From Collimonas arenae (lineage in GTDB: Bacteria; Pseudomonadota; Gammaproteobacteria; Burkholderiales; Burkholderiaceae_D), in the NCBI RefSeq assembly GCF_000786695.1, contig NZ_CP009962.1, forward strand, positions 2,790,001 through 2,854,000: a DNA stretch of 64,000 nt, in the 5' to 3' direction. The position numbers and the translations under genes are program-made. Position 1 is the stretch's first letter. Every line of letters begins with the position of its first letter. The notes beneath the pieces were generated by a model. The model did no database searches, was not told where the DNA came from, and was given only the letters and a program-made list of their open reading frames with translations. Below, one piece after another: positions 1 to 64,000 of this stretch.

Positions 1-546
1 GATGCATCTCCGGACACGATCGACGTGCCGTTCACCTTGACGCCAACCATGTTTCGCCTGGACCCAAAAAAAGGGCAGACCTTGCGCCTGATGTATACGA
101 AAGAGCCGCTCGCCAAGGACAAGGAAACACTGTTCTGGCTCAATGTACTGGAAATTCCGCCAAAGCCGACAGCAGAAGCCGATGCGAACCGGATTCAGCT
201 GGCATTTCGTACCCGTATCAAGATCATGTTCCGGCCGCAAGAGTTGACGGGCAAGGCCGAAGAGTCGCCGGCCAAAGTGACGTGGCAAGTGGTCCATGCT
301 GCCGATGGCAAGGGTTACCAGTTAAAGGCGAGTAATCCAACGCCTTATTTCGTGAACCTGGGCAATGTGGATGTGAAGATCGGCGATAAAACATTCGATG
401 CAGGGAGCGGGTTTGTGAAGCCCGGTGAATCGGAGTTGTTTAACATCGCTGATTTGACCGCGCTGCCTGCAGCAGGCGCAGAAGTGCTTTACAACGCCAT
501 CAACGATTGGGGCGCTGGCGTCAAAGGCAAGGCAGTGACGCAATAA
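1..546 (+). CDS. Periplasmic fimbrial chaperone (PapD/FimC family), 5' end outside the window
   Basis: The reading frame is open from the first base (it begins D-A-S-P-D-T-I-D-V-P-F), so the start lies upstream and the internal GTG at 25 is not the real start. The product is the C-terminal part of a PapD-like chaperone, which in this family caps fimbrial subunits by donor-strand complementation in the periplasm and delivers them to the usher. Visible family traits are the edge-strand region (FRLDPKKGQTLRLMYT), the FWLNVLEIPPKP stretch that follows it, the IKIMFRP segment at the end of domain 1, and a second Ig domain with NPTPYFVNLGNV and a GESELF turn. It precedes the usher at 1039, as is usual in these operons. 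Role is confident; the substrate pilin is not visible. Confidence 0.93.
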   Translation, partial: DASPDTIDVPFTLTPTMFRLDPKKGQTLRLMYTKEPLAKDKETLFWLNVLEIPPKPTAEADANRIQLAFRTRIKIMFRPQELTGKAEESPAKVTWQVVHAADGKGYQLKASNPTPYFVNLGNVDVKIGDKTFDAGSGFVKPGESELFNIADLTALPAAGAEVLYNAINDWGAGVKGKAVTQ

Positions 547-1038
547 CGCCGGCAATGCGCCAGCGTCCGACGTAACTTACTGAGTCCACTAAGTCCACTG
601 AAGTAAAAGCCAGGGCCACTCTGGCTAGCATGCTGCCTCCCTCGTGAGGCGGCAGGGAATTTTTTTGCTCATTTTTTTGCGCATTTCCCCCACAAATCTG
701 AAATGCAATGCTCCCGCGTGACGACGTTATCAGCGTTATTCGCGGTCTTTTTCAAAAGACGTCGATTGGGATCGCTTCACCATTACCAATAAGAAGACAA
801 ATTCACGCGGGCAGCCTGAAGTCGAATCCGACGAGTTTTTTTAATTCCAAATTAAATAATTTCGGGTGGGTAGAAGCACGCTTTCGTACAAGTCCTATGT
901 TAGCGGTTCGGGTTATCAGACGCGTCTAATTGTTGCGATACACCGCAATAAATACACTTGATCTTGCTCCATCAGGCACAGCGAGAGTTGCACGGAATCT
1001 CCACAAAAAGCAGTCACATAGTCAGGGTATTCAACAAA
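547..1038. other. Intergenic region between chaperone and usher
   Basis: About 490 bases without a convincing gene. It holds a terminator-like hairpin just after the chaperone (631-667) and then an AT-rich leader (about 830-1038) before the usher. An open frame at 708-929 has no ribosome site or recognisable protein features and is not called. The arrangement suggests the usher and adhesin are either reached by partial read-through or have their own promoter in the AT-rich leader; no -35/-10 pair is clear enough to place. Confidence 0.5.
631..667 (+). terminator. Rho-independent terminator-like hairpin after the chaperone gene
   Basis: TGCTGCCTC (631-639) pairs with GAGGCGGCA (646-654), one G-U pair allowed, with a 6-base loop, followed within 5 bases by a run of seven T (660-666). 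It would reduce transcription from the chaperone (and pilin genes outside the window) into the usher, a common way of setting subunit-to-usher ratio. Confidence 0.7.
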
Positions 1039-3693
1039 ATGAAACACTCAAATCAAACACCACCATTCAAGCTCAAGCCACTCTGCGTGCTGATCCTGGC
1101 CGCTTTCTCGATGATCGAGACGGTTGCTTACGCGCAGGCAGGTCAGGCTGAATCGCTGCAAGTGGCGCAGGTGGAGTTTGAGAGTGGCTTCCTGCCAGCC
1201 GGCAGCGGTAAAGCCGTTGATTTGTCGCGCTTTGAAAAAGGCAACAACGTGGTCCCGGGCAACTACAGCGTTGATGTGTTCGTGAATCAGAACTGGGCAG
1301 GCCGTATGCAGCTTCCCTTCAAGGAGCAGGTGGGGTTGGCGAATGCGCAGCCTTGCTTCAATAAGAAAGCCCTTGAGCAGGCCGGCGTCGCCGTGACCAA
1401 GCTGCCGCCAGAGATCGGCATGCAACTGGCGGACGCCAGTGTGTGTCTGCCCATCGCCGAGATCGTCAGCGATGCTTTTGCAACCTTCGATTTCGGCGAG
1501 CAACGGCTCGACCTGAGCATGCCGCAAGTTGCCTTGAGCCGCACTGCGCGTGGCTATGTCAGCCCGGAATACTGGGATTCCGGCGTGAATGCCGGCATTC
1601 TCGGTTATGACTTCAACGCGTATCGCTACAACAACAAGCAGTTTGGCGGCGCGCAAAATACTTATCACCTGGGGTTGAATGGCGGCTTTAATGTGGACGA
1701 ATGGCGCTTTCGCCATAACGGCTCTTTCAATTGGGCTGCCGACGGCACACGGAAATACCAGAGCATCACCACCTATGTGCAGCGTGACCTGACGGCCCTG
1801 AAGAGCCAGCTTGTCATCGGCGATGCATACACCAGCGGCGAGCTGTTTGATTCCACCGGCTTTCGCGGAGTGCAGATCGCCTCGGACGACCGCATGCTGC
1901 CCGATTCCATGCGCGGCTACGCGCCGACGGTGCGTGGTGTAGCGAGCAGCAACGCCAAGGTCACTATCAAACAAAACGGTACCGTTATTTATGAGACGAC
2001 GGTGGCGCCGGGGCCGTTTGAATTCGACGATCTGTACGCCACCGGCTACGGCGGCGACCTGGATGTGTCCGTGCTCGAAGCCGATGGCAGAACACATTCC
2101 TTCTCTGTCCCTTATGCGGCCGTCCCGTTGTCGCTGCGCCCTGGCGTCAATCGTTTCAGCGCCACCGCCGGGCAAATTCGTGATTCGGGCTTGTCGAACA
2201 GGCCGGTTTTTGCGCAAGGCACCTGGCAACGCGGCTTGTCCAACCTGATGACCGGTTATGCCGGCATCACGGGTTCGGCCGGCTATGCCGCTGCGGTGGT
2301 TGGCGGGGCGTTCAATACGCCGGCGGGTGCGGTCGGCGTCGGCGTGACGCAATCGCACACCAGCATTCCGGATCAGGGCAGCCTCAACGGCACCAGCACC
2401 AGCATCAGCTTCAGCAAAATGGTCAAGGAAACCCAGACCAATTTTACTGTGGCAGCCTATCGCTATTCGACCGGCGGTTATTTCTCGCTGAACGATGCGA
2501 TGAGGACGCGCGACGCTGCGGCAGGCGGCAGGAATACCGCGACCGTATTGCGCCAGCGCGACAGGGCCCAGATCTCGCTTAGCCAGGGCCTGGGCGAGCG
2601 CGGCGGCCAAATGTACCTGACAGGTTCTACCGTCAAGTACTGGAACCGTAGCGGCACGGACGTGAATTACTCAGTCGGCTACAGCAATACCTACAAGAAC
2701 GTTAACTATAGTGTTTCCGCATCGCGTCAGCGCGATAGTTCCGGCGCCATGGGGACGGAGTTTTATGCGACCCTGAGCATCCCGCTGGGTAAGGAGCACC
2801 CAGTGACGCTGAGCACCAATATGTCGCGTGCCAGCAATGGCGGCCGGTCGATGCAAGCCACGCTTTCCGGCGCGGCAGGCGTGAGCAACGCTTTCTCTTA
2901 TGGCGTCAGCGCAAACCATGCGAGCGGCGGTGGCGGAGCGGCTAGTACATCGAGCGGTAGCGCAAATGCAGCCTACCACACGCCTTATGCCGACGTTTCG
3001 GGTTCGGTCAGCAGCGGCAGCGGCTATTCGCAGGGATCGTTTGGCGTGCGCGGCGCGGTGGTAGCACATCCTGGAGGCGTTACATTGTCGCAGCCGGTGG
3101 GCGAGACCATCGGCGTCGTCGAAGCGAAGGAAGCCGAAGGCGCGCGGGTCATTAACGTATCAGGACTGAGTCTGGATGGCCGTGGTTATGCCGTTGTGCC
3201 TTACCTCACACCGTACAACCTGAACGTGATCGAACTGGACCCGAAAGGCTTGTCCACCGACGTGGAACTGAAGGCGACGAGCCAGCAGATTGCACCGCGC
3301 GCCGGTTCCGTCGTTTTCATGAAGTTCGAGACCGAATCGGGACGCTCAGCGGTAATTCATGCCACGCAACCAGATGGTGCGCCGCTGCCGTTTGGCGCTT
3401 CGGTGCTGGACGAGGAAGGCAACAATATCGGCACAGTCGGGCAGGCCAGCAAAATGTTCGTGCGCGGTCTGCAGGATAAAGGACATCTCACGGTCAGTTG
3501 GGGCAACGGGTCCGAATCAATGTGCCGGATCGCCTACGACCTGCCAGTGCGCCAAAGCCGTGCGAAATCGGAAAATCTTCAGCGCATTGAGGCGACATGC
3601 CGCGCCGATGGAGAAGCGGCGCTGGAACATGCGGCTACGTCCGACCGCCAACCCGACACACAAGACGTCGCAGCAATTCAGGATCAGTCCTGA
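1039..3693 (+). CDS. Outer-membrane fimbrial usher (FimD/PapC family)
   Basis: This outer-membrane pore protein assembles and secretes fimbrial subunits delivered by the chaperone. The ATG at 1039 is preferred over an upstream TTG at 958 because it starts a signal peptide (MKHSNQ..., hydrophobic stretch LCVLILAAF, cleavage near AYAQA) followed directly by the usher N-terminal domain (VEFESGFLPAGS, FEKGNNVVPGNYSVDVFVN). The central region has barrel motifs such as the RGYAPTVRGVA plug-entry region, LRPGVNRFSATAGQIRDSG and GYAGITGS, and the C-terminal domains contain GRGYAVVPYLTPYNLN and LPFGASVLDEEG. At 884 residues it is of normal usher length. Two cysteines near the C-terminus (SMCRIAY, IEATCRAD) form the usual pair. 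The downstream adhesin is probably its cargo. Confidence 0.96.
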   Translation: MKHSNQTPPFKLKPLCVLILAAFSMIETVAYAQAGQAESLQVAQVEFESGFLPAGSGKAVDLSRFEKGNNVVPGNYSVDVFVNQNWAGRMQLPFKEQVGLANAQPCFNKKALEQAGVAVTKLPPEIGMQLADASVCLPIAEIVSDAFATFDFGEQRLDLSMPQVALSRTARGYVSPEYWDSGVNAGILGYDFNAYRYNNKQFGGAQNTYHLGLNGGFNVDEWRFRHNGSFNWAADGTRKYQSITTYVQRDLTALKSQLVIGDAYTSGELFDSTGFRGVQIASDDRMLPDSMRGYAPTVRGVASSNAKVTIKQNGTVIYETTVAPGPFEFDDLYATGYGGDLDVSVLEADGRTHSFSVPYAAVPLSLRPGVNRFSATAGQIRDSGLSNRPVFAQGTWQRGLSNLMTGYAGITGSAGYAAAVVGGAFNTPAGAVGVGVTQSHTSIPDQGSLNGTSTSISFSKMVKETQTNFTVAAYRYSTGGYFSLNDAMRTRDAAAGGRNTATVLRQRDRAQISLSQGLGERGGQMYLTGSTVKYWNRSGTDVNYSVGYSNTYKNVNYSVSASRQRDSSGAMGTEFYATLSIPLGKEHPVTLSTNMSRASNGGRSMQATLSGAAGVSNAFSYGVSANHASGGGGAASTSSGSANAAYHTPYADVSGSVSSGSGYSQGSFGVRGAVVAHPGGVTLSQPVGETIGVVEAKEAEGARVINVSGLSLDGRGYAVVPYLTPYNLNVIELDPKGLSTDVELKATSQQIAPRAGSVVFMKFETESGRSAVIHATQPDGAPLPFGASVLDEEGNNIGTVGQASKMFVRGLQDKGHLTVSWGNGSESMCRIAYDLPVRQSRAKSENLQRIEATCRADGEAALEHAATSDRQPDTQDVAAIQDQS

Positions 3694-3755
3694 TTTCAGC
3701 CGCGCGATCGTAATTTAACCTGGGGACCTTTGTCCCATTAGACCAAGGAATTCCA

Positions 3756-3914
3756 ATGAAGATATCTATCAACAAGTATGTTGGGACAGTGGAGCAAGGT
3801 GGGCATTTGTTCATTAGGGGCATGGAAGCCCCCGGCACGCTGACAGTGACTATCGCAAACGGCACACGCGGCGAGGCAAGCGCCGTCGCTTTGAATGGAG
3901 GGAAATACAGATGA
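3756..3914 (+). CDS. Unrecognised 52-residue ORF translationally coupled to the adhesin
   Basis: ATG at 3756 follows a good ribosome site (AAGGA at 3746-3750) and the frame runs 52 codons to TGA at 3912-3914. That stop overlaps the ATG of the adhesin (3911-3913) in an ATGA arrangement, the usual sign of coupled translation. The predicted peptide starts MKISINKYVGTVEQGGHLF and ends ALNGGKYR; it has no signal peptide, no membrane segment and no family I recognise. It may be a real small protein, a translational enhancer for the adhesin, or the remnant of an earlier gene between usher and adhesin. The ribosome site and the exact overlap argue for real translation; function is unknown. Confidence 0.5.
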   Translation: MKISINKYVGTVEQGGHLFIRGMEAPGTLTVTIANGTRGEASAVALNGGKYR

Positions 3915-4975
3915 AATATGAAGCAAAAAAACGCCTGATTAGCCTATTGCGTTTATTTATGTTCGTCGGAGTCGCGTGGATTGGCGTCAATCATTCCGCA
4001 TATGGTGTGGCCGTGTGCAATTTCCCAAATCACATAAATATGACGGGCGATATGTTCAATTTCGGCAGCATTGTCGTTCCACATGATGCACCAGACGGAT
4101 CTGCAATTGCAACGACGACAATGATTCTTCCCTACGAATGCCCGGCCAATCCGAGCGGTATGGGGGGATTTAGCTTGCAATTCCTCGGTTCATTGCGTTT
4201 GCCAACGCAGTTTCCGGGGGTCGGGCAGATTAATACTGTTTATGAAGGTCTTTATAAATACACAGGTTTTCGCATAACCAACATGGATACGGGTCAGGTA
4301 ATGAACCCCGTGACCGGCTCTATCCAAGAATGGGCGCCGCCGATTACTTCACCCAATCCGGCTTCCGGGTCTTTCAGGATAAAAATTGAGCTGATAAAGC
4401 TCAGTGATGGCATTTACAACATAAAACAAATGCCAAATGATTCAAGGCCACCCATATCTCAAGTCAGGATTTTCGATAGGAATTATCCAGACCAGTACAG
4501 ATATTTATATCTCGTTATTGCAACATCGGGGGGATCCATTAAACCAATGCCGCAGAGCTGCACTGTCACGAACTCGTCAGCGCCTCCGGTGCGCCTGCCG
4601 AACATCAGCACGGGCGACCTGAGTTATGCGGGCGCTACCGCGGGGGACACTGGCTTCAACATCGGGCTGAACTGCAAGATTGGCTCGAGCGTCTACATGA
4701 CCCTAACCGATATGACCGACCCGGGAAACACGAGCGACCTGTTGACGCTGACCCCTGACTCGACGGCGAAGGGTGTGAAGTTGCGCATCTCGCGAAACGG
4801 GAAGCCGCTCCGCTACGGCCCCGATTCGCGCGCCCCCGGCAATCTGAACCAATGGTATGTCGGTCCGTCGGCTGCGACGTTGAACATCCCGTTTAGCGCG
4901 CAATACGTCGCCGACGGCCCGGTATCCGGCGGAATAGTGAAGGGGCGCGCCACGTTCACCATGAGCTACCAGTAG
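3911..4975 (+). CDS. Two-domain fimbrial tip adhesin
   Basis: 354 residues: an N-terminal signal peptide (MKYEAKKRLISLLRLFMFVGVAWIGV region, cleaved near AYG), a receptor-binding-like domain to about residue 215, and a C-terminal pilin domain beginning near PQSCTVTNSSAPPVRLP with two cysteines (SCTV and LNCKIG) and ending KGRATFTMSYQ, the penultimate-aromatic ending recognised by fimbrial chaperones. The layout matches FimH-type tip adhesins or minor fimbrial subunits. The ligand cannot be told from sequence. The first two thirds are noticeably more AT-rich in codon use than the pilin domain (change near 4550), which suggests the binding domain was exchanged. It is the last gene of the fimbrial operon. 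Confidence 0.88.
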   Translation: MKYEAKKRLISLLRLFMFVGVAWIGVNHSAYGVAVCNFPNHINMTGDMFNFGSIVVPHDAPDGSAIATTTMILPYECPANPSGMGGFSLQFLGSLRLPTQFPGVGQINTVYEGLYKYTGFRITNMDTGQVMNPVTGSIQEWAPPITSPNPASGSFRIKIELIKLSDGIYNIKQMPNDSRPPISQVRIFDRNYPDQYRYLYLVIATSGGSIKPMPQSCTVTNSSAPPVRLPNISTGDLSYAGATAGDTGFNIGLNCKIGSSVYMTLTDMTDPGNTSDLLTLTPDSTAKGVKLRISRNGKPLRYGPDSRAPGNLNQWYVGPSAATLNIPFSAQYVADGPVSGGIVKGRATFTMSYQ

Positions 4976-4981
4976 TCAGAA

Positions 4982-5050
4982 TCAGGGTTGTCGCCTCGCT
5001 GGTGTGAAGGTATGGACGCGATTCTTGTTGACTACCGTGACTATCACTGA
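4982..5050 (+). pseudogene. C-terminal remnant of a HigB/RelE-type toxin gene
   Basis: In the frame ending at TGA 5048-5050 the DNA encodes SGLSPRWCEGMDAILVDYRDYH, which resembles the conserved C-terminus of HigB toxins (a xRW-x-G-x-DA-x-V-x-DYH pattern). It stands 19 bases before the higA start, exactly where higB normally ends. Nothing upstream in this frame belongs to a toxin: the fimbrial operon stops at 4975, so the first ~70 residues have been lost, probably by the rearrangement that joined the fimbrial cluster here. Confidence 0.65.
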
Positions 5051-5069
5051 AATTTTACGGAGGTTCAAT

Positions 5070-5345
5070 ATGACTCGTATGCACAATCCGCCGCACCCTG
5101 GCGAGGTATTGAGAGAGTACCTGGGTGATGTGACGGTGACGGACGCGGCAATACGTCTTGGTGTTGGTCGCGTCACACTTCAACGTATTGTGACTGGCGC
5201 TGCCGGGATTTCGTCTGACATGGCTTATCGTCTTGGCGCAGCCTTTGGCACCAGTCCTGAGCTGTGGGCAGGGATGCAGTTGCAGTACGACTTACACCAG
5301 GCTGGCAAGATCAAACGGCCAAAGATCGAACGCATCGCGGCATAG
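5070..5345 (+). CDS. higA: HigA-family antitoxin (orphan)
   Basis: A 91-residue XRE/HigA-type antitoxin that would bind the higBA promoter and neutralise HigB. The start at 5070 is set by a strong ribosome site (ACGGAGG at 5059-5065). Motifs: MHNPPHPGEVLREYL at the N-terminus (typical HigA), a helix-turn-helix around DAAIRLGVGRVTLQRIV, and AAFGTSPELWAGMQLQYDL, the classic HigA C-terminal signature. Only a decayed fragment of the cognate toxin precedes it (4982-5050), so this antitoxin is an orphan. It may persist as a regulator or as protection against related toxins elsewhere in the genome. Confidence 0.92.
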   Translation: MTRMHNPPHPGEVLREYLGDVTVTDAAIRLGVGRVTLQRIVTGAAGISSDMAYRLGAAFGTSPELWAGMQLQYDLHQAGKIKRPKIERIAA

Positions 5346-5423
5346 CTAAGAATACGCATGTGGCACATGCCGAAACCAAAGTGCTCGGCGCGCACATCCC
5401 TCCACCACTTGCCGACAAGGTTT

Positions 5424-8400
5424 TTACCCGCCCAGTTTTTTCAGCACATCGTTCAACAACGCCTTGTACGCAGGAAGTGCGTCGCTCAGCGCGGCCAGGT
5501 CGGGAATTCTGCCAAGCTGTTCCAGCTGCGCACTGGCCGTGACCGCGGTCTGTTCATGCACCATGGAAAACGCGCCTTTGATCGAATGCAGTTGCTCCAG
5601 CACAGCCTGGACATTGCGCGCCGACAGGGCATGATCAATCTCGCTTAAAGATTCTTCCGTACTTGATCGCAATAACTGCAACCATTCCGCATCGAGTTGC
5701 GGTTTGCCTGTTTTGGGCAAGGACGGAGACGCCATTTCAGTGCTGCGCATCACATATCTGCGCACCATGCCATCAATCTCGTCGAGGGACATCGGTTTCA
5801 GCAACACATCTGTGATGCCGACTTTTTTGCAATGATTATGTTCTTCAGCAGTGGCGTGTGCGGTGATGGCGATGACCGGCAATTGCGCTCCGCGGCGTCG
5901 CAAGAAACTGGTAAAGACAAAGCCGTTCATGCCTGGCATGCTCAAATCGGTCAGTACGATGTCGTACTGGTTTTTCTCGAACAGATCAAGCGCGGTACTG
6001 CCGTTGTTCGTCAGATCGGCTTGATAGTTGAGCGCATTGAGCTGATCCCGAATCAGCGCCAGATTGACCTTGTTATCTTCCAGCACCAGTACGCGCACTC
6101 GCTGTACCGCCTGTATGCCATCCACCGCAGGATTGTTTTTTGCGTTGCTCTCTGCAATGCTGCCTGCGCTTGTTGATGGTGTAATAGCGCCGGTGATGGC
6201 CTCGTGCAAGCCTTGCAGGCAATAGCAGGAGACGACGCTGTGCTTGCCGTTCGTGACAGCGACCCTGGGGCCATCTTCGGTCGCATCGATGACGCGTGAA
6301 GCTCGTTCGCGCGCGCGGTCTTCATCGGCAACGCTCCAGGGGCGGGAGTCGCCGAAAATGAGTAGTGGCAGGGCGGCTGCCGGCATTTCCTGAGGATGCT
6401 CAAGAAGCTGCACATGCGTACCCCAATACGCCAGATGCGCACTAATGGCCGTCCGCCATTCCGGTGCGGAGCACAGCATGAAAAGGGTTGGCGTTACCGG
6501 AAAAACAGTGTTGGAAGGCAGGTCTTCGGTATCGGCCAGCAACGGCAGATGAATACTGAAGGTGCTGCCCACCCCGAGGCGGCTGTTTACTGTGATCGTG
6601 CCGCCCATCAGTTCGACCAGTCGCTTGCACAGCGCCAAACCAAGGCCGCTTCCACCGAAACGGCGGGTGATCGACTTGTCAGCCTGCGCGAACGCCTGAA
6701 ACAGTTCACGCTGCTGCGCTTCACTGATGCCGATTCCTGTGTCGCTGATGCTGATTACCAGCATCGATGGCATCCCGTCTGCCTCGGCATGATGCTGCAA
6801 ATCGATGGTGACTTTGCCGCTCTCCGTAAATTTGATGGCGTTACCCAGGAGATTCAGTAAAACCTGGCCCAGGCGGGTGGCATCGCCTAGATAAAAGCGC
6901 GGCATATCCGGCGCCACCGTATAGAAAAGATTGAGGCCCTTGGCGTCGGCCAGCGGCGCAAAGATGGTTGCAGCTTGTTCTACCGTATCGATGGCGTCGA
7001 AGCGTATATTTTCCAGCGTCATCTGGCCGGATTCGACCTTGGAAAAATCCAGGATATCGTTAATGATGTCGAGCAAGGACATGGAGGAAGAGGTGATAGT
7101 ACGCAGACGATCGGCTTGCATGTTGCTCAGCGGCGATCTTTCCAGCAGTTCGAGATTGCCGAGAATCGCGTTCAACGGCGTCCGTATTTCGTGACTCATG
7201 GTCGCCAGGAAGGCTGCCTTGGCCTGGTTGGCAGCTTCGTCGGCCGCACGCGCTTCGTCCAGTTTTTCTTCAAGGCGCTTGCGCGTGGTGACGTCGGAAA
7301 AGCTGCAGAGCAGTACCTCTGCGCCTTGATATTTGGTCTTGACCAGGTTTGCCAGCAAATGCGACGTTGTTCCATCGGCCAATGTGACTGCAAGAGTATG
7401 GTCCTTCGCCTGCTTGAGTGACGTGCCGTCCGAGGACTTCTGCATGTCCCAATATAAACTCAGGAATTGCCTGTGCAGCGGATGCTTTGGATTGTCATAG
7501 GACTGCATCGTTTCATTTTGCAGCAAGGTCTCGCCGCTGCGGATCGACAATAAACTCAAGCCTACCGGTACCGCGTCAATGATGGTGCGGTTCAGGTTTT
7601 CGCTTTCAAACACACGTTGCGAACGCTGAAACAGCGGCATGAGAATTTTGCGGTCGAACAGCAGCACGAAAATCCAGAGCAGGGTGATCAGCCCCAGCGT
7701 GCCGAGTAAAGAAGGAAGCAATTTAGGTAGAAGTGCTACCAGCAAGGTACGCCATGAAGAGGCATAAACCAATACCCATCCGGTATCCGACAGCGATTCG
7801 CTGATGGTGAAATCGCCGTCGTGATAGAAATAGTCGGGCGTATTGAGTGTTTTCTGCCAGCTTTTGGAATCGATGATGCGCTGGCTCAAGCCCGGTTCGA
7901 CCACCGAATCATGCCATGCATTGACGATGGTCTTGCCGCTCTCGTCAAGGATCATGAAATTGCCGTCGTAAGGTTCTTGATGGAATTTATCCGTCAAGAA
8001 CTTGGCTGGCAAGGCGCTGACAAACGTCATGAAAAGGTGGCCGTTGTCGTCAAACATCGGTTGCACCACTCTGAAAACGTATTCACCGGTAAACGGATCG
8101 CGTGAGACAGGCAGCCAGATAATACGATGCGGTTCGCGGAAGCCTCGTACTACCGGAGAGCTGCGTGGATCCCCGATATCGGGTGCGATGCGATCAATCA
8201 GTTCAGTGACATTCCTGGCGCCGGTCATTTTAAGCGGATCACCGGCGGGAGCCGGCAGGATGGAAAGAAACGTGTGATCCGGATTGTAGTAATACGCGTT
8301 CAGCGGTATTTTCCGCTGCCGTGCGCTAACGGTGCTAGGATAGCCCAACTCTTCGGCGAACGACAGGTATTTGGCGAATGAAGCCGTCGGCCGCGCATCG

Positions 8401-8819
8401 CTAATCTGCGCCAGGGCGAGTTGCGGAGTTACTTTGTCGCTGGCTTGCAGCACGACACGACCGCCATGTTCGGAAAAATCACGCATCACCTGCGCATTCT
8501 GTTGAGGGGAGTCGGACCACAGCATTTCAGAGTAAATCGCGCCACGGCGGATTGCCGCGTTCTTGGTCTCGATATCGATCAGCAGCGCATTCTTGTATGT
8601 CAGGTAAACGTAGTGTGCATCAGCAACGTAGTCCTTGACGTAGGACCATATCACAAAGGCGTTGGCGGCCAGGATGGCGATGGTCAACGCAATGGCGCCA
8701 CCCCGCAACAAACCGCGCTGATAGCGGTTGAGCAGCCAGAGTACGCTTGATTTCTTTACAGACGCAGCAACTCTGCCGGCGCTTTGGAGTAAGTCTTTAT
8801 TGTTGACTGAGAATGGCAT
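5424..8819 (-). CDS. Hybrid sensor histidine kinase with receiver and Hpt domains (RcsC/BvgS/EvgS-like)
   Basis: About 1131 residues from the ATG at 8819; a TTG at 8873 would add 18. It is an inner-membrane multi-step phosphorelay kinase. In order: a transmembrane helix (GGAIALTIAILAANAFVIW), a ~330-residue periplasmic sensor, a second membrane segment (LLPSLLGTLGLITLLWIFVLL), a PAS-like linker, a HisKA domain with phospho-acceptor His543 (MSHEIRTPLN), a HATPase domain (NLLGNAIKF, DTGIGIS, GSGLGLALC), a receiver with Asp958 (VLTDLSMPGMNG), and an Hpt domain with His1078 (HSIKGAF). All catalytic residues are present. It is divergent from the RcsB-like regulator at 9307, its likely partner. The start is uncertain because no ribosome site is well placed. 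Confidence 0.93.
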   Translation of the reverse strand: MPFSVNNKDLLQSAGRVAASVKKSSVLWLLNRYQRGLLRGGAIALTIAILAANAFVIWSYVKDYVADAHYVYLTYKNALLIDIETKNAAIRRGAIYSEMLWSDSPQQNAQVMRDFSEHGGRVVLQASDKVTPQLALAQISDARPTASFAKYLSFAEELGYPSTVSARQRKIPLNAYYYNPDHTFLSILPAPAGDPLKMTGARNVTELIDRIAPDIGDPRSSPVVRGFREPHRIIWLPVSRDPFTGEYVFRVVQPMFDDNGHLFMTFVSALPAKFLTDKFHQEPYDGNFMILDESGKTIVNAWHDSVVEPGLSQRIIDSKSWQKTLNTPDYFYHDGDFTISESLSDTGWVLVYASSWRTLLVALLPKLLPSLLGTLGLITLLWIFVLLFDRKILMPLFQRSQRVFESENLNRTIIDAVPVGLSLLSIRSGETLLQNETMQSYDNPKHPLHRQFLSLYWDMQKSSDGTSLKQAKDHTLAVTLADGTTSHLLANLVKTKYQGAEVLLCSFSDVTTRKRLEEKLDEARAADEAANQAKAAFLATMSHEIRTPLNAILGNLELLERSPLSNMQADRLRTITSSSMSLLDIINDILDFSKVESGQMTLENIRFDAIDTVEQAATIFAPLADAKGLNLFYTVAPDMPRFYLGDATRLGQVLLNLLGNAIKFTESGKVTIDLQHHAEADGMPSMLVISISDTGIGISEAQQRELFQAFAQADKSITRRFGGSGLGLALCKRLVELMGGTITVNSRLGVGSTFSIHLPLLADTEDLPSNTVFPVTPTLFMLCSAPEWRTAISAHLAYWGTHVQLLEHPQEMPAAALPLLIFGDSRPWSVADEDRARERASRVIDATEDGPRVAVTNGKHSVVSCYCLQGLHEAITGAITPSTSAGSIAESNAKNNPAVDGIQAVQRVRVLVLEDNKVNLALIRDQLNALNYQADLTNNGSTALDLFEKNQYDIVLTDLSMPGMNGFVFTSFLRRRGAQLPVIAITAHATAEEHNHCKKVGITDVLLKPMSLDEIDGMVRRYVMRSTEMASPSLPKTGKPQLDAEWLQLLRSSTEESLSEIDHALSARNVQAVLEQLHSIKGAFSMVHEQTAVTASAQLEQLGRIPDLAALSDALPAYKALLNDVLKKLGG

Positions 8820-8916
8820 TGGGTTGTGACAAGTATTTTTCCTGAAAATGAGTTTAACTTTGTATTTATACAATAGCTGGATTTATTTTAAAAAAAGTCC
8901 TCATTTTGAATTCTTT

Positions 8917-8928
8917 AGGACTAGTCCT
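8917..8928. promoter_or_regulatory. 12-bp perfect palindrome in the divergent kinase/regulator intergenic region
   Basis: AGGACTAGTCCT reads the same on both strands and lies in a very AT-rich stretch (8870-9048) between the kinase and the small ORF/regulator. A half-site AGTCCT recurs at 8895-8901. Such a site could be an operator for the divergent regulator; this is inferred from position and symmetry only. Confidence 0.35.
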
Positions 8929-9048
8929 TATTAACTTCTATTAGTTTTAATACTTGTCTAATTTTCATTACATCCGATCCCCTATATATTTGTTGCAGGA
9001 TGAGATCGCTGTCAGACCAAAAAAATATTTACAGACAGGTATAGCAAG

Positions 9049-9231
9049 ATGAAACAGGAACAATCGCCAAAAATTGCCCAGCTTTTACTCGGCTACTCCC
9101 GTCTTTCCGATACGGAGGCAAAGCATTTCACGCGTGCGATGAATCAGTTTATTTTTGCATCGCCATTGCGCAAGCGGGAGATGCGGGAGTGCTGGGAGCG
9201 ACAGGGACTTTCGGTTTCAAAAATAAAGTAA
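9049..9231 (+). CDS. Small 60-residue ORF between kinase and response regulator
   Basis: ATG at 9049 follows GACAGG about ten bases upstream, a weak to moderate ribosome site. The predicted product is basic and helical-looking (QLLLGYSRLSDTEAKHFTR, then ASPLRKREMRECWERQ), with no signal peptide or membrane helix. I do not recognise the family. It is transcribed toward, and 75 bases before, the RcsB-like regulator, so it may be co-transcribed with it. It could be an auxiliary factor of the phosphorelay or a spurious ORF; the sensible amino-acid composition favours a real gene. Confidence 0.45.
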   Translation: MKQEQSPKIAQLLLGYSRLSDTEAKHFTRAMNQFIFASPLRKREMRECWERQGLSVSKIK

Positions 9232-9306
9232 CATTGACAGTATTTCTTCACATAAATTTTAAATTGCTATAAAAAGCAAACAATCACTCGGGATAATAGG
9301 CAGGGT

Positions 9307-9957
9307 ATGGATTCGTTCTCAATACGTGTCGTCATCGCAGACGACCACCCAGCGGTGCTCAAAGGTATCAAGCAAGAGCTTGCTGCAATTGAGACCATCA
9401 AAATTGTAGGCGCGGTGAGAAACTCCACCGGGCTCATCGAACTGCTCGACCAGCAGGCATGCGATGTACTTGTCACCGACTATGCGATGCCTCAGGGCGA
9501 ATACGGCGACGGTCTCGCGCTCTTCGAGTTTATTCAGCGGCGCTATCCGAACATCCACATTGTCGTCATGACGATGATGGATAATCCCGCCGTGCTGCAA
9601 ACCTTGCTCACCGTGAATATTCGCTGCGCGGTCAGCAAATCCGATGATTCTTCCCATCTAGTTCCGGCCATCCATATTGCCCATTCAGGCGGCGAATACT
9701 TTTCTCCGACAATGAATACGATCGTGCAGGCGCTGAGAATCGGCCAGGCAGATGGCCGCACAACGAGCAAACTCACCAAGCGGGAAGTGGAAATAGTACG
9801 CCTGCTGGTTTCCGGATTGACGGTGAATCAAATCGCCGAACGGTTAAGCCGCAGCAAGCAGACGGTCAGCTCGCAAAAGATGAACGCCATGAAAAAACTG
9901 GGTATCGAGCGCGATGTCGACCTGTATAAATACGCCACCGAGATGGGCTTGATGTAG
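9307..9957 (+). CDS. RcsB/BvgA-like response regulator (receiver + LuxR-type HTH)
   Basis: 216 residues. The receiver has the acidic pair (VVIADDHPAVLKG) and phospho-acceptor Asp in VLVTDYAMPQGEYGDGLALFEF; the YGDG after the acceptor and the following region resemble RcsB closely. The C-terminal LuxR/NarL HTH (LTKREVEIVRLLVSGLTVNQ, then SRSKQTVSSQKMNAMKKLGI) carries the S-R-S-K-x-T-V-S-S-Q-K recognition helix seen in RcsB. Start ATG at 9307 is preceded by GGCAGGGT. The divergent hybrid kinase at 5424-8819, with its own Hpt domain, is the likely phosphodonor. Targets are unknown; the neighbouring fimbrial cluster is a plausible candidate, as Rcs and Bvg systems often control surface structures. 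Confidence 0.92.
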   Translation: MDSFSIRVVIADDHPAVLKGIKQELAAIETIKIVGAVRNSTGLIELLDQQACDVLVTDYAMPQGEYGDGLALFEFIQRRYPNIHIVVMTMMDNPAVLQTLLTVNIRCAVSKSDDSSHLVPAIHIAHSGGEYFSPTMNTIVQALRIGQADGRTTSKLTKREVEIVRLLVSGLTVNQIAERLSRSKQTVSSQKMNAMKKLGIERDVDLYKYATEMGLM

Positions 9958-10237
9958 TTCTCGGCTCGGCATGCGCCGTGTTCAACCTGTCAAGATACTG
10001 AAGGTGGCGACCACACGACTACGGAATGGAACGATGATTGATGACAACAAGCCGCCGATGTTCAGCTCCACTTTCGAGGCTATCCCGAGGAGCAACAAGA
10101 TGTGGAGTGCCAAAACGAAATTTGTCTACGTGATCCCAATGCGATGCGATCTCCACTAATTTGGGCGGATCTCCGTGCCTTGGTCGTTGAGCACGTCACT
10201 TTTCTGGGACGACCTCCATTGTATAAATTTTTTACTA

Positions 10238-10591
10238 TTATCTGATTCGCAATAATCGCCGTGTCAGCAATGCATTCATATCTCTGCGCGTGTCTACAAC
10301 GACATGAACATAAATGGTCTCTTGCCTAACTTCGTAAATAACGCGATTCATGCCAGACAACACTTGACGATATTGCGTCAGGTTAAGTTTCTCAATTTCG
10401 TCTGGAATGAGTCCTGCCTGTGGAAAGTGCTGCAAGTTCCGAATGGCTTCTTTTATTTTTTCGAAAGTGCTATGCCACGTTTTTAGCGAGAAATTTTTGA
10501 TGACATAGATTTTTAGTTCTTTGAGGTCTTGCTCTGCCGAATCAAGAAGCACAACTCTGAACGTTGCTGCGGATTTCACTTTGCCACTCAT
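10238..10591 (-). CDS. ParE/RelE-family toxin of a type II toxin-antitoxin pair
   Basis: 117 residues with the ParE-fold signature: FRVVLLDSAEQDLKELKIYV at the start, then a helix (TWHSTFEKIKEAIRNLQHFP), GLIPDE, a strand YRQVLSGMNRVIYEV and a C-terminal strand IYVHVVVDTRRD. In this family the protein inhibits gyrase (ParE) or cleaves mRNA on ribosomes (RelE); the two cannot be separated by eye. Its ATG (10589-10591) overlaps the antitoxin stop by one base (TAATG), so translation is coupled to the antitoxin. It appears intact. Confidence 0.9.
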   Translation of the reverse strand: MSGKVKSAATFRVVLLDSAEQDLKELKIYVIKNFSLKTWHSTFEKIKEAIRNLQHFPQAGLIPDEIEKLNLTQYRQVLSGMNRVIYEVRQETIYVHVVVDTRRDMNALLTRRLLRIR

Positions 10592-10860
10592 TAGCGATCT
10601 GCCTTGTCCAAATCGGCAAACACGTCTTCAACATCTCGAAATTTTCCTTGTTCAATTTCACGATTGCCAAGAGCCAGGATTTTCAGTAGCGCGAGTGTTT
10701 CTTCTTGTTCTTCATAGCTCTTCACATCCATCACGACCAGCTTGGCTTCACCGTTTTGTGTAATCAACAGTGGCTCGCGATTTTCAGTGATGTCCCTGAC
10801 GATCTCAGCGGTGTGACTCTTGAGATAGCTGATGGGCTTTACCTGAGTAGAAAATTTCAT
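10591..10860 (-). CDS. Phd/YefM-family antitoxin
   Basis: 89 residues from ATG at 10860 (MKFSTQVKPISYLKSHTAEI), the usual Phd/YefM N-terminus. The DNA-binding part contains REPLLITQNGEAKLVVMDVKSYEE, diagnostic for this family, and the acidic C-terminus (FRDVEDVFADLDKADR) is the expected toxin-wrapping tail. It lies directly upstream of the ParE-like toxin and overlaps it by one base. The pair normally autoregulates from a promoter upstream of the antitoxin (10861-11000, AT-rich here). Confidence 0.93.
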   Translation of the reverse strand: MKFSTQVKPISYLKSHTAEIVRDITENREPLLITQNGEAKLVVMDVKSYEEQEETLALLKILALGNREIEQGKFRDVEDVFADLDKADR

Positions 10861-11059
10861 GACATAAGCTCCGTTGATTTCTTGCAAAGACCAATTTTAG
10901 TCCTAATTAAGTCTTTGGTGCAGAAGCTAAGGCATCAATTTGTATTTTTGTTGATATCAAAAAGATCACTTGTACCAAGCGAAAGACGAGAGTAAATTCA
11001 GGCGGCGCAGGGCAGCGGTTGCACCTGTATATAACGAGGCGCGTTCAACCCGGCTCAAT

Positions 11060-12025
11060 TCAAACCAGCAAAGTTAACGTATTGAACAATTGTTGGTCTT
11101 CTTTTTTCGCAGAGCGGGAATGGCGACGGATAACCTGTAGCAGACAATCGATAAAACAGACGGCTGCGCGGCTGAGGGTGCTGCTGCGGCGCGTGATAAC
11201 GCAGAGTTGTCGGGGTTCGAACTGTTCAATGAGCGGTACCGCCACCACGCGATCATGAAAAGGCGGAACGACGCTCAAAATGGTGGGGCACCAGGTGCAC
11301 ATGCTGGCATGCTCGACCATTGACTGCAGCATCGTCACGGATTGTGCTAGTACGATGCGTTTTTCATCGATGCGGGCGTCATGCCGCCAAAACAGATAAT
11401 CCATCAGCGCATCGTACCCGTCCGGGGCGTAATTCAACACCCAGTCCTGGTCAAGCAGATCATGGATCGATCGGGCTTTTTGGCGGGGATGACCGCGCCG
11501 TACCAGTACCGTCGTTTCGTAATTGAGCACAGCTTCGCAAGTAAACTCTTGGGCCGCCATCGACGGTAGCAGCGGCCCGATTGCAAAATCCATACTCCCG
11601 TCGCGCAATAACGGTTGGGCAACCGGCATCAAACTTTCAAATAATTCGAGCCGCACCTCCGGCATGCGCTGTCGGAATTGCAATACCGCCTCAGGCAGAA
11701 AGGTAAGCATGACCCAAGGTGTAATGCCGACGCAAAGACGTCCCTCGGCTTGACCCCGTAGCTGGTCCAGTTCGCTCTGCGCCTGATGCAGCTGGTTCAA
11801 CACCAGCCGGGCGTGCGCAAGCAGCACCTTTCCATACTCCGTGAAACTTAAGCCGGCGGGGCTGCGTATCAGCAGCGGCAGTTGCTGGGCGGCCTCAAGC
11901 TCACGCAACGCCCGCGTTACGGCGGCCTGCGAGATGCCTAGCGAACGGGCCGCTCCCCGTATGCTGCCGGTCTCGGCGCTGGCGACCATTGCTTGTATTT
12001 GATGCAGTTTCAATTTGCGCCTCAT
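11060..12025 (-). CDS. LysR-type transcriptional regulator
   Basis: 321 residues from ATG 12025 (MRRKLKLHQIQAMVASAETG); ATG 12046 would add seven. The N-terminal winged helix (GSIRGAARSLGISQAAVTRAL, LEAAQQLPLLIRSPAGLSFTEYG) is classic LysR, followed by a periplasmic-binding-like effector domain (GRLCVGITPWVMLTFLPEAV...). It is divergent from the M20 amidohydrolase at 12187, with about 160 bases between the starts, the standard LysR layout. It therefore probably controls the amidohydrolase and the downstream uptake genes; the inducer is probably an amino acid or N-acyl amino acid (inference). Confidence 0.93.
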   Translation of the reverse strand: MRRKLKLHQIQAMVASAETGSIRGAARSLGISQAAVTRALRELEAAQQLPLLIRSPAGLSFTEYGKVLLAHARLVLNQLHQAQSELDQLRGQAEGRLCVGITPWVMLTFLPEAVLQFRQRMPEVRLELFESLMPVAQPLLRDGSMDFAIGPLLPSMAAQEFTCEAVLNYETTVLVRRGHPRQKARSIHDLLDQDWVLNYAPDGYDALMDYLFWRHDARIDEKRIVLAQSVTMLQSMVEHASMCTWCPTILSVVPPFHDRVVAVPLIEQFEPRQLCVITRRSSTLSRAAVCFIDCLLQVIRRHSRSAKKEDQQLFNTLTLLV

Positions 12026-12186
12026 GTGACAACGTTTGGTTGTCATCATAACGAAATTGCGGCTTACGAGTGCATACATTGTTGACTAAGATCGGCTCCA
12101 CGTTGTGATTTGGCGATTGGCGGCATCGAAAGGTGCATCGCCTTGCCATCGATACAGTCTGATTGATCTTACCGAGGAATCCATTG

Positions 12187-13356
12187 ATGAATGCCACCTT
12201 TGTCCTGCCCGGAATTGCGGCCATCCAGGAAGACATGATCGCAATTCGCCGCCGCATCCACGCCCACCCTGAACTCGGTTTCAAAGAATTTGCTACCAGC
12301 GCACTGGTTGCGGAGCTTCTGACAAGCTGGGGTTACCAGGTCACGCGTGGTCTGGGCGGGACGGGAGTGGTCGGGACGCTGAAAAACGGCGTTGGTCCTT
12401 CGCTTGGGTTGCGCACCGATATGGATGCGCTGCCAATCCAGGAGACGACTGGCCTGCCATATGCGAGCCGGATAGACGGGGTGATGCACGCCTGCGGCCA
12501 TGACGGCCATACCGCCACCTTGCTGGCGGCAGCCAAGCATCTTGCTGGTTCCCGCTCGTTTTCAGGCACGCTTCACCTGATTTTCCAGCCCGCAGAAGAA
12601 GGGCTGGGAGGCGCGCGGAAGATGCTGGAAGACGGTTTATTCGAGCAATTTCCTTGCGACGCGGTATTTGCGATGCACAACGTGCCAGGCTATCCGGCTG
12701 GCCAATTAGGTTTTTTGAGTGGCCCGTTCATGAGCTCCGCCGACACCGTCACTATACGGGTGGTCGGCAAAGGCGGACATGGCGCGGTACCGCACAAGGC
12801 GATCGACCCGGTGGTGGTTTGCTCATCGATTGTGATGGGGCTGCAAAGCATCGTGTCGCGCAACGTCAACCCGCAAGAAATGGCGATCATCACCGTTGGC
12901 TCGATTCACGCCGGCGTTGCATCCAACGTCATTCCTCCATCGGCCGAGATGTCTCTGAGCGTTCGCGCACTCGCAGCCGAAGTGCGTGATTTGCTTGAAC
13001 TCAGGATTACCGAACTGGTGCATGGCCAGGCGGCCAGCTTTGGCGCCCGCGCCGAGATCGACTATTTCCGCTGTCATCCGGTTCTGGTCAACCATCCAGC
13101 CGAAACCCGGTTTGCCCGCAAAGTGGCGCATGAATGGGTTGGTGATGCCGGATTAATCGACGATCTTCGCCCTTTTACCGCCAGTGAAGATTTTGCCTTC
13201 ATGTTGGAGAGGTGTCCCGGTAGCTACATCACCATCGGCAACGGCGATGGTGAACGCAGCTGCACGCTGCACAACCCGGGTTACGACTTCAACGACACCT
13301 GCCTGGCAATCGGGGCGAGTTACTGGGTCAAGTTGGCCGAGCGCTTTTTGGTCTGA
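12187..13356 (+). CDS. M20-family metallo-amidohydrolase (hippurate hydrolase/N-acyl-amino-acid deacylase-like)
   Basis: 389 residues. Cytosolic dinuclear-metal amidohydrolase of the HipO/AMA family, which hydrolyses N-acyl or N-aroyl amino acids. Motifs: RRRIHAHPELGFKEF, the metal-site stretch LRTDMDALPIQE and HACGHDGHTATLL, the catalytic glutamates in FQPAEEGLGGARKML, AMHNVPGYPAGQLGF, the lid-domain GGHGAVPHKAIDPV, and the C-terminal ASEDFAFMLERCPG. ATG 12187 follows GAGGA with proper spacing. It heads a locus for amino-acid uptake (binding protein, porin, permeases, ATPase), so it likely releases or trims an imported acyl amino acid. The exact substrate cannot be read. Confidence 0.9.
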   Translation: MNATFVLPGIAAIQEDMIAIRRRIHAHPELGFKEFATSALVAELLTSWGYQVTRGLGGTGVVGTLKNGVGPSLGLRTDMDALPIQETTGLPYASRIDGVMHACGHDGHTATLLAAAKHLAGSRSFSGTLHLIFQPAEEGLGGARKMLEDGLFEQFPCDAVFAMHNVPGYPAGQLGFLSGPFMSSADTVTIRVVGKGGHGAVPHKAIDPVVVCSSIVMGLQSIVSRNVNPQEMAIITVGSIHAGVASNVIPPSAEMSLSVRALAAEVRDLLELRITELVHGQAASFGARAEIDYFRCHPVLVNHPAETRFARKVAHEWVGDAGLIDDLRPFTASEDFAFMLERCPGSYITIGNGDGERSCTLHNPGYDFNDTCLAIGASYWVKLAERFLV

Positions 13357-13410
13357 CCCTGCACACGCGGGCACACACAGGATTGCTTCTTGTCCCGACA
13401 GGGAAGGGAA

Positions 13411-13440
13411 GAAGCAGAAGCAGAAGCAGAAGCAGAAGCA
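13411..13440 (+). repeat. Hexanucleotide repeat GAAGCA x5
   Basis: Five perfect copies of GAAGCA lie between the amidohydrolase stop and the binding-protein start. A simple-sequence tract in the untranslated leader, about 60 bases before the ATG at 13504, could vary in copy number by slippage. Confidence 0.9.
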
Positions 13441-13503
13441 AGGATAAAACATCGCTACGCAGATAGCAGTCGGGCAGTACACATAAATCTAAGGAGACAT
13501 TTC

Positions 13504-14292
13504 ATGAAAAAAATCATCACGACAGTTTCGCTCGCTTTATTGGCCATTTCCGGTTCCGTCAACGCCGCAGACTGGTCTGGCAAGGAGATCAAGCTTGGTA
13601 TCGATCCGACCTATCCGCCGCTGGAATTCAAGACCGCAGATGGCAAGCTCACCGGTTTTGGCGTCGAGATTACCGAAGCGCTTTGCGCCGAGCTCCGCGC
13701 TCGATGCACCTGGGTTGAAATCAGTTTTGACGGCATGATTCCGGGCCTGCTGGCAAAGAAATTCGACGCCATCGCCTCATCCATGACGATCAATCAAAAA
13801 CGCATGGAACAGATTGCGTTCACCAACAAGATTTCCAATGCGCCGGCACGACTGGTCGTCAAGCGCGGGAGCGATTTGTTGCCGACTGCAGAATCCCTGA
13901 AAGGCAAGCGTGTCGGCGTGGCGCAGGGTTCTAGCCAGGAAGCCTATGCCCTCGCTGTCTTGCGGCCGGCCGGTGTCGATGTGATTGCCTACAAAGGCCA
14001 GGACCAGGTGTACGAGGATCTGATTGTTGGACGTCTGGATGCTTCGTTGCAGGCATCGATTGCAGCCAGCGATGGCTTTCTCAATAAGCCGCAGGGTAAG
14101 GATTTCATGTTCGCTGGTCCGGCTCTGGAGGATCCAAAGTTTTTCGGCCTCGGGGATGGCATCGGCTTGCGCAAGAAAGACGTGGCCTTGCGAGAGGATT
14201 TGAACCAGGCTCTCGCTACGATCCTCGCCAACGGTACTTACGCCCGGATCAACAAGAAGTACTTTGACTTCGATGTCTACGGCGCAAAGTAA
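13504..14292 (+). CDS. Periplasmic polar-amino-acid-binding protein of an ABC transporter
   Basis: 262 residues with a cleavable signal peptide (MKKIITTVSLALLAISGSVN, then AAD). The mature part is a type II periplasmic binding protein of the Lys/Arg/Orn/His family: IKLGIDPTYPPLEFK, LTGFGVEITEALC, FDGMIPGLLAKKFDAIASSM, KRMEQIAFTNK, GKRVGVAQGSSQE, and an ending near LATILANGTYARINKKYFDFD. Ribosome site AAGGAGAC precedes the ATG. Together with the permeases at 15878-17277 and the ATPase at 17298 it forms one uptake system, with a porin gene between. Ligand class is inferred from family resemblance. Confidence 0.94.
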   Translation: MKKIITTVSLALLAISGSVNAADWSGKEIKLGIDPTYPPLEFKTADGKLTGFGVEITEALCAELRARCTWVEISFDGMIPGLLAKKFDAIASSMTINQKRMEQIAFTNKISNAPARLVVKRGSDLLPTAESLKGKRVGVAQGSSQEAYALAVLRPAGVDVIAYKGQDQVYEDLIVGRLDASLQASIAASDGFLNKPQGKDFMFAGPALEDPKFFGLGDGIGLRKKDVALREDLNQALATILANGTYARINKKYFDFDVYGAK

Positions 14293-14310
14293 TAGCTGAA
14301 GCCAGACCTG

Positions 14311-14382
14311 AAGTAAGCCTAGAAGTAAGCCTAGAAGTAAGCCTAGAAGTAAGCCTAGAAGTAAGCCTAGAAGTAAGCCAGG
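14311..14382 (+). repeat. 12-bp tandem repeat, six copies
   Basis: AAGTAAGCCTAG is repeated with starts at 14311, 14323, 14335, 14347, 14359 and 14371, the last ending in AAGTAAGCCAGG. It follows the binding-protein stop. It carries in-frame TAA/TAG triplets and is not coding. Copy number is likely variable. Confidence 0.93.
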
Positions 14383-14456
14383 CAGAACAGTGGAGCTGGG
14401 CAGCTGCCGCTATTGCATCGCAATATGCCTGCTTTTTTTTAAAAAAAATAACAAAC

Positions 14457-14557
14457 AGGGATTACGCAACGTTTCGTCAGCAAGGCATGCCGACGAAGAC
14501 GGTACGAAGGTACAGCCAGGAGGCATAACGCCGCTGGTGGGATTTTGCGTAAGTCCT
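14457..14557 (+). repeat. Dispersed short repeat, type B ends
   Basis: About 101 bases bounded by inverted ends: AGGGATTACGCAAC on the left, imperfectly matching the complement of ATTTTGCGTAAGTCCT on the right. The interior holds GCCGACGAAGACGGTACGA and GCCAGGAGG, the core also found in the elements at 15675, 18144, 23085 and 42636. It lies directly upstream of the porin start and so forms part of its leader. Confidence 0.75.
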
Positions 14558-14585
14558 GACAAAAACAACTCCGGGAGACACGATA

Positions 14586-15566
14586 GTGAAGAAATTCTTA
14601 CCCATGTTTGCTGCAATCGCCACCTTTGCAGACGTGGCGCACGCACAAACTGCATTAACCATTTACGGCCGGATGGATATTGGCGCAATCAAGCAAAGCC
14701 ATGACGCAGTGATCCTTGACCGCGGCGCAAACAACGTTCTTGGCTTTCAGGGAACGGAAGATCTGGGAGGCGGTCTTTCTGCCTTGTTTCAATTGGAAAT
14801 GCGCTTTGAGCCTGGTACCGGCGCGTTAGAGAACAATGGCCAGCGTCCTCTATTTCAGGGACAGTCCCGTGTCGGCCTGAACGGTGCGTTTGGCACCATC
14901 CGATTGGGGCGAGGTTTGACTGCAGTGCAAGATCCCAATGCGGACTATGATCCGTTTTTCACCAACACAGTGGGTTCGCTGATCAATTTTCAGACGGCGA
15001 ACTACGACTCGGATCCGTTTAATCCGTCGAACTCAGCAAATCGCTTCTCCAACGCCTTGTTCTACAACACGCCAGTGATGGGTGGATTTCAACTGAACGC
15101 GACTGTCGCAAGCAGAGAGCCGATTGGCATCGCTACCACCGATTTGCCGGTCAACCCTGTATCGGTGTCCGGCACCTATAACAACGGCCCTGTTTCCGCA
15201 ATGCTCGGTTATGAGCGCAACGCGCTCAGCACCAAGTTCTGGCAAGCGGCCGGCTCCTACAAGATTGGCTCGGCCAACTTGATGGCTTCGTACTCGCAGC
15301 AAAACCAGAGCGCAACCGTGACACTGAATCCGAAGACCAGGGGCTGGAGCGTCGGTGCCGACGTCGTTGCCGGTCCCGGCAATGTGAAAGCCGGTTACGC
15401 GCAGGTCAGGCAAGACGGCCATGCATCCGACAAAAAAGCCTCGATTGGCTACTGGTACAACCTCTCCAAACGGACCTACCTGTACACCGACGCCGCCCGC
15501 ACAAAGACCGGAGATTCCGGCGATTCCATCAATGCGGTCGATTTCGGCATCCAGCATTCATTTTAA
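14586..15566 (+). CDS. Gram-negative trimeric porin (Omp32/OmpC-like, Burkholderiales type)
   Basis: 326 residues from GTG 14586, after CCGGGAGA. Signal peptide MKKFLPMFAAIATFADVAHA, then QTALTIYGRMDIG, the standard N-terminus of betaproteobacterial porins. Further hallmarks: NNVLGFQGTEDLGGGLSALF, FGTIRLGRGLTA in the first strands and loop 3, and a C-terminal VDFGIQHSF ending in phenylalanine for outer-membrane assembly. It sits inside an amino-acid ABC locus, between binding protein and permeases, so it probably supplies the outer-membrane step for the same solutes. It is flanked by short mobile repeats on both sides. The upstream repeats and the downstream hairpin make separate transcription likely. 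Confidence 0.95.
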   Translation: MKKFLPMFAAIATFADVAHAQTALTIYGRMDIGAIKQSHDAVILDRGANNVLGFQGTEDLGGGLSALFQLEMRFEPGTGALENNGQRPLFQGQSRVGLNGAFGTIRLGRGLTAVQDPNADYDPFFTNTVGSLINFQTANYDSDPFNPSNSANRFSNALFYNTPVMGGFQLNATVASREPIGIATTDLPVNPVSVSGTYNNGPVSAMLGYERNALSTKFWQAAGSYKIGSANLMASYSQQNQSATVTLNPKTRGWSVGADVVAGPGNVKAGYAQVRQDGHASDKKASIGYWYNLSKRTYLYTDAARTKTGDSGDSINAVDFGIQHSF

Positions 15567-15611
15567 AACCGGCCACGTCCAGTACAAATCTTGTACTAGA
15601 CGTGGCCGGTT
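15567..15611 (+). terminator. Long hairpin terminator after the porin
   Basis: AACCGGCCACGTC (15567-15579) is perfectly complementary to GACGTGGCCGGTT (15599-15611), with an inner stem AGTACAA/TTGTACT. It starts immediately after the stop codon. The T-run is short (TTCTT), so it may act as a bidirectional or mRNA-stabilising hairpin as well as a terminator. Confidence 0.8.
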
Positions 15612-15674
15612 CTTAAACAACATAAATGAACGCAACAATCGCTGCCAAAAATGGATTTAGCGGGCGAATTTCAC

Positions 15675-15853
15675 AGGACTTACGAGAAATCGTCCTGGCA
15701 AGGGAGTAGCAGGGAATTCGGACAGCATGCTGTCCGCCTGCGCCACGATACCCGCATGCAGGCGGGTATGCGCCTGGCAAGGGCATCGACGAAGACAGTA
15801 CGAATGGTCGGCTACGAGATGCAACGCGGCCAGGGCGGTTTTGCGTAAGTCCT
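15675..15853 (+). repeat. Dispersed short repeat, type B ends
   Basis: 179 bases bounded by AGGACTTACGAGAAAT (15675-15690) and the inverted ATTTTGCGTAAGTCCT-like end (GGTTTTGCGTAAGTCCT, finishing 15853). Inside are two perfect palindromic hairpins (GGACAGCATGCTGTCC near 15720 and ACCCGCATGC...GCGGGT) and the shared core CGACGAAGACAGTACGA. It separates the porin from the permease genes and ends about 25 bases before the permease start. Confidence 0.8.
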
Positions 15854-15877
15854 ATTTTATTTAAAAGGAGGCAGGAC

Positions 15878-16567
15878 ATGTTTTTAATGGGCTTTGGTCC
15901 GCTCATTCTTGAAGGTGCGCTGGAAACCATCAAACTGGCATTGCTTTCGATGCTGCTGGCGGTGCTGATCGGCTTGATCGGTGCTACCGCCAAGCTGTCC
16001 CGTCACCGCCCGCTGCGTCATCTGGCAACTGCCTACACGACCTTGATCCGTAGCGTTCCGGATCTGGTGATCATGCTGCTACTGTTCTACAGCTTGCAGA
16101 TCTTGCTGAACCAGCTCACCGAATCGCTACACACGGATCAGATCGATATCAATCCATTTTTCGCAGGGGTAATCACGCTAGGGTTCATTTATGGTGCTTA
16201 TTTCACCGAGACGTTTCGCGGCGCATTCCAGACGGTGCCGCGTGGCCAGATCGAGGCGGCCATGGCTTACGGCATGACGCCATGGAAAGTATTCTGCCGT
16301 GTGCTGTTTCCACAGATGATGCGCTTCGCCTTGCCCGGTATAGGCAATAACTGGCGGGTATTGATCAAGGCGACCGCCCTGGTCTCGATCATCGGCCTGG
16401 CTGACATTATCACTGCGACGCAGGATGCCGGCAAAAGCTCGATGCGGCTGTTTTTCTTCAGCATCGTAGGCGGCTTGATCTACCTCGCTATCACCACGGT
16501 ATCGAGCGGTGTTTTGTTATGGCTAGAGCGGCGTTATTCCGCAGGCGTCAGGAAAGCGGACCTATGA
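15878..16567 (+). CDS. ABC transporter permease, HisQ-type
   Basis: 229 residues with five hydrophobic segments (GALETIKLALLSMLLAVLIG onward) and the EAA-type cytoplasmic loop EAAMAYGMTPWKVFCRVLFP that docks with the ATPase. The stretch RSVPDLVIMLLLFYSLQ is the usual polar-amino-acid permease signature (RSVPxL). ATG 15878 follows a near-perfect ribosome site (AAAGGAGGCAGGAC). Its TGA overlaps the next gene's ATG (ATGA at 16564-16567), so the two permeases are translationally coupled and should form the heterodimer of a His/Lys/Arg/Orn importer. Confidence 0.95.
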   Translation: MFLMGFGPLILEGALETIKLALLSMLLAVLIGLIGATAKLSRHRPLRHLATAYTTLIRSVPDLVIMLLLFYSLQILLNQLTESLHTDQIDINPFFAGVITLGFIYGAYFTETFRGAFQTVPRGQIEAAMAYGMTPWKVFCRVLFPQMMRFALPGIGNNWRVLIKATALVSIIGLADIITATQDAGKSSMRLFFFSIVGGLIYLAITTVSSGVLLWLERRYSAGVRKADL

Positions 16568-17277
16568 TCGACATTTTGCAAGAATACTGGAAAGCCTATC
16601 TGTGGAGCGATGGCTATCGTCTGACCGGCGTCGCCATGACCTTGTGGCTGCTGGTTGCTTCCGTCAGTATCGGCTTTGTGCTTTCAGTACCGTTGGCGGT
16701 AGCGCGGGTATCCCGTCATCGCTGGATTCGCGGGCCGGTATGGTTCTATACCTATGTGTTCCGCGGCACGCCGCTCTATATCCAGCTGCTGATTTTATAT
16801 ACAGGGATATACAGTCTGGATGTAGTGCGCAACCAGCCGTTGCTGGGCGCCTTCTTCCGTGAAGGAATCAACTGCACGCTGCTGGCCTTCGCCCTCAATT
16901 CCTGCGCCTATACCACCGAGATTCTCGCCGGGGCGATCAGAGGAATGCACTATGGAGAGATTGAGGCGGCGCGCGCCTACGGCATGTCTACATTCACGCT
17001 GTACCGCCGCATCATCCTGCCGTCGGCGCTGCGTCGCGCCTTGCCTTACTACAGCAACGAAATCATTCTGATGCTGCATTCCACCTCGCTGGCGTTTACC
17101 GCGACGGTGCCCGACATCCTCAAAGTCGCCCGTGACGTGAACGCGGCAACCTACGCTTCGTTTGACGCGTTCGGTATTGCCGCCGTGCTGTATGCCGTGA
17201 TCGTATTCACCCTGGTATGGCTGTTCCGCCGCTGTGAAATGCGCTGGCTAGCCTTTTTGAAGCCTCAGGGGCATTGA
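16564..17277 (+). CDS. ABC transporter permease, HisM-type
   Basis: 237 residues from ATG 16564 ([20 protein letters not shown]), overlapping the upstream permease stop by four bases. Membrane segments include [20 protein letters not shown] and [18 protein letters not shown]; the ATPase-docking EAA loop is [38 protein letters not shown] is the polar-amino-acid permease signature (RGTPL). It pairs with the HisQ-type permease. The ATPase gene follows with a 20-base gap. Confidence 0.95.
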
Positions 17278-17297
17278 TTGAATTGGAGAGAATGACT

Positions 17298-18065
17298 ATG
17301 TATCAATTAACCGTGGATGACCTGCACAAGAAATATGGTCAGCATGAAGTGCTCAAAGGGGTCTCGTTAAAAGCCAAGGCGGGGGATGTAATCAGCATTA
17401 TTGGCTCCAGCGGATCCGGTAAGAGTACATTCCTGCGCTGTATCAACTTCCTTGAACAGCCCTGTGCAGGACGCATTGTCGTCAATAATGAGGAAATTCG
17501 CACCGAGCTGGATAAGAAGGGCGCGCTGCGCGCTGCAGATCCACGGCAATTGCAGAAAATGCGCGCCAAACTGGCCATGGTCTTCCAACATTTCAATTTA
17601 TGGGGACACATGACGGTGCTGGAGAACATCATCGAGGCGCCGATGCACGTGTTAGGCGTAGGCCGCGACGAGGCCAAGATTCGGGCCCGCAAATACCTGG
17701 CAAAGGTCGGCCTGGCCCAAACCCTGGAAAACAGTTATCCGTCGCATCTTTCGGGTGGCCAGCAGCAGCGCGTGGCGATCGCCCGAGCGTTGGCGATGGA
17801 ACCGGACGTGATGCTGTTCGACGAACCGACCTCGGCGCTCGATCCGGAATTGGTCGGTGAAGTGTTGAAGGTGATGCAGGCCCTGGCCGAAGAAGGGCGC
17901 ACCATGGTAGTGGTGACGCACGAAATGGCCTTCGCACGCGATGTATCGAACCACGTGGTGTTCTTGCATCAAGGGCGCATCGAAGAAGAAGGGCATCCTA
18001 GCGAGGTATTTAAGCAGCCTAAAAGCGAGCGACTACAGCAGTTCCTGACCAGCAGTCGGAAATAG
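17298..18065 (+). CDS. ABC transporter ATPase, HisP/GlnQ-type
   Basis: 255 residues. ATG 17298 is chosen because GGAGAG (17285-17290) is seven bases upstream; the ATG at 17292 is too close. Walker [11 protein letters not shown]-loop region [18 protein letters not shown], signature [17 protein letters not shown], Walker [15 protein letters not shown] and the H-loop [13 protein letters not shown] are all intact. The [12 protein letters not shown] stretch is typical of amino-acid importers. It completes the importer with the permeases at 15878-17277 and the binding protein at 13504. Confidence 0.96.
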
Positions 18066-18631
18066 CGCTACGCCTGAGATTTGTCGGATTGCCGTCGTCG
18101 CTGAGCTGCTTTGATGCGCGCCACCGCGTTAACAGTTGTACTTAGAGGCTGTTGCAAACACAGATGGCCAGGCGCTCCGACGAAGACAGTACGAGTAGTA
18201 CGGCCAGGAGGGTGTAGCAGGGGTTTCAGACGACACTATCATCTGCCTGCGGAACACACCTGGCTTGCAAGCCAGGTGTGTTTGCAACAGCCTCTTAATG
18301 CTTGGTGAGCTTGGTGACAGAGTCTGGTGGCCGCTTGGGGGATACGACTGCCTGAACCAGAAATTTAAGCATTCATGTTGCCATCTTGTTCAGCAATAGT
18401 CGCCGATGTAGAGCTGCGTTCGCGGTATGGAAATCGAACAAAAATTATTTTAAAACAATACGTTATGGCATCAAAATAATGTAATCTGAGAACTCAGCCT
18501 GCTAGAAGCCACTCGCGCTGCCCTAGAAAAATCCGCAGTTGCATCCAAGAAAAAGATATAGAATTTGCACAAATAGCTGTTCCAAGGAGTGTCATGCAAA
18601 AACACCAGGACCTTGTGAATCGACGAATCAT
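18066..18631. other. Intergenic region holding a type A short repeat
   Basis: About 565 bases without a recognisable gene. The repeat at 18144-18295 occupies its first part; the remainder (18300-18631) becomes AT-rich toward 18480 and probably carries the promoter of the exporter operon. A TTG-started extension of the downstream gene (from 18539) reads into unlikely sequence rich in Cys and Arg and is not accepted. Confidence 0.5.
18144..18295 (+). repeat. Dispersed short repeat, type A ends (MITE-like)
   Basis: 152 bases with perfect 19-bp terminal inverted repeats: AGAGGCTGTTGCAAACACA at 18144-18162 and its complement at 18277-18295. Next to the right end is a perfect 30-bp palindrome (18253-18282, centred on TTGCAA). 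Core CCGACGAAGACAGTACGAG is shared with the other copies. No ORF inside. The ends resemble those of some IS5/IS6-group insertion sequences, so this is probably a non-autonomous element moved by a related transposase. Confidence 0.88.
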
Positions 18632-19870
18632 ATGACGGAAAATAGCCGGGAATTGCTCGACAAGCTTCGCATCGACCGTACGCCGTCGGAGACGCCTCGG
18701 AAAACCGCGCTGTGGGTCGGCCTTGGCGTAGCCGTTTTGCTCGTCGCGGCTGCCTATGCGGCATGGACGCATATCAAGACTCCAGTCGCGCAGTTTCATA
18801 CTGCGGTTGCGACCAAAATCGGCGCCAACGCATCTGTGCTGGATGCTACCGGCTACGTCACCGCGCGGCGCATGGCGACGGTCTCTTCGAAAATCACCGG
18901 CAAGGTGAAAGAGGTCATGATCGAAGAAGGCCAGCACATCAAGGCCGGAGAAGTGATGGCAACGCTCGATCCGATCGACGCCGATGCCCAGCGCGCGCTG
19001 GCCGATTCCCAATTATCGGTTGCAAAGAGCGAGATAGGCAGCCTGCGCGCACAACTCAAGCTGGCCGAAGCAAATGTCGTTCGCTATCAGGAGCTGGTCG
19101 CGCGCAAATTCGTCGCGCCGGCGCAATTGGACCAGTATATTTCGCAACGCGATTCGCTGCTATCGCAGCTCGATACCGCACAACGAAACATACAGGTCGC
19201 CACCGATCAGGTGCGCGTTGCCACTGACGGGGTCGACAATACCGTGATACGCGCGCCGTTTTCGGGGGTGATCATCGCCAAGGCGGCCCAACCTGGCGAA
19301 ATCGTCTCTCCACTCTCTGCGGGCGGGGGTTTCACCCGCACCGGCATTGGCACCCTGGTCGACATGGATTCGCTTGAAATCGAGGTCGACGTGAACGAGG
19401 CCTATATTGGCCGCGTATTGTCGAAAATGCCAGTGGATGCGATCCTCAACGCCTATCCTGACTGGAAGATTCCAGCCGAGGTGATTGCGATCATTCCCTC
19501 CGCTGACCGTAGCAAGGCAACCGTCAAGGTACGCATCGCCTTGCTGGTGAAGGATCCGCGTATCGTTCCGGAAATGGGCGTCAAAGTGAGCTTTCGAGAC
19601 GCGGCGCAATCGACCGGAGCGGATATCAACGAAGGGGTTCGCGTACCGGCGACCGCAATCGGTGAGCGCGATGGCAAGCCGGTTGCGTTTGTAGTCGGCC
19701 CTGAACAAAAAATTGAACGCCGCGCGCTCAAGGTAGGGCGTTCAATGGGTGAGGACCGCCAGGTGCTGGCCGGCTTGAATGCCGGTGAAACGGTGGTAGT
19801 ATCGCCATCTCCCAACCTGGCCGACGGCGTACAGATACATATTGCGCCGGCCGAAGGAAGCGCGCCCTGA
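18632..19870 (+). CDS. Membrane-fusion protein of a MacA/HlyD-type exporter
   Basis: 412 residues from ATG 18632 (MTENSRELLDKLRIDRTP). A single N-terminal membrane anchor (KTALWVGLGVAVLLVAAAYA) places the rest in the periplasm. It has a biotinyl-lipoyl half-motif (SSKITGKVKEVMIEEGQHIK), a coiled-coil hairpin (about residues 125-195, rich in LAD/QLSVAKSE and QLDTAQRN), the second lipoyl half (IRAPFSGVIIAKAAQPGEIV) and a C-terminal beta-barrel region (VPATAIGERDGKPVAFVVG). It is the periplasmic adaptor of the ABC exporter encoded by the next three genes. An outer-membrane TolC-like partner is not in the window. Confidence 0.93.
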   Translation: MTENSRELLDKLRIDRTPSETPRKTALWVGLGVAVLLVAAAYAAWTHIKTPVAQFHTAVATKIGANASVLDATGYVTARRMATVSSKITGKVKEVMIEEGQHIKAGEVMATLDPIDADAQRALADSQLSVAKSEIGSLRAQLKLAEANVVRYQELVARKFVAPAQLDQYISQRDSLLSQLDTAQRNIQVATDQVRVATDGVDNTVIRAPFSGVIIAKAAQPGEIVSPLSAGGGFTRTGIGTLVDMDSLEIEVDVNEAYIGRVLSKMPVDAILNAYPDWKIPAEVIAIIPSADRSKATVKVRIALLVKDPRIVPEMGVKVSFRDAAQSTGADINEGVRVPATAIGERDGKPVAFVVGPEQKIERRALKVGRSMGEDRQVLAGLNAGETVVVSPSPNLADGVQIHIAPAEGSAP

Positions 19871-19918
19871 CGTTTGTTTTGATTTGTTCGTTTTGATTTC
19901 AGATCAAGGATGATGAAT

Positions 19919-20605
19919 ATGGAAACTCTCGTTTCAATTCGCGACGTGGTCAAAACCTATCAGCGCGGCGCTGAAAAAATAGAAGTATTACATGGCATTA
20001 ACCTGGATATTCCCAAGGGTGATTTTGTCTGCCTGATGGGGCCATCCGGCTCGGGCAAGACAACGCTGCTCAATCTGATTGGCGGACTCGATTCGCCTAG
20101 CGGCGGCCAGATCGAAGTCGGCGGCAATCGTATCGACCAGATGGGATCGAACAAGCTCACGCACTGGCGCTCAAATCACATCGGATTTATTTTCCAGTCA
20201 TACAACTTGCTGCCGATGCTGACTGCGCAAAAGAACGTCGAGCTGCCGCTGCTGCTCACCAAGTTGCCTGCGGCGCAACGCCGTCGCAATACCGAAATCG
20301 CTCTGCAACTGGTCAACCTGGCCGATCGCGGCAAACACAAACCGAGCGAATTGTCGGGCGGGCAGCAGCAACGCGTGGCAATAGCGCGCGCCATCGTTTC
20401 CGACCCGCAGTTGCTGGTGTGCGACGAGCCGACCGGCGATCTGGACCGCAAGTCAGCTGATGAAATCCTGTCGCTATTGACACTCCTCAATCGCGAACAC
20501 GGAAAGAGCATCATCATGGTCACGCATGACCCTAAGGCGGCAGAGTATGCCAGTCGCATCGTCCATCTGGACAAGGGCACGCTGGTCACCGATCCTGTCG
20601 CGTGA
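19919..20605 (+). CDS. MacB/LolD-type ABC exporter ATPase
   Basis: 228 residues from ATG 19919, eight bases after AAGGA; ATGs at 19910 and 19913 lie within or next to that ribosome site. Walker A GPSGSGKTT, Q-loop FIFQSYNLLPMLTAQKNVEL, signature [16 protein letters not shown], Walker B LLVCDEPTGDLD and H-loop MVTHDPKAAEYA are intact. This is the nucleotide-binding subunit of the MacB-like mechanotransmission exporters, here a separate protein rather than fused to the permease. The following FtsX permeases complete the complex. Confidence 0.95.
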   Translation: METLVSIRDVVKTYQRGAEKIEVLHGINLDIPKGDFVCLMGPSGSGKTTLLNLIGGLDSPSGGQIEVGGNRIDQMGSNKLTHWRSNHIGFIFQSYNLLPMLTAQKNVELPLLLTKLPAAQRRRNTEIALQLVNLADRGKHKPSELSGGQQQRVAIARAIVSDPQLLVCDEPTGDLDRKSADEILSLLTLLNREHGKSIIMVTHDPKAAEYASRIVHLDKGTLVTDPVA

Positions 20606-20618
20606 AACGCCGGCTATC

Positions 20619-21773
20619 ATGAAATATTTCTCGCTTATTTGGGCCAGCCTGTTTCGCAAGAAAGCCCGCACGATCCTTACCTTGCTATCGATCATCGTCG
20701 CGTTCCTGTTGTTCGGATTGTTGCAGGCGGTGAGCCAAGCATTCAATGGCGGTGCGGACAACGCCGATGCCGACCGCATGATCACCAATTCGAAATATTC
20801 GATCATCGATATGCTGCCGATCGCCTTTCAGCAGCAAATCGAAGCGGTGCCGGGGGTCAAGGCGGTGGCGTTTGCAAGCTGGTTCGGCGGCAGTTATCAA
20901 GACAAACCGGCGCGTTTCGCGGTGTTCCCGGTTGTACCGGACGAATATCTGAAAATTGCGCCGGAACTTCAAATGAGCCCGGAGACGCGCGCCGCATGGA
21001 ACGCAAATCGCACTGGCGCAGTGGTCGGTGAAACACTGGCCAAACAAATGAACTGGAAGGTCGGCGACAAAGTACCGCTTCTGGCCGATATCTGGCCGAA
21101 GACAGACGGTTCGCTGACGTGGACCTTCGATATTGTCGGCACTTTTCACAACACCAAAGATCTGGCCAATGGCGATTCGGCGCTGCTGTTCCGCTACGAC
21201 TATTTCGACGAAGCGCGCCAATATGGCAAAGGAACGATAGGCTGGTTTCTGGTGAAAATAGATGATCGTTCGCACTCGGATGCCGTCGGCAAGGCGATCG
21301 ACGCCAAATTCAACAATTCCGGACATGAGACAAAAACCCAGACCGAACAAGCGTTTGCACAAGGCTTCGCCAAGCAGTTCGGCGATATTGCGCTCATCGT
21401 CAGCGCCATCCTCGGCGCTGTCTTTTTCACGATCCTGGTATTGACCGGGAACACCATGTCCCAGGCGCTGCGCGAACGCATTCCTGAGCTGGGTATCTTG
21501 AAAACATTGGGATTTTCCAATCAGGCGGTATGGTGGCTGGTCATGCTGGAGTCATTGCTTTTGTCCGTCCTCGGCGCGGCGATCGGCCTGCTGCTGGCGG
21601 TGTTCGCCATCGATGCGATGAAAGAATCGTTATCCGGCTTCGGAATCACCCGGGTAAGCTGGCGGGTTGTCGCCGAAGGTTTCTTATTCGCATTCTTGCT
21701 TGGACTTCTGGTCGGACTCGCGCCTGCGCTCAAGGCGATGCGTCTCAAGATTGTCGACGCCTTAAGGGCATAA
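20619..21773 (+). CDS. FtsX/MacB-type ABC permease, subunit 1
   Basis: 384 residues from ATG 20619, 13 bases after the ATPase stop. N-terminal membrane helix (ARTILTLLSIIVAFLLFGLL), a large periplasmic domain (about residues 45-260), then three C-terminal membrane helices ending VGLAPALKAMRLKIVDALRA, the standard FtsX ending. It carries the LREPELGILKTLGF-like motif (RERIPELGILKTLGF) that couples to the ATPase. MacB works as a homodimer, whereas this operon has two different permeases, so a heterodimer is inferred. Confidence 0.93.
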   Translation: MKYFSLIWASLFRKKARTILTLLSIIVAFLLFGLLQAVSQAFNGGADNADADRMITNSKYSIIDMLPIAFQQQIEAVPGVKAVAFASWFGGSYQDKPARFAVFPVVPDEYLKIAPELQMSPETRAAWNANRTGAVVGETLAKQMNWKVGDKVPLLADIWPKTDGSLTWTFDIVGTFHNTKDLANGDSALLFRYDYFDEARQYGKGTIGWFLVKIDDRSHSDAVGKAIDAKFNNSGHETKTQTEQAFAQGFAKQFGDIALIVSAILGAVFFTILVLTGNTMSQALRERIPELGILKTLGFSNQAVWWLVMLESLLLSVLGAAIGLLLAVFAIDAMKESLSGFGITRVSWRVVAEGFLFAFLLGLLVGLAPALKAMRLKIVDALRA

Positions 21774-21807
21774 TATTGCCGTTCGTAGGTTTTGAGGAGT
21801 AAGCGCG

Positions 21808-22995
21808 ATGCTCGCCTGGCTAAGTCAAATTGTGCAAGTTTCCTGGATGAACCTGAAAAATGTTCCCCAGCGGCTCGGCCCCTCGCTGGTGATTGTGGTC
21901 GGTATCGCCGGCGTAGTCGGCGTGCTGACGGCGATTTTATCCATGGGAGCGGGCTTTCGCGCCACGCTAGGCAAAGCCGGTTATGAAGACCGTGCGATAG
22001 TGATGCGTAGCGGAGCCACTTCTGAACTTTCCAGCGGTTTAAGTCGCGAGCAGGCAGACGTGATCGGTGGCGCTCCGGGCGTACGGCGCGGCCCCGACGG
22101 CAAACCGATTGTCGCGGCAGAACTCCTGGTCATCGCAGACTTACCGAAGGCAAGTACCGGTACGCTGGCAAACGCCGCGGTGCGCGGCGTACAACCGGGC
22201 GCCTTTCTTTTACGGCCCGAAGTGAAGATAGTACAAGGCCGCTTGTTTACTTTCGGCACGCGTGAAGTCATAGTCGGCAAACAGGCAGCGGCGCAATTCA
22301 AGGGATTGAAACTTGGATCGCGGCTTGCATTTCGCGATGCCGACTGGACTGTGGTCGGCATCTTCGAAGCCGGTGGCAGCGTGAATGAATCCGAGTTATG
22401 GGCGGACGCAGCAGTTGTACAGAGCGCATATCGCCGCGACGGCTACCAGTCGGTCAGTGTTGCCCTGGAAAACAATGCGGCGCTGACGCCGTTCAAAGAC
22501 GCTCTCACTGCCGACCCGCGGCTGCAGGTCAAGGTCTCAACGATGAAACAATACTTTGCGTCGCAGTCCGAGGCGATGAGCAAGCTAATCAGTATCCTCG
22601 GCTATACAGTGGGATTGATCATGGCGATCGGCGCAGTATTTGGCGCATTGAACACGATGTACGCCGCGATCTCGACGCGCAGCCGCGAGATTGCCACTCT
22701 GCGGGCGATCGGTTTTGGCGCGATGCCTGTCATGATCTCGGTCTTGCTGGAGGCCATTTTTTTGGCTTTTATCGGCGGCGCCATCGGTGCGGCCTTGGCT
22801 TACCTGATATTCAATGGCTATACCGCAGCGACGCTTGGAGCAAACTTCAGCCAGGTCGCGTTCGACTTCCGCGTTACGCCTGCATTGATGGGGCAGGGCA
22901 TGCTGCTGGCTCTGGCGATCGGTCTCATTGGCGGCTTCATGCCGGCATGGCGCGCCACCCGATTACCGGTCGCAACGGCTTTACGTGCGGAATAG
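21808..22995 (+). CDS. FtsX/MacB-type ABC permease, subunit 2
   Basis: 395 residues from ATG 21808 after GAGGAG. It has the same topology as subunit 1: membrane helix (GPSLVIVVGIAGVVGVLTAI), periplasmic domain, three C-terminal helices and the ending GGFMPAWRATRLPVATALRAE. The coupling motif is RSREIATLRAIGFGAMPV. It lies 34 bases after subunit 1 and closes the exporter operon. A short repeat (23085-23201) follows. Substrate unknown. Confidence 0.93.
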   Translation: MLAWLSQIVQVSWMNLKNVPQRLGPSLVIVVGIAGVVGVLTAILSMGAGFRATLGKAGYEDRAIVMRSGATSELSSGLSREQADVIGGAPGVRRGPDGKPIVAAELLVIADLPKASTGTLANAAVRGVQPGAFLLRPEVKIVQGRLFTFGTREVIVGKQAAAQFKGLKLGSRLAFRDADWTVVGIFEAGGSVNESELWADAAVVQSAYRRDGYQSVSVALENNAALTPFKDALTADPRLQVKVSTMKQYFASQSEAMSKLISILGYTVGLIMAIGAVFGALNTMYAAISTRSREIATLRAIGFGAMPVMISVLLEAIFLAFIGGAIGAALAYLIFNGYTAATLGANFSQVAFDFRVTPALMGQGMLLALAIGLIGGFMPAWRATRLPVATALRAE

Positions 22996-23084
22996 GGCGG
23001 CAGATACCCGATGCGCCACGCGCAGACAAAGACAAGCGCGGCTCACCAGAGAAGCTGCGGAGCGCACGCAGTCAATGCTTGCTA

Positions 23085-23201
23085 AGAGGCTGTTGCGAAC
23101 ACAGATGGCTAGACGCGCCGACGAAGACAGTACGAGCGGTATGGCTAGGAGCGGATGGCCGCCCCAACGCAACAACGCCAGGTGTGTTCGCAACAGCCTC
23201 T
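23085..23201 (+). repeat. Dispersed short repeat, type A ends (MITE-like)
   Basis: 117 bases with perfect 19-bp terminal inverted repeats: AGAGGCTGTTGCGAACACA (23085-23103) and its complement (23183-23201). The core GCCGACGAAGACAGTACGAG is present, but the middle part seen in the longer copies is missing. It ends three bases before the SDR stop codon on the opposite strand, so it lies between two convergent transcripts and could serve as their terminator. Confidence 0.9.
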
Positions 23202-23204
23202 AAA

Positions 23205-23978
23205 TTACTTGGTGGTGTAGCCGCCGTTGATGAGAATAGTCTGTCCGGTAATCCACCAGCCATCGGAAACGAGGAAGCGAATGAAGGGCACGATGTCTTC
23301 TATATCGGTCAGGCCAGTCTTTGAGAATTGAGACAGTGCGGCTGCTGTCTTATGGTAGGCCACCGCATCAGCGCCTTCGGCCGGATAGAAAAACGGTGTG
23401 TCCATCGGACCTGGGCCTATCGCCGTCACAGAGATCCCGCGCGCACCGAATTCTTTGGAAGCGGAACGGGTAAAGTGCTCTACCGGCGCCTTGGTGCCGG
23501 CATAAGCGGCATAGAACGGTGTGTAGGCGCCGAGAAGCGAGGTCACCAATGTGCAGACCTTGCCGTTGTCGTTGAGATGCTTGCCGGCTTCCTTGATGAA
23601 AAAGAAGGCAGATTTTGAATTCACCGCAGTCATCTCGTCGTACTCCGCCTCGCTGATTTCCACGAAAGGTTTCTTCAGCACTTTGCCGACGGTATTGATA
23701 GCGATATCTGGTTTGCCAATGGCGCTGATGGTATCGGCGAATAGCTTCTCGACCGCGCCAGCGGTAGTCAGGTCAGCCTGAAACGCAACCGCTTCAGCCC
23801 CGGCGGCCTGGATAGCAGCGACAGTTGCATCCGCTTCTGCCTTGCTGGCAGCGCTGTTGTAATGAATGGCAATCGCTCGGGCACCTTGTGCGGCAAGATC
23901 CCGGGCAATCAATCCGCCCAGGTTTTTCGCACCGCCTGCGATAAGAACTGTCTTGCCTTTGATCGCGTGTTTACTCAT
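23205..23978 (-). CDS. Short-chain dehydrogenase/reductase (SDR)
   Basis: 257 residues, cytosolic NAD(P)-dependent oxidoreductase. The N-terminal Rossmann motif is AGGAKNLGG (a variant of TGxxxGxG), followed by a basic or Ser-rich position IHYNSAASKAE that suggests NADPH preference. NTVGK corresponds to the NAG motif, the catalytic Ser is in LVTSLLGAY, and the catalytic Tyr/Lys pair is YAGTK. The C-terminus ends VSDGWWITGQTILINGGYTT, typical of FabG-like SDRs. It is divergent from the LysR gene at 24198, which probably regulates it. The substrate cannot be assigned. Confidence 0.92.
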   Translation of the reverse strand: MSKHAIKGKTVLIAGGAKNLGGLIARDLAAQGARAIAIHYNSAASKAEADATVAAIQAAGAEAVAFQADLTTAGAVEKLFADTISAIGKPDIAINTVGKVLKKPFVEISEAEYDEMTAVNSKSAFFFIKEAGKHLNDNGKVCTLVTSLLGAYTPFYAAYAGTKAPVEHFTRSASKEFGARGISVTAIGPGPMDTPFFYPAEGADAVAYHKTAAALSQFSKTGLTDIEDIVPFIRFLVSDGWWITGQTILINGGYTTK

Positions 23979-24197
23979 GGTTTGACTCTCCGGTTTCCAG
24001 ATGCCACAAGACGGGCCTCTTGGGTTATTAAAATGATATCGATTAAAATGACGATATAAAGATGCTATTTCTAGCTACACATGTCAGAAATAACGAACAA
24101 TTAGCCACCAAAATCACTTTGAACCGGGAACGCCACCAGTCAGCAAAAGTGATTTGACACGGGTGATCTACTTATTGAGGCGCCTTCTGGCGCTGAG

Positions 24198-25160
24198 TTG
24201 ACGGCGACATCTTCTGGGGCGCACTTGGACCGTATTGATCTATTTCGTATCTTCGTGCGCGTGGTCGATTGCACAAGCTTCACCCGCGCTGCAAATACGC
24301 TCGGCTTGCCACGCTCATCTGTCTCTGCGGCGATCCAGGAGTTGGAAGCACGGATTGGCGCGCGCCTTCTGCACCGTACGACACGGCAGGTTTCAACGAC
24401 CCAAGACGGTGCGGCCTTCTACGAGCGATGCCTGCGGGTAATCGCCGACGTCGAGGAAACCGAGAACCTGTTCCGACAGACCTCAATCAAGCCCAGCGGC
24501 AATCTCAAGATCGACGTGCCGGGCCGTATCGGGCGGCTCATCATCGCTCCAGCGCTACCGGAATTCCTTGCTCTCTATCCCGACATCGATATCGACATCG
24601 GAATGACGGACAGGGCGGTGAATTTGGTGGAGGACGGATTGGACTGCGTGCTGCGTGTGGGGCCTTTACACGATTCCAGCCTCGTGACCCGTTCGATCGG
24701 CAGCCTGCCTCTCATTAATGTCGCCAGTCCCTCCTATCTGGCAATGCATGGCACGCCATTGTCTCCAGGGGATCTTGGCGGACATTTGGCAGTCAACTAT
24801 GCGTCGCCATCAAGCGGCCGTGTACATCCCTGGGAATGGCTTGAAGAAGGGGAGGTACGCACGCTATTGATATCCTCCCGCGTTACCGTTAATAGCGCTG
24901 AGGCGTACATCGCTTGCTGCCTGGCAGGGCTCGGGATGATCCAGATTCCCGCTTATGATGTAAAAGCACATCTGGTCGCAGGCGAACTCGTCGAAGTGAT
25001 GCGAGATTATCGCGCGGCGCCGATGCCGATGACCTTGCTCTATCCGCATCGCCGGCATTTGTCACGCAAGTTTCAGGTATTCGCGGACTGGCTGACCGGT
25101 GTGCTAAAGGTCTGCTTGCTTGTTCCTGACCTTTCTACGGAAAATATCGTTTCTCGTTGA
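24198..25160 (+). CDS. LysR-type transcriptional regulator
   Basis: Up to 320 residues. The open frame begins with TTG 24198; a second TTG at 24225 begins LDRIDLFRIFVRVVDCTSF and is closer to the usual family start, and neither has a strong ribosome site. Winged helix SFTRAANTLGLPRSSVSAAI and LEARIGARLLHRTTRQVSTT is typical of the subgroup that regulates divergent SDR or quinone-oxidoreductase genes. The effector domain follows (GNLKIDVPGRIGRLIIAPAL). The 220-base region to the divergent SDR gene would hold the operator. A terminator lies at 25188-25220. Confidence 0.9.
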   Translation: MTATSSGAHLDRIDLFRIFVRVVDCTSFTRAANTLGLPRSSVSAAIQELEARIGARLLHRTTRQVSTTQDGAAFYERCLRVIADVEETENLFRQTSIKPSGNLKIDVPGRIGRLIIAPALPEFLALYPDIDIDIGMTDRAVNLVEDGLDCVLRVGPLHDSSLVTRSIGSLPLINVASPSYLAMHGTPLSPGDLGGHLAVNYASPSSGRVHPWEWLEEGEVRTLLISSRVTVNSAEAYIACCLAGLGMIQIPAYDVKAHLVAGELVEVMRDYRAAPMPMTLLYPHRRHLSRKFQVFADWLTGVLKVCLLVPDLSTENIVSR

Positions 25161-25187
25161 TGGACTTAATTCTCAACTCTAGGAAAG

Positions 25188-25220
25188 ACGCCCTTTGGAC
25201 CGAAGTCAAAAGGGCGTTTT
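25188..25220. terminator. Rho-independent terminator between convergent genes
   Basis: ACGCCCTTT (25188-25196) pairs with AAAGGGCGT (25209-25217) and is followed by TTTT. It lies after the LysR stop and before the stop of the hydrolase on the other strand; AAAGA on the opposite side makes weaker termination of the minus-strand transcript possible. Confidence 0.85.
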
Positions 25221-25238
25221 GCAGATTGCGCCTTGTGC

Positions 25239-26027
25239 TTAATGCTGGAACGTAGCTGCCTTCTCGATGAGAGCCGCCACGGTCTCTGGCTTAGACTCAT
25301 AGATGGCGTGGCTGCCTGGCGTTTCAACGACCGTGGCGCTGGCACGTTTGGACATCGCGCGCTGCGCGTCCGGCGGGATCATCTTGTCGTCCTTGGTGAC
25401 CAGGTACCAGCTCGGCTTGGTGCGCCATGCGGCTGTAGTTACTTCTCCGCCCAGCGCTTCTACGCCCCACGGCACTTGCGCGTTGGCCAGGAAAGTAGCG
25501 CGCTCCGGTTTCACGTCGCCGGCGAACGAAGCCGCGAATTTCGCCTTGTCCAGCATCAGGAAGCCGTTAACCGGCGCAAGAATAGGCGGCACCGGAGCAC
25601 CAGGAGAGGGATTGGCAATGAGCTTTTGAACAGATTCGCCCTTGTCCGGGGCAAACGCCGCAATGTAGACCAGGCGCGAGACTTTGGCGTCGTTGCCGGC
25701 CTCAGAGATGACTGCGCCGCCGTACGAGTGGCCGACCAGGACTACCGGGCCGTCTTGGGTATCCAGCACGGCTTTGGTCGCAGCCACGTCGGCGGCGAGC
25801 GTCGTCGTGGGATTTTGGACGATGCTGACATTGTAACCTTTGGCCTTCAGGAGCTTGTACACGGCTTCCCAGCCACCGCCGTCGACGAAGCCGCCATGGA
25901 CCAGCACCACGTTGTTGACGCGTTCGGCAGCGGCGGCAGGGCTTTGCGCCATGATACCGAGAGTCAGCGAAGAAAAGCCCAGCACGCCGAGCATGGTACG
26001 CCAGGAAGACAAAGAGTTTGCTTGCAT
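25239..26027 (-). CDS. Exported alpha/beta hydrolase
   Basis: 262 residues from ATG 26027 (MQANSLSSWRTMLGVLGFSS); an ATG at 26039 adds four. A signal peptide ends near SPAAAAE. The mature protein has the alpha/beta-hydrolase oxyanion loop (VVLVHGGFVDGGGWE), nucleophile elbow GHSYGG, an acidic residue in YLVTKDDKMIPP and the catalytic His in TPGSHAIYESKPE. The pattern resembles salicylate-esterase/AHL-esterase-like serine hydrolases found as periplasmic proteins. Substrate unknown. Confidence 0.9.
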   Translation of the reverse strand: MQANSLSSWRTMLGVLGFSSLTLGIMAQSPAAAAERVNNVVLVHGGFVDGGGWEAVYKLLKAKGYNVSIVQNPTTTLAADVAATKAVLDTQDGPVVLVGHSYGGAVISEAGNDAKVSRLVYIAAFAPDKGESVQKLIANPSPGAPVPPILAPVNGFLMLDKAKFAASFAGDVKPERATFLANAQVPWGVEALGGEVTTAAWRTKPSWYLVTKDDKMIPPDAQRAMSKRASATVVETPGSHAIYESKPETVAALIEKAATFQH

Positions 26028-26275
26028 TTGACACCTCATCTAAAAAGATTAATGGACGTGCATCCCCGCGTTCTTTACAGCTATTCGAGGTCAATCGCAC
26101 GACCATAGTTTGATGCAGGGTGCCAGAATATCCATCGCCCAGATTGGCTATGTCTTTTGGCATAGAGCAGATATCCAAGGCGCCCCGTGCCAAGTACTAA
26201 CAAGGTATAACAACTGGCTGCGTTAAATTTGATAAGGTTGAGCTCACGACGGCAATGTAGGCTCCGGGAAAAATC

Positions 26276-26692
26276 ATGGTCCAACCGAATCAACGTTCGC
26301 AAGCTTGGCGCGGTATCGCTGGCGATATCGTTGTTTCCTTTGTGGAGGCGGTCAATGACTTTGATGCCGGCCGCCTGGTCGACCTTTTCGAGCAGGATGC
26401 GCACGTAAACGATCAGTTGCGCGATTTTTGGGGCAAAGCGGCGATTGAGGACTGGGTTCGCCGCGAAATCGTGGGCGAACGATTCTGCATGGAAGTCCTG
26501 GGAGCGAGAAAGCACTTCGGCGACATCATTCTTTCGGCTCAAGTTGGGGGCGATTTCGATAAAACCGGATTGCCTGACCCTTTGATTCTGAACTTTATTT
26601 TCTCCTTCTGCGAAGGAAAAATCGCGCGGCTCCTTATCCTGGTGACGCGGCAAGGGCAGTCCGAACCAGACGTCAGAAAAATTGGCGGGTAG
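26276..26692 (+). CDS. NTF2-like/SnoaL-like small protein
   Basis: 138 residues. The pattern of an N-terminal helix (VVSFVEAVNDFDAGRLVDLF), DAHVNDQLRDFWGKAAIEDW and a curved sheet ending in IARLLILVTRQ fits the NTF2-like cone fold (SnoaL/DUF4440-type). Enzymes and ligand-binding proteins share this fold, so no reaction is assigned. It stops four bases before the ATG (26697) proposed for the large regulator, suggesting co-transcription and a shared role. Confidence 0.7.
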   Translation: MVQPNQRSQAWRGIAGDIVVSFVEAVNDFDAGRLVDLFEQDAHVNDQLRDFWGKAAIEDWVRREIVGERFCMEVLGARKHFGDIILSAQVGGDFDKTGLPDPLILNFIFSFCEGKIARLLILVTRQGQSEPDVRKIGG

Positions 26693-26696
26693 CAAC

Positions 26697-29582
26697 ATGC
26701 GTCGGCTAGAATACGAATTCCAGGTGACTAACCCAGCCATACCATGCCGAACCGAGATGCACCGTGAATCCAGACTACATACAGAGTGGCGCGCCGCCTT
26801 CGGCCCGTTCACGCTGTCGCCATCCGAACGCCTATTAGAGCGGGATGGCGTGCCGGTCCGGCTCGGAGGACGTGCGCTCGATATATTGGTCGTACTGGTG
26901 GAATCCGCCGGCGAGACAATCGGCAAGAAGGAACTCATCGCGCGCGTGTGGCCGGGCATGGTGGTCGAGGAGGGCAGCCTCCGGTTTCACATGGTCGCCG
27001 TACGCAAGGCCCTCGGGGACGTGGGAGGCGGCACCCGCTACATCGTCAATACGGCCAACAAGGGTTATACCTTCATTGGTCGCGTTGAGCGCCAGGAGCT
27101 GGCGGCTCAGATCAGGCCGGCGTCACCAAATATTGTAAAACCTTTGCCGGCGCTGGCGACCGCCATCCTCGGACGCGACGAGGAGGTGCGTGCGCTCGTC
27201 GGCAATCTGCTGCAGCGCCGGTTTGTGTCGGTTGTCGGCGCCGGCGGCATCGGCAAGACAACCGTGGCAATCGCCGCGACCCAGATGGCGGCCATGCACT
27301 TTGACGGCGATGTGCATTTCGTCGATCTCTCCGCCACTTCCGGGGCTGGACTGATACGTGCGACCGTGGCTAGCGCTGTCGGACTGCAGAACCGCTTAGA
27401 CGATTTATCCGCCCTGGAAGCACACTTGTCGGACCGGAAGTCGCTCATCATTCTGGACTGCTGCGAGCACGTTATCGGCGAAGCTGCGGAGCTTGCCGAA
27501 GTGGTGGTGCGCGGCTGCCCTCAAGTTCACGTTCTCGCGACCAGCCGCGAGCCGCTTCTCGCTCACGGGGAGTTTGTCTATCGCCTGCAACCACTGCGGT
27601 TCCCGCCGGATGGCGAAGGAACGACCGCCGCATCAGCGCTGGCATATCCTGCGGTCAAACTGTTCGTAGAGCGCGCGGCCGCAAACGGTTCCGGATTTGA
27701 GCTGAAGGATAGCGATGCCCCTCTGGCGTCGCAACTCTGCCGCGAACTGGAAGGCATTGCATTGGCTATCGAGCTGGCGGCTGGGCGAATAGAAGCCCTG
27801 GGCTTGAAGGCCATCACCTCGCATTTCGATGCAAGCATCAGGTTGATGTGGCATGGAAGGCGCACCGCCGTTCCGCGTCACCAAACGCTCAACGCGACGC
27901 TCGACTGGAGCTTTAATCTGCTGAATGACGACGAAAAGCAGCTACTTCGCCGACTCTCGGTATTCGCTGGCACCTTTTCTCTCGACGCAGCTATCGCGGT
28001 GTGTTGTTCTGACTGCGACAGGACTGTTGGCATTGAGCTGATTGCCAGCCTGGTGTCAAAATCATTGGTTACCGTCGATGCGGGCGGCCCTGCGCTTCGC
28101 TACAGCATGCTGGACACAACCAAGTCATACAGCAGGAAAAAACTGTCTGATTTAGAGGAAGAGGCAGACGTATGCCAGCGATTTGCCATGTACTTCGATG
28201 CCTGGGCGCAGCAATGGTTGACGCAAAACCTGGAACGAGAGGCGCTCAATGTTATGCGAACGGAATTGCCCAACTTGCGCGCGGCGTTAGAGTTGCATTT
28301 TCGAGACGGCGGCCGGACGGCGGGGGCGGTCAGGCTCGCAGCTGCACTTTGTCCACTGCTGCTGCAACTGTCTCAGGTTAACGAGTGTGCACGCTGGGCG
28401 CGAGCTGCCCTGTTGCAGCTCCCCCCATCGTTGTTGGGCTCGCACGTTGAAGTACAACTTCAAGGTGCGCTTGGCCAATCATTGATTTATTCGACCGGGA
28501 ACAGAGGTGGCGATGCTGCCAGGGCGTTTACCCGCGCTCTGGAGGTGGCCGAACACCTGGGCGATGTGCGCAGCACTCTCCACTTGTTAAACGGTTATGT
28601 GGTTCTGCTGCATCGAGAAGGGAAATATACCGATGCACTGGCGACAGCCAGAAAGGCCGAATCTCTCCTGCCCGGACTCGATGATCCGGAGTTGCAGGCC
28701 ACCGTCAACTCGCTTCTGGGCATGGCGCTTCAACTTGTTGGCAAGCTCAACGAAGCACATCGGCACTGGGAAGATTGCATTTCTTACGGAGCGGGCGCCT
28801 CTTCCTTTTCCACTTCAACGCTTGGTTTCGACTTCCACATCCTGGCGTTGTGCGGATTGGCGCGCGGCCTGTGGCTCACCGGCCACTATTCAAAAGCCAG
28901 GGCCATCGCCGGCGAGACCATGGAGAAGGCACGCGACTCCGGGCATGCGGTCACGTATTGCATTGCGCTTATCTGGGCAGGTTCGGTGTTCGTTTGGGGC
29001 CGTGATGTCAACCGATTGCACGATATCGTCGAAGAAGTGGAGCGTGTGGCTAAATGCCATTCCCTTATCCCGTACCTCAATGTCGTTAGCATCACGCGTG
29101 GCCAGATTCTGATTGCCAGGGGACGCGTCAACGAAGGTATTGAACGCATCAAAAGCGCGGTCGAAGTGCTTCACGATTGCCGGTATGAGTTAGTGACCTC
29201 TCTTTCCCTGGTCATAGTGGCAAGGGGGCTTTCCGCCATGTCGCTGCATGCCGCGGCCCTTGGGATGTGCGATGAGGTGGAGCAGCTCATCCGTACCGAG
29301 GGAGATTTCCTGCGCATGCCCGAACTGTTTGCGGCACGTGGACATTGTCTCGCGGCGGCAGGTCGTCCCGATGAAGCTGAAAAAAGTTATCTCGAAGCTA
29401 TCGGACTGGCTCGCTCTCAGGGCGCTAAATCGGGCGAGGTCAGGGCGGCGGTCTCCCTTGCCCAGCATTTAATCGGCGTCGACCGTACCGAGGACGCACA
29501 TCGCATACTTCAGCCATACCTGATTGACGCAGGTGATGAGGTATCACAAGACCTGGTGTTGGCGCGCAGCCTTCTGGTGTAA
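26697..29582 (+). CDS. Large signal-transducing regulator: winged helix + NB-ARC-type ATPase + helical repeats
   Basis: About 961 residues from ATG 26697; an in-frame ATG at 26757 is equally compatible with the domain start, and TTG 26682 is upstream. The N-terminal OmpR/CadC-type winged helix (FGPFTLSPSERLLERDGVPV, then GSLRFHMVAVRKALGD and TANKGYTFIG) is followed by an ATPase with Walker A GAGGIGKTT, Walker B-like SLIILDCCEH and sensor VLATSREPLL, then an NB-ARC/winged-helix part (LNATLDWSFNLLNDDEKQLL) and TPR-like helices to the C-terminus. This is the common proteobacterial 'winged helix plus predicted ATPase' regulator. It probably senses a ligand through the TPR part. Its target genes are not evident. 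Confidence 0.9.
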   Translation: MRRLEYEFQVTNPAIPCRTEMHRESRLHTEWRAAFGPFTLSPSERLLERDGVPVRLGGRALDILVVLVESAGETIGKKELIARVWPGMVVEEGSLRFHMVAVRKALGDVGGGTRYIVNTANKGYTFIGRVERQELAAQIRPASPNIVKPLPALATAILGRDEEVRALVGNLLQRRFVSVVGAGGIGKTTVAIAATQMAAMHFDGDVHFVDLSATSGAGLIRATVASAVGLQNRLDDLSALEAHLSDRKSLIILDCCEHVIGEAAELAEVVVRGCPQVHVLATSREPLLAHGEFVYRLQPLRFPPDGEGTTAASALAYPAVKLFVERAAANGSGFELKDSDAPLASQLCRELEGIALAIELAAGRIEALGLKAITSHFDASIRLMWHGRRTAVPRHQTLNATLDWSFNLLNDDEKQLLRRLSVFAGTFSLDAAIAVCCSDCDRTVGIELIASLVSKSLVTVDAGGPALRYSMLDTTKSYSRKKLSDLEEEADVCQRFAMYFDAWAQQWLTQNLEREALNVMRTELPNLRAALELHFRDGGRTAGAVRLAAALCPLLLQLSQVNECARWARAALLQLPPSLLGSHVEVQLQGALGQSLIYSTGNRGGDAARAFTRALEVAEHLGDVRSTLHLLNGYVVLLHREGKYTDALATARKAESLLPGLDDPELQATVNSLLGMALQLVGKLNEAHRHWEDCISYGAGASSFSTSTLGFDFHILALCGLARGLWLTGHYSKARAIAGETMEKARDSGHAVTYCIALIWAGSVFVWGRDVNRLHDIVEEVERVAKCHSLIPYLNVVSITRGQILIARGRVNEGIERIKSAVEVLHDCRYELVTSLSLVIVARGLSAMSLHAAALGMCDEVEQLIRTEGDFLRMPELFAARGHCLAAAGRPDEAEKSYLEAIGLARSQGAKSGEVRAAVSLAQHLIGVDRTEDAHRILQPYLIDAGDEVSQDLVLARSLLV

Positions 29583-29787
29583 GTCCTTCTTGGTCAGAGC
29601 TCGGCGATGACCTCCATTGTCGAATTGCATCTATGGCATGGAAAGCATGTTTGTTGTCTGAGGTTCTTGGCGCTCACCATTTTCTGTAACTCGCAAAAGC
29701 AAACAATGCATAACTCGACTTCTCGCCGTCGCTTGGTAAAGATGGAGATATAACCATCTGCCATGAATAACCGAGAAGGGGAGCGAA

Positions 29788-30489
29788 ATGCATGAGCGGG
29801 ACAAAACACGGATTGCCGTACTGGTTTGCCTCGCAGCGCCGCTACTTCAGGCTGGAGTAAATGCGACGCTAGCGGAAGAGCCGGATATCGAGCTTGTTAA
29901 CGCAGAACTTATCTCGGTGCACCGAAAAATCGATGTTGTCATAGCCGATAGTTTTACCGCGACGAAACTTGCCGAGGGGCGAAGAGACTTTTCTCCTGGT
30001 CATGGCCTTGAGTCCGCCAGGATCCTGGTCATCACGTCACAGGTACGCGAGCACGCTATTCTGATGGCGCTGGAACACGGCATCCACGGTTTTCTGCTGA
30101 CCACATCCCCGGTTCACGACCTCCTGGCGAGCATTAGCGCACTAGCGTGCGGCGGCAACTACATGTGCGCTCCCGTCCTGCGACAGTTGGCGCAAGTGGC
30201 CGAGCGCGATATGTTAACGGGCAGAGAAGGTGAGGTGCTACAGCTACTCGCCAAAGGACAGAGCAACAAATCCATCGCCCGTGGCCTGGATATCGCCGTT
30301 GGCACCGTAAAAACCCATGTTCAGTCAATCATGTCCAAGCTGGACGCAGGCTGTCGGACCGAGGCTGTGAGCGTTGCGATAGAGCGCGGACTGGTCGAGC
30401 TGCCCGAATCCTTACTGCGACATATAAAGCCGCATGCCTTTGCTGCGGCTTGGCAGGCTTCTGCTCAGCCCGAACTGGTTCAGGCCTGA
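29788..30489 (+). CDS. LuxR-type regulator with a degenerate receiver domain
   Basis: 233 residues from ATG 29788 after GAAGGGGAG. The C-terminal LuxR HTH is standard (MLTGREGEVLQLLAKGQSNK, then VGTVKTHVQSIMSKL). The N-terminal half resembles a receiver but lacks the acidic pair normally at the first strand (it reads IAVLVCLAAPLLQAG), although an Asp is in place at VVIADSF and the region after it does not follow the usual MP pattern. It may be phosphorylation-independent, as in other atypical receivers. It follows the ATPase regulator by 205 bases on the same strand. Targets unknown. Confidence 0.82.
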   Translation: MHERDKTRIAVLVCLAAPLLQAGVNATLAEEPDIELVNAELISVHRKIDVVIADSFTATKLAEGRRDFSPGHGLESARILVITSQVREHAILMALEHGIHGFLLTTSPVHDLLASISALACGGNYMCAPVLRQLAQVAERDMLTGREGEVLQLLAKGQSNKSIARGLDIAVGTVKTHVQSIMSKLDAGCRTEAVSVAIERGLVELPESLLRHIKPHAFAAAWQASAQPELVQA

Positions 30490-30501
30490 TCATTCTTTAG
30501 A

Positions 30502-31071
30502 TCAGCATCCTTGCCGGTATTGTTGTGTTCTTGCTGCCGAGCGCTGTATTCGCAGTTCTTGCATCTGATATGCATCCATGCGGTTTCGCGTCGCTTCGTC
30601 GATACTATTTATCTGGCTTGAAAGTGCGGCGCAGGTAAAGTAGTTTCTTTGGGGGGCTGTCGAAGTGCTGCTTACCACGCTGGGTCCACTTTCGTACTTT
30701 CTGGCCTCTATCCGCCGGTCGGCTGCGGCAACCTGTTCTGCGGTTGGCGAGACAACGCCATGCGTATCATGCAGGTCCACAAATTGTGTTTTTGAGTTTG
30801 TCCCGCATGGTTGGTTGCTATAGGTGGCTTTGCCGTTTTCAACGCATTTCACTATTCCACTTGACAAAGCCGGATGTGCTTCCATGGTCTCTGTTCCGCT
30901 AGCGTCGGGCTTGAAATGCTCGACAGTTAGGTTCTCGCTTTTTCCAGCCATTTTTGCTGCGCCGACTTTTGGCGATATGTCTGAAACTGATCTCGACATG
31001 ACATAGATACCTGTTCCCACAATTCCAGTTGCCAGCAGCAGTGAGATGGTCATTGATAGCGGATTTTTCAT
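30502..31071 (-). CDS. Membrane-anchored DUF4124-like protein
   Basis: 189 residues from ATG 31071, which follows AGGGG with good spacing; the longer open frame to 31227 reads into unlikely sequence. A single N-terminal hydrophobic helix (SMTISLLLATGIVGTGIYVM) anchors it. The central motif IVKCVENGKATYSNQPCG is the DUF4124 signature (short domain with two cysteines), and a helical C-terminal part has two more cysteines (FTCAAL and RQGC at the end). Function of the family is unknown. The gene is convergent with the LuxR-type gene, with 12 bases between stops. Confidence 0.78.
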   Translation of the reverse strand: MKNPLSMTISLLLATGIVGTGIYVMSRSVSDISPKVGAAKMAGKSENLTVEHFKPDASGTETMEAHPALSSGIVKCVENGKATYSNQPCGTNSKTQFVDLHDTHGVVSPTAEQVAAADRRIEARKYESGPSVVSSTSTAPQRNYFTCAALSSQINSIDEATRNRMDAYQMQELRIQRSAARTQQYRQGC

Positions 31072-31355
31072 GTTGCCCCTTGTTGTGATAGCCATAGTAC
31101 AACAAGGTTGTTGACCGACGTGCAATAGGGTTATGCCAGTTTTAGCTTTCTGGGTCATTCGTGCTTCGTTTTCCAGAACGCGGCCAAGACATACAGTCCC
31201 TAACATCATGTATATTTTTAAAAACAATGAATTACATCATAAAAGTGATGTAATACTTTAATACAATGCAGTAGTAGGGGGCAACCACCTGGAGCAAAGA
31301 AATGAGTAACTTGGCTGGTTGATAGCTTGCCCCCATTTATCACGGCTCTCGAATA

Positions 31356-32270
31356 CTATTTTTTGGGATTGAGAAAGCCGCGAATTGCTGTGACGGTCAC
31401 AAGCGGCTGCTCCTCCATGAGCCAGTGCCCCGAATCCTGCACAACAAGCTCGGTCACGTTCACCGCAGCGTTACGCATAACGACGGCTTCGTTCGCGCCA
31501 AACGATTTCGCACCGCCGATTGCAAGCACCGGCATAGGCAGCTTGGTTGTCATCGATATCTTGTTGTCTTCGGCATCCTTGGGAATTGAGAGGAATTGTG
31601 CAAATGCAGAGTGCATGGCGCCGGGCAGGGCATAGAACGCCGTGTAGTGGACTCGCGTTGCCTCGTTGATTTTGGAGGGATCACCTGCGAACTCATTCCA
31701 GAATCGGTCGAGGTAGATACGTTCACGGCCAGCCACCAGCCTTTCCGCATCAGGGCCGCCGAACGAAAAATGCCAGAGTGCAGGGCTGCGTACGATCTGA
31801 TCCCAGGGTGCAATGCCCGGAACCGGCGCATCCATGACGACCAACCGGTCTGTCTTGTCCGGATAGCGGGCGGCGTAGGCATAGGCAACCATCGTGCCGA
31901 TGTCATGTCCGACGACCGCGGAATGATCAACGCCGAGTGTGGCAAGGACGACCCGGATATCTGCGGCCTGCGTCTTTTTGTCGTAACCGTCGGCAGGATG
32001 CGATGACAGCCCCATGCCGCGCAGGTCCGGCACGATAACCGTGTGGTCGCGAACTAGCTCAGTTGCCAGGGGAGCCCACATGTCGCCGGTATCTCCAAAG
32101 CCATGGATCAACACTACGGCCGGACCGTGTCCTCCAACGCGAACGTGAAGTGTGGCGCCGTCGGTCTGGATTTCCTGCGTACGAAATGCCGGTGGAAACG
32201 GCTGGACCTGCGCCGCGGCTGGCTGTGCCAGTGCGATTACACCAATGACGCCAGCTAGGAATTTGAGCAT
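31356..32270 (-). CDS. Exported alpha/beta hydrolase, epoxide hydrolase/haloalkane dehalogenase type
   Basis: 304 residues with a signal peptide (MLKFLAGVIGVIALAQPAAA). The oxyanion motif is VVLIHGFGDTGDMW, and the nucleophile is Asp in VVGHDIGTMVAYAYA, which places it with epoxide hydrolases and dehalogenases rather than esterases. FSFGGPDAERLVAGRERIYL matches the epoxide-hydrolase cap, and the catalytic His is in VQDSGHWLMEEQP. The ATG at 32270 follows a GGAG-type ribosome site. It is of normal length and looks intact; the true substrate is unknown. Confidence 0.9.
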   Translation of the reverse strand: MLKFLAGVIGVIALAQPAAAQVQPFPPAFRTQEIQTDGATLHVRVGGHGPAVVLIHGFGDTGDMWAPLATELVRDHTVIVPDLRGMGLSSHPADGYDKKTQAADIRVVLATLGVDHSAVVGHDIGTMVAYAYAARYPDKTDRLVVMDAPVPGIAPWDQIVRSPALWHFSFGGPDAERLVAGRERIYLDRFWNEFAGDPSKINEATRVHYTAFYALPGAMHSAFAQFLSIPKDAEDNKISMTTKLPMPVLAIGGAKSFGANEAVVMRNAAVNVTELVVQDSGHWLMEEQPLVTVTAIRGFLNPKK

Positions 32271-32367
32271 TTTATCTCCTTGGGTTGTGACTGCAAAAAT
32301 GCGGTTTTCGCTACCTTGAAGCTTTTGTGATCAGCCTGTTGACGCTGGTGCTCATTTCAAGTGACGC

Positions 32368-33063
32368 TCACAGCAAAAAGTAATCGCGCCCCTCGACCTG
32401 TCCCCGGCGCAACGGGTTGCGCGTGCAATAAGGCGCATAGGCCGCATCGACGAAGCGGTACATCAGGTGTTCATCACGTCCCCTGGGAATGCCCAGGCGC
32501 GTGGTTTGAATGATATGGTCCGGCACCGGGCCTGTGTCTTCCACCAGCAGTACTGCGTGATCGAAGCGTTTGGCGTCCCATACAGGCACCTTCAGACCCA
32601 GTGCCTTGCATAGCAAAGTTTGCCCGGCGCACAGCTTGTGCGAAGGGCGTGGACGGCCTTGAGCGTCAGGGTTGTTCAATTGCATCTGCGCCAGGCTCGC
32701 CGACCCGCTCAACTCATCAGTCCACGTATGTGCGGATTTGATCAGTACTGCGTTGCCTGCGCCCTGGGCACTGAAGTTAAGGGAATCTCCACCTCGGGCG
32801 TAATACATATAGATGTAGCCGCCATCCAGAAACAAAGCCTTACGCTTTTCCGTGTATCCGAGCGACGCGTGGCTGCCTTTTTCGTCGCGATAATAGGCTT
32901 CGGTTTCTATGATGCGGGCGCTGAGCCACAATTCGCCGACCCGGTGGCGGATGACTTTGCCGAGTAGATCCCTGGCCAGCACTTGAGCGTCGCGATCAAA
33001 AAAAGCGTCGGGCAGCGCCTTTGGCAGCGTGGAGGTGAGGGCGCGAACAGCGGGCTTGGGCAT
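32368..33063 (-). CDS. 3-methyladenine DNA glycosylase (AAG/MPG family)
   Basis: 231 residues. It removes alkylated purines from DNA at the start of base-excision repair. The family signatures are visible: ARDLLGKVIRHRVG, the catalytic Glu in IIETEAYY, DEKGSHASLGYTEKRKALFL, GGYIYMYYARGGDSLNFSAQ (intercalating Tyr region), GAGNAVLIKSA and GRPRPSHKLCAGQTLLCKAL (the GPGKL-type loop, slightly altered). It ends VEGRDYFLL. It lies on the same strand downstream of the P450 but separated by about 210 bases. Housekeeping repair gene, no evident link to the RiPP locus. Confidence 0.95.
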   Translation of the reverse strand: MPKPAVRALTSTLPKALPDAFFDRDAQVLARDLLGKVIRHRVGELWLSARIIETEAYYRDEKGSHASLGYTEKRKALFLDGGYIYMYYARGGDSLNFSAQGAGNAVLIKSAHTWTDELSGSASLAQMQLNNPDAQGRPRPSHKLCAGQTLLCKALGLKVPVWDAKRFDHAVLLVEDTGPVPDHIIQTTRLGIPRGRDEHLMYRFVDAAYAPYCTRNPLRRGQVEGRDYFLL

Positions 33064-33272
33064 GATGAACGGCTTCTATCAGGGCTGGTTGAATGCTGAT
33101 AGTAACAATTTGCAGATCAATCCTGCTTGATTCTCGGTAAAGAGATCATGAAAAGCCTCGGCCGTTTGAAGTCAGTCAAAACGCGGGGTAATCGCGGGGT
33201 AATTTAAGATGCAAATTATCCAGCGAAGTGAGTCAGCTTTCAGTTCAAATCAACAGTTCGTCGGCGCGAACA

Positions 33273-34301
33273 TCACCTACGGCTGATCTTGACTTCCGAG
33301 ACGCCGAGAAGCCCGGCGAGAGGTACTGTAGCGACAGTCTGCCGCGGGCTGACGGCAAAGCCGTCGTTGCGCAGGATATTGAGCAGCATCTCCGCCAGGG
33401 GAATCACCATGTTCTGACCCCAGCACCTTTCGGATACATGGCCGAACGGTAAAAAGCCAGGATGGTCGTCGGGGTTGAGGCTGTTCCAGCGCTCTGGGCG
33501 GAACGCTTCAGGGTCGTCCCAGAGGGCCGTGTCGCGGTGACTGACCAGTGGCAAGATCAAGACATCGTCGTCCGGGCCAATCCGAGAATCGAGGGCGCAG
33601 TACTCGGGGGAGGCGTTGCGCAGGATGTTCCAGGATGGCGGCAACAGTCGCAAGGCCTCATACAGGATGTTCCGGTTCGACATGGCGTCGTCGAAGGGCG
33701 CGCCTAGCCAGAGTGCGTTGGCGACTAGCGTCGAGATCGTGAAACATACCGGAGCCGCAGTGCGTCGATAGAGGCCCATGGCATAACGCCGATCGGCATA
33801 GGTCGACGCGCTGGCGGTCAAAGTTGCGAGGGCGGATGCTCCGGGCTGCAGCTTGAAAGAAGTCAGCGCACCGGTGGCGATGACCGCCCAGGTCAGTTTG
33901 GGCGTCAATTCAAGTATGCGATCCATCAAGAAACGCAAGCGGTAAGGGTCGCCGCCGAGGATCAAATCACGTAGAAAGACGTGGCCGACGTGCGGCCATT
34001 CGCCGGAGAGATCGATCTTTTCAGGTTGCTGCTTTTTCATCGCCGTCCGCACGTCGCGACCGATGGCTTGCATCGATTTCAAGGCATAGTCGCGCGGGAT
34101 AGAGCGGCCGTGGAGAGGTTTGAAAGTCGGCCGCTCGAATTCGGTCGCGGCCCTGGCGCTAAGGATCTGATCGATCAGCGCTGGAGCGGCGACGCCTACC
34201 GTATTGGCATCCAGCCGGAGAAGGTCGATGCCGCGATGATCGTTCAACAGAGCCTGGAGTCTGGGAGCAAAGACGGTGGTGCGAGTGCCTGTGGTGAGCA
34301 T
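33273..34301 (-). CDS. Cytochrome P450, candidate atropopeptide-forming enzyme
   Basis: 342 residues from ATG 34301, shorter than most bacterial P450s (about 400). The K-helix ExxR is Glu215-Arg218 (YEALRL), the PERF-like motif is FRPERW, and the heme loop is FLPFGHVSERCWG with ligand Cys293. The I-helix acid-alcohol pair (usually GxE/D-T-T) appears replaced by APVCFT, and the span from there to ExxR is short, so it is an unusual P450. A stop (TAG, 34317-34319) in this frame just upstream, and N-terminal P450-like sequence in another frame (34302-34380), point to a frameshift or a short form. The 26-codon precursor ending AWYIWY lies just upstream on the same strand, so oxidative cross-linking of that peptide is the inferred role. 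Confidence 0.85.
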   Translation of the reverse strand: MLTTGTRTTVFAPRLQALLNDHRGIDLLRLDANTVGVAAPALIDQILSARAATEFERPTFKPLHGRSIPRDYALKSMQAIGRDVRTAMKKQQPEKIDLSGEWPHVGHVFLRDLILGGDPYRLRFLMDRILELTPKLTWAVIATGALTSFKLQPGASALATLTASASTYADRRYAMGLYRRTAAPVCFTISTLVANALWLGAPFDDAMSNRNILYEALRLLPPSWNILRNASPEYCALDSRIGPDDDVLILPLVSHRDTALWDDPEAFRPERWNSLNPDDHPGFLPFGHVSERCWGQNMVIPLAEMLLNILRNDGFAVSPRQTVATVPLAGLLGVSEVKISRR

Positions 34302-34380
34302 ATCTGTCGATAATCTCTAAAATAGGGAGTCCCGCGACCGTCGGACCGATAGAAGCTGCAGCGGACGCGGGGTAAGTCAT
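34302..34380 (-). other. Out-of-frame N-terminal segment of the P450 (candidate frameshift)
   Basis: ATG 34380, with AGG about nine bases upstream, begins MTYPASAAASIGPTVAGLPI followed by LEIIDRY, which looks like the proline-rich N-terminus of a P450 (GLPxL motif). Beyond about 34300 this frame turns into Arg/His/Ser-rich nonsense, while the frame one base away continues as good P450 sequence. A single extra base (or two missing) near 34300 would explain it. The alternatives are a sequencing error, a recent inactivating mutation, or real initiation at 34301. Confidence 0.55.
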
Positions 34381-34415
34381 CGCCGTAACCTGTTATTCAG
34401 ATACGGCTCAGCGGC

Positions 34416-34496
34416 TCAATACCAGATATACCAAGCATAGTCCTTCAGGCTTTTTTCCCGTGCAAACTTGTTCTTGATGCTCATAAGAATCTTCAT
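34416..34496 (-). CDS. Atropopeptide-type RiPP precursor peptide ending in AWYIWY
   Basis: A 26-codon gene: ATG at 34494-34496, TGA at 34416-34418, with AAGG eight bases before the start. The basic leader reads MKILMSIKNKFAREKSLKDY (residues 1-20) and residues 21-26 are AWYIWY, ending exactly at the stop. AWYIWY is the sequence of tryptorubin A, a hexapeptide cross-linked between aromatic side chains by a P450 and the founder of the atropopeptides. The gene lies 35 bases before the P450 N-terminal start (34380) on the same strand, the minimal two-gene layout of that class. Maturation would cross-link the aromatics and remove the leader; no dedicated protease or exporter is adjacent. The match of six residues including both Trp and both Tyr is very unlikely by chance. 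Confidence 0.88.
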   Translation of the reverse strand: MKILMSIKNKFAREKSLKDYAWYIWY

Positions 34497-34542
34497 TGCT
34501 GTGACCTTTCAATGTGAATAGTGCCTGTGTCAATTAAAGAAA

Positions 34543-34576
34543 AAAGAATACATGTCAACATCGATATGTATTCTTT
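34543..34576 (-). repeat. Perfect 11-bp inverted repeat upstream of the precursor
   Basis: AAAGAATACAT (34543-34553) and ATGTATTCTTT (34566-34576) are perfectly complementary with a 12-base loop. Read on the minus strand the stem runs into TTTTTTCTTT, so it could be an attenuator or terminator about 50 bases before the precursor start, or an operator. Confidence 0.7.
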
Positions 34577-34716
34577 AGTTAATGTATCACAGAAGAAACA
34601 TTACTCAATGGAAATAATTTAAATGCAACAACATCTGCTCTAGCGCAGTTCCAAATGAACTGCAACAATGTAGCTACAAGAAGAGACAATTCTGGAGGGG
34701 ACAAAAAAACGAATTA

Positions 34717-34742
34717 GCGTTACGTTACATGTAACGTAGCGC
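34717..34742. promoter_or_regulatory. 26-bp near-perfect palindrome (operator candidate)
   Basis: The central TACGTTACATGTAACGTA (34721-34738) is a perfect 18-bp palindrome, extended to GCG...CGC with one mismatched pair. It lies about midway between the precursor and the HilA-like regulator. Symmetry without a loop favours a dimeric-protein binding site over an RNA hairpin. Confidence 0.6.
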
Positions 34743-34749
34743 CCATCAA

Positions 34750-34835
34750 AAGTACCGACGATTGCGGGTACTTCAGTAGCCTATTCGTTATTTGTTAGCT
34801 GCTCGGTCATAGAGGTATTGAATGCGAAATACCTC
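34750..34835 (+). repeat. Two consecutive stem-loops in the regulator leader
   Basis: AAGTACC (34750-34756) pairs with GGTACTT (34767-34773), and GAGGTATT (34812-34819) pairs with AATACCTC (34828-34835). Both would form in an RNA leading to the gene at 34978 and may influence its expression. Confidence 0.5.
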
Positions 34836-34977
34836 CCTCTTTGGGACTGATTTCTTTAGTTGGCACGCTCTTTGCACCAAAATGAGGTAAGCGCATAATA
34901 TTGGTGCAGCAAGCCGAATTGCAAGCATAAGTGGATTAAATAATCGCTTAAATGTGCGAATCATAGAAATATGAAAA

Positions 34978-36321
34978 ATGCATACTTCATCTCACGAGAT
35001 TCCTGACATAGATCCTGTATCTGCTGGTTTTACGGTAGATAACAATGGACTTGTTTTTTACAAAGAATCACCACTTTATTTGCCGCCGAAGGAAAGAAGT
35101 GTTCTAAAGCTCCTGCTGCATGCATGGCCAAAAGTGGTTTCGAAAAATGAGTTCAAGCAGCATATTTGGGCAGGGCATATGTCCGATGAAAGTCTTGCGC
35201 GCTGCGTGACGCAACTGCGCCACGCGCTTTCGCATTTTGGGCTCATACAAATCGACTCTTTATATGGATTAGGCTATCGCCTAACAATTCTGTCAGATAA
35301 AGTGGTTGCGCCCAAACCAGCGCAACAGTTCAATGCAAGCTACGCGTCCGATACACCAAAAATTCATCCCGCACTTGCAGTAGCATGTGTCTATGCGCAA
35401 CAATTACTCGAAAATCGATCGGTAGCGGCTTTTCAGCAAGCAGAATCAACGATCCGAGCTGTGCTTTCTCGCGCCCCTTACCACATGGCCGCCAAACTCA
35501 TACTGGCGCAATGTCTGGCTGACAAAATCAGCTGCGGCGTGGACGCCGATATTGCGCTGGTTGAAGACGGGCTGAAAATCCTTGACCAAGTGGTGGACAT
35601 TGCGCCTGAGACTCCAGGCCTGCAATCGCAAATAGCCCACCTGCTTGATTGCAAATGGCAGTTTGGCGAGGCTCGGTTGATGCACGAACAGGCTTTATGT
35701 GCTGCGCCAGAAGATATGCTCACGCATTTCCATTACGGCTTGCATTTGTTGGCAACCAATGCTCCCATCGAAGCAGTCTCCGCGTTTCGTTGTGCCATCG
35801 AACTGAACCCGTTTGTACCGAATTTATCACTGATGCTTATTCGTGCAATGACTTTTGCTGGCGCCGATCCAGCCGACATTGTCATGCAGACCCGCAGTAC
35901 ATGTCGCATGTATCCAGATAACCAGCATGCCTATTTACATTTGCTTTGTGCGCTGGCGCTAAAAGATCCACAGCCAGAAATAGCTCATGCAGCCCGGCAT
36001 ATATTACTGTCGGCTCCCTCTGCAGTATTTTGGGAAGGAAAGATCTCTTACATACTTGCTCGCTGCAATGATTCGGCAGGTGCGCTGGGTGTCATCGCAT
36101 CGCAGGCAGGCGAAAATGTCAGTATTCGAGCGATGCATTCTGCAGCTTTGATTGAAATGGGGCGTGTTGACGAGGCCATGGCAGTGATCAAGGAAGCGGC
36201 CAATAATGGCTGTGGCCCATTGCCGATTTTAGTAAATTCATTGGAAAATTCCTTACTCAAGCTGCATCCGGACTATCCAGCCGTGCACGCAAAGATATTT
36301 GCGCATAGCTACGCTGATTAG
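34978..36321 (+). CDS. HilA/CadC-like winged-helix regulator with TPR domain (paralogue 1)
   Basis: 447 residues. The N-terminal OmpR-type winged helix (LYLPPKERSVLKLLLHAWPK, SDESLARCVTQLRHALSHFG, IDSLYGLGYRL) is followed by a long helical region with TPR-like repeats (AAKLILAQCLADKI, SQIAHLLDCKWQFGEARLMH, FHYGLHLLATNAPIEAVSAF). There is no receiver domain and no membrane helix, as in HilA-type regulators. It is about 60% similar by eye along its length to the gene at 43097, which lies next to a giant adhesin. Divergent from the RiPP precursor, it is a candidate regulator of that locus. The start lacks a strong ribosome site, but the paralogue begins alike (M-x-T...DIDPVS). Confidence 0.88.
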   Translation: MHTSSHEIPDIDPVSAGFTVDNNGLVFYKESPLYLPPKERSVLKLLLHAWPKVVSKNEFKQHIWAGHMSDESLARCVTQLRHALSHFGLIQIDSLYGLGYRLTILSDKVVAPKPAQQFNASYASDTPKIHPALAVACVYAQQLLENRSVAAFQQAESTIRAVLSRAPYHMAAKLILAQCLADKISCGVDADIALVEDGLKILDQVVDIAPETPGLQSQIAHLLDCKWQFGEARLMHEQALCAAPEDMLTHFHYGLHLLATNAPIEAVSAFRCAIELNPFVPNLSLMLIRAMTFAGADPADIVMQTRSTCRMYPDNQHAYLHLLCALALKDPQPEIAHAARHILLSAPSAVFWEGKISYILARCNDSAGALGVIASQAGENVSIRAMHSAALIEMGRVDEAMAVIKEAANNGCGPLPILVNSLENSLLKLHPDYPAVHAKIFAHSYAD

Positions 36322-36323
36322 CC

Positions 36324-36358
36324 GGATTGAGGATTGAGGATTGAGGATTGAGGCTTGA
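36324..36358 (+). repeat. 7-bp tandem repeat GGATTGA
   Basis: Four perfect copies of GGATTGA (36324-36351) and a fifth with one change (GGCTTGA) lie directly after the regulator stop, in the short gap before the convergent kinase operon. Confidence 0.9.
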
Positions 36359-36415
36359 GACCTGACTAGATCCAGGCAAGCGTTTGCACGAGAGGTGAGG
36401 ACTGTAGCTGTTTAA

Positions 36416-38734
36416 TTATTCTCGGCTCCCGTCATCGAACAACGGTAGTCCAATCCGAAAAATTGTGCCGGCTCCCGGGATGCTCTGCGCATCAAACCAG
36501 CCATGGTGCCGCTTGACTACTGCATGTACGACGGAGAGCCCAAGGCCGCGACTGCGAGCAGCTTGCGGTCCATCTTCGCGATGTGCGTGACCTGTGGAAT
36601 TCGAGCCCGACATCAACCGCGCCAGTTTCTTTGCCTCGATTCCGTCACCTTCGTCGCGCACTGTCAGCACGACTTCGGCAGTATCGACCGCCACCTCTAT
36701 GCCAAGGCGGACCGTGCTGTCCGGCGGACTATGCCGAATTGCATTGTTGAGCAGGTTAAGCAGAGCGCGCGCCAGCATCACCTGATCCACCCGGATTGGA
36801 CAATTATCTTCGCCCAGTTCCGGTTCCAATGTTATTCTTCGCACTTTCGCGTAAGACCAAGCCTGGTCGACGGCATCCAGCATAATGGCGCCAGCCTGGG
36901 TCTCTGTGAAACGGTAGTCGCCGGATTCGGCTTCTGCGAGGTCCATGAAACCTTCGGCCAATCCTAGTGTACGCTGCGCTTCGCGTCGAATATCGTGGAC
37001 CAGGCGGTCGACGCCGATACCGGATCCGGGCTGTTCGTAAAGATTCAGCAGGCTCAGGATCGATACTTGCGGGCTGCGCAGGTCGTGGGAAACAAAGCTG
37101 AGCCACTGCTCGCGCTTGCGTTGTGTCAGGCGCTCGATGGTAAAGTCCTGGAGAACCGCCAGCCAGGTGCGCGGGACGGTATCGTTGCTATCAAGCCGCG
37201 CCATACGCAGCCGGAACACCTTGCCCTGCTCAGTGGTGTATTCACCGCTGAACGCCTGCGACCAGTGAATCTCCGGTTGCGGACGGCTGCTGGCGATTTC
37301 ATGCAGCAATGCTGGCAAGCTGCGCCCGCGCAACGGATCATGTGCCACATCCGACGGTGTCAATGCAGGCGCCAGCAGCAGTTGCGCAGCGGCGTTGCTT
37401 TGGCTGATACTGCCGTCGTCCTGGCAGATCAGTACAGCGACCGGCATTTGCCACAACCCTTTGCTCAGCAAAACTTGCATTTGAGACAATCTGTCGATCG
37501 CACGGTCTAGTGCCTGCGTCTGGCTTTCGACGGTATGCAGCGCCGATGACATAGCGCCAGGCGCAGGCTCAAAAGCACCGGCCGGGATAGCATTGAGGGT
37601 GCCGACCCGTTCCCCAAAAAATAGCAGCAGCGCATTGAGTTGGCGCCAGCTCCAAAGAAAATAGGCTATGGCCACGCCAAGTATCGGTGCGACAGGTGGC
37701 AACCAGTAATGTCTCCAGAGCAGATTGACCACGCACAGCAGCAGCCAGCCCAAAGCGACGCAGCAGGCGAAGGACAGGGCGTTGCGCGGGGTGTGCAGAA
37801 ACAACAGGAGCGCCAGAAGGATTGGAAAGAAGGTCCATGCCATTAGCGGCGGTCCCTGCGCAAAAGTGATTGCGCGACCTTGCTGAAGCATATCGATTGC
37901 GTTCGCATGCAGTTCCAGACCTGATATGCGCGCCTGCGGCCCTACGCCCGCGACCGGCACGTCATTGTCCAGGCCGGAGCCACTCACGGCGCCGATCAGA
38001 AGGATTTTTCCTTGCAGGAATTCTGCCGGGACTTCGCCGCGCAAGACGCTGACATAGGGCACGGTACGATAAGTCTTGGATTTGCCGGCAAGGGAGAAGC
38101 CGAATGGTCCCCGTCGTTGCCAGCCAACGGCGCTGGGTGGTTCCAATAGGGTGTCAGCTGACGTGCGGCGGTTCGACGCGATCAGTTCACCGACATATGG
38201 CTGGAGGTTGCCGGCGACGCCTTCTTGGCGAAACAGACGTCGGGCGATACCGTCGGTGTCGGGAGTCAGCTGGACGTGCCCAATCCCTTTGGCGTTGAGT
38301 GCAAACTCGGCTAGCGGTGGCCTGAAGCGGGCAGCGTCAGCCGTGTTGTCATCCAGTTCGACATAGTGCAGCGGCAAAAAAACAGGCAGCTTTCGCATCG
38401 CCATCGCCAGTTCCTGGTCAGCTTCAGGCGTAGCGCCGGGCCGGTCCAGGAACAAATCAAGCAAGACGGCGCGCGGTGCATACGCAGACAGGCGTTGCAG
38501 TAGTTGCGCATGCAGGCTGCGTGACCACGGCCAGGGGCCAAGTTCGTTCAGGCTGCGTTCATCAATGCCGATCAGCAGGATATCGTGCGACGGTTCATGC
38601 ATATCAAACTTGATCAAGCTATCGTATATCGCCAGGTCGGCCTGTACCAGTCCCGGTCGCTGGCCCAGCCACATCATGAGCGGCGGCAGCAGCAAGGCAA
38701 TCAGCACCAATTCGATCAGGAAGCGATGTTTCAT
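36416..38734 (-). CDS. CHASE2-domain sensor histidine kinase
   Basis: 772 residues. An N-terminal membrane helix, then a large extracytoplasmic CHASE2 domain (ILLIGIDERSLNELGPWPWS, AVLLDLFLDRPG, GKILLIGAVSGSGLDNDVPV), three membrane helices (about residues 300-375), a PAS-like region, a HisKA domain (SFVSHDLRSPQVSILSLL with acceptor His) and a HATPase domain (LLNNAIRHSPP, VRDEGDGIEA, RSRGLGLSVVHAVVKRHHGW). It is the last gene of a three-gene operon with a FecR/LysM protein and an OmpR-type regulator, a recurrent CHASE2-FecR-regulator arrangement in proteobacteria. It starts 7 bases after the FecR-like stop, so the operon is tight. Signal unknown. Confidence 0.94.
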   Translation of the reverse strand: MKHRFLIELVLIALLLPPLMMWLGQRPGLVQADLAIYDSLIKFDMHEPSHDILLIGIDERSLNELGPWPWSRSLHAQLLQRLSAYAPRAVLLDLFLDRPGATPEADQELAMAMRKLPVFLPLHYVELDDNTADAARFRPPLAEFALNAKGIGHVQLTPDTDGIARRLFRQEGVAGNLQPYVGELIASNRRTSADTLLEPPSAVGWQRRGPFGFSLAGKSKTYRTVPYVSVLRGEVPAEFLQGKILLIGAVSGSGLDNDVPVAGVGPQARISGLELHANAIDMLQQGRAITFAQGPPLMAWTFFPILLALLLFLHTPRNALSFACCVALGWLLLCVVNLLWRHYWLPPVAPILGVAIAYFLWSWRQLNALLLFFGERVGTLNAIPAGAFEPAPGAMSSALHTVESQTQALDRAIDRLSQMQVLLSKGLWQMPVAVLICQDDGSISQSNAAAQLLLAPALTPSDVAHDPLRGRSLPALLHEIASSRPQPEIHWSQAFSGEYTTEQGKVFRLRMARLDSNDTVPRTWLAVLQDFTIERLTQRKREQWLSFVSHDLRSPQVSILSLLNLYEQPGSGIGVDRLVHDIRREAQRTLGLAEGFMDLAEAESGDYRFTETQAGAIMLDAVDQAWSYAKVRRITLEPELGEDNCPIRVDQVMLARALLNLLNNAIRHSPPDSTVRLGIEVAVDTAEVVLTVRDEGDGIEAKKLARLMSGSNSTGHAHREDGPQAARSRGLGLSVVHAVVKRHHGWFDAQSIPGAGTIFRIGLPLFDDGSRE

Positions 38735-38740
38735 CGGCGA

Positions 38741-40000
38741 CTAGGGAGCAGGTACTTCAAAGCTGCCGCTAAAAGATAACGCGGCGGCTGAGTCCGCCGC
38801 ACCGGTGCTGATATCCGTGCTGCGCCAATAATATTTCCCTGGTACGACGAAAGGCCCTACCGTAACGGTGGTGCCATAAAAAGCAGGATCTTGGGCCAGC
38901 AAGGGACTGAATGCCGCTGTGCGGGCCAGTTCAAACCTGAATGTCTGTCCCGAACGCCCCGGCCAGCGTATTTTGTAGCGGCCGTCCCCCAGGCTCTCGG
39001 CGCCGCTGCGCCGCGAGGCGCTGGCGGCGACATATACGGTGCTGTCGCTGGGCAAGCCTTCTAGCTGACGCTTGTCGAACGCAGTGAGGCGCAGATGATA
39101 GAAACCCGGCGCCAGCGTATCGGGCAGGGTGAAGCGGGGCAGAATGGAGCGCTGTTCGTGCACCAGCTGCAGAAAACCATCATCCCGCGCGAGCTGCAGA
39201 CGGTAACCGCTCGCATCCGCTTGCGGCGCGACCAGGATGTCGCCATCGATTGCGCTTTCGAGGCGCTCAGGCGCAGCCGGGAGCTGGTGCGATTGCAAGG
39301 CTTCGCTACCGGACAGCAATGAGCCGTGCGCTACGCCGACCAAGAGGTTGCGCGGATCTGCCGCTAGCTCGTCGACGGCCACTTTGCCTTCGATGACTTC
39401 AACCGCGACGACATTGTCTTCGTCGCGTACCCGGAAATGCGTACCGCGCACGCCGAGCTCTGCCGATTTAGTGCGGATTTCGAAGTGCCTGCCGTTCTGC
39501 TTTTCGACATGCGATTCCATACGTCCGCTCAATAACTCGAAGCGTACTACCTGGCCGTTGATCACCAGTACCTTAAGAGCGCTGCTGGACGGCACTACAA
39601 CATGACTGCCATCCGCCAGGGTCATGCTTAAAAATGCGTCGTGTTCCGTGACCAGCACATCGCCTGCCTGCACCCCTGCGCCACGCGCCAGCGGCCGTTG
39701 TGCCGCGTTACCGCGCGTGAGCCATGCCGAGCCGGTCAGCTCCGCCACTATCGCCACATTACCGCCCAACATCAGCACCTGGCCCGGCTTCAGATGTTCC
39801 GGAACCTGCACAGCATTGTCCTTTTGTATTTGCCGCCAGTGCAGCGGCGATTGCTCATACTGACGCGAGATATCCCACAAAGTGTCGCCGGGACGCACCA
39901 CATGGGTCTGGCCTTGCTGCGCGAAGGCCTGGCCCGCCAGCGTGATCAATAATAACAACAGCAACAGATTACGGAGAGAGGCCGGGACCGCAGCCGGCAT
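38741..40000 (-). CDS. Exported LysM + FecR-domain protein
   Basis: 419 residues from ATG 40000, chosen because AGGAAGAG stands just upstream and a signal peptide follows at once (LRNLLLLLLLITLAGQAFAQ). Starts at 40039 or 40054 would overlap the regulator gene. A LysM domain (THVVRPGDTLWDISRQYEQ, LKPGQVLMLGG) suggests peptidoglycan contact; it is followed by a FecR-like domain (LLSGRMESHVEKQNGRHFEI, RTKSAELGVRGTHFRVRDED) and C-terminal beta-rich repeats. As in other CHASE2-FecR loci, it probably presents an envelope signal to the CHASE2 kinase in the periplasm (inference). Confidence 0.9.
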   Translation of the reverse strand: MPAAVPASLRNLLLLLLLITLAGQAFAQQGQTHVVRPGDTLWDISRQYEQSPLHWRQIQKDNAVQVPEHLKPGQVLMLGGNVAIVAELTGSAWLTRGNAAQRPLARGAGVQAGDVLVTEHDAFLSMTLADGSHVVVPSSSALKVLVINGQVVRFELLSGRMESHVEKQNGRHFEIRTKSAELGVRGTHFRVRDEDNVVAVEVIEGKVAVDELAADPRNLLVGVAHGSLLSGSEALQSHQLPAAPERLESAIDGDILVAPQADASGYRLQLARDDGFLQLVHEQRSILPRFTLPDTLAPGFYHLRLTAFDKRQLEGLPSDSTVYVAASASRRSGAESLGDGRYKIRWPGRSGQTFRFELARTAAFSPLLAQDPAFYGTTVTVGPFVVPGKYYWRSTDISTGAADSAAALSFSGSFEVPAP

Positions 40001-40016
40001 GGCTCTTCCTGATCGG

Positions 40017-40760
40017 TCAAACAGCAGGTGGAACTTCATTGTGGTGGTTGTCATCGGTTGATTCTAGTCGATAGCCTTGGCCATAAACAGTCTGCAAGCG
40101 TAAGCCGCGGGCAGCATATAAACCCAGTTTCGCGCGCAAGCGATAAATCTGGCTGTCCAGCGCACGGGTCGACAGCTCGCCGTCATGCCCCATGCTTTCC
40201 ATCAGATAGGCGCGTGAAACAGCCTGGCCCAGCTTACGAAACAAAGCGAGCGCCAGTCTGAATTCGCGCTCGGTCAGTTCGAAGTGCTGTTTTTCCCCAT
40301 CCTGCTCGACGCTGACGCTGGACGATGGCCGGTCAAATATCCAGTTGCCGTAACGCTCCAGAGATTTCGTCGGGCGCGGGCGATTACGCTGCAACAGGCG
40401 CCGGATCCGGGCGGCCAGTTCCAGTGGCCGCAGCGGTTTGACAATATAGTCGTCGGCGCCTATACCTAATGCGTTGGCGACATCGTGCTGCGATGAGCGC
40501 GAACTAAGCATGATCACCGGCGTTTCACTTTGCTGATACTGACGCAGCCAGTGTAGCAGTTCGACGCCGTCAAGGTCGGGCACGTTCCAGTCCAGCACCA
40601 GCAGATCGAAGGTTTCGCGTCGCAGGGCCCGGCGCAATGCTTCTCCGCGTTCAAACGTCACGCATGAGACGTTCTCGTCGTCCAGCGCAAGCTGGTTTTC
40701 GAGGGTATGCACCAGATATTCCATCTGGTTTGGTTCGTCTTCAAGTACGGCGATGCGCAT
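40017..40760 (-). CDS. OmpR/PhoB-type response regulator
   Basis: 247 residues from ATG 40760 (MRIAVLEDEPNQMEYLVHTL). The receiver has the acidic cluster (LEDEP), phospho-acceptor Asp in LLVLDWNVPDLDGVELL, the switch Ser/Thr region VIMLSSRS and the conserved Lys in DDYIVKPL. The winged-helix output domain (FELTEREFRLALALFRKLGQ, then ALDSQIYRLRAKLGL and TVYGQGYRLE) is of OmpR type. It heads the operon with the FecR/LysM protein and the CHASE2 kinase and is surely the kinase's partner. The ribosome site is weak. Confidence 0.93.
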   Translation of the reverse strand: MRIAVLEDEPNQMEYLVHTLENQLALDDENVSCVTFERGEALRRALRRETFDLLVLDWNVPDLDGVELLHWLRQYQQSETPVIMLSSRSSQHDVANALGIGADDYIVKPLRPLELAARIRRLLQRNRPRPTKSLERYGNWIFDRPSSSVSVEQDGEKQHFELTEREFRLALALFRKLGQAVSRAYLMESMGHDGELSTRALDSQIYRLRAKLGLYAARGLRLQTVYGQGYRLESTDDNHHNEVPPAV

Positions 40761-41232
40761 CGTGGCGGAGTCAGTTAAGAAGTACGTGAAGAAAGGCCGC
40801 TGCCATGATTGTAGCCAGCAACACTGCATGAAATGAATACATACTAATCTCAGTCATGCAGCAAGGTCTCGAGTTGTTTAAAGATAACTCCTGGTCATCG
40901 AAATCTGTCACGGAAAAAAATCGTCGGCTATTGCTTCTTGCGTCGGGTAGAGGATCATACAAAACATGGCAGCCATTATGGTTATCTCGCGAGAATTTGT
41001 CAGAATCTGTAGCCCGCTCACCCTGGACTAGCGGGTCACGCCATGTTTACGTTATTTTTGCAGTCCGATGTCATCATAAAGCAGAATTCGATTCTGATAA
41101 ATTCTCGCAAAATGCGCTCATTGGACTTTTTCTTTAATAACATAGGCTCCATGCAAACTCAAGACAAGGCGGCTAGCAGTATCGTCAAGCTGAAAATGTC
41201 AGGGCTAGTGGGGCAATTTCAGGAGATAAATC
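40761..41232. other. Intergenic region between the CHASE2 operon and the TpgA-like gene
   Basis: 470 bases of AT-rich DNA holding the divergent promoters. The only ORF of note is a tiny hydrophobic one on the minus strand (40771-40857). Other open frames here are shadows or lack starts. The ribosome site of the downstream lipoprotein gene (AGGAG at 41221-41225) ends the region. Confidence 0.5.
40771..40857 (-). CDS. Possible 28-residue membrane peptide upstream of the response regulator
   Basis: From an ATG at 40857 the frame reads MTEISMYSFHAVLLATIMAA followed by AFLHVLLN and stops ten bases before the response-regulator start. It would be a single hydrophobic helix. The ribosome site is poor, so it could be a leader peptide, a small membrane protein or chance. 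Confidence 0.25.
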   Translation of the reverse strand: MTEISMYSFHAVLLATIMAAAFLHVLLN

Positions 41233-42108
41233 ATGGTTGGTCAAGGACGGTCTGCAATCTCGCGGATGGCGATAAAGTCGTTATTGTTTTCCGCAGCGAT
41301 CCTGGGTACTTTCCTGCTCGCCGGCTGTGCCGGCTTAGGCCTGGCAGACATGTCGCGAGAGCCGGCCAGTCTTGCAGCGCCCAAGGACAAGGACTTTCCT
41401 AATCCAGGTTCCGCGACATTGCGGAATGGTTCGTTTCCCAGCATCGAGGCATTGCGCGCGATGCGGACTGGCATGGATAAAGACCAGGTCCGTGAATTAC
41501 TAGGATCACCGCATTTTAGTGAGGGCGTTATTGGCGTACGGGAGTGGAATTATGTTTTTCATTTTCGAACCGATAAGGGGCCAGGGGATGTGACCTGCCA
41601 ATACATGGTGCGTTTCGACGGGAGTGTACGCGTCAACGGCATGTATTGGCGCAGCCCGGATTGCGCATTGCTGGTCGAGCCGCCGCCGGTCGAATCCCCC
41701 CCCGCCAGGGCAGCAATAGCGCCGCAGAAATTGACCTTGGGAACAGATGGCTTGTTTGGTGCAGAAGGCAGTTCTTTGAATGATATGCGGCCTGAAGGGC
41801 GTTTGAAAGTTGAGCATCTTGCGGCTGACATCAAACGCAACTTCAGGCGCCTCTATTACGTGGTCGTGACGGGATATACCGATCGCCTCGGTTCTGATTC
41901 ATACAAGATAGAACTATCGCTGGCGCGTGCCGACGCAGTTAGTCAATTACTGGCTCAGTACGGCATTGACGCCAAGATTATCCGCATTGCCGGGCTAGGC
42001 GGCAGACAGCCGCTGGTGCAGTGCCCAGGCGCAGTGCAGACGACAGCGTTGCTGACCTGCCTGGAGCCAAACCGGCGCGTTGAAGTCGAGGTGGTTGGAG
42101 AAGAGTGA
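41233..42108 (+). CDS. TpgA-like lipoprotein: BamE-like domain + OmpA peptidoglycan-binding domain
   Basis: 291 residues from ATG 41233, after AGGAGATAAATC. A lipobox (TFLLAGC) marks a lipoprotein. The first domain resembles BamE/SmpA-OmlA (IEALRAMRTGMDKDQVRELL, GSPHFSEG...WNYVFHF), and the second is an OmpA C-terminal domain (VVVTGYTDRLGSDSYKIELS, LARADAVSQLL, NRRVEVEVVGE) that binds peptidoglycan. TpgA of Acinetobacter, which anchors a trimeric autotransporter to the cell wall, has this same architecture. The gene lies ahead of the giant adhesin, and a second copy follows that adhesin, so a role in adhesin anchoring is inferred. Confidence 0.88.
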   Translation: MVGQGRSAISRMAIKSLLFSAAILGTFLLAGCAGLGLADMSREPASLAAPKDKDFPNPGSATLRNGSFPSIEALRAMRTGMDKDQVRELLGSPHFSEGVIGVREWNYVFHFRTDKGPGDVTCQYMVRFDGSVRVNGMYWRSPDCALLVEPPPVESPPARAAIAPQKLTLGTDGLFGAEGSSLNDMRPEGRLKVEHLAADIKRNFRRLYYVVVTGYTDRLGSDSYKIELSLARADAVSQLLAQYGIDAKIIRIAGLGGRQPLVQCPGAVQTTALLTCLEPNRRVEVEVVGEE

Positions 42109-42231
42109 AGTGCAAGCGTATCTGGAGTACTCGTATTGACTAGGTGTTGCTCCGGGTAGCGACGGCGTGAAATATACGTCTCAAGCTGGCGATATTTTAT
42201 TGCCGGGATAAATTTTCAGTAAAGTCTTCCA

Positions 42232-42621
42232 ATGAATCAGATACAAGAATATGAATTGAAACTGGGCGATGAGCAATGGTCGCAGCTGGAGCCGATCTTG
42301 ATCGGAAGACCAGGTGGCCCCGGTATGTGCGCCAAGGACAATCGCCTGTTCATCGAAGCCATTTTATGGGTAGTGTCGAACAAGGCTTTGTGGCATAGCG
42401 TACCGCCACAATTCGGCAAATGGAATGCAACTTATATGCGGTTCCGCCGTTGGACTGAGAGTAATTTCTGGCGGTTTCTTCTCCAAAGCAGGATCCAGGA
42501 TCCCGACCTGTTGCGGATGCTGACCGAGATTGCCGATTACGCTGATTTGTATTCGCAGCGCAGGGAATGGCGACTGTATAGAAGAAACCACAAAAAATTA
42601 TATGCAAGAGAGATTGCTTGA
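42232..42621 (+). pseudogene. IS5-family transposase, N-terminal part only
   Basis: 129 residues resembling the DUF4096-type N-terminal region of IS5-family transposases (LGDEQWSQLEPILIGRPGGP, NRLFIEAILWVVSNKALWHS, PPQFGKWNATYMRFRRWTES). The catalytic DDE part is absent: the frame continues into unrelated residues and stops at 42621. No inverted repeat is seen upstream. It ends 14 bases before the type A repeat at 42636, whose ends resemble IS5-group ends, so both may derive from one ancestral element. Confidence 0.8.
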
Positions 42622-42635
42622 TCCACGAATATCTA

Positions 42636-42816
42636 AGAGGCTGTTGCGAACACAGATGGCTGGGCGCGCCGACGAAGACAGTACGAGCAGTACGGCCAGG
42701 AGAGTGTAGCAGGAATTTCAGACGACATTGTCGTCCGCCTGTGGAACGGCCCGGGCTTGCAAGCCTTGGCGCGCCCTGCAAGGGCAACAACGCCAGGTGT
42801 GTTCGCAACAGCCTCT
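42636..42816 (+). repeat. Dispersed short repeat, type A ends (MITE-like)
   Basis: 181 bases with perfect 19-bp terminal inverted repeats, AGAGGCTGTTGCGAACACA (42636-42654) and its complement (42798-42816). It is the longest of the type A copies and carries the shared core GCCGACGAAGACAGTACGAG and the middle part TTTCAGACGACATTGTCGTC. It sits between the IS5-type fragment and the second HilA-like regulator. Confidence 0.92.
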
Positions 42817-43096
42817 AACAAAGCCAGGCTGGGTACTCACCATATTGGAGAACCGTGGCCTGCACGTGGTTGCCCCTTTCGATGCAAACCAGCAAGTATG
42901 CTGCATCGGGGATGCATGAATGATAAAAAGAGAGACGCATCCTTATGCCTTTCTGATCATTTTGACGATGGCTGTTTTGACGCATCTTTTAAGAAACAGT
43001 CAGATGAAAATATTCCCGCGAAAAATGTTAATCCATCGATCTTAGTACTCGTTATTGATTGCCCGCTTTCTCGTGGCTTGCAGAAAGAGCAGAACT

Positions 43097-44491
43097 ATGT
43101 CAACAGTTGTAGAAAAAATAAACATGCAGACCCGATATCGCGGAACGACGGATATAGATCCGGTCTCCGTGGGATTCAAGGTAGATCAAGACGGTTTAAT
43201 CTTCTACAAAAATTCTCTGCTCTATTTTCCTCCGAAGGAACGCGGTGTTTTTCGACTATTGCTTCAAGCGTGGCCGGGAACCGTTTCAAAAGAGGATTTT
43301 GCCCACGGTGTATGGGCCGGTCACATGTCAGATGAAAGTCTCGCACGCTGCATAACACAACTGCGGCGCATGCTTTCCCATTTAGGCACGATACAGATCG
43401 ACTCTCTTTACGGTCGAGGATATCGCGCGATAATTTTGCCTGATCAAGCGAATCCCCCGAAGATTTCGCCGCCATCCGTACATTCTCGGATGCTTGAAAC
43501 GGCAAGAATTCAACCCGCATTGGCGGAGGCTTGCAATTACGCGCAACAATTGCTCGCTCATTGCTCATTGGAAACGCTTACCCAGGCAGAATCAATACTG
43601 ATAAAGGTCATTTCCCAGGCGCCTGGATACATGGCCGCAAAACTGACGTTAGCACAATGCATGGCCGACAAAATTAATTACGGCGTGGAAGTGGAGCAAT
43701 CATTGATCGACGATGGCCTGGCGTTGCTGGAATCGATGCATCTTGCTGCGCCTCAGACGCCAGGTTTGCAATCGCAAATAGCGCATCTGCTTGACAGCAA
43801 GTGGCACTTCGATGTAGCTCGGCTCAGGCATCAGCAAGCGTTGCGCATGTCGTCCAATGACGCTCTCACTTATTTTCATTACGGCCAGCATTTATTGGCA
43901 ATCAATGCCCCACTTGAAGCAGTAGACGCGTTTGATACTGCTCGCGAACTGAATCCATTCTCGCCAAATATATCCGTGATGCTAGCGCGCGCGTCGTCTC
44001 TTGCTAGCGGAGATCCGGTAAGCGCTGTGGCGCAAGCCCGTAGCACCTATACATCGCATCCAGAAAGTCCACAAGCCTATATGTATCTGTTGAGTACGTT
44101 GGCATTGATGGATCCACAGCCTGAAACTGCCTATGCAGCGCGTCAATTGGCGGTAACCCGCTCATCATGGGCAGGCGCATCCGGAATGATTTCCTACGCA
44201 CTTGCACGTTGCGGTGATCGTACCGGTGCATTGGAAATTATTGCAGCGCAATCGAAGGAAAATGCCGGCACCCGTGTAATGCATGGGGCAGCCTTGATCG
44301 CTCTAGGGCTGGTTGACGAGGCAATGGCACGGGTAAAGGAAGCCGCCAGCCTGGGTTGTGGATCATTGCCAATCTTACTGAACGCATTGGAATACGCGCC
44401 GCTTAAGCAACATCCAGAATATCCTTCCGTGCATGAAAAAGTGTTTTTTTATCTTCCGAAAAAACAAAAGCAAAAGCAAAAGCTGAACTGA
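43097..44491 (+). CDS. HilA/CadC-like winged-helix regulator with TPR domain (paralogue 2)
   Basis: 464 residues from ATG 43097; ATG 43124 would align with the start of the paralogue at 34978, and a TTG at 43055 is less likely. The winged helix (LYFPPKERGVFRLLLQAWPG, SDESLARCITQLRRMLSHLG, IDSLYGRGYRA) and the TPR-like part (AAKLTLAQCMADKI, SQIAHLLDSKWHFDVARLRH) match paralogue 1 throughout. It lies 450 bases before the first giant adhesin on the same strand and is the obvious candidate for its regulator. The last residues, KKQKQKQKLN, come from an AAAGCA-type repeat (44462-44485), a slippage-prone tail absent from the paralogue. Confidence 0.88.
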   Translation: MSTVVEKINMQTRYRGTTDIDPVSVGFKVDQDGLIFYKNSLLYFPPKERGVFRLLLQAWPGTVSKEDFAHGVWAGHMSDESLARCITQLRRMLSHLGTIQIDSLYGRGYRAIILPDQANPPKISPPSVHSRMLETARIQPALAEACNYAQQLLAHCSLETLTQAESILIKVISQAPGYMAAKLTLAQCMADKINYGVEVEQSLIDDGLALLESMHLAAPQTPGLQSQIAHLLDSKWHFDVARLRHQQALRMSSNDALTYFHYGQHLLAINAPLEAVDAFDTARELNPFSPNISVMLARASSLASGDPVSAVAQARSTYTSHPESPQAYMYLLSTLALMDPQPETAYAARQLAVTRSSWAGASGMISYALARCGDRTGALEIIAAQSKENAGTRVMHGAALIALGLVDEAMARVKEAASLGCGSLPILLNALEYAPLKQHPEYPSVHEKVFFYLPKKQKQKQKLN

Positions 44492-44943
44492 GAACGGGAG
44501 CTCTTTCGACAGCTTGAAACACGAGATTGGCAAGGTATCGGTCGTTGCCAATATTCAGTGGCTTTGCATCGACGAAAAGCAATTTCTTTCTTCCTCATCG
44601 AGCGATCTGCCCGATCTGCCTTTATCTCTTGCGAAGTGCGTGCAATTTCCGCCCGGAAACCCGCTTCCTTCGATGTGTGGCCAACATATAGCGCCACGAA
44701 ATGTATCTTCTTTTCATTCAAAAACAACAAATGCTTACGGCTTCCTGATGATTTAGTTAAGCATTGTTTAATTGTGTCACAAATAAAAAATTATTAGATA
44801 CATTACGACCAATCTGATCATTTTTACATTTATTGATTAATGTTTTCGTATGTAAAAGTCAGTGACGATTTTCGATGCAATGGTTTCATTGCTCGGTTGA
44901 AACCATTACATGCGGCATTCCTTCAAAAAGCAAGGTGATCAAA
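44492..44943 (+). repeat. Leader region of adhesin 1, duplicated at 55650-56073
   Basis: 450 bases with no gene. From about 44560 to 44950 it is closely similar to 55660-56073 (shared blocks include CGACGAAAAGCAATTTCTTT and ATTTTCGATGCAATGGTTT, and the ribosome site up to the ATG). The copy here leads into the adhesin start at 44944, so it probably contains the adhesin promoter and a long AT-rich 5' leader. Confidence 0.8.
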
Positions 44944-47900
44944 ATGAATAAAATTTTCAGAGTTATATGGAGTCAATCCACAGGTCAATTGTGTGTAGTA
45001 GGTGAGTTGGCGAAAACACGGGGAAAAGGCCGTGCTGCGGAATCGTCGATGTTTTCTCCACCCGGCACCTTGACAGGGGGATTATTCCAATTAAAAGCTC
45101 TGATAATTGCATTGGCCATGGCACTGCCTATGTCTGGATATGCCGGTACGATCTACAACTCCGCCGGCTCTGGTTGTGGCCCCACCTACACAGGTGCAGA
45201 TGGTACGACCTTTACGGCGCCTGGCTTAGCGGCTACGAATTATCAGACTGACGGCAACGGTTATTTCTCAACGGTTGCCGGTTGCGGAGCCACTGGAAAT
45301 AATCATCTTGCCGTAACTTTGTTCGGTGCGGGTACTCAGGTCACCGCGGACTACGGTACGGCATTGGGTTTTATGAGCATAGCAGGAAGTGTTGCGACAG
45401 CGGTCGGTACGCAAGCCAATGCTAGCGGCACCGATTCCGTCGCGGTCGGGGCGTTATCCATTGCTAGCGCCATCAATGCTTCCGCCTTCGGCAGGGGGGC
45501 TGCGGCCTCAGGCACGAATTCGGTGGCTCTCGGCGCCTACGCCAATGCGTCGGCGGCCAGCGATATCGCGATTGGATATCAAGCTAGCGCCACCACTGGT
45601 GCCAGCGCCATCGCGATCGGGTTAGGGGCCGTTGCTTCTTCACCTGTCGCCAACACTGGCGATAGTCTTGCGGTCGGGACGCAGGCGGGGGCTACTGGCC
45701 AGGACTCTACTGCAATCGGCGGCCAGACCACCGCTACCGCCACCAATGCCATCGCCATAGGCAATAACGGCACGACCGCCACCGGAACGGGCGCCATCGT
45801 CATCGGCGTCGGGGCTAGTTCTACAGGGACCAGTTCAACAGCCTTAGGCACTAACAGCAGCGCTACGGCGAATTACGCGACTGCATTGGGCGGCACAGGC
45901 GCCGCCGCTACCATTGCCTCCGGTATAGGTGCCACGGCAATCGGCGCGAATGCGACCGCAGGCGCAGCGGCCGCGGCGCCAAATTCGATCGCCATCGGCG
46001 GCCAGTCAGCTGTCGCCGCGGCAAACACTTCAGGCATTGCGATAGGGCGCGGCGCCACAGTCAACGGCGCCTTTGGCATAGCACAGGGGGACGGTATTGT
46101 TACCGGCGCGACCGGCCAGAACGTCGCGATCGGCTCTTCCGGCACGACTTCCAATTCCGGCACGGCTGCAGGCGGTGCTGTGGCAATCGGCCGCGGTCAA
46201 AAGGCCACGGGGAATGGTGCGGTGGCGATCGGTGATCCGAATGTATCGAATGGTACAGGTGCTGTGGCGATGGGGGCAAATAACATTGCAGCTGGCGATA
46301 CGGGTGGCGCTACTGCTGCCAATGGCGCCGTTGCAATAGGTAGCGGTAATAATGCAATCGGCCAGGGGTCGGTAGCGCTGGGTAACAACAGTACGGCGTC
46401 GGTCGCTGGAGGGTTGGCGTTGGGCGATACCGCTGCTGCGAAGGGTGCTAACGGGGTGGCGTTGGGCTCGGGGGCGACAGCAAACAATGCGAACGACGTG
46501 GCGCTGGGGAATGGTTCGATTACAGCAGCGCCGAACCCGACGGCGACGGGGACTGTAGGCGGTGTGACGTACAACTATGCGGGTACGACGCCGACGAGCG
46601 TGGTGAGCGTGGGTGCGCCGGGCTCCGAGCGCCAGGTAACGAACGTGGCAGCGGGCCGGGTGACGGCGACGAGCACGGACGCAATCAACGGTTCGCAGCT
46701 GTTTGCCACGAATACGGCCATCAATAGCCTGTCAACCTCTGCATCGACGGGCCTGAGCACGACAAATAGCAATGTGGCCTCGTTGTCAACTTCGACCTCG
46801 ACAGGTCTGAGCACAACGAACAGCAACGTGGCATCGCTGTCGACCTCGACCTCAACAGGTCTGAGCACCACCAACAGCAACGTGACTTCGCTGTCGACCT
46901 CAACCTCAACAGGTTTGAGCACAACGAATAGCAACGTGGCATCGCTGTCGACTTCAACTTCGACTGGTCTGAGCACCACCAACAGCAACGTGACTTCGCT
47001 GTCGACCTCAACCTCAACAGGTTTGAGCACAACGAATAGCAACGTGGCATCGCTGTCGACTTCAACTTCGACTGGCCTGAGCACCACCAACAGCAACGTG
47101 ACTTCGCTGTCAACTTCGACGTCGACTGGCATCACGTCGCTATCGACGGGCTTGAGCACGACCAATAGCAATGTCATTTCGTTGTCGACCTCGACCTCCA
47201 CTGCAATCAGTGCCGCGAAGACGCGCTATTACAGCGTGAACGACAATGGTACGCAACAAGGAAATTACAATAACACCGGCGCAACGGGTATCAACGCACT
47301 GGCTGCTGGCACGAATGCAACGGCGGCAGGCGCCAGCGCGGTAGCGGTGGGCGATGGTTCGACCGCCAGCGCGAACGGAGCGGTCGCGGTTGGTCAGAAT
47401 GCGACGGCGAGCAATGCGAATGCGGTTGCATTGGGTTCCAGCTCGGTGACAGCTGCGGCAAATCCGACGGCTACAGGGACGATTGGCGGTGTGACGTACA
47501 ACTATGCAGGCACAACGCCAGCAAGCGTTGTGAGTGTCGGTGCGCCAGGTTCTGAGCGCCAGGTGACCAACGTGGCGGCGGGCCAGGTAACGGCCACGAG
47601 CACGGATGCAATCAACGGCTCACAGTTGTTTGCCACGAATACTGCGATCAATAGTCTGTCGACTTCGACATCAACGGGCTTGAGTACAACTAACAGCAAC
47701 GTGGCATCACTGTCGACTTCCGCCTCGACCGGTATCACTTCGCTGTCGACAGGCCTGAGCACCACCAACAGCAATGTGGCATCGTTGTCGACTTCGACAT
47801 CAACGGGCTTGAGTACAACTAACAGCAACGTGGCATCACTGTCGACTTCCGCCTCGACCGGTATCACTTCGCTGTCGACGGGCTTGAGCACGACCAATAG

Positions 47901-50900
47901 CAATGTGACGTCGTTGTCGACTTCGACTTCCACGGCAATCAGTGCCGCGAAGACGCGCTATTACAGTGTGAACGACAACGGTACACAGCAGGGCAACTAC
48001 AACAATGACGGCGCGACGGGTGTCAACGCACTGGCTGCAGGTACTAATGCGACGGCGGCAGGCGCCAGCGCGGTAGCGGTGGGCGATAGCTCAACGGCCA
48101 GCGCGAGCGGAGCGGTCGCGGTTGGTCAGAATGCGACGGCGAGCAATGCGAATGCGGTTGCACTGGGCTCCGGATCGGTGACCGCTGCGGCAAATCCGAC
48201 GGCGACAGGGACAATTGGCGGGGTGACATACAACTACGCCGGCACGACGCCGGCGAGTGTGGTGAGTGTCGGTGCACCGGGTTCTGAGCGCCAGGTGACC
48301 AACGTGGCGGCAGGTCAGGTGACTGCCACGAGTACGGATGCGATCAACGGCTCGCAGCTGTTTGCCACGAATACGGCGATCAATAGTCTGTCGACTTCGA
48401 CATCAACGGGCTTGAGTACAACTAACAGCAACGTGGCATCACTGTCGACTTCCGCCTCGACCGGTATCACTTCGTTGTCGACAGGCCTGAGCACAACGAA
48501 TAGCAACGTCACATCGCTGTCTACCTCAGCGTCGACTGGTATTACGTCGCTATCGACGGGCTTGAGCACGACCAATAGCAATGTGACGTCGTTGTCGACT
48601 TCGACTTCCACGGCAATCAGTGCCGCGAAGACGCACTATTACAGTGTGAACGACAACGGTACACAGCAGGGCAACTACAACAATGACGGTGCGACGGGCG
48701 TCAACGCGCTGGCTGCGGGCACGAATGCGACGGCAGCAGGCGCCAGCGCGGTAGCGGTGGGTGACGGTTCAACCGCCAGCGCGAATGGTGCAGTCGCTGT
48801 TGGTCAGAACGCGACGGCGAGCAATGCGAATGCGGTTGCACTGGGTTCCGGCTCGGTGACAGCTGCGTCGAATCCGACGGCGACAGGGACGATTGGCGGT
48901 GTGACGTACAACTATGCAGGCACAACGCCAGCAAGCGTTGTGAGTGTCGGTGCGCCAGGTTCTGAGCGCCAGGTGACCAACGTGGCGGCGGGCCAGGTAA
49001 CGGCCACGAGCACGGATGCAATCAACGGCTCACAGTTGTTTGCCACGAATACTGCGATCAATAGTCTGTCGACTTCGACATCGACAGGCCTGAGCACCAC
49101 CAACAGCAACGTGACTTCGCTGTCGACCTCGACCTCGACAGGTTTGAGTACCACAAATAGCAACGTGACTTCGCTGTCAACTTCGACGTCGACTGGCATT
49201 ACGTCACTATCGACGGGCTTGAGCACGACTAATAGCAATGTGACGTCGTTGTCGACTTCGACTTCCACGGCAATCAGTGCCGCGAAGACGCGCTATTACA
49301 GTGTGAACGACAACGGTACACAGCAGGGCAACTACAACAACGACGGCGCGACGGGCATCAATGCACTGGCTGCGGGCACGAATGCGACGGCAGCTGGCGC
49401 CAGCGCGGTAGCGATGGGTGACGGTTCGACCGCCAGCGCGAACGGAGCGGTCGCGGTTGGTCAGAACGCGACGGCGAGCAATGCGAATGCGGTTGCACTG
49501 GGTTCCGGCTCGGTGACAGCTGCGGCAAATCCGACCGCGACAGGGGCGATTGGCGGCGTGACGTACAACTATGCAGGCACGACCCCGGCGAGCGTGGTGA
49601 GCGTCGGTGCGCCAGGTTCTGAACGCCAGGTGACCAACGTGGCGGCAGGCCAGGTAACGGCCACGAGCACGGATGCGATCAACGGCTCACAGTTGTTTGC
49701 CACGAATACGGCGATCAATAGTCTGTCGACTTCGACATCAACGGGCTTGAGTACAACTAACAGCAACGTGGCATCACTGTCGACTTCCGCCTCGACCGGT
49801 ATCACTTCGCTGTCGACAGGCCTGAGCACAACGAATAGCAACGTCACATCGCTGTCTACCTCAGCGTCGACTGGTATTACGTCGCTATCAACAGGCTTGA
49901 GCACGACCAATAGCAATGTAACTTCGTTGTCGACTTCAACTTCCACGGCAATCAGTGCCGCAAAGACACACTATTACAGTGTGAACGACAACGGTACACA
50001 GCAGGGTAACTACAACAACGACGGCGCGACGGGCATCAACGCACTGGCTGCTGGCACGAATGCGACGGCGGCAGGCGCCAGCGCGGTAGCGGTGGGCGAT
50101 GGTTCGACCGCCAGCGCGAATGGTGCAGTCGCTGTTGGTCAGAACGCGACGGCGAGCAATGCGAATGCGGTTGCACTGGGTTCCGGCTCGGTGACCGCTG
50201 TGGCAAATCCGACGGCTACGGGGACGATTGGCGGCGTGACGTACAACTATGCAGGCACAACGCCGGCAAGCGTGGTGAGCGTGGGTGCGCCAGGCTCCGA
50301 GCGCCAGGTGACCAACGTGGCAGCAGGTCAGGTAACGGCGACGAGCACGGATGCAATCAACGGCTCGCAGCTGTTTGCCACGAATACGGCGATCAATAGT
50401 CTGTCGACTTCGACATCAACGGGCTTGAGTACAACTAACAACAACGTGGCATCACTGTCGACTTCCGCCTCGACCGGTATCACTTCGCTGTCGACAGGCC
50501 TGAGCACAACGAATAGCAACGTCACATCACTGTCTACCTCAGCGTCGACTGGTATTACGTCGCTATCGACGGGCTTGAGCACGACCAATAGCAATGTGAC
50601 GTCGTTGTCGACTTCGACTTCCACGGCAATCAGTGCCGCGAAGACACACTATTACAGTGTAAACGACAACGGTACACAGCAGGGTAACTACAACAACGAC
50701 GGCGCAACGGGCATCAACGCACTGGCTGCAGGCACGAATGCGACGGCGGCAGGCGCCAGCGCGGTAGCGGTGGGCGATGGTTCGACCGCCAGCGCGAACG
50801 GAGCGGTCGCGGTTGGTCAGAATGCGACGGCCGGCAATGTGAATGCGGTCGCACTGGGTTCCGGCTCGGTGACCGCTGCGGCAAATCCGACAGCGACAGG

Positions 50901-53838
50901 GGCAATTGGCGGCGTGACGTACAACTACGCCGGTACGACGCCGGCGAGCGTGGTGAGCGTCGGTGCGCCAGGTTCTGAGCGCCAGGTGACCAACGTGGCA
51001 GCAGGTCAGGTGACGGCCACGAGCACGGATGCAATTAACGGCTCGCAGCTGTTTGCCACAAATACGGCGATCAATAGTCTGTCGACTTCGACATCAACAG
51101 GTTTGAGCACAACGAACAGCAACGTGGCATCACTGTCGACAGGGTTGAGCACGACCAACAGTAATGTGACGTCGTTGTCGACTTCGACTTCCACGGCAAT
51201 CAATGCCGCAAAGACACACTATTACAGTGTGAACGACAACGGTACACAGCAGGGCAACTACAACAATGACGGTGCGACGGGCGTCAACGCACTGGCTGCA
51301 GGCACGAATGCGACGGCGGCAGGCGCCAGCGCGGTAGCGGTGGGCGACAGCTCAACGGCCAGCGCGAGCGGAGCGGTCGCGGTTGGTCAGAATGCGACGG
51401 CCGGCAATGTGAATGCGGTTGCACTTGGTTCCGGCTCGGTGACCGCTGCGGCAAATCCGACGGCGACAGGGACGATTGGTGGCGTGACGTACAACTATGC
51501 AGGCACGACCCCAGCGAGCGTGGTGAGCGTGGGTGCACCGGGTTCTGAGCGCCAGGTGACTAACGTGGCAGCAGGTCAGGTAACGGCCACAAGTACGGAT
51601 GCGATCAACGGCTCGCAGCTGTTTGCCACGAATACGGCGATCAATAGTTTGTCGACCTCAACCTCAACGGGTCTGAGTACGACCAACAGCAATGTGGCCT
51701 CGCTGTCGACAGGCCTGAGCACGACCAATAGCAACGTCACGTCGCTATCGACTGGCATTACGTCGCTATCGACTGGCATTACGTCGCTATCGACCGGCTT
51801 GAGTACGACCAATAGTAATGTGGCGTCGTTGTCGACCTCGACGTCCACAGCGATCAATGCCGCAAAGACACACTATTACAGTGTGAATGATAACGGTACG
51901 CAGCAGGGCAACTACAACAACGACGGCGCGACGGGTGTCAACGCACTGGCTGCAGGTACGAATGCCACGGCAGCAGGCGCCAGCGCGGTAGCGGTGGGCG
52001 ATGGTTCTACCGCCAGCGCGAACGGTGCGGTCGCGGTGGGTCAGAATGCGACGGCTGGCAATGTGAATACGGTTGCACTGGGAGTGGGTGCACAGGCGAC
52101 AGGTAGCAATTCTATTGCTCAGGGAACCGGTGCAATCGCAAATTCAACCGGTGCAATCGCCATCGGCCAAAGCGCGACGGCGACTGGCGGTCAGGCTGTA
52201 TCGATCGGCGTCGGCAATACCGCCAGCGGCAACGGCGCGGTAGCGATTGGTGATCCGAACACAGCGACGGGAACAGGGGCAGTGGCGATGGGCGCGAATA
52301 ACACGGCCACCGGTCAGGGCGCAATTGCTCTTGGGAACAGCAGCAGTGCGGTCGGGCAGGGCGCTGTCGCATTGGGTAACAACTCAATGGCAAACGCTGC
52401 CGGTGCACTGGCCTTCGGCGATACGGCAACGGCTAACAATGCCGGCGATGTGGCGCTGGGTTCGGGTTCGGTCACGGCAGCAGCGGTAGGGACACCAAGT
52501 GCGGTAATCAACGGCACCACCTACAACTTTGCCGGCGCCACACCGACGTCAACGGTCAGCGTAGGCAGCGTAGGCAACGAGCGTACCATCACGAATGTCG
52601 CAGCCGGCCGGCTCAGCGCCACAAGTACCGATGCCGTCAACGGTTCGCAGTTGAGCGCGACCAACACCGCCGTGAACAACATTAGCAATACTGTCAACAA
52701 TATCAGTAACGGTGGAGGCATCAAATATTTCCATGCCAACTCCACCGATCCGGACAGCATTGCGGTTGGCGCCAATAGCGTGGCGATCGGCCCCAACGCA
52801 GTTTCCAGCATCGCCAATTCGGTGGCGCTGGGCGCCAACGCGACGACGGCAGCGGCGGTCGCCGTGAGTTCCGTGACAGTGGGGATGACTACCTTCGGCA
52901 CCTTCGCTGGTAGTACGCCAGTCGGCGTGGTCAGCGTCGGTTCTGCCGGCGCGGCGCGCCAGGTGACGAACGTGGCGGCAGGTCAGATCACGGCAACCAG
53001 CACCGACGCAGTGAATGGCAGCCAGTTATATTCGGTGGCCAGCGAACTGAATACCGCGATCACCAACATCTCGAATTTGTCCACCGGACTCAGCACCACT
53101 AACAGTACTCTGGGAGGCCTGTCGACGACAATCAACAATGCCGGCGGCAATGCGCCGGTGACATCCAGCGAAGGCAGCAAGTTTGTCGGCGGCGTGGGAG
53201 CGGCAGGTAGCAATTCGCTTGCGGTAGGTACCAATGCCACGGCTACCGGCCAGAACTCGACTGCCACTGGTCAGGGCGCTATGGCGAATGCTGCAGCCAC
53301 AACGGCGAATGGTGCAGGGGCGTCTGCCACAGCCGCCAACGCTACTGCGGTTGGGGCCGGGACCCAGGCGACGGCGAACAATTCGGTGGCGTTAGGCGCC
53401 AATTCGGTGGCCAACCAGGCAAATAGCGTCTCAGTCGGCTCCGCCGGCAATGAACGCACCATCACGAACGTTGCCGCTGGTGTGAGCCCTACCGACGGCG
53501 TCAATGTGTCACAGTTGACCTCTGGCCTAGGTGATGCGGTAACGCAAGCCAACCAATACACCAATGGAATTGCAATGCAATTGCAGAACAACATTAACGA
53601 TGTCGCTAAGAAGGCTTATGCCGGTGTAGCCGCGGCAATGTCGTTGGAAAGTGCGCCATATGTACCGGGAAAATGGACGTACGCCGCAGGTGTCGGTTAC
53701 TACCAAAACCAAAGTGCACTCGGTATATCGTTGCGTAGAACCTCAGACAATGCTCAATGGAGCATCTCGGGCGGAATTTCTGGCACAACTTATGGTGGTG
53801 TAGCAGCACGAGTCGGTATCTCAGGAGTGCTTCATTGA
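44944..53838 (+). CDS. Giant trimeric autotransporter adhesin 1 (YadA/Hia family)
   Basis: 2964 residues from ATG 44944, which begins an extended signal peptide region (MNKIFRVIWSQSTGQLCVVG, then ELAKTRGKG) and a hydrophobic core (LIIALAMALPMSGYA). The passenger has YadA head repeats with AVALG/AIAIG-type motifs (about residues 120-520), then eight stalk modules, each with a coiled-coil part rich in STTNSNV, a YYSVNDNGTQQGNYNN block, head-type repeats, a GGVTYNYAGTTPASVVSVG block and a neck motif (ERQVTNVAAGQVTATSTDAI). The C-terminus (QYTNGIAMQLQNNINDVAKK, then YAGVAAAMSLESAP) is the YadA membrane anchor ending in VLH. It trimerises in the outer membrane and mediates adhesion. The neighbouring TpgA-like proteins probably assist it. 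Confidence 0.95.
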   Translation: MNKIFRVIWSQSTGQLCVVGELAKTRGKGRAAESSMFSPPGTLTGGLFQLKALIIALAMALPMSGYAGTIYNSAGSGCGPTYTGADGTTFTAPGLAATNYQTDGNGYFSTVAGCGATGNNHLAVTLFGAGTQVTADYGTALGFMSIAGSVATAVGTQANASGTDSVAVGALSIASAINASAFGRGAAASGTNSVALGAYANASAASDIAIGYQASATTGASAIAIGLGAVASSPVANTGDSLAVGTQAGATGQDSTAIGGQTTATATNAIAIGNNGTTATGTGAIVIGVGASSTGTSSTALGTNSSATANYATALGGTGAAATIASGIGATAIGANATAGAAAAAPNSIAIGGQSAVAAANTSGIAIGRGATVNGAFGIAQGDGIVTGATGQNVAIGSSGTTSNSGTAAGGAVAIGRGQKATGNGAVAIGDPNVSNGTGAVAMGANNIAAGDTGGATAANGAVAIGSGNNAIGQGSVALGNNSTASVAGGLALGDTAAAKGANGVALGSGATANNANDVALGNGSITAAPNPTATGTVGGVTYNYAGTTPTSVVSVGAPGSERQVTNVAAGRVTATSTDAINGSQLFATNTAINSLSTSASTGLSTTNSNVASLSTSTSTGLSTTNSNVASLSTSTSTGLSTTNSNVTSLSTSTSTGLSTTNSNVASLSTSTSTGLSTTNSNVTSLSTSTSTGLSTTNSNVASLSTSTSTGLSTTNSNVTSLSTSTSTGITSLSTGLSTTNSNVISLSTSTSTAISAAKTRYYSVNDNGTQQGNYNNTGATGINALAAGTNATAAGASAVAVGDGSTASANGAVAVGQNATASNANAVALGSSSVTAAANPTATGTIGGVTYNYAGTTPASVVSVGAPGSERQVTNVAAGQVTATSTDAINGSQLFATNTAINSLSTSTSTGLSTTNSNVASLSTSASTGITSLSTGLSTTNSNVASLSTSTSTGLSTTNSNVASLSTSASTGITSLSTGLSTTNSNVTSLSTSTSTAISAAKTRYYSVNDNGTQQGNYNNDGATGVNALAAGTNATAAGASAVAVGDSSTASASGAVAVGQNATASNANAVALGSGSVTAAANPTATGTIGGVTYNYAGTTPASVVSVGAPGSERQVTNVAAGQVTATSTDAINGSQLFATNTAINSLSTSTSTGLSTTNSNVASLSTSASTGITSLSTGLSTTNSNVTSLSTSASTGITSLSTGLSTTNSNVTSLSTSTSTAISAAKTHYYSVNDNGTQQGNYNNDGATGVNALAAGTNATAAGASAVAVGDGSTASANGAVAVGQNATASNANAVALGSGSVTAASNPTATGTIGGVTYNYAGTTPASVVSVGAPGSERQVTNVAAGQVTATSTDAINGSQLFATNTAINSLSTSTSTGLSTTNSNVTSLSTSTSTGLSTTNSNVTSLSTSTSTGITSLSTGLSTTNSNVTSLSTSTSTAISAAKTRYYSVNDNGTQQGNYNNDGATGINALAAGTNATAAGASAVAMGDGSTASANGAVAVGQNATASNANAVALGSGSVTAAANPTATGAIGGVTYNYAGTTPASVVSVGAPGSERQVTNVAAGQVTATSTDAINGSQLFATNTAINSLSTSTSTGLSTTNSNVASLSTSASTGITSLSTGLSTTNSNVTSLSTSASTGITSLSTGLSTTNSNVTSLSTSTSTAISAAKTHYYSVNDNGTQQGNYNNDGATGINALAAGTNATAAGASAVAVGDGSTASANGAVAVGQNATASNANAVALGSGSVTAVANPTATGTIGGVTYNYAGTTPASVVSVGAPGSERQVTNVAAGQVTATSTDAINGSQLFATNTAINSLSTSTSTGLSTTNNNVASLSTSASTGITSLSTGLSTTNSNVTSLSTSASTGITSLSTGLSTTNSNVTSLSTSTSTAISAAKTHYYSVNDNGTQQGNYNNDGATGINALAAGTNATAAGASAVAVGDGSTASANGAVAVGQNATAGNVNAVALGSGSVTAAANPTATGAIGGVTYNYAGTTPASVVSVGAPGSERQVTNVAAGQVTATSTDAINGSQLFATNTAINSLSTSTSTGLSTTNSNVASLSTGLSTTNSNVTSLSTSTSTAINAAKTHYYSVNDNGTQQGNYNNDGATGVNALAAGTNATAAGASAVAVGDSSTASASGAVAVGQNATAGNVNAVALGSGSVTAAANPTATGTIGGVTYNYAGTTPASVVSVGAPGSERQVTNVAAGQVTATSTDAINGSQLFATNTAINSLSTSTSTGLSTTNSNVASLSTGLSTTNSNVTSLSTGITSLSTGITSLSTGLSTTNSNVASLSTSTSTAINAAKTHYYSVNDNGTQQGNYNNDGATGVNALAAGTNATAAGASAVAVGDGSTASANGAVAVGQNATAGNVNTVALGVGAQATGSNSIAQGTGAIANSTGAIAIGQSATATGGQAVSIGVGNTASGNGAVAIGDPNTATGTGAVAMGANNTATGQGAIALGNSSSAVGQGAVALGNNSMANAAGALAFGDTATANNAGDVALGSGSVTAAAVGTPSAVINGTTYNFAGATPTSTVSVGSVGNERTITNVAAGRLSATSTDAVNGSQLSATNTAVNNISNTVNNISNGGGIKYFHANSTDPDSIAVGANSVAIGPNAVSSIANSVALGANATTAAAVAVSSVTVGMTTFGTFAGSTPVGVVSVGSAGAARQVTNVAAGQITATSTDAVNGSQLYSVASELNTAITNISNLSTGLSTTNSTLGGLSTTINNAGGNAPVTSSEGSKFVGGVGAAGSNSLAVGTNATATGQNSTATGQGAMANAAATTANGAGASATAANATAVGAGTQATANNSVALGANSVANQANSVSVGSAGNERTITNVAAGVSPTDGVNVSQLTSGLGDAVTQANQYTNGIAMQLQNNINDVAKKAYAGVAAAMSLESAPYVPGKWTYAAGVGYYQNQSALGISLRRTSDNAQWSISGGISGTTYGGVAARVGISGVLH
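46690..52080 (+). repeat. Eight tandem stalk modules in adhesin 1 (570-732 bp each)
   Basis: The marker AAGACxCxCTATTACAGxGTG recurs at about 47218, 47950, 48628, 49285, 49964, 50641, 51211 and 51865, giving periods of 732, 678, 657, 679, 677, 570 and 654 bases. The length differences come from the number of LSTTNSNV stalk sub-repeats (18 residues each where they alternate). Copies are similar but mostly not identical. Confidence 0.9.
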
Positions 53839-53855
53839 GTAAAAATACATATGGG

Positions 53856-53880
53856 GATAGGCGCACAAGTGCGTCTTATC
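53856..53880 (+). terminator. Hairpin after adhesin 1
   Basis: GATAGGCGCAC and GTGCGTCTTATC form an imperfect stem with an AA loop just after the adhesin stop. There is no T-run, so it may be a weak terminator or an mRNA 3' hairpin before the TpgA-like gene at 53921. Confidence 0.35.
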
Positions 53881-53920
53881 TGCTTTCTGATCAATCTGAT
53901 CAATTTACCAAGGAGTGATG

Positions 53921-54736
53921 ATGCCTCTCTCAATTAATACTATTTGGCGATTTGTGTGTGTGCTCGCACTCTCTATCACGTGTTTTACCGCGATCGCTGA
54001 TGACGCTGATGAATCGAATTTCCCATCACTGGAAAGTTCATATTTGAAGACTGGAGATTTTGTGAGCCCGGATCACGTCAAGCGCATCAGGCCTGGCTTA
54101 AGCAAGGATCAGGTGCGCTTGGAAATTGGCAACCCTCATTTTAGCGAAGGACTTTTTGCAGTACATGTCTGGAACTATGCGTTCAATTTCTATTCTGGGA
54201 AAGACAATGAATATGTGACTTGTCAATTCAGAGTTAACTACGATTCGGACGATCGTGTCACGTCTACGCGCTGGAAAAACCCTGACTGTAATAACTACAT
54301 TAGCTCAGCCGCCGCCGTAACCGTAGTTCCCACTGTTGATAAGTCATACCATCAGCGTGTCACGCTTTCGTCGGATGGGTTATTTGCATTTGGGAAATAT
54401 GACCTCAATGATTTGACTACCCAAGGGCGCGAAAAAATCGATGGCATGGTTGCTAAAATTAAACAGGAAAACGTTAATTTGAGTTATATAGTTGTAACAG
54501 GACACACGGATCGGATTGGTACCGAGACAGCCAACTTTACGCTCTCAAAGGCACGGGCAGAGACGATTCGTAAATATTTGGCGCAACAAGGACTGGACGA
54601 TAAATTGATACGGGCGTACGGCGCCGGAGCATCGCAGCCGGTAATTCAATGTCCAGGTCAGCAAATTACGCCGCAACTCGTGCAATGCTTGCAACCTAAT
54701 AGACGGGTTGAGATTGAAGTCGTGGGAGAGACGTAA
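53921..54736 (+). CDS. TpgA-like protein 2: BamE-like domain + OmpA domain
   Basis: 271 residues from ATG 53921, six bases after AAGGAG; ATG 53918 and GTG 53915 are alternatives. Same two-domain plan as 41233: a BamE-like part (VKRIRPGLSKDQVRLEIGNP, HFSEGLFAVHVWNYAFNF) and an OmpA part (YIVVTGHTDRIGTETANFTL, NRRVEIEVVGE). The signal peptide (VCVLALSITCFTAIADDADE) has a cysteine but no clear lipobox, so it may be a soluble periplasmic form rather than a lipoprotein. It follows adhesin 1 by 82 bases, as TpgA follows its adhesin in Acinetobacter, so it is the likely dedicated partner. Confidence 0.87.
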   Translation: MPLSINTIWRFVCVLALSITCFTAIADDADESNFPSLESSYLKTGDFVSPDHVKRIRPGLSKDQVRLEIGNPHFSEGLFAVHVWNYAFNFYSGKDNEYVTCQFRVNYDSDDRVTSTRWKNPDCNNYISSAAAVTVVPTVDKSYHQRVTLSSDGLFAFGKYDLNDLTTQGREKIDGMVAKIKQENVNLSYIVVTGHTDRIGTETANFTLSKARAETIRKYLAQQGLDDKLIRAYGAGASQPVIQCPGQQITPQLVQCLQPNRRVEIEVVGET

Positions 54737-55159
54737 GTGAAGAGAGTCTCATTGATGTCACAACGTTTTTTCAACCACAATTTATGCGATTGTCACATGA
54801 AAGAATTGATGTTAATCCCCACATTTCTCCATTCTTGAAAGAGAACAATGACTTAATTTTCTTTCTTAAAAAATTAACTGCAACAGTACGGAAGGAAATG
54901 GAAATAATCAACGGTCGACAATGGGTCCAACTGGTACGCATTACGATGCCTGACCGATTTGCCACCTGGGGAGTGGCTATAGAAAAAATCGCTTTTACTA
55001 ATTTCAGGACAATGGGTTCCTGTAGGGTACGTAGCAACGTAAATTGAAACTGCATCAGCAACTCAAAACAAGAATAAATAAATAATTTTGATAAGCAACA
55101 GCGCTTGTGTGCTTTTTGCTTGCTGGTATCGAGAAATCTATGAAAATTGCGGTGCTCGA
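54737..55159. other. AT-rich region between TpgA-like gene 2 and an IS3 remnant
   Basis: About 420 bases. An 87-codon open frame at 54784-55047 (plus strand; it contains IINGRQWVQLVRITMPDRFA) has a plausible composition but no clear ribosome site or family; it may be a gene fragment stranded by the insertion. No other features are visible. Confidence 0.35.
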
Positions 55160-55253
55160 TAAAGGCCCGCCGCTCAGACAAATCGTATTGCGTAATGACC
55201 CGCTCTACGATTTCTTTACGCTGCACGGGCGATATTATTTTTTTGCAAAACAT
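55160..55253 (-). pseudogene. Truncated IS3-family orfB (transposase N-terminus)
   Basis: The frame overlapping the end of orfA reads FCKKIISPVQRKEIVERVIT followed by QYDLSERRA, which is the beginning of an IS3-family (IS407-type) orfB. Homology stops after about 30 residues and the catalytic integrase core is missing. The ~38-base overlap with orfA is where the programmed frameshift of such elements occurs. Confidence 0.75.
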
Positions 55254-55497
55254 CTTTCAGCACGAGAATGTCCAAGGCCTGATCAGCGACCAAACGTTTG
55301 AGCTTCAGATTCTCTTCTTCAAGCGCCTTGAGTAGCCGGGCTTCCGAAACCTCCATGCCGCCAAATCGACTGCGCCAGTTGTAAAACGTCGCGTCTGAAA
55401 TACCATGCTTGCGGCACAAATCAGCCACCTTCATGCCCGCATCGGATTCCTTCAAGATTCCAATGATCTGCTCTTCCGTAAATCTCGATTTCTTCAT
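55216..55497 (-). CDS. IS3-family orfA (IS407 group), intact but orphaned
   Basis: 93 residues: an HTH of the IS3/IS911 type (FTEEQIIGILKESDAGMKVA, DLCRKHGISDATFYNWRSRF) and a leucine-zipper-like tail (ALEEENLKLKRLVADQALDI). This half of the transposase binds the element ends. Without orfB it cannot transpose. The left end of the element is probably near 55560, where GGGGGAAGGTCAACA occurs. The remnant lies between TpgA-like gene 2 and the duplicated adhesin leader. Confidence 0.88.
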   Translation of the reverse strand: MKKSRFTEEQIIGILKESDAGMKVADLCRKHGISDATFYNWRSRFGGMEVSEARLLKALEEENLKLKRLVADQALDILVLKDVLQKNNIARAA

Positions 55498-55649
55498 GAC
55501 TCGCTCTCCATCAGCTCAGTCACTAACTTTACATTGGGATACTTAGAAGGGGGAAGGTCAACACGCTCTCATTGAGAGCATGTGACCTGCCTGATTTTTG
55601 AGAAAACGGAGTTCAGCGATCAATGATTTTCGTCAATTGATCGTTGCCA

Positions 55650-56073
55650 ACTTTCAGTGACTTTGCATCGACGAAAAGCAATTTCTTTCTTCCTCATCGA
55701 GCGATCTGCCCCATCTGCCTTTATCTCTTGCGAAGTGCGTGTAATTTCCGCCAGGAAACCCGTTTCCTTCGATGTGTGGTCAACATATAGCGCCACTAAA
55801 TGTATTTTCTTTTCATTTAAAAACAACAAATGAACAAATGCTCACGAAAACAACAAATGCTTACGACTTCTTGATGATTTAGTTAATCACTGTTGAGCGA
55901 TGTACATGTTAAAAAATTATCATATATATTCTCACCCATCTGATTATTTTTACATTATTAGATTAACTTTCTCATATGTAAAAGTCAGCGGCGATTTTCG
56001 ATGCAATGGTTTGATTGCTCATTTCAAATCATTCCATGCGGCAATCATTCAAAAAGCAAGGTAATCAAAATGA
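55650..56073 (+). repeat. Second copy of the adhesin leader, now in front of a DUF4019 relic
   Basis: Closely similar to 44560-44950, including the ribosome site and start codon (AAAGCAAGGTAATCAAAATGAA). Here the ATG at 56070 starts a DUF4019 frame instead of an adhesin, so similarity ends at the start codon. Confidence 0.85.
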
Positions 56074-56574
56074 ACGTTTTTCTCGAGAAACAATGGTCTA
56101 TCGTAAGACCCAATTTATTTCCATCTGTGCTTGTCAGTCGTGGTGTTGCACTCACTTTTTTATTTGTATTCGGCATCATGTTTTAGGCCGCACATCAGTG
56201 CAAACGGTATCCGCCGATAACGCTATCGAAGTGGCTCGACAATGGCTTACTTTGGCCGACAAAAATCAGGTCGGAAAAATGTGGGAACAAAGCGGCGCGC
56301 TGATGAAACGGCAGTCGGAACAAAATGCCTGGATCAAATATATCGAAACATGCGCAGCCGGCTAGGACCGCCGCCCGAGCTGCGCACTTGGCAAGCGATG
56401 GGGCATCAGATCGACAACCCTAGCTTGCCTCAAGGCGAATTGGCCAGCGTCGCTTTCTTGTCCGGCTATGTCAATGCACCGGCGTGGGAAAAGGTGTCGC
56501 TTGTTTGGTCGAGCGAGCACTGGACCCCAGTGGGCTATCAGTCCGGCGTGATAGCCGCACCAGCCAAAAAATAA
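56070..56574 (+). pseudogene. DUF4019-family gene broken by two frameshifts
   Basis: Three frames are needed to read one protein: MNVFLEKQWS...TFLFVFGIMF (56070-56183, a signal-peptide-like start), then VQTVSADNAIEVARQWLTLA and KMWEQSGALMKR (about 56185-56365), then LGPPPELRTWQAMGHQIDNP to SEHWTPVGYQSGVIA (about 56350-56574). The order and motifs (DNA-x-E-x-ARQWL, LGPPxxR, GYQ near the end) match exported DUF4019 proteins of unknown function. Unless the sequence has errors, it is a pseudogene. Confidence 0.75.
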
Positions 56575-56671
56575 ATTATCCGTCTCTGTTTGTTTTTGTG
56601 TAGCACTGTGGCGATCATGCGACTGGCTACAAAATTGTATTTTTATTAATATTTCTGGCCAGGAGCCAATC

Positions 56672-59600
56672 ATGAATAAAGTTTATCGAATTATCTGGAG
56701 CAAAGTCACTGGTGACTATTGTGTGGTTGGCGAGTTGGCGAAGAGCAAAGGAAAAGGAAAGACTAATATCTGTAGGTTCCAGGCGACTAGATTGTCCGAC
56801 GTGATAGGGCAAAATTTTCTTGTGAAACCGATTGTTAGATGTATTGCATCTATCTTCCTTATGGGAAGTATGGTCAATGTTGCGTGGGCCGGATCTGTAA
56901 TATCTTGTACATCGGCCGGTAATTATGTCGGATCAGCAAATAATTCAGCTGCGTGGGGGGCAGCAGTTGTAAGCAATGGCTTTGAAGATCAATGTAATGG
57001 GAGTTCTGGTCTGATTCTCGCGGAAGGTAATGCATCTGATGGTGCCGCCTTCATCAGTCTTGGCAATATGGGAACGAACGGTGCTACTGGCTTGATCAGA
57101 ATGAATGCGCCAGGTGGCTTTATTGTTGGTGGTGCGCAATGGCTACAAATGGGATTGAACGCGACGGCGAATGCCCTCAGTGGTATTGCCATCGGGAACG
57201 GGGCCAATGCAAATAATCAGGACGCCGTAGCGATTGGAGCGGTGGCTAACGGTGTCAAACCTTTAGCTAACGGTGCATTTTCTGTCGCGCTTGGGCCAGC
57301 AGCGAGGGCGCTGGCATTTGAAGCGACGAGTATTGGCACGAATTCCACTGCGTCTAATAGCCAAGACCAAGCATTCGGTGCTGCAGCGAGCGCACAAGGA
57401 GCTGGAAGTAATTACATATTTCAGAAAAGTAACCCGTCAAATGTTGGTAATTTTGCAGGCATTAATCCACTCGATTTGGCTGTGGCCCCAGGTGCTGCGA
57501 CGGCAATGGGTTCGGCTGCGCACGCGAATGGCGCGTCAGCGACAGCATATGGCGATAATGCTAATGCATTGGCTAGCGGAACAACTGCGGTGGGCGGACT
57601 CGCTAATGCTTCTGGCGCCAATGCGACCGCGCTTGGCATGAACGCGAACGCGAGTGCGGCTGCCAGCCTTGCTGCGGGGAATGGCGCCACGGCCTCTGGC
57701 GCAGGCGCCACGGCAATCGGCGCGAATGCTACTGCAGGTGCGGTAGCAGCGGCGCAGAATGCAGTTGCAGTTGGCGGCCAGTCATCTGTTGTCGCGGCTG
57801 CTACTTCAGGCATAGCAGTGGGGCGCGGCGCCACAGTAAACGGTGCATTCGGCATTGCGCAGGGTGATGGCACAGTTAGTGGCGCGACTGGGCAAAACGT
57901 CGCGATAGGTTCTTCCGGCACGACTGCCAATTCCAGCACTGCTGCAGGCGGTGCAGTGGCAATCGGCCGCGGTCAAAAGGCCACGGGGAATGGTGCTGTG
58001 GCGATCGGTGATCCGAATGTATCGAATGGTACAGGTGCTGTAGCGATGGGGGCAAATAACATTGCAGCTGGCGATACAGGTGGCGCTACTGCTGCCAATG
58101 GCGCCGTTGCAATAGGTAGCGGTAATAATGCAATCGGCCAGGGTTCGGTCGCGCTGGGTAACAACAGTACGGCGTCGGTCGCTGGTGGGTTGGCGTTGGG
58201 CGATACCGCTGCGGCGAAGGGTGCTAACGGGGTGGCGTTGGGCTCGGGAGCGACAGCAAACAATGCGAACGACGTGGCGCTGGGGAATGGTTCGATTACA
58301 GCGGCGCCGAACCCGACGGCGACGGGGACTGTAGGCGGTGTGACGTACAATTACGCAGGCACGACGCCGGCGAGTGTTGTGAGCGTGGGTGCGCCGGGCT
58401 CCGAGCGTCAGGTGACGAACGTGGCAGCAGGTCAGGTGACGGCGACAAGCACAGATGCAATCAACGGTTCGCAACTGTTTGCCACGAATACGGCCATCAA
58501 TAGCCTGTCAACCTCAACCTCAACGGGCCTGAGTACGACCAACAGCAATGTGGCCTCGCTGTCGACAGGCTTGAGCACGACCAATAGCAACGTCACGTCG
58601 CTGTCGACGGGCTTGAGTACGACAAATAGTAACGTCGCTTTACTGTCGACTTCCACCTCGACCGGTATCATTTCGCTGTCGACCGGCCTGAGCACCACCA
58701 ACAGCAACGTAACTTCGTTGTCGACCTCGACCTCCACAGCGATTAGTGCCGCAAAAACACACTATTACAGTGTGAACGACAACGGTACGCAGCAAGGCAA
58801 CTATAACAATGACGGTGCGACGGGCGTCAACGCGCTGGCAGCAGGCACGAATGCGACGGCGGCGGGTGCGAGTGCGGTAGCGATGGGTGACGGTTCGACC
58901 GCCAGCGCGAGCGGTGCAATCGCGGTTGGTCAGAACGCGACGGCGAGCAATGCGAATGCGGTTGCACTGGGTTCCGGCTCGGTGACAGCTGCGGCAAATC
59001 CGACGGCTACGGGGGCAATTGGCGGCGTAACGTACAACTACGCCGGTACGACGCCGGCGAGCGTGGTGAGCGTCGGTGCGCCGGGCTCCGAGCGCCAGGT
59101 AACGAACGTGGCAGCGGGCCGGGTGACGGCGACGAGCACCGATGCGATCAACGGCTCGCAGTTGTTTGCCACGAATACGGCCATCAATAGTTTGTCGACT
59201 TCGACATCAACAGGCCTGAGCACGACCAATAGCAACGTCACGTCGCTATCGACTGGCATTACGTCGCTATCGACGGGCTTGAGTACGACCAATAGCAATG
59301 TGGCGGCGTTGTCGACCTCGACGTCCACAGCGATCAATGCCGCAAAGACACACTATTACAGTGTGAACGACAACGGTACGCAGCAAGCCAACTACAACAA
59401 CGACGGCGCGACGGGCGTCAACGCACTGGCTGCAGGCACGAATGCGACGGCGGCGGGCGCCAGCGCGGTAGCGGTGGGCGACAGCTCAACGGCCAGCGCG
59501 AGCGGAGCGGTCGCGGTTGGTCAGAATGCGACGGCCGGCAATGTGAATGCGGTTGCACTTGGTTCCGGCTCGGTGACCGCTGCGGCAAATCCGACGGCGA

Positions 59601-62600
59601 CAGGGACGATTGGTGGCGTGACGTACAACTATGCAGGCACGACCCCAGCGAGCGTGGTGAGCGTGGGTGCACCGGGTTCTGAGCGCCAGGTGACTAACGT
59701 GGCAGCAGGTCAGGTAACGGCCACAAGTACGGATGCGATCAACGGCTCGCAGCTGTTTGCCACGAATACGGCGATCAATAGTTTGTCGACCTCAACCTCA
59801 ACGGGTCTGAGTACGACCAACAGCAATGTGGCCTCGCTGTCGACAGGCCTGAGCACGACCAATAGCAACGTCACGTCGCTATCGACTGGCATTACGTCGC
59901 TATCGACTGGCATTACGTCGCTATCGACCGGCTTGAGTACGACCAATAGTAATGTGGCGTCGTTGTCGACCTCGACGTCCACAGCGATCAATGCCGCAAA
60001 GACACACTATTACAGTGTGAATGATAACGGTACGCAGCAGGGCAACTACAACAACGACGGCGCGACGGGTGTCAACGCACTGGCTGCAGGCACGAATGCG
60101 ACGGCGGCGGGCGCCAGCGCGGTAGCGGTGGGCGACAGCTCAACGGCCAGCGCGAGCGGAGCGGTCGCGGTTGGTCAGAATGCGACGGCCGGCAATGTGA
60201 ATGCGGTTGCACTTGGTTCCGGCTCGGTGACCGCTGCGGCAAATCCGACGGCGACAGGGACGATTGGTGGCGTGACGTACAACTATGCAGGCACGACCCC
60301 AGCGAGCGTGGTGAGCGTGGGTGCACCGGGTTCTGAGCGCCAGGTGACTAACGTGGCAGCAGGTCAGGTAACGGCCACAAGTACGGATGCGATCAACGGC
60401 TCGCAGCTGTTTGCCACGAATACGGCGATCAATAGTTTGTCGACCTCAACCTCAACGGGTCTGAGTACGACCAACAGCAATGTGGCCTCGCTGTCGACAG
60501 GCCTGAGCACGACCAATAGCAACGTCACGTCGCTATCGACTGGCATTACGTCGCTATCGACTGGCATTACGTCGCTATCGACCGGCTTGAGTACGACCAA
60601 TAGTAATGTGGCGTCGTTGTCGACCTCGACGTCCACAGCGATCAATGCCGCAAAGACACACTATTACAGTGTGAATGATAACGGTACGCAGCAGGGCAAC
60701 TACAACAACGACGGCGCGACGGGTGTCAACGCACTGGCTGCAGGCACGAATGCGACGGCGGCGGGCGCCAGCGCGGTAGCGGTGGGCGACAGCTCAACGG
60801 CCAGCGCGAGCGGAGCGGTCGCGGTTGGTCAGAATGCGACGGCCGGCAATGTGAATGCGGTTGCACTTGGTTCCGGCTCGGTGACCGCTGCGGCAAATCC
60901 GACGGCGACAGGGACGATTGGTGGCGTGACGTACAACTATGCAGGCACGACCCCAGCGAGCGTGGTGAGCGTGGGTGCACCGGGTTCTGAGCGCCAGGTG
61001 ACTAACGTGGCAGCAGGTCAGGTAACGGCCACAAGTACGGATGCGATCAACGGCTCGCAGCTGTTTGCCACGAATACGGCGATCAATAGTTTGTCGACCT
61101 CAACCTCAACGGGTCTGAGTACGACCAACAGCAATGTGGCCTCGCTGTCGACAGGCCTGAGCACGACCAATAGCAACGTCACGTCGCTATCGACTGGCAT
61201 TACGTCGCTATCGACTGGCATTACGTCGCTATCGACCGGCTTGAGTACGACCAATAGTAATGTGGCGTCGTTGTCGACCTCGACGTCCACAGCGATCAAT
61301 GCCGCAAAGACACACTATTACAGTGTGAATGATAACGGTACGCAGCAGGGCAACTACAACAACGACGGCGCGACGGGTGTCAACGCACTGGCTGCAGGCA
61401 CGAATGCGACGGCGGCGGGCGCCAGCGCGGTAGCGGTGGGCGACAGCTCAACGGCCAGCGCGAGCGGAGCGGTCGCGGTTGGTCAGAATGCGACGGCCGG
61501 CAATGTGAATGCGGTTGCACTTGGTTCCGGCTCGGTGACCGCTGCGGCAAATCCGACGGCGACAGGGACGATTGGTGGCGTGACGTACAACTATGCAGGC
61601 ACGACCCCAGCGAGCGTGGTGAGCGTGGGTGCACCGGGTTCTGAGCGCCAGGTGACTAACGTGGCAGCAGGTCAGGTAACGGCCACAAGTACGGATGCGA
61701 TCAACGGCTCGCAGCTGTTTGCCACGAATACGGCCATCAATAGTTTGTCGACTTCGACATCAACAGGCTTGAGCACGACCAATAGCAACGTCACGTCGCT
61801 ATCGACTGGCATTACGTCGCTATCGACGGGCCTGAGCACGACCAATAGCAATGTGGCGTCGTTGTCGACCTCGACCTCCACAGCGATCAATGCCGCAAAG
61901 ACACACTATTACAGTGTGAACGACAACGGTACGCAGCAAGGCAACTATAACAATGACGGTGCGACGGGCGTCAACGCGCTGGCTGCAGGCACGAATGCGA
62001 CGGCAGCAGGCGCCAGCGCGGTAGCGGTGGGTGACGGTTCGACTGCCAGCGCGAGCGGTGCAGTCGCGGTGGGTCAGAACGCGACGGCGAGCAATGCGAA
62101 TGCGGTTGCACTGGGTTCCGGCTCGGTGACAGCTGCGGCAAATCCGACGGCTACGGGGGCGATTGGTGGCGTAACGTACAACTATGCAGGCACGACCCCG
62201 GCGAGCGTGGTGAGCGTCGGTGCGCCAGGTTCTGAGCGCCAGGTGACCAACGTGGCGGCGGGCCAGGTAACGGCGACGAGTACGGATGCGATCAACGGCT
62301 CGCAGTTGTTTGCCACGAATACGGCGATCAATAGTTTGTCGACCTCAACCTCAACGGGCCTGAGCACGACGAACAGCAATGTTTCGTCCTTGTCGACAGG
62401 GTTGAGCACGACCAATAGCAACGTCACATCGCTATCGACTGGCATTACGTCGTTATCGACGGGCTTGAGTACGACCAATAGCAATGTGGCGGCGTTGTCG
62501 ACTTCGACTTCCACGGCAATCAATGCCGCAAAGACACACTATTACAGTGTGAACGACAACGGCACGCAACAAGGCAACTATAACAATGACGGTGCGACGG

Positions 62601-64000
62601 GCGTCAACGCGCTGGCTGCAGGCACGAATGCGACGGCGGCGGGTGCGAGTGCGGTAGCGATGGGCGATGGTTCTACCGCCAGCGCGAACGGTGCAATCGC
62701 GGTTGGTCAGAATGCGACGGCTGGCAATGTGAATACGGTTGCACTGGGAGTGGGTGCACAGGCGACAGGTAGCAATTCTATTGCTCAGGGAACCGGTGCA
62801 ATCGCAAATTCAACCGGTGCAATCGCCATCGGCCAAAGCGCGACGGCGACTGGCGGTCAGGCTGTATCGATCGGCGTCGGCAATACCGCCAGCGGCAACG
62901 GCGCGGTAGCGATTGGTGATCCGAACATAGCGACGGGAACAGGGGCAGTGGCGATGGGCGCGAATAACACGGCCACCGGTCAGGGCGCGATTGCGCTGGG
63001 GAACAGCAGCAGTGCGGTCGGACAGGGCGCTGTCGCATTGGGTAACAACTCAATGGCAAAAGCTGCCGGTGGATTAGCCTTCGGCGATACGGCAACGGCT
63101 AACAATGCTGGCGATGTGGCGCTGGGTTCGGGTTCGGTCACGGCAGCAGCGATAGCGGCGCCAAGTGCGGTAATCAATGGCACCACCTACAACTTTGCCG
63201 GCGCCACACCGACGTCAACGGTCAGCGTAGGCAGCGTAGGCAACGAACGTACCATCACGAATGTTGCTGCCGGCCGGCTCAGCGCCACAAGCACCGATGC
63301 CGTCAACGGTTCACAGTTGAGCGCGACCAACACTGCGGTGGACAACATTGGCAATACTATCAACAATATCAATAACGGTGGAGGCATCAAATATTTCCAT
63401 GCCAACTCCACCGATCCGGACAGCATTGCGGTTGGCGCCAATAGCGTGGCGATCGGCCCCAACGCAGTTTCCAGCATCGCCAATTCGGTGGCGCTGGGCG
63501 CCAATGCGACGACGGCAGCGGCGGTCGCCGTGAGTTCCGTGACAGTGGGGATGACTACCTTCGGCACCTTCGCTGGTAGTACGCCAGTCGGCGTGGTCAG
63601 CGTCGGTTCTGCCGGCGCGGCGCGCCAGGTGACGAACGTGGCGGCAGGCCAGATCACGGCAACCAGCACCGACGCAGTGAATGGTAGCCAGTTATATTCG
63701 GTAGCCAGCGAACTGAATACCGCGATCACCAACATCTCGAATTTGTCCACCGGACTCAGCACCACTAACAGTACTCTGGGAGGTCTGTCGACGACAATCA
63801 ACAACGCAGGCGGCAAGGCGCCGGTGACATCCAGCGAAGGTAGCAGCTTTGTCGGCAACGTGGGAGCCGCAGGCAGCAATTCGCTTGCGGTAGGTACCAA
63901 TGCTGTTGCTACCGGCCAGAACTCGACTGCCACTGGTCAGGGCGCTGTGGCGAATGCTGCAGCCACAACGGCTACCGGTGCAGGGGCCTCTGCCACAGCC
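56672..64000 (+). CDS. Giant trimeric autotransporter adhesin 2 (YadA/Hia family), 3' end outside the window
   Basis: ATG 56672 follows CCAGGAGCCAATC. The frame stays open to the window end (2443 codons) and has no stop. The extended signal peptide (MNKVYRIIWSKVTGDYCVVG, then ELAKSKGKG) and hydrophobic core (CIASIFLMGSMVNVAWA) match adhesin 1. The head region to about 57680 is specific to this copy; from about 57690 on, blocks match adhesin 1 closely. Seven stalk modules (markers near 58755, 59345, 59999, 60653, 61307, 61898, 62531) are followed by the same pre-anchor region as adhesin 1, offset by about 10,666 bases, so the anchor should end roughly 500 bases past the window. It is a second outer-membrane adhesin that may differ in ligand through its head. 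Confidence 0.93.
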   Translation, partial: MNKVYRIIWSKVTGDYCVVGELAKSKGKGKTNICRFQATRLSDVIGQNFLVKPIVRCIASIFLMGSMVNVAWAGSVISCTSAGNYVGSANNSAAWGAAVVSNGFEDQCNGSSGLILAEGNASDGAAFISLGNMGTNGATGLIRMNAPGGFIVGGAQWLQMGLNATANALSGIAIGNGANANNQDAVAIGAVANGVKPLANGAFSVALGPAARALAFEATSIGTNSTASNSQDQAFGAAASAQGAGSNYIFQKSNPSNVGNFAGINPLDLAVAPGAATAMGSAAHANGASATAYGDNANALASGTTAVGGLANASGANATALGMNANASAAASLAAGNGATASGAGATAIGANATAGAVAAAQNAVAVGGQSSVVAAATSGIAVGRGATVNGAFGIAQGDGTVSGATGQNVAIGSSGTTANSSTAAGGAVAIGRGQKATGNGAVAIGDPNVSNGTGAVAMGANNIAAGDTGGATAANGAVAIGSGNNAIGQGSVALGNNSTASVAGGLALGDTAAAKGANGVALGSGATANNANDVALGNGSITAAPNPTATGTVGGVTYNYAGTTPASVVSVGAPGSERQVTNVAAGQVTATSTDAINGSQLFATNTAINSLSTSTSTGLSTTNSNVASLSTGLSTTNSNVTSLSTGLSTTNSNVALLSTSTSTGIISLSTGLSTTNSNVTSLSTSTSTAISAAKTHYYSVNDNGTQQGNYNNDGATGVNALAAGTNATAAGASAVAMGDGSTASASGAIAVGQNATASNANAVALGSGSVTAAANPTATGAIGGVTYNYAGTTPASVVSVGAPGSERQVTNVAAGRVTATSTDAINGSQLFATNTAINSLSTSTSTGLSTTNSNVTSLSTGITSLSTGLSTTNSNVAALSTSTSTAINAAKTHYYSVNDNGTQQANYNNDGATGVNALAAGTNATAAGASAVAVGDSSTASASGAVAVGQNATAGNVNAVALGSGSVTAAANPTATGTIGGVTYNYAGTTPASVVSVGAPGSERQVTNVAAGQVTATSTDAINGSQLFATNTAINSLSTSTSTGLSTTNSNVASLSTGLSTTNSNVTSLSTGITSLSTGITSLSTGLSTTNSNVASLSTSTSTAINAAKTHYYSVNDNGTQQGNYNNDGATGVNALAAGTNATAAGASAVAVGDSSTASASGAVAVGQNATAGNVNAVALGSGSVTAAANPTATGTIGGVTYNYAGTTPASVVSVGAPGSERQVTNVAAGQVTATSTDAINGSQLFATNTAINSLSTSTSTGLSTTNSNVASLSTGLSTTNSNVTSLSTGITSLSTGITSLSTGLSTTNSNVASLSTSTSTAINAAKTHYYSVNDNGTQQGNYNNDGATGVNALAAGTNATAAGASAVAVGDSSTASASGAVAVGQNATAGNVNAVALGSGSVTAAANPTATGTIGGVTYNYAGTTPASVVSVGAPGSERQVTNVAAGQVTATSTDAINGSQLFATNTAINSLSTSTSTGLSTTNSNVASLSTGLSTTNSNVTSLSTGITSLSTGITSLSTGLSTTNSNVASLSTSTSTAINAAKTHYYSVNDNGTQQGNYNNDGATGVNALAAGTNATAAGASAVAVGDSSTASASGAVAVGQNATAGNVNAVALGSGSVTAAANPTATGTIGGVTYNYAGTTPASVVSVGAPGSERQVTNVAAGQVTATSTDAINGSQLFATNTAINSLSTSTSTGLSTTNSNVTSLSTGITSLSTGLSTTNSNVASLSTSTSTAINAAKTHYYSVNDNGTQQGNYNNDGATGVNALAAGTNATAAGASAVAVGDGSTASASGAVAVGQNATASNANAVALGSGSVTAAANPTATGAIGGVTYNYAGTTPASVVSVGAPGSERQVTNVAAGQVTATSTDAINGSQLFATNTAINSLSTSTSTGLSTTNSNVSSLSTGLSTTNSNVTSLSTGITSLSTGLSTTNSNVAALSTSTSTAINAAKTHYYSVNDNGTQQGNYNNDGATGVNALAAGTNATAAGASAVAMGDGSTASANGAIAVGQNATAGNVNTVALGVGAQATGSNSIAQGTGAIANSTGAIAIGQSATATGGQAVSIGVGNTASGNGAVAIGDPNIATGTGAVAMGANNTATGQGAIALGNSSSAVGQGAVALGNNSMAKAAGGLAFGDTATANNAGDVALGSGSVTAAAIAAPSAVINGTTYNFAGATPTSTVSVGSVGNERTITNVAAGRLSATSTDAVNGSQLSATNTAVDNIGNTINNINNGGGIKYFHANSTDPDSIAVGANSVAIGPNAVSSIANSVALGANATTAAAVAVSSVTVGMTTFGTFAGSTPVGVVSVGSAGAARQVTNVAAGQITATSTDAVNGSQLYSVASELNTAITNISNLSTGLSTTNSTLGGLSTTINNAGGKAPVTSSEGSSFVGNVGAAGSNSLAVGTNAVATGQNSTATGQGAVANAAATTATGAGASATA
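59345..61698 (+). repeat. Consecutive identical 654-bp modules in adhesin 2
   Basis: Markers at 59348, 60002, 60656 and 61310 are exactly 654 bases apart (218 codons, in frame). Compared by eye, the modules starting at about 59400, 60060 and 60710, and the first part of the fourth, show no differences. Adhesin 1 carries a near-identical copy at about 51214-51868. Confidence 0.9.

Follow-up and report, generated by a model that had tools for sequence, protein, structure and literature searches.

A predicted atropopeptide cluster with the tryptorubin A core in Collimonas, and a hairpin between precursor and P450 genes across the family

The 64,000-nucleotide stretch of the Collimonas arenae genome analysed here (the window) carries a short precursor peptide gene whose product ends in AWYIWY, followed on the same strand by a cytochrome P450 gene. 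We conclude with high confidence that these two genes form an atropopeptide cluster, in which the P450 is predicted to cross-link the precursor and which would give tryptorubin A or B once a host protease, likely unlinked to the cluster, has trimmed the leader. The class is already known from other bacteria, and the cluster adds to it a member and a new regulatory lead. New here is a GC-rich RNA hairpin between precursor and P450, found family-wide and with compensatory changes.

Precursor peptide, cytochrome P450 and class membership

The precursor gene (34416..34496, minus strand) encodes the 26-residue peptide MKILMSIKNKFAREKSLKDYAWYIWY. Its core, AWYIWY with Trp at position 2 (34419..34436, minus strand), is identical, letter for letter, to that of tryptorubin A. 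A Shine-Dalgarno-like AAAGG (34505..34509, minus strand), read off the sequence, lies 8 nt 5' of the ATG. The NCBIfam model NF038372 (tryptorubin_fam) matches the peptide end to end at 52.8 bits, above the curated cut-off of 33, which places it in that family; this is the sole match at E ≤0.001 in the whole 5.64 Mb genome (two contigs; E 2.9e-12), and none of the 14 control genomes gave a match. An earlier note on this DNA had described a 26-codon frame ending in AWYIWY with its own ribosome site, and translation, model match and the AAAGG agree with that description.

The P450 gene (33273..34301, minus strand) encodes a predicted cross-linking enzyme of 342 residues with the heme-ligand motif FGHVSERCWG and an ExxR motif (E215, R218), and matches Pfam p450 at 50.6 bits (cut-off 22.8). 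It is on the same strand as the precursor gene and downstream of it, as the earlier note had said; the wording that it follows "at once" was slightly loose, given a gap of 114 bases. P450s of the atropopeptide family are short, and 21 relatives align with the window protein from about residue 7 through the C-terminus, for which reason we judge it complete. About 5 of these 21 are annotated with longer N-termini that differ from one another. An N-terminal frame error, suggested by an ATG in another frame at 34380, was rejected by eye since the relatives align in the given frame. The residues invariant in the family are kept, including the heme-ligand Cys and ExxR. Identity reaches 75-83% with the P450s of Collimonas, Paraherbaspirillum and the closest metagenomic sequences, 60% with that of Amycolatopsis xylanica, the source of amyxirubin, and 57% with that of Embleya scabrispora, the source of scabrirubin. 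The gene has a GC3 of 0.73 versus 0.46-0.68 in six neighbour genes, and the genome holds one other P450. Against the model of the aminopyruvatide P450 ApyO (NF050147), the window enzyme scores 58.9 bits, with a cut-off of 525.

Atropopeptides have been defined by a class P450, a KSLK motif (or a listed variant) in the leader and Trp at core position 2, according to the available portion of PMC11450843. The window P450 is 57-83% identical to P450s that lie beside such precursors, two characterised source organisms included, and groups with them in the tree; KSLK occupies residues 15-18 of the precursor (34443..34454, minus strand); and the second core residue is Trp. Biarylitides are instead defined by a five-residue precursor encoded by an 18 bp gene (available portion of PMC13417212), and the window precursor has 26 residues. 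Among named loci with related P450s (the best 80 of 101 found), a precursor ORF adjoins the P450 in 80 of 80, and the core is AWYIWY in 24 of the 80 (23 by the analysis and one, L031, read by eye). Two of the Xanthomonas loci deserve mention on their own account. In X. cucurbitae (L019) the P450 frame stops 95 residues past the start of the match while the precursor ORF is open, and in X. vasicola (L025) the core is SWGLYM, with a single Trp.

The possibility that a chance short ORF happens to lie next to an unrelated P450 of fatty-acid or terpene type has, in our judgement, a negligible probability. Terpene and fatty-acid enzymes do appear among the low-scoring P450 models that match the window protein, all far under their own cut-offs. 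Against chance stand the placement of the P450 in the tree and an NF038372 match that is far above its cut-off and unique in the genome; this family match, together with the presence of a precursor ORF at all 80 related loci examined (best 80 of 101), excludes it. The earlier note had staked its reading on homologous short ORFs lying beside related P450s and on the window P450 grouping with atropopeptide enzymes rather than with unrelated ones. Both turned out in its favour, and its central proposal, an atropopeptide precursor with a class P450 in a betaproteobacterium, is sustained by the NF038372 match, the published definition and the tree.

Genomic surroundings, distribution and history

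Domain matches confirm the glycosylase, HilA-like regulator and CHASE2 operon that the earlier note had named around the cluster. A DNA-3-methyladenine glycosylase gene (32368-33063, minus strand) was not matched in any of the 14 other genus genomes, which indicates that the cluster lies in a region that varies between strains. On the other side, a divergent gene (34978-36321, plus strand) encodes a regulator with a HilA-type DNA-binding domain and weak TPR matches; counting itself, it has 8 near-full-length copies in the genome, and comparable copies occur in 2 of the 14 other genus genomes. Further neighbours are CHASE2 kinase, FecR-LysM and response-regulator genes. The interval from the precursor to the HilA-like gene contains a perfect 16-base palindrome, ACGTTACATGTAACGT (34722-34737), with 1 exact copy in the genome and 2 other places that have one mismatch (reversed control 0); it is possibly a regulator site. 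Three promoter-like matches were found versus 1.7 expected, the nearest to the precursor on the same strand being about 400 bases upstream (34924-34895).

Window ORFs of at least 90 aa at 26-42 kb were compared with 15 pseudomonadotal loci. Matches there were confined to the P450 and its antisense frame, apart from a LuxR-type gene that matched in 1 locus. Therefore, the LuxR-type gene apart, no other window ORF recurs and the cluster unit consists of two genes; a third gene common to the window and these related clusters was sought and not found. Seven Xanthomonas loci have neighbours in common among themselves. Among the nine window neighbours scanned, the closest to a protease is an alpha/beta hydrolase two genes downstream of the cluster (31356-32270, minus strand), by a secondary and weaker match to the Pfam S33 serine aminopeptidase family (35.6 bits, cut-off 27). 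This hydrolase does not recur beside the clusters of the 15 loci.

A survey with NF038372 covered genomes sampled from the family (392), order (399) and class (369). Over the cut-off were 4 of the 392 family genomes, all within Collimonas (4 of 15 genus genomes), and, in the order and class samples, the window's own genome only. A locus in another genus of the family (L006, in genome G096) scored 24.2 bits, under the cut-off. In a P450 tree of 94 rows, 64 rows form one group with an SH-aLRT of 96: 27 named pseudomonadotal rows, including the window and genus genomes, and 37 unnamed ones. The group as tested leaves out P0041, a row without a name that fell with Streptomyces, and it holds zero named actinobacterial rows. 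The earlier note had raised a transfer as a possibility; this grouping gives no support to a recent transfer out of actinobacteria.

The window P450 stands nearer to metagenomic and Dyella rows than to the other Collimonas and Paraherbaspirillum rows (support 94, no star), and constraining it to join the nine rows of Collimonas/Paraherbaspirillum type costs 15.3 log units with a p-AU of 0.265, which does not reject joint placement. We therefore discarded the tree as proof of a separate acquisition within Collimonas. Chromosomal location does suggest such an acquisition: in a comparison with the 15-kb stretches that surround three other genus copies, alignment is confined to 33299-34496 (75-76% identity), and this 1.2 kb cassette is all that the window copy has in common with them, whereas two of the three each have kilobases of flank in common with the third (G208). 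From this comparison, the cassette now occupies at least two different locations in a single genus.

An intergenic hairpin across the family

Gaps between precursor and P450 were folded and compared with shuffled sequence (81 gaps; 2 gaps under 60 bases left out). Their mean z was -2.64, with 49 of 81 at ≤-2 and 33 of 81 at ≤-3. Control stretches of equal length gave mean values of -0.47 upstream, -0.06 and +0.34 inside the P450 and -0.53 downstream, and reached z ≤-2 in 6/81, 1/81, 2/81 and 11/79 cases, respectively. The best gap hairpin has an energy of -24 kcal/mol or lower in 76 of 83 gaps. In a first hairpin type (26 sequences, picked by hand and hence biased towards pairing), 88.7% of cells pair and two-sided changes occur in 7 of 16 pairs; 20 cells have two-sided changes versus 5.4 in shuffles, and shifting the partner by 1-3 columns lowers pairing to 29-44%. 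A second, partly different type, in 11 hand-picked Streptomyces loci, shows 96.9% pairing with two-sided changes in 5 of 18 pairs.

A held-out model trained on 22 sequences, Collimonas excluded, found the hairpin at the right place as its top matches in the three other Collimonas loci (40-46 bits). Of the other untrained loci (held-out model R2), 13 of 57 yielded a match to the gap hairpin in the correct strand orientation at E ≤10, only L025 being below 0.01, among 81 rows in all, many of them elsewhere or on the opposite strand. A single sequence model for the whole family was thus not achieved.

The window's own copy is a weak stem-loop (34331..34371, minus strand; -17.6 kcal/mol) that keeps 10 of 13 main-stem pairs, the other 3 being broken, and is the fourth weakest of 83. 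Its gap has shuffle z values of -0.35 and -0.53 (two runs), and the window's own controls fold better, at -2.52 upstream and -2.16 in one P450 stretch. The held-out model gives 19.4 bits at 34328-34374 (E 0.33), so that a site at 37510-37570 and another in L088 outrank it. The former is an inverted repeat within the CHASE2 kinase gene, and the hairpin model matches it on either strand. The window hairpin alone is not significant and would not be called a structure; we include it as a feature because it aligns with the family hairpins at the same place.

A GGAG ribosome site is present in 72 of 83 gaps, the window gap being one without it, and CTCC stands shortly 5' of GGAG in 26 of 83 gaps versus 4.0 expected from shuffles. 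We infer that the hairpin holds P450 levels down in relation to the precursor on which the enzyme acts. Leaky terminators and RNA-stability elements are known between precursor and enzyme genes in other RiPP operons, and we give almost an even chance to the hairpin being one of these rather than a translation throttle. The structure predicted in the bytA-bytO gap of a biarylitide operon is figured beside a terminator hairpin in the available portion of PMC8708641, which lends this alternative some weight. However, no T tract (at least 6 T in 10 nt) comes after any of the 83 best hairpins, and the excess of CTCC-GGAG points at the ribosome site, though 57 of 83 gaps lack this arrangement. The throttle reading would also offer an explanation for a published result, the roughly 100-fold rise in yield after a ribosome-binding site was inserted before the P450 of the sva cluster in S. 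albus, and would make the family hairpin a handle for raising yields. Rfam left the window hairpin unmatched, with one weak match elsewhere, far under its cut-off. None of the terms hairpin, stem-loop, terminator or intergenic appears in the main text of either atropopeptide paper (PMC11450843 and PMC12352619), and among the matches listed by our literature search on intergenic structures in RiPP operons, PMC8708641 was the sole relevant one.

Predicted product and relation to known systems

By analogy with a published model of a Streptomyces pair, the leader helix and KSLK motif would dock onto the P450, which would form three bonds, C-C and C-N, among Trp2, Tyr3, Trp5 and the backbone. A host protease, likely encoded elsewhere, would then remove the leader to give tryptorubin A, and further loss of Ala would perhaps give tryptorubin B. 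The stem-loop between the genes would probably lower P450 output relative to the precursor; in the window copy this stem-loop is weak. According to the available portion of PMC11450843, a three-bond product lost 4 H and a product with a fourth bond lost 6 H. Computed from residue masses, loss of 4 H corresponds to [M+H]+ 897.393 for tryptorubin A and 826.356 for the form without Ala; for loss of 6 H the values are 895.377 and 824.340, in agreement with those published for the laurentirubins.

Three bonds are expected by extension from lauA and lauB1, whose co-expression in S. albus, with the core WYIWY, yielded tryptorubin B carrying three modifications (available portion of PMC11450843). The window P450 is only 57-60% identical to the characterised enzymes with which it was compared, so the number of cross-links could differ. 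We consider it unlikely, if a serious contender, that the cluster makes a simpler atropopeptide than tryptorubin A, one that carries a single bond or two or whose C-terminus has been trimmed, as in scabrirubin or varsorubin B2a. The same core can give differing bond patterns, one P450 yielding several products from a single core and another forming only one bond, and the position of a P450 in the tree may poorly predict its product, as described in the available portion of PMC11450843; moreover, ScaB yields monocyclic products from many precursors (available portion of PMC12352619). The LauB1 result speaks for the three-bond product instead. Less probable still, the cassette may be decaying or silent, with a sequence that is intact yet goes unexpressed in this strain. 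The distance to any promoter-like match, the weak hairpin, the missing GGAG ahead of the P450 and the patchy presence of the cluster (NF038372 passes its cut-off in 4 of the 15 genomes from the genus and 4 of the 392 from the family) would fit such a state, but both reading frames are intact and the P450 retains the family-invariant residues, heme-ligand Cys and ExxR among them. The fullest form of our proposal, that a conserved stem-loop doses these clusters across two phyla by hiding the P450 ribosome site and holding the enzyme far below its substrate, and that the Collimonas copy, with a decayed lock, is a source of true tryptorubin A in a Gram-negative genus that feeds on fungi, is tentative and, taken whole, rather unlikely. 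Since Collimonas pairs the exact tryptorubin core with a P450 of its own, it would provide a direct test of whether one core takes one shape across phyla.

The earlier note had seen here a new taxonomic home for the class. This does not stand for the phylum, as 683 putative atropopeptide clusters from Actinomycetota and Pseudomonadota, mainly Streptomyces and Xanthomonas, had already been published; it holds at most for Betaproteobacteria. In its available portion, a 2025 paper (PMC12352619) gives no atropopeptides as reported from Pseudomonadota and describes five pseudomonadotal precursors cyclised by a Streptomyces-type P450 in S. albus. No publication joining Collimonas with atropopeptide terms was among the matches listed by our search, which covered literature other than the supplementary lists of PMC11450843, where Betaproteobacteria may be included.

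Among known systems, the tryptorubin A/B cluster of Streptomyces (trp) and lauA/lauB1 share with the window, in their published descriptions as far as available, the pairing of precursor and P450, the KSLK leader and the core AWYIWY or WYIWY; their hosts belong to another phylum, a second P450 is present in the lau cluster, and the window cluster is known from its genes alone. The pseudomonadotal clusters, mostly from Xanthomonas, share the P450 group and the layout, and several Xanthomonas cores are AWYIWY; in the available portions of PMC11450843 and PMC12352619, Xanthomonas clusters often encode proteases alongside, whereas the nine scanned neighbours in the window offer the alpha/beta hydrolase at nearest. 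Biarylitide systems (bytA/bytO and others) resemble the window as minimal RiPP systems of precursor and P450 with a predicted gap structure (available portion of PMC8708641) and differ in their five-residue precursor (available portion of PMC13417212). Closest are the other Collimonas clusters (C. humicola L007 and L090, G117, G208), which share genus, core and a P450 78-79% identical to that of the window, and differ from it in chromosomal place, in leader and in a stronger intergenic hairpin.
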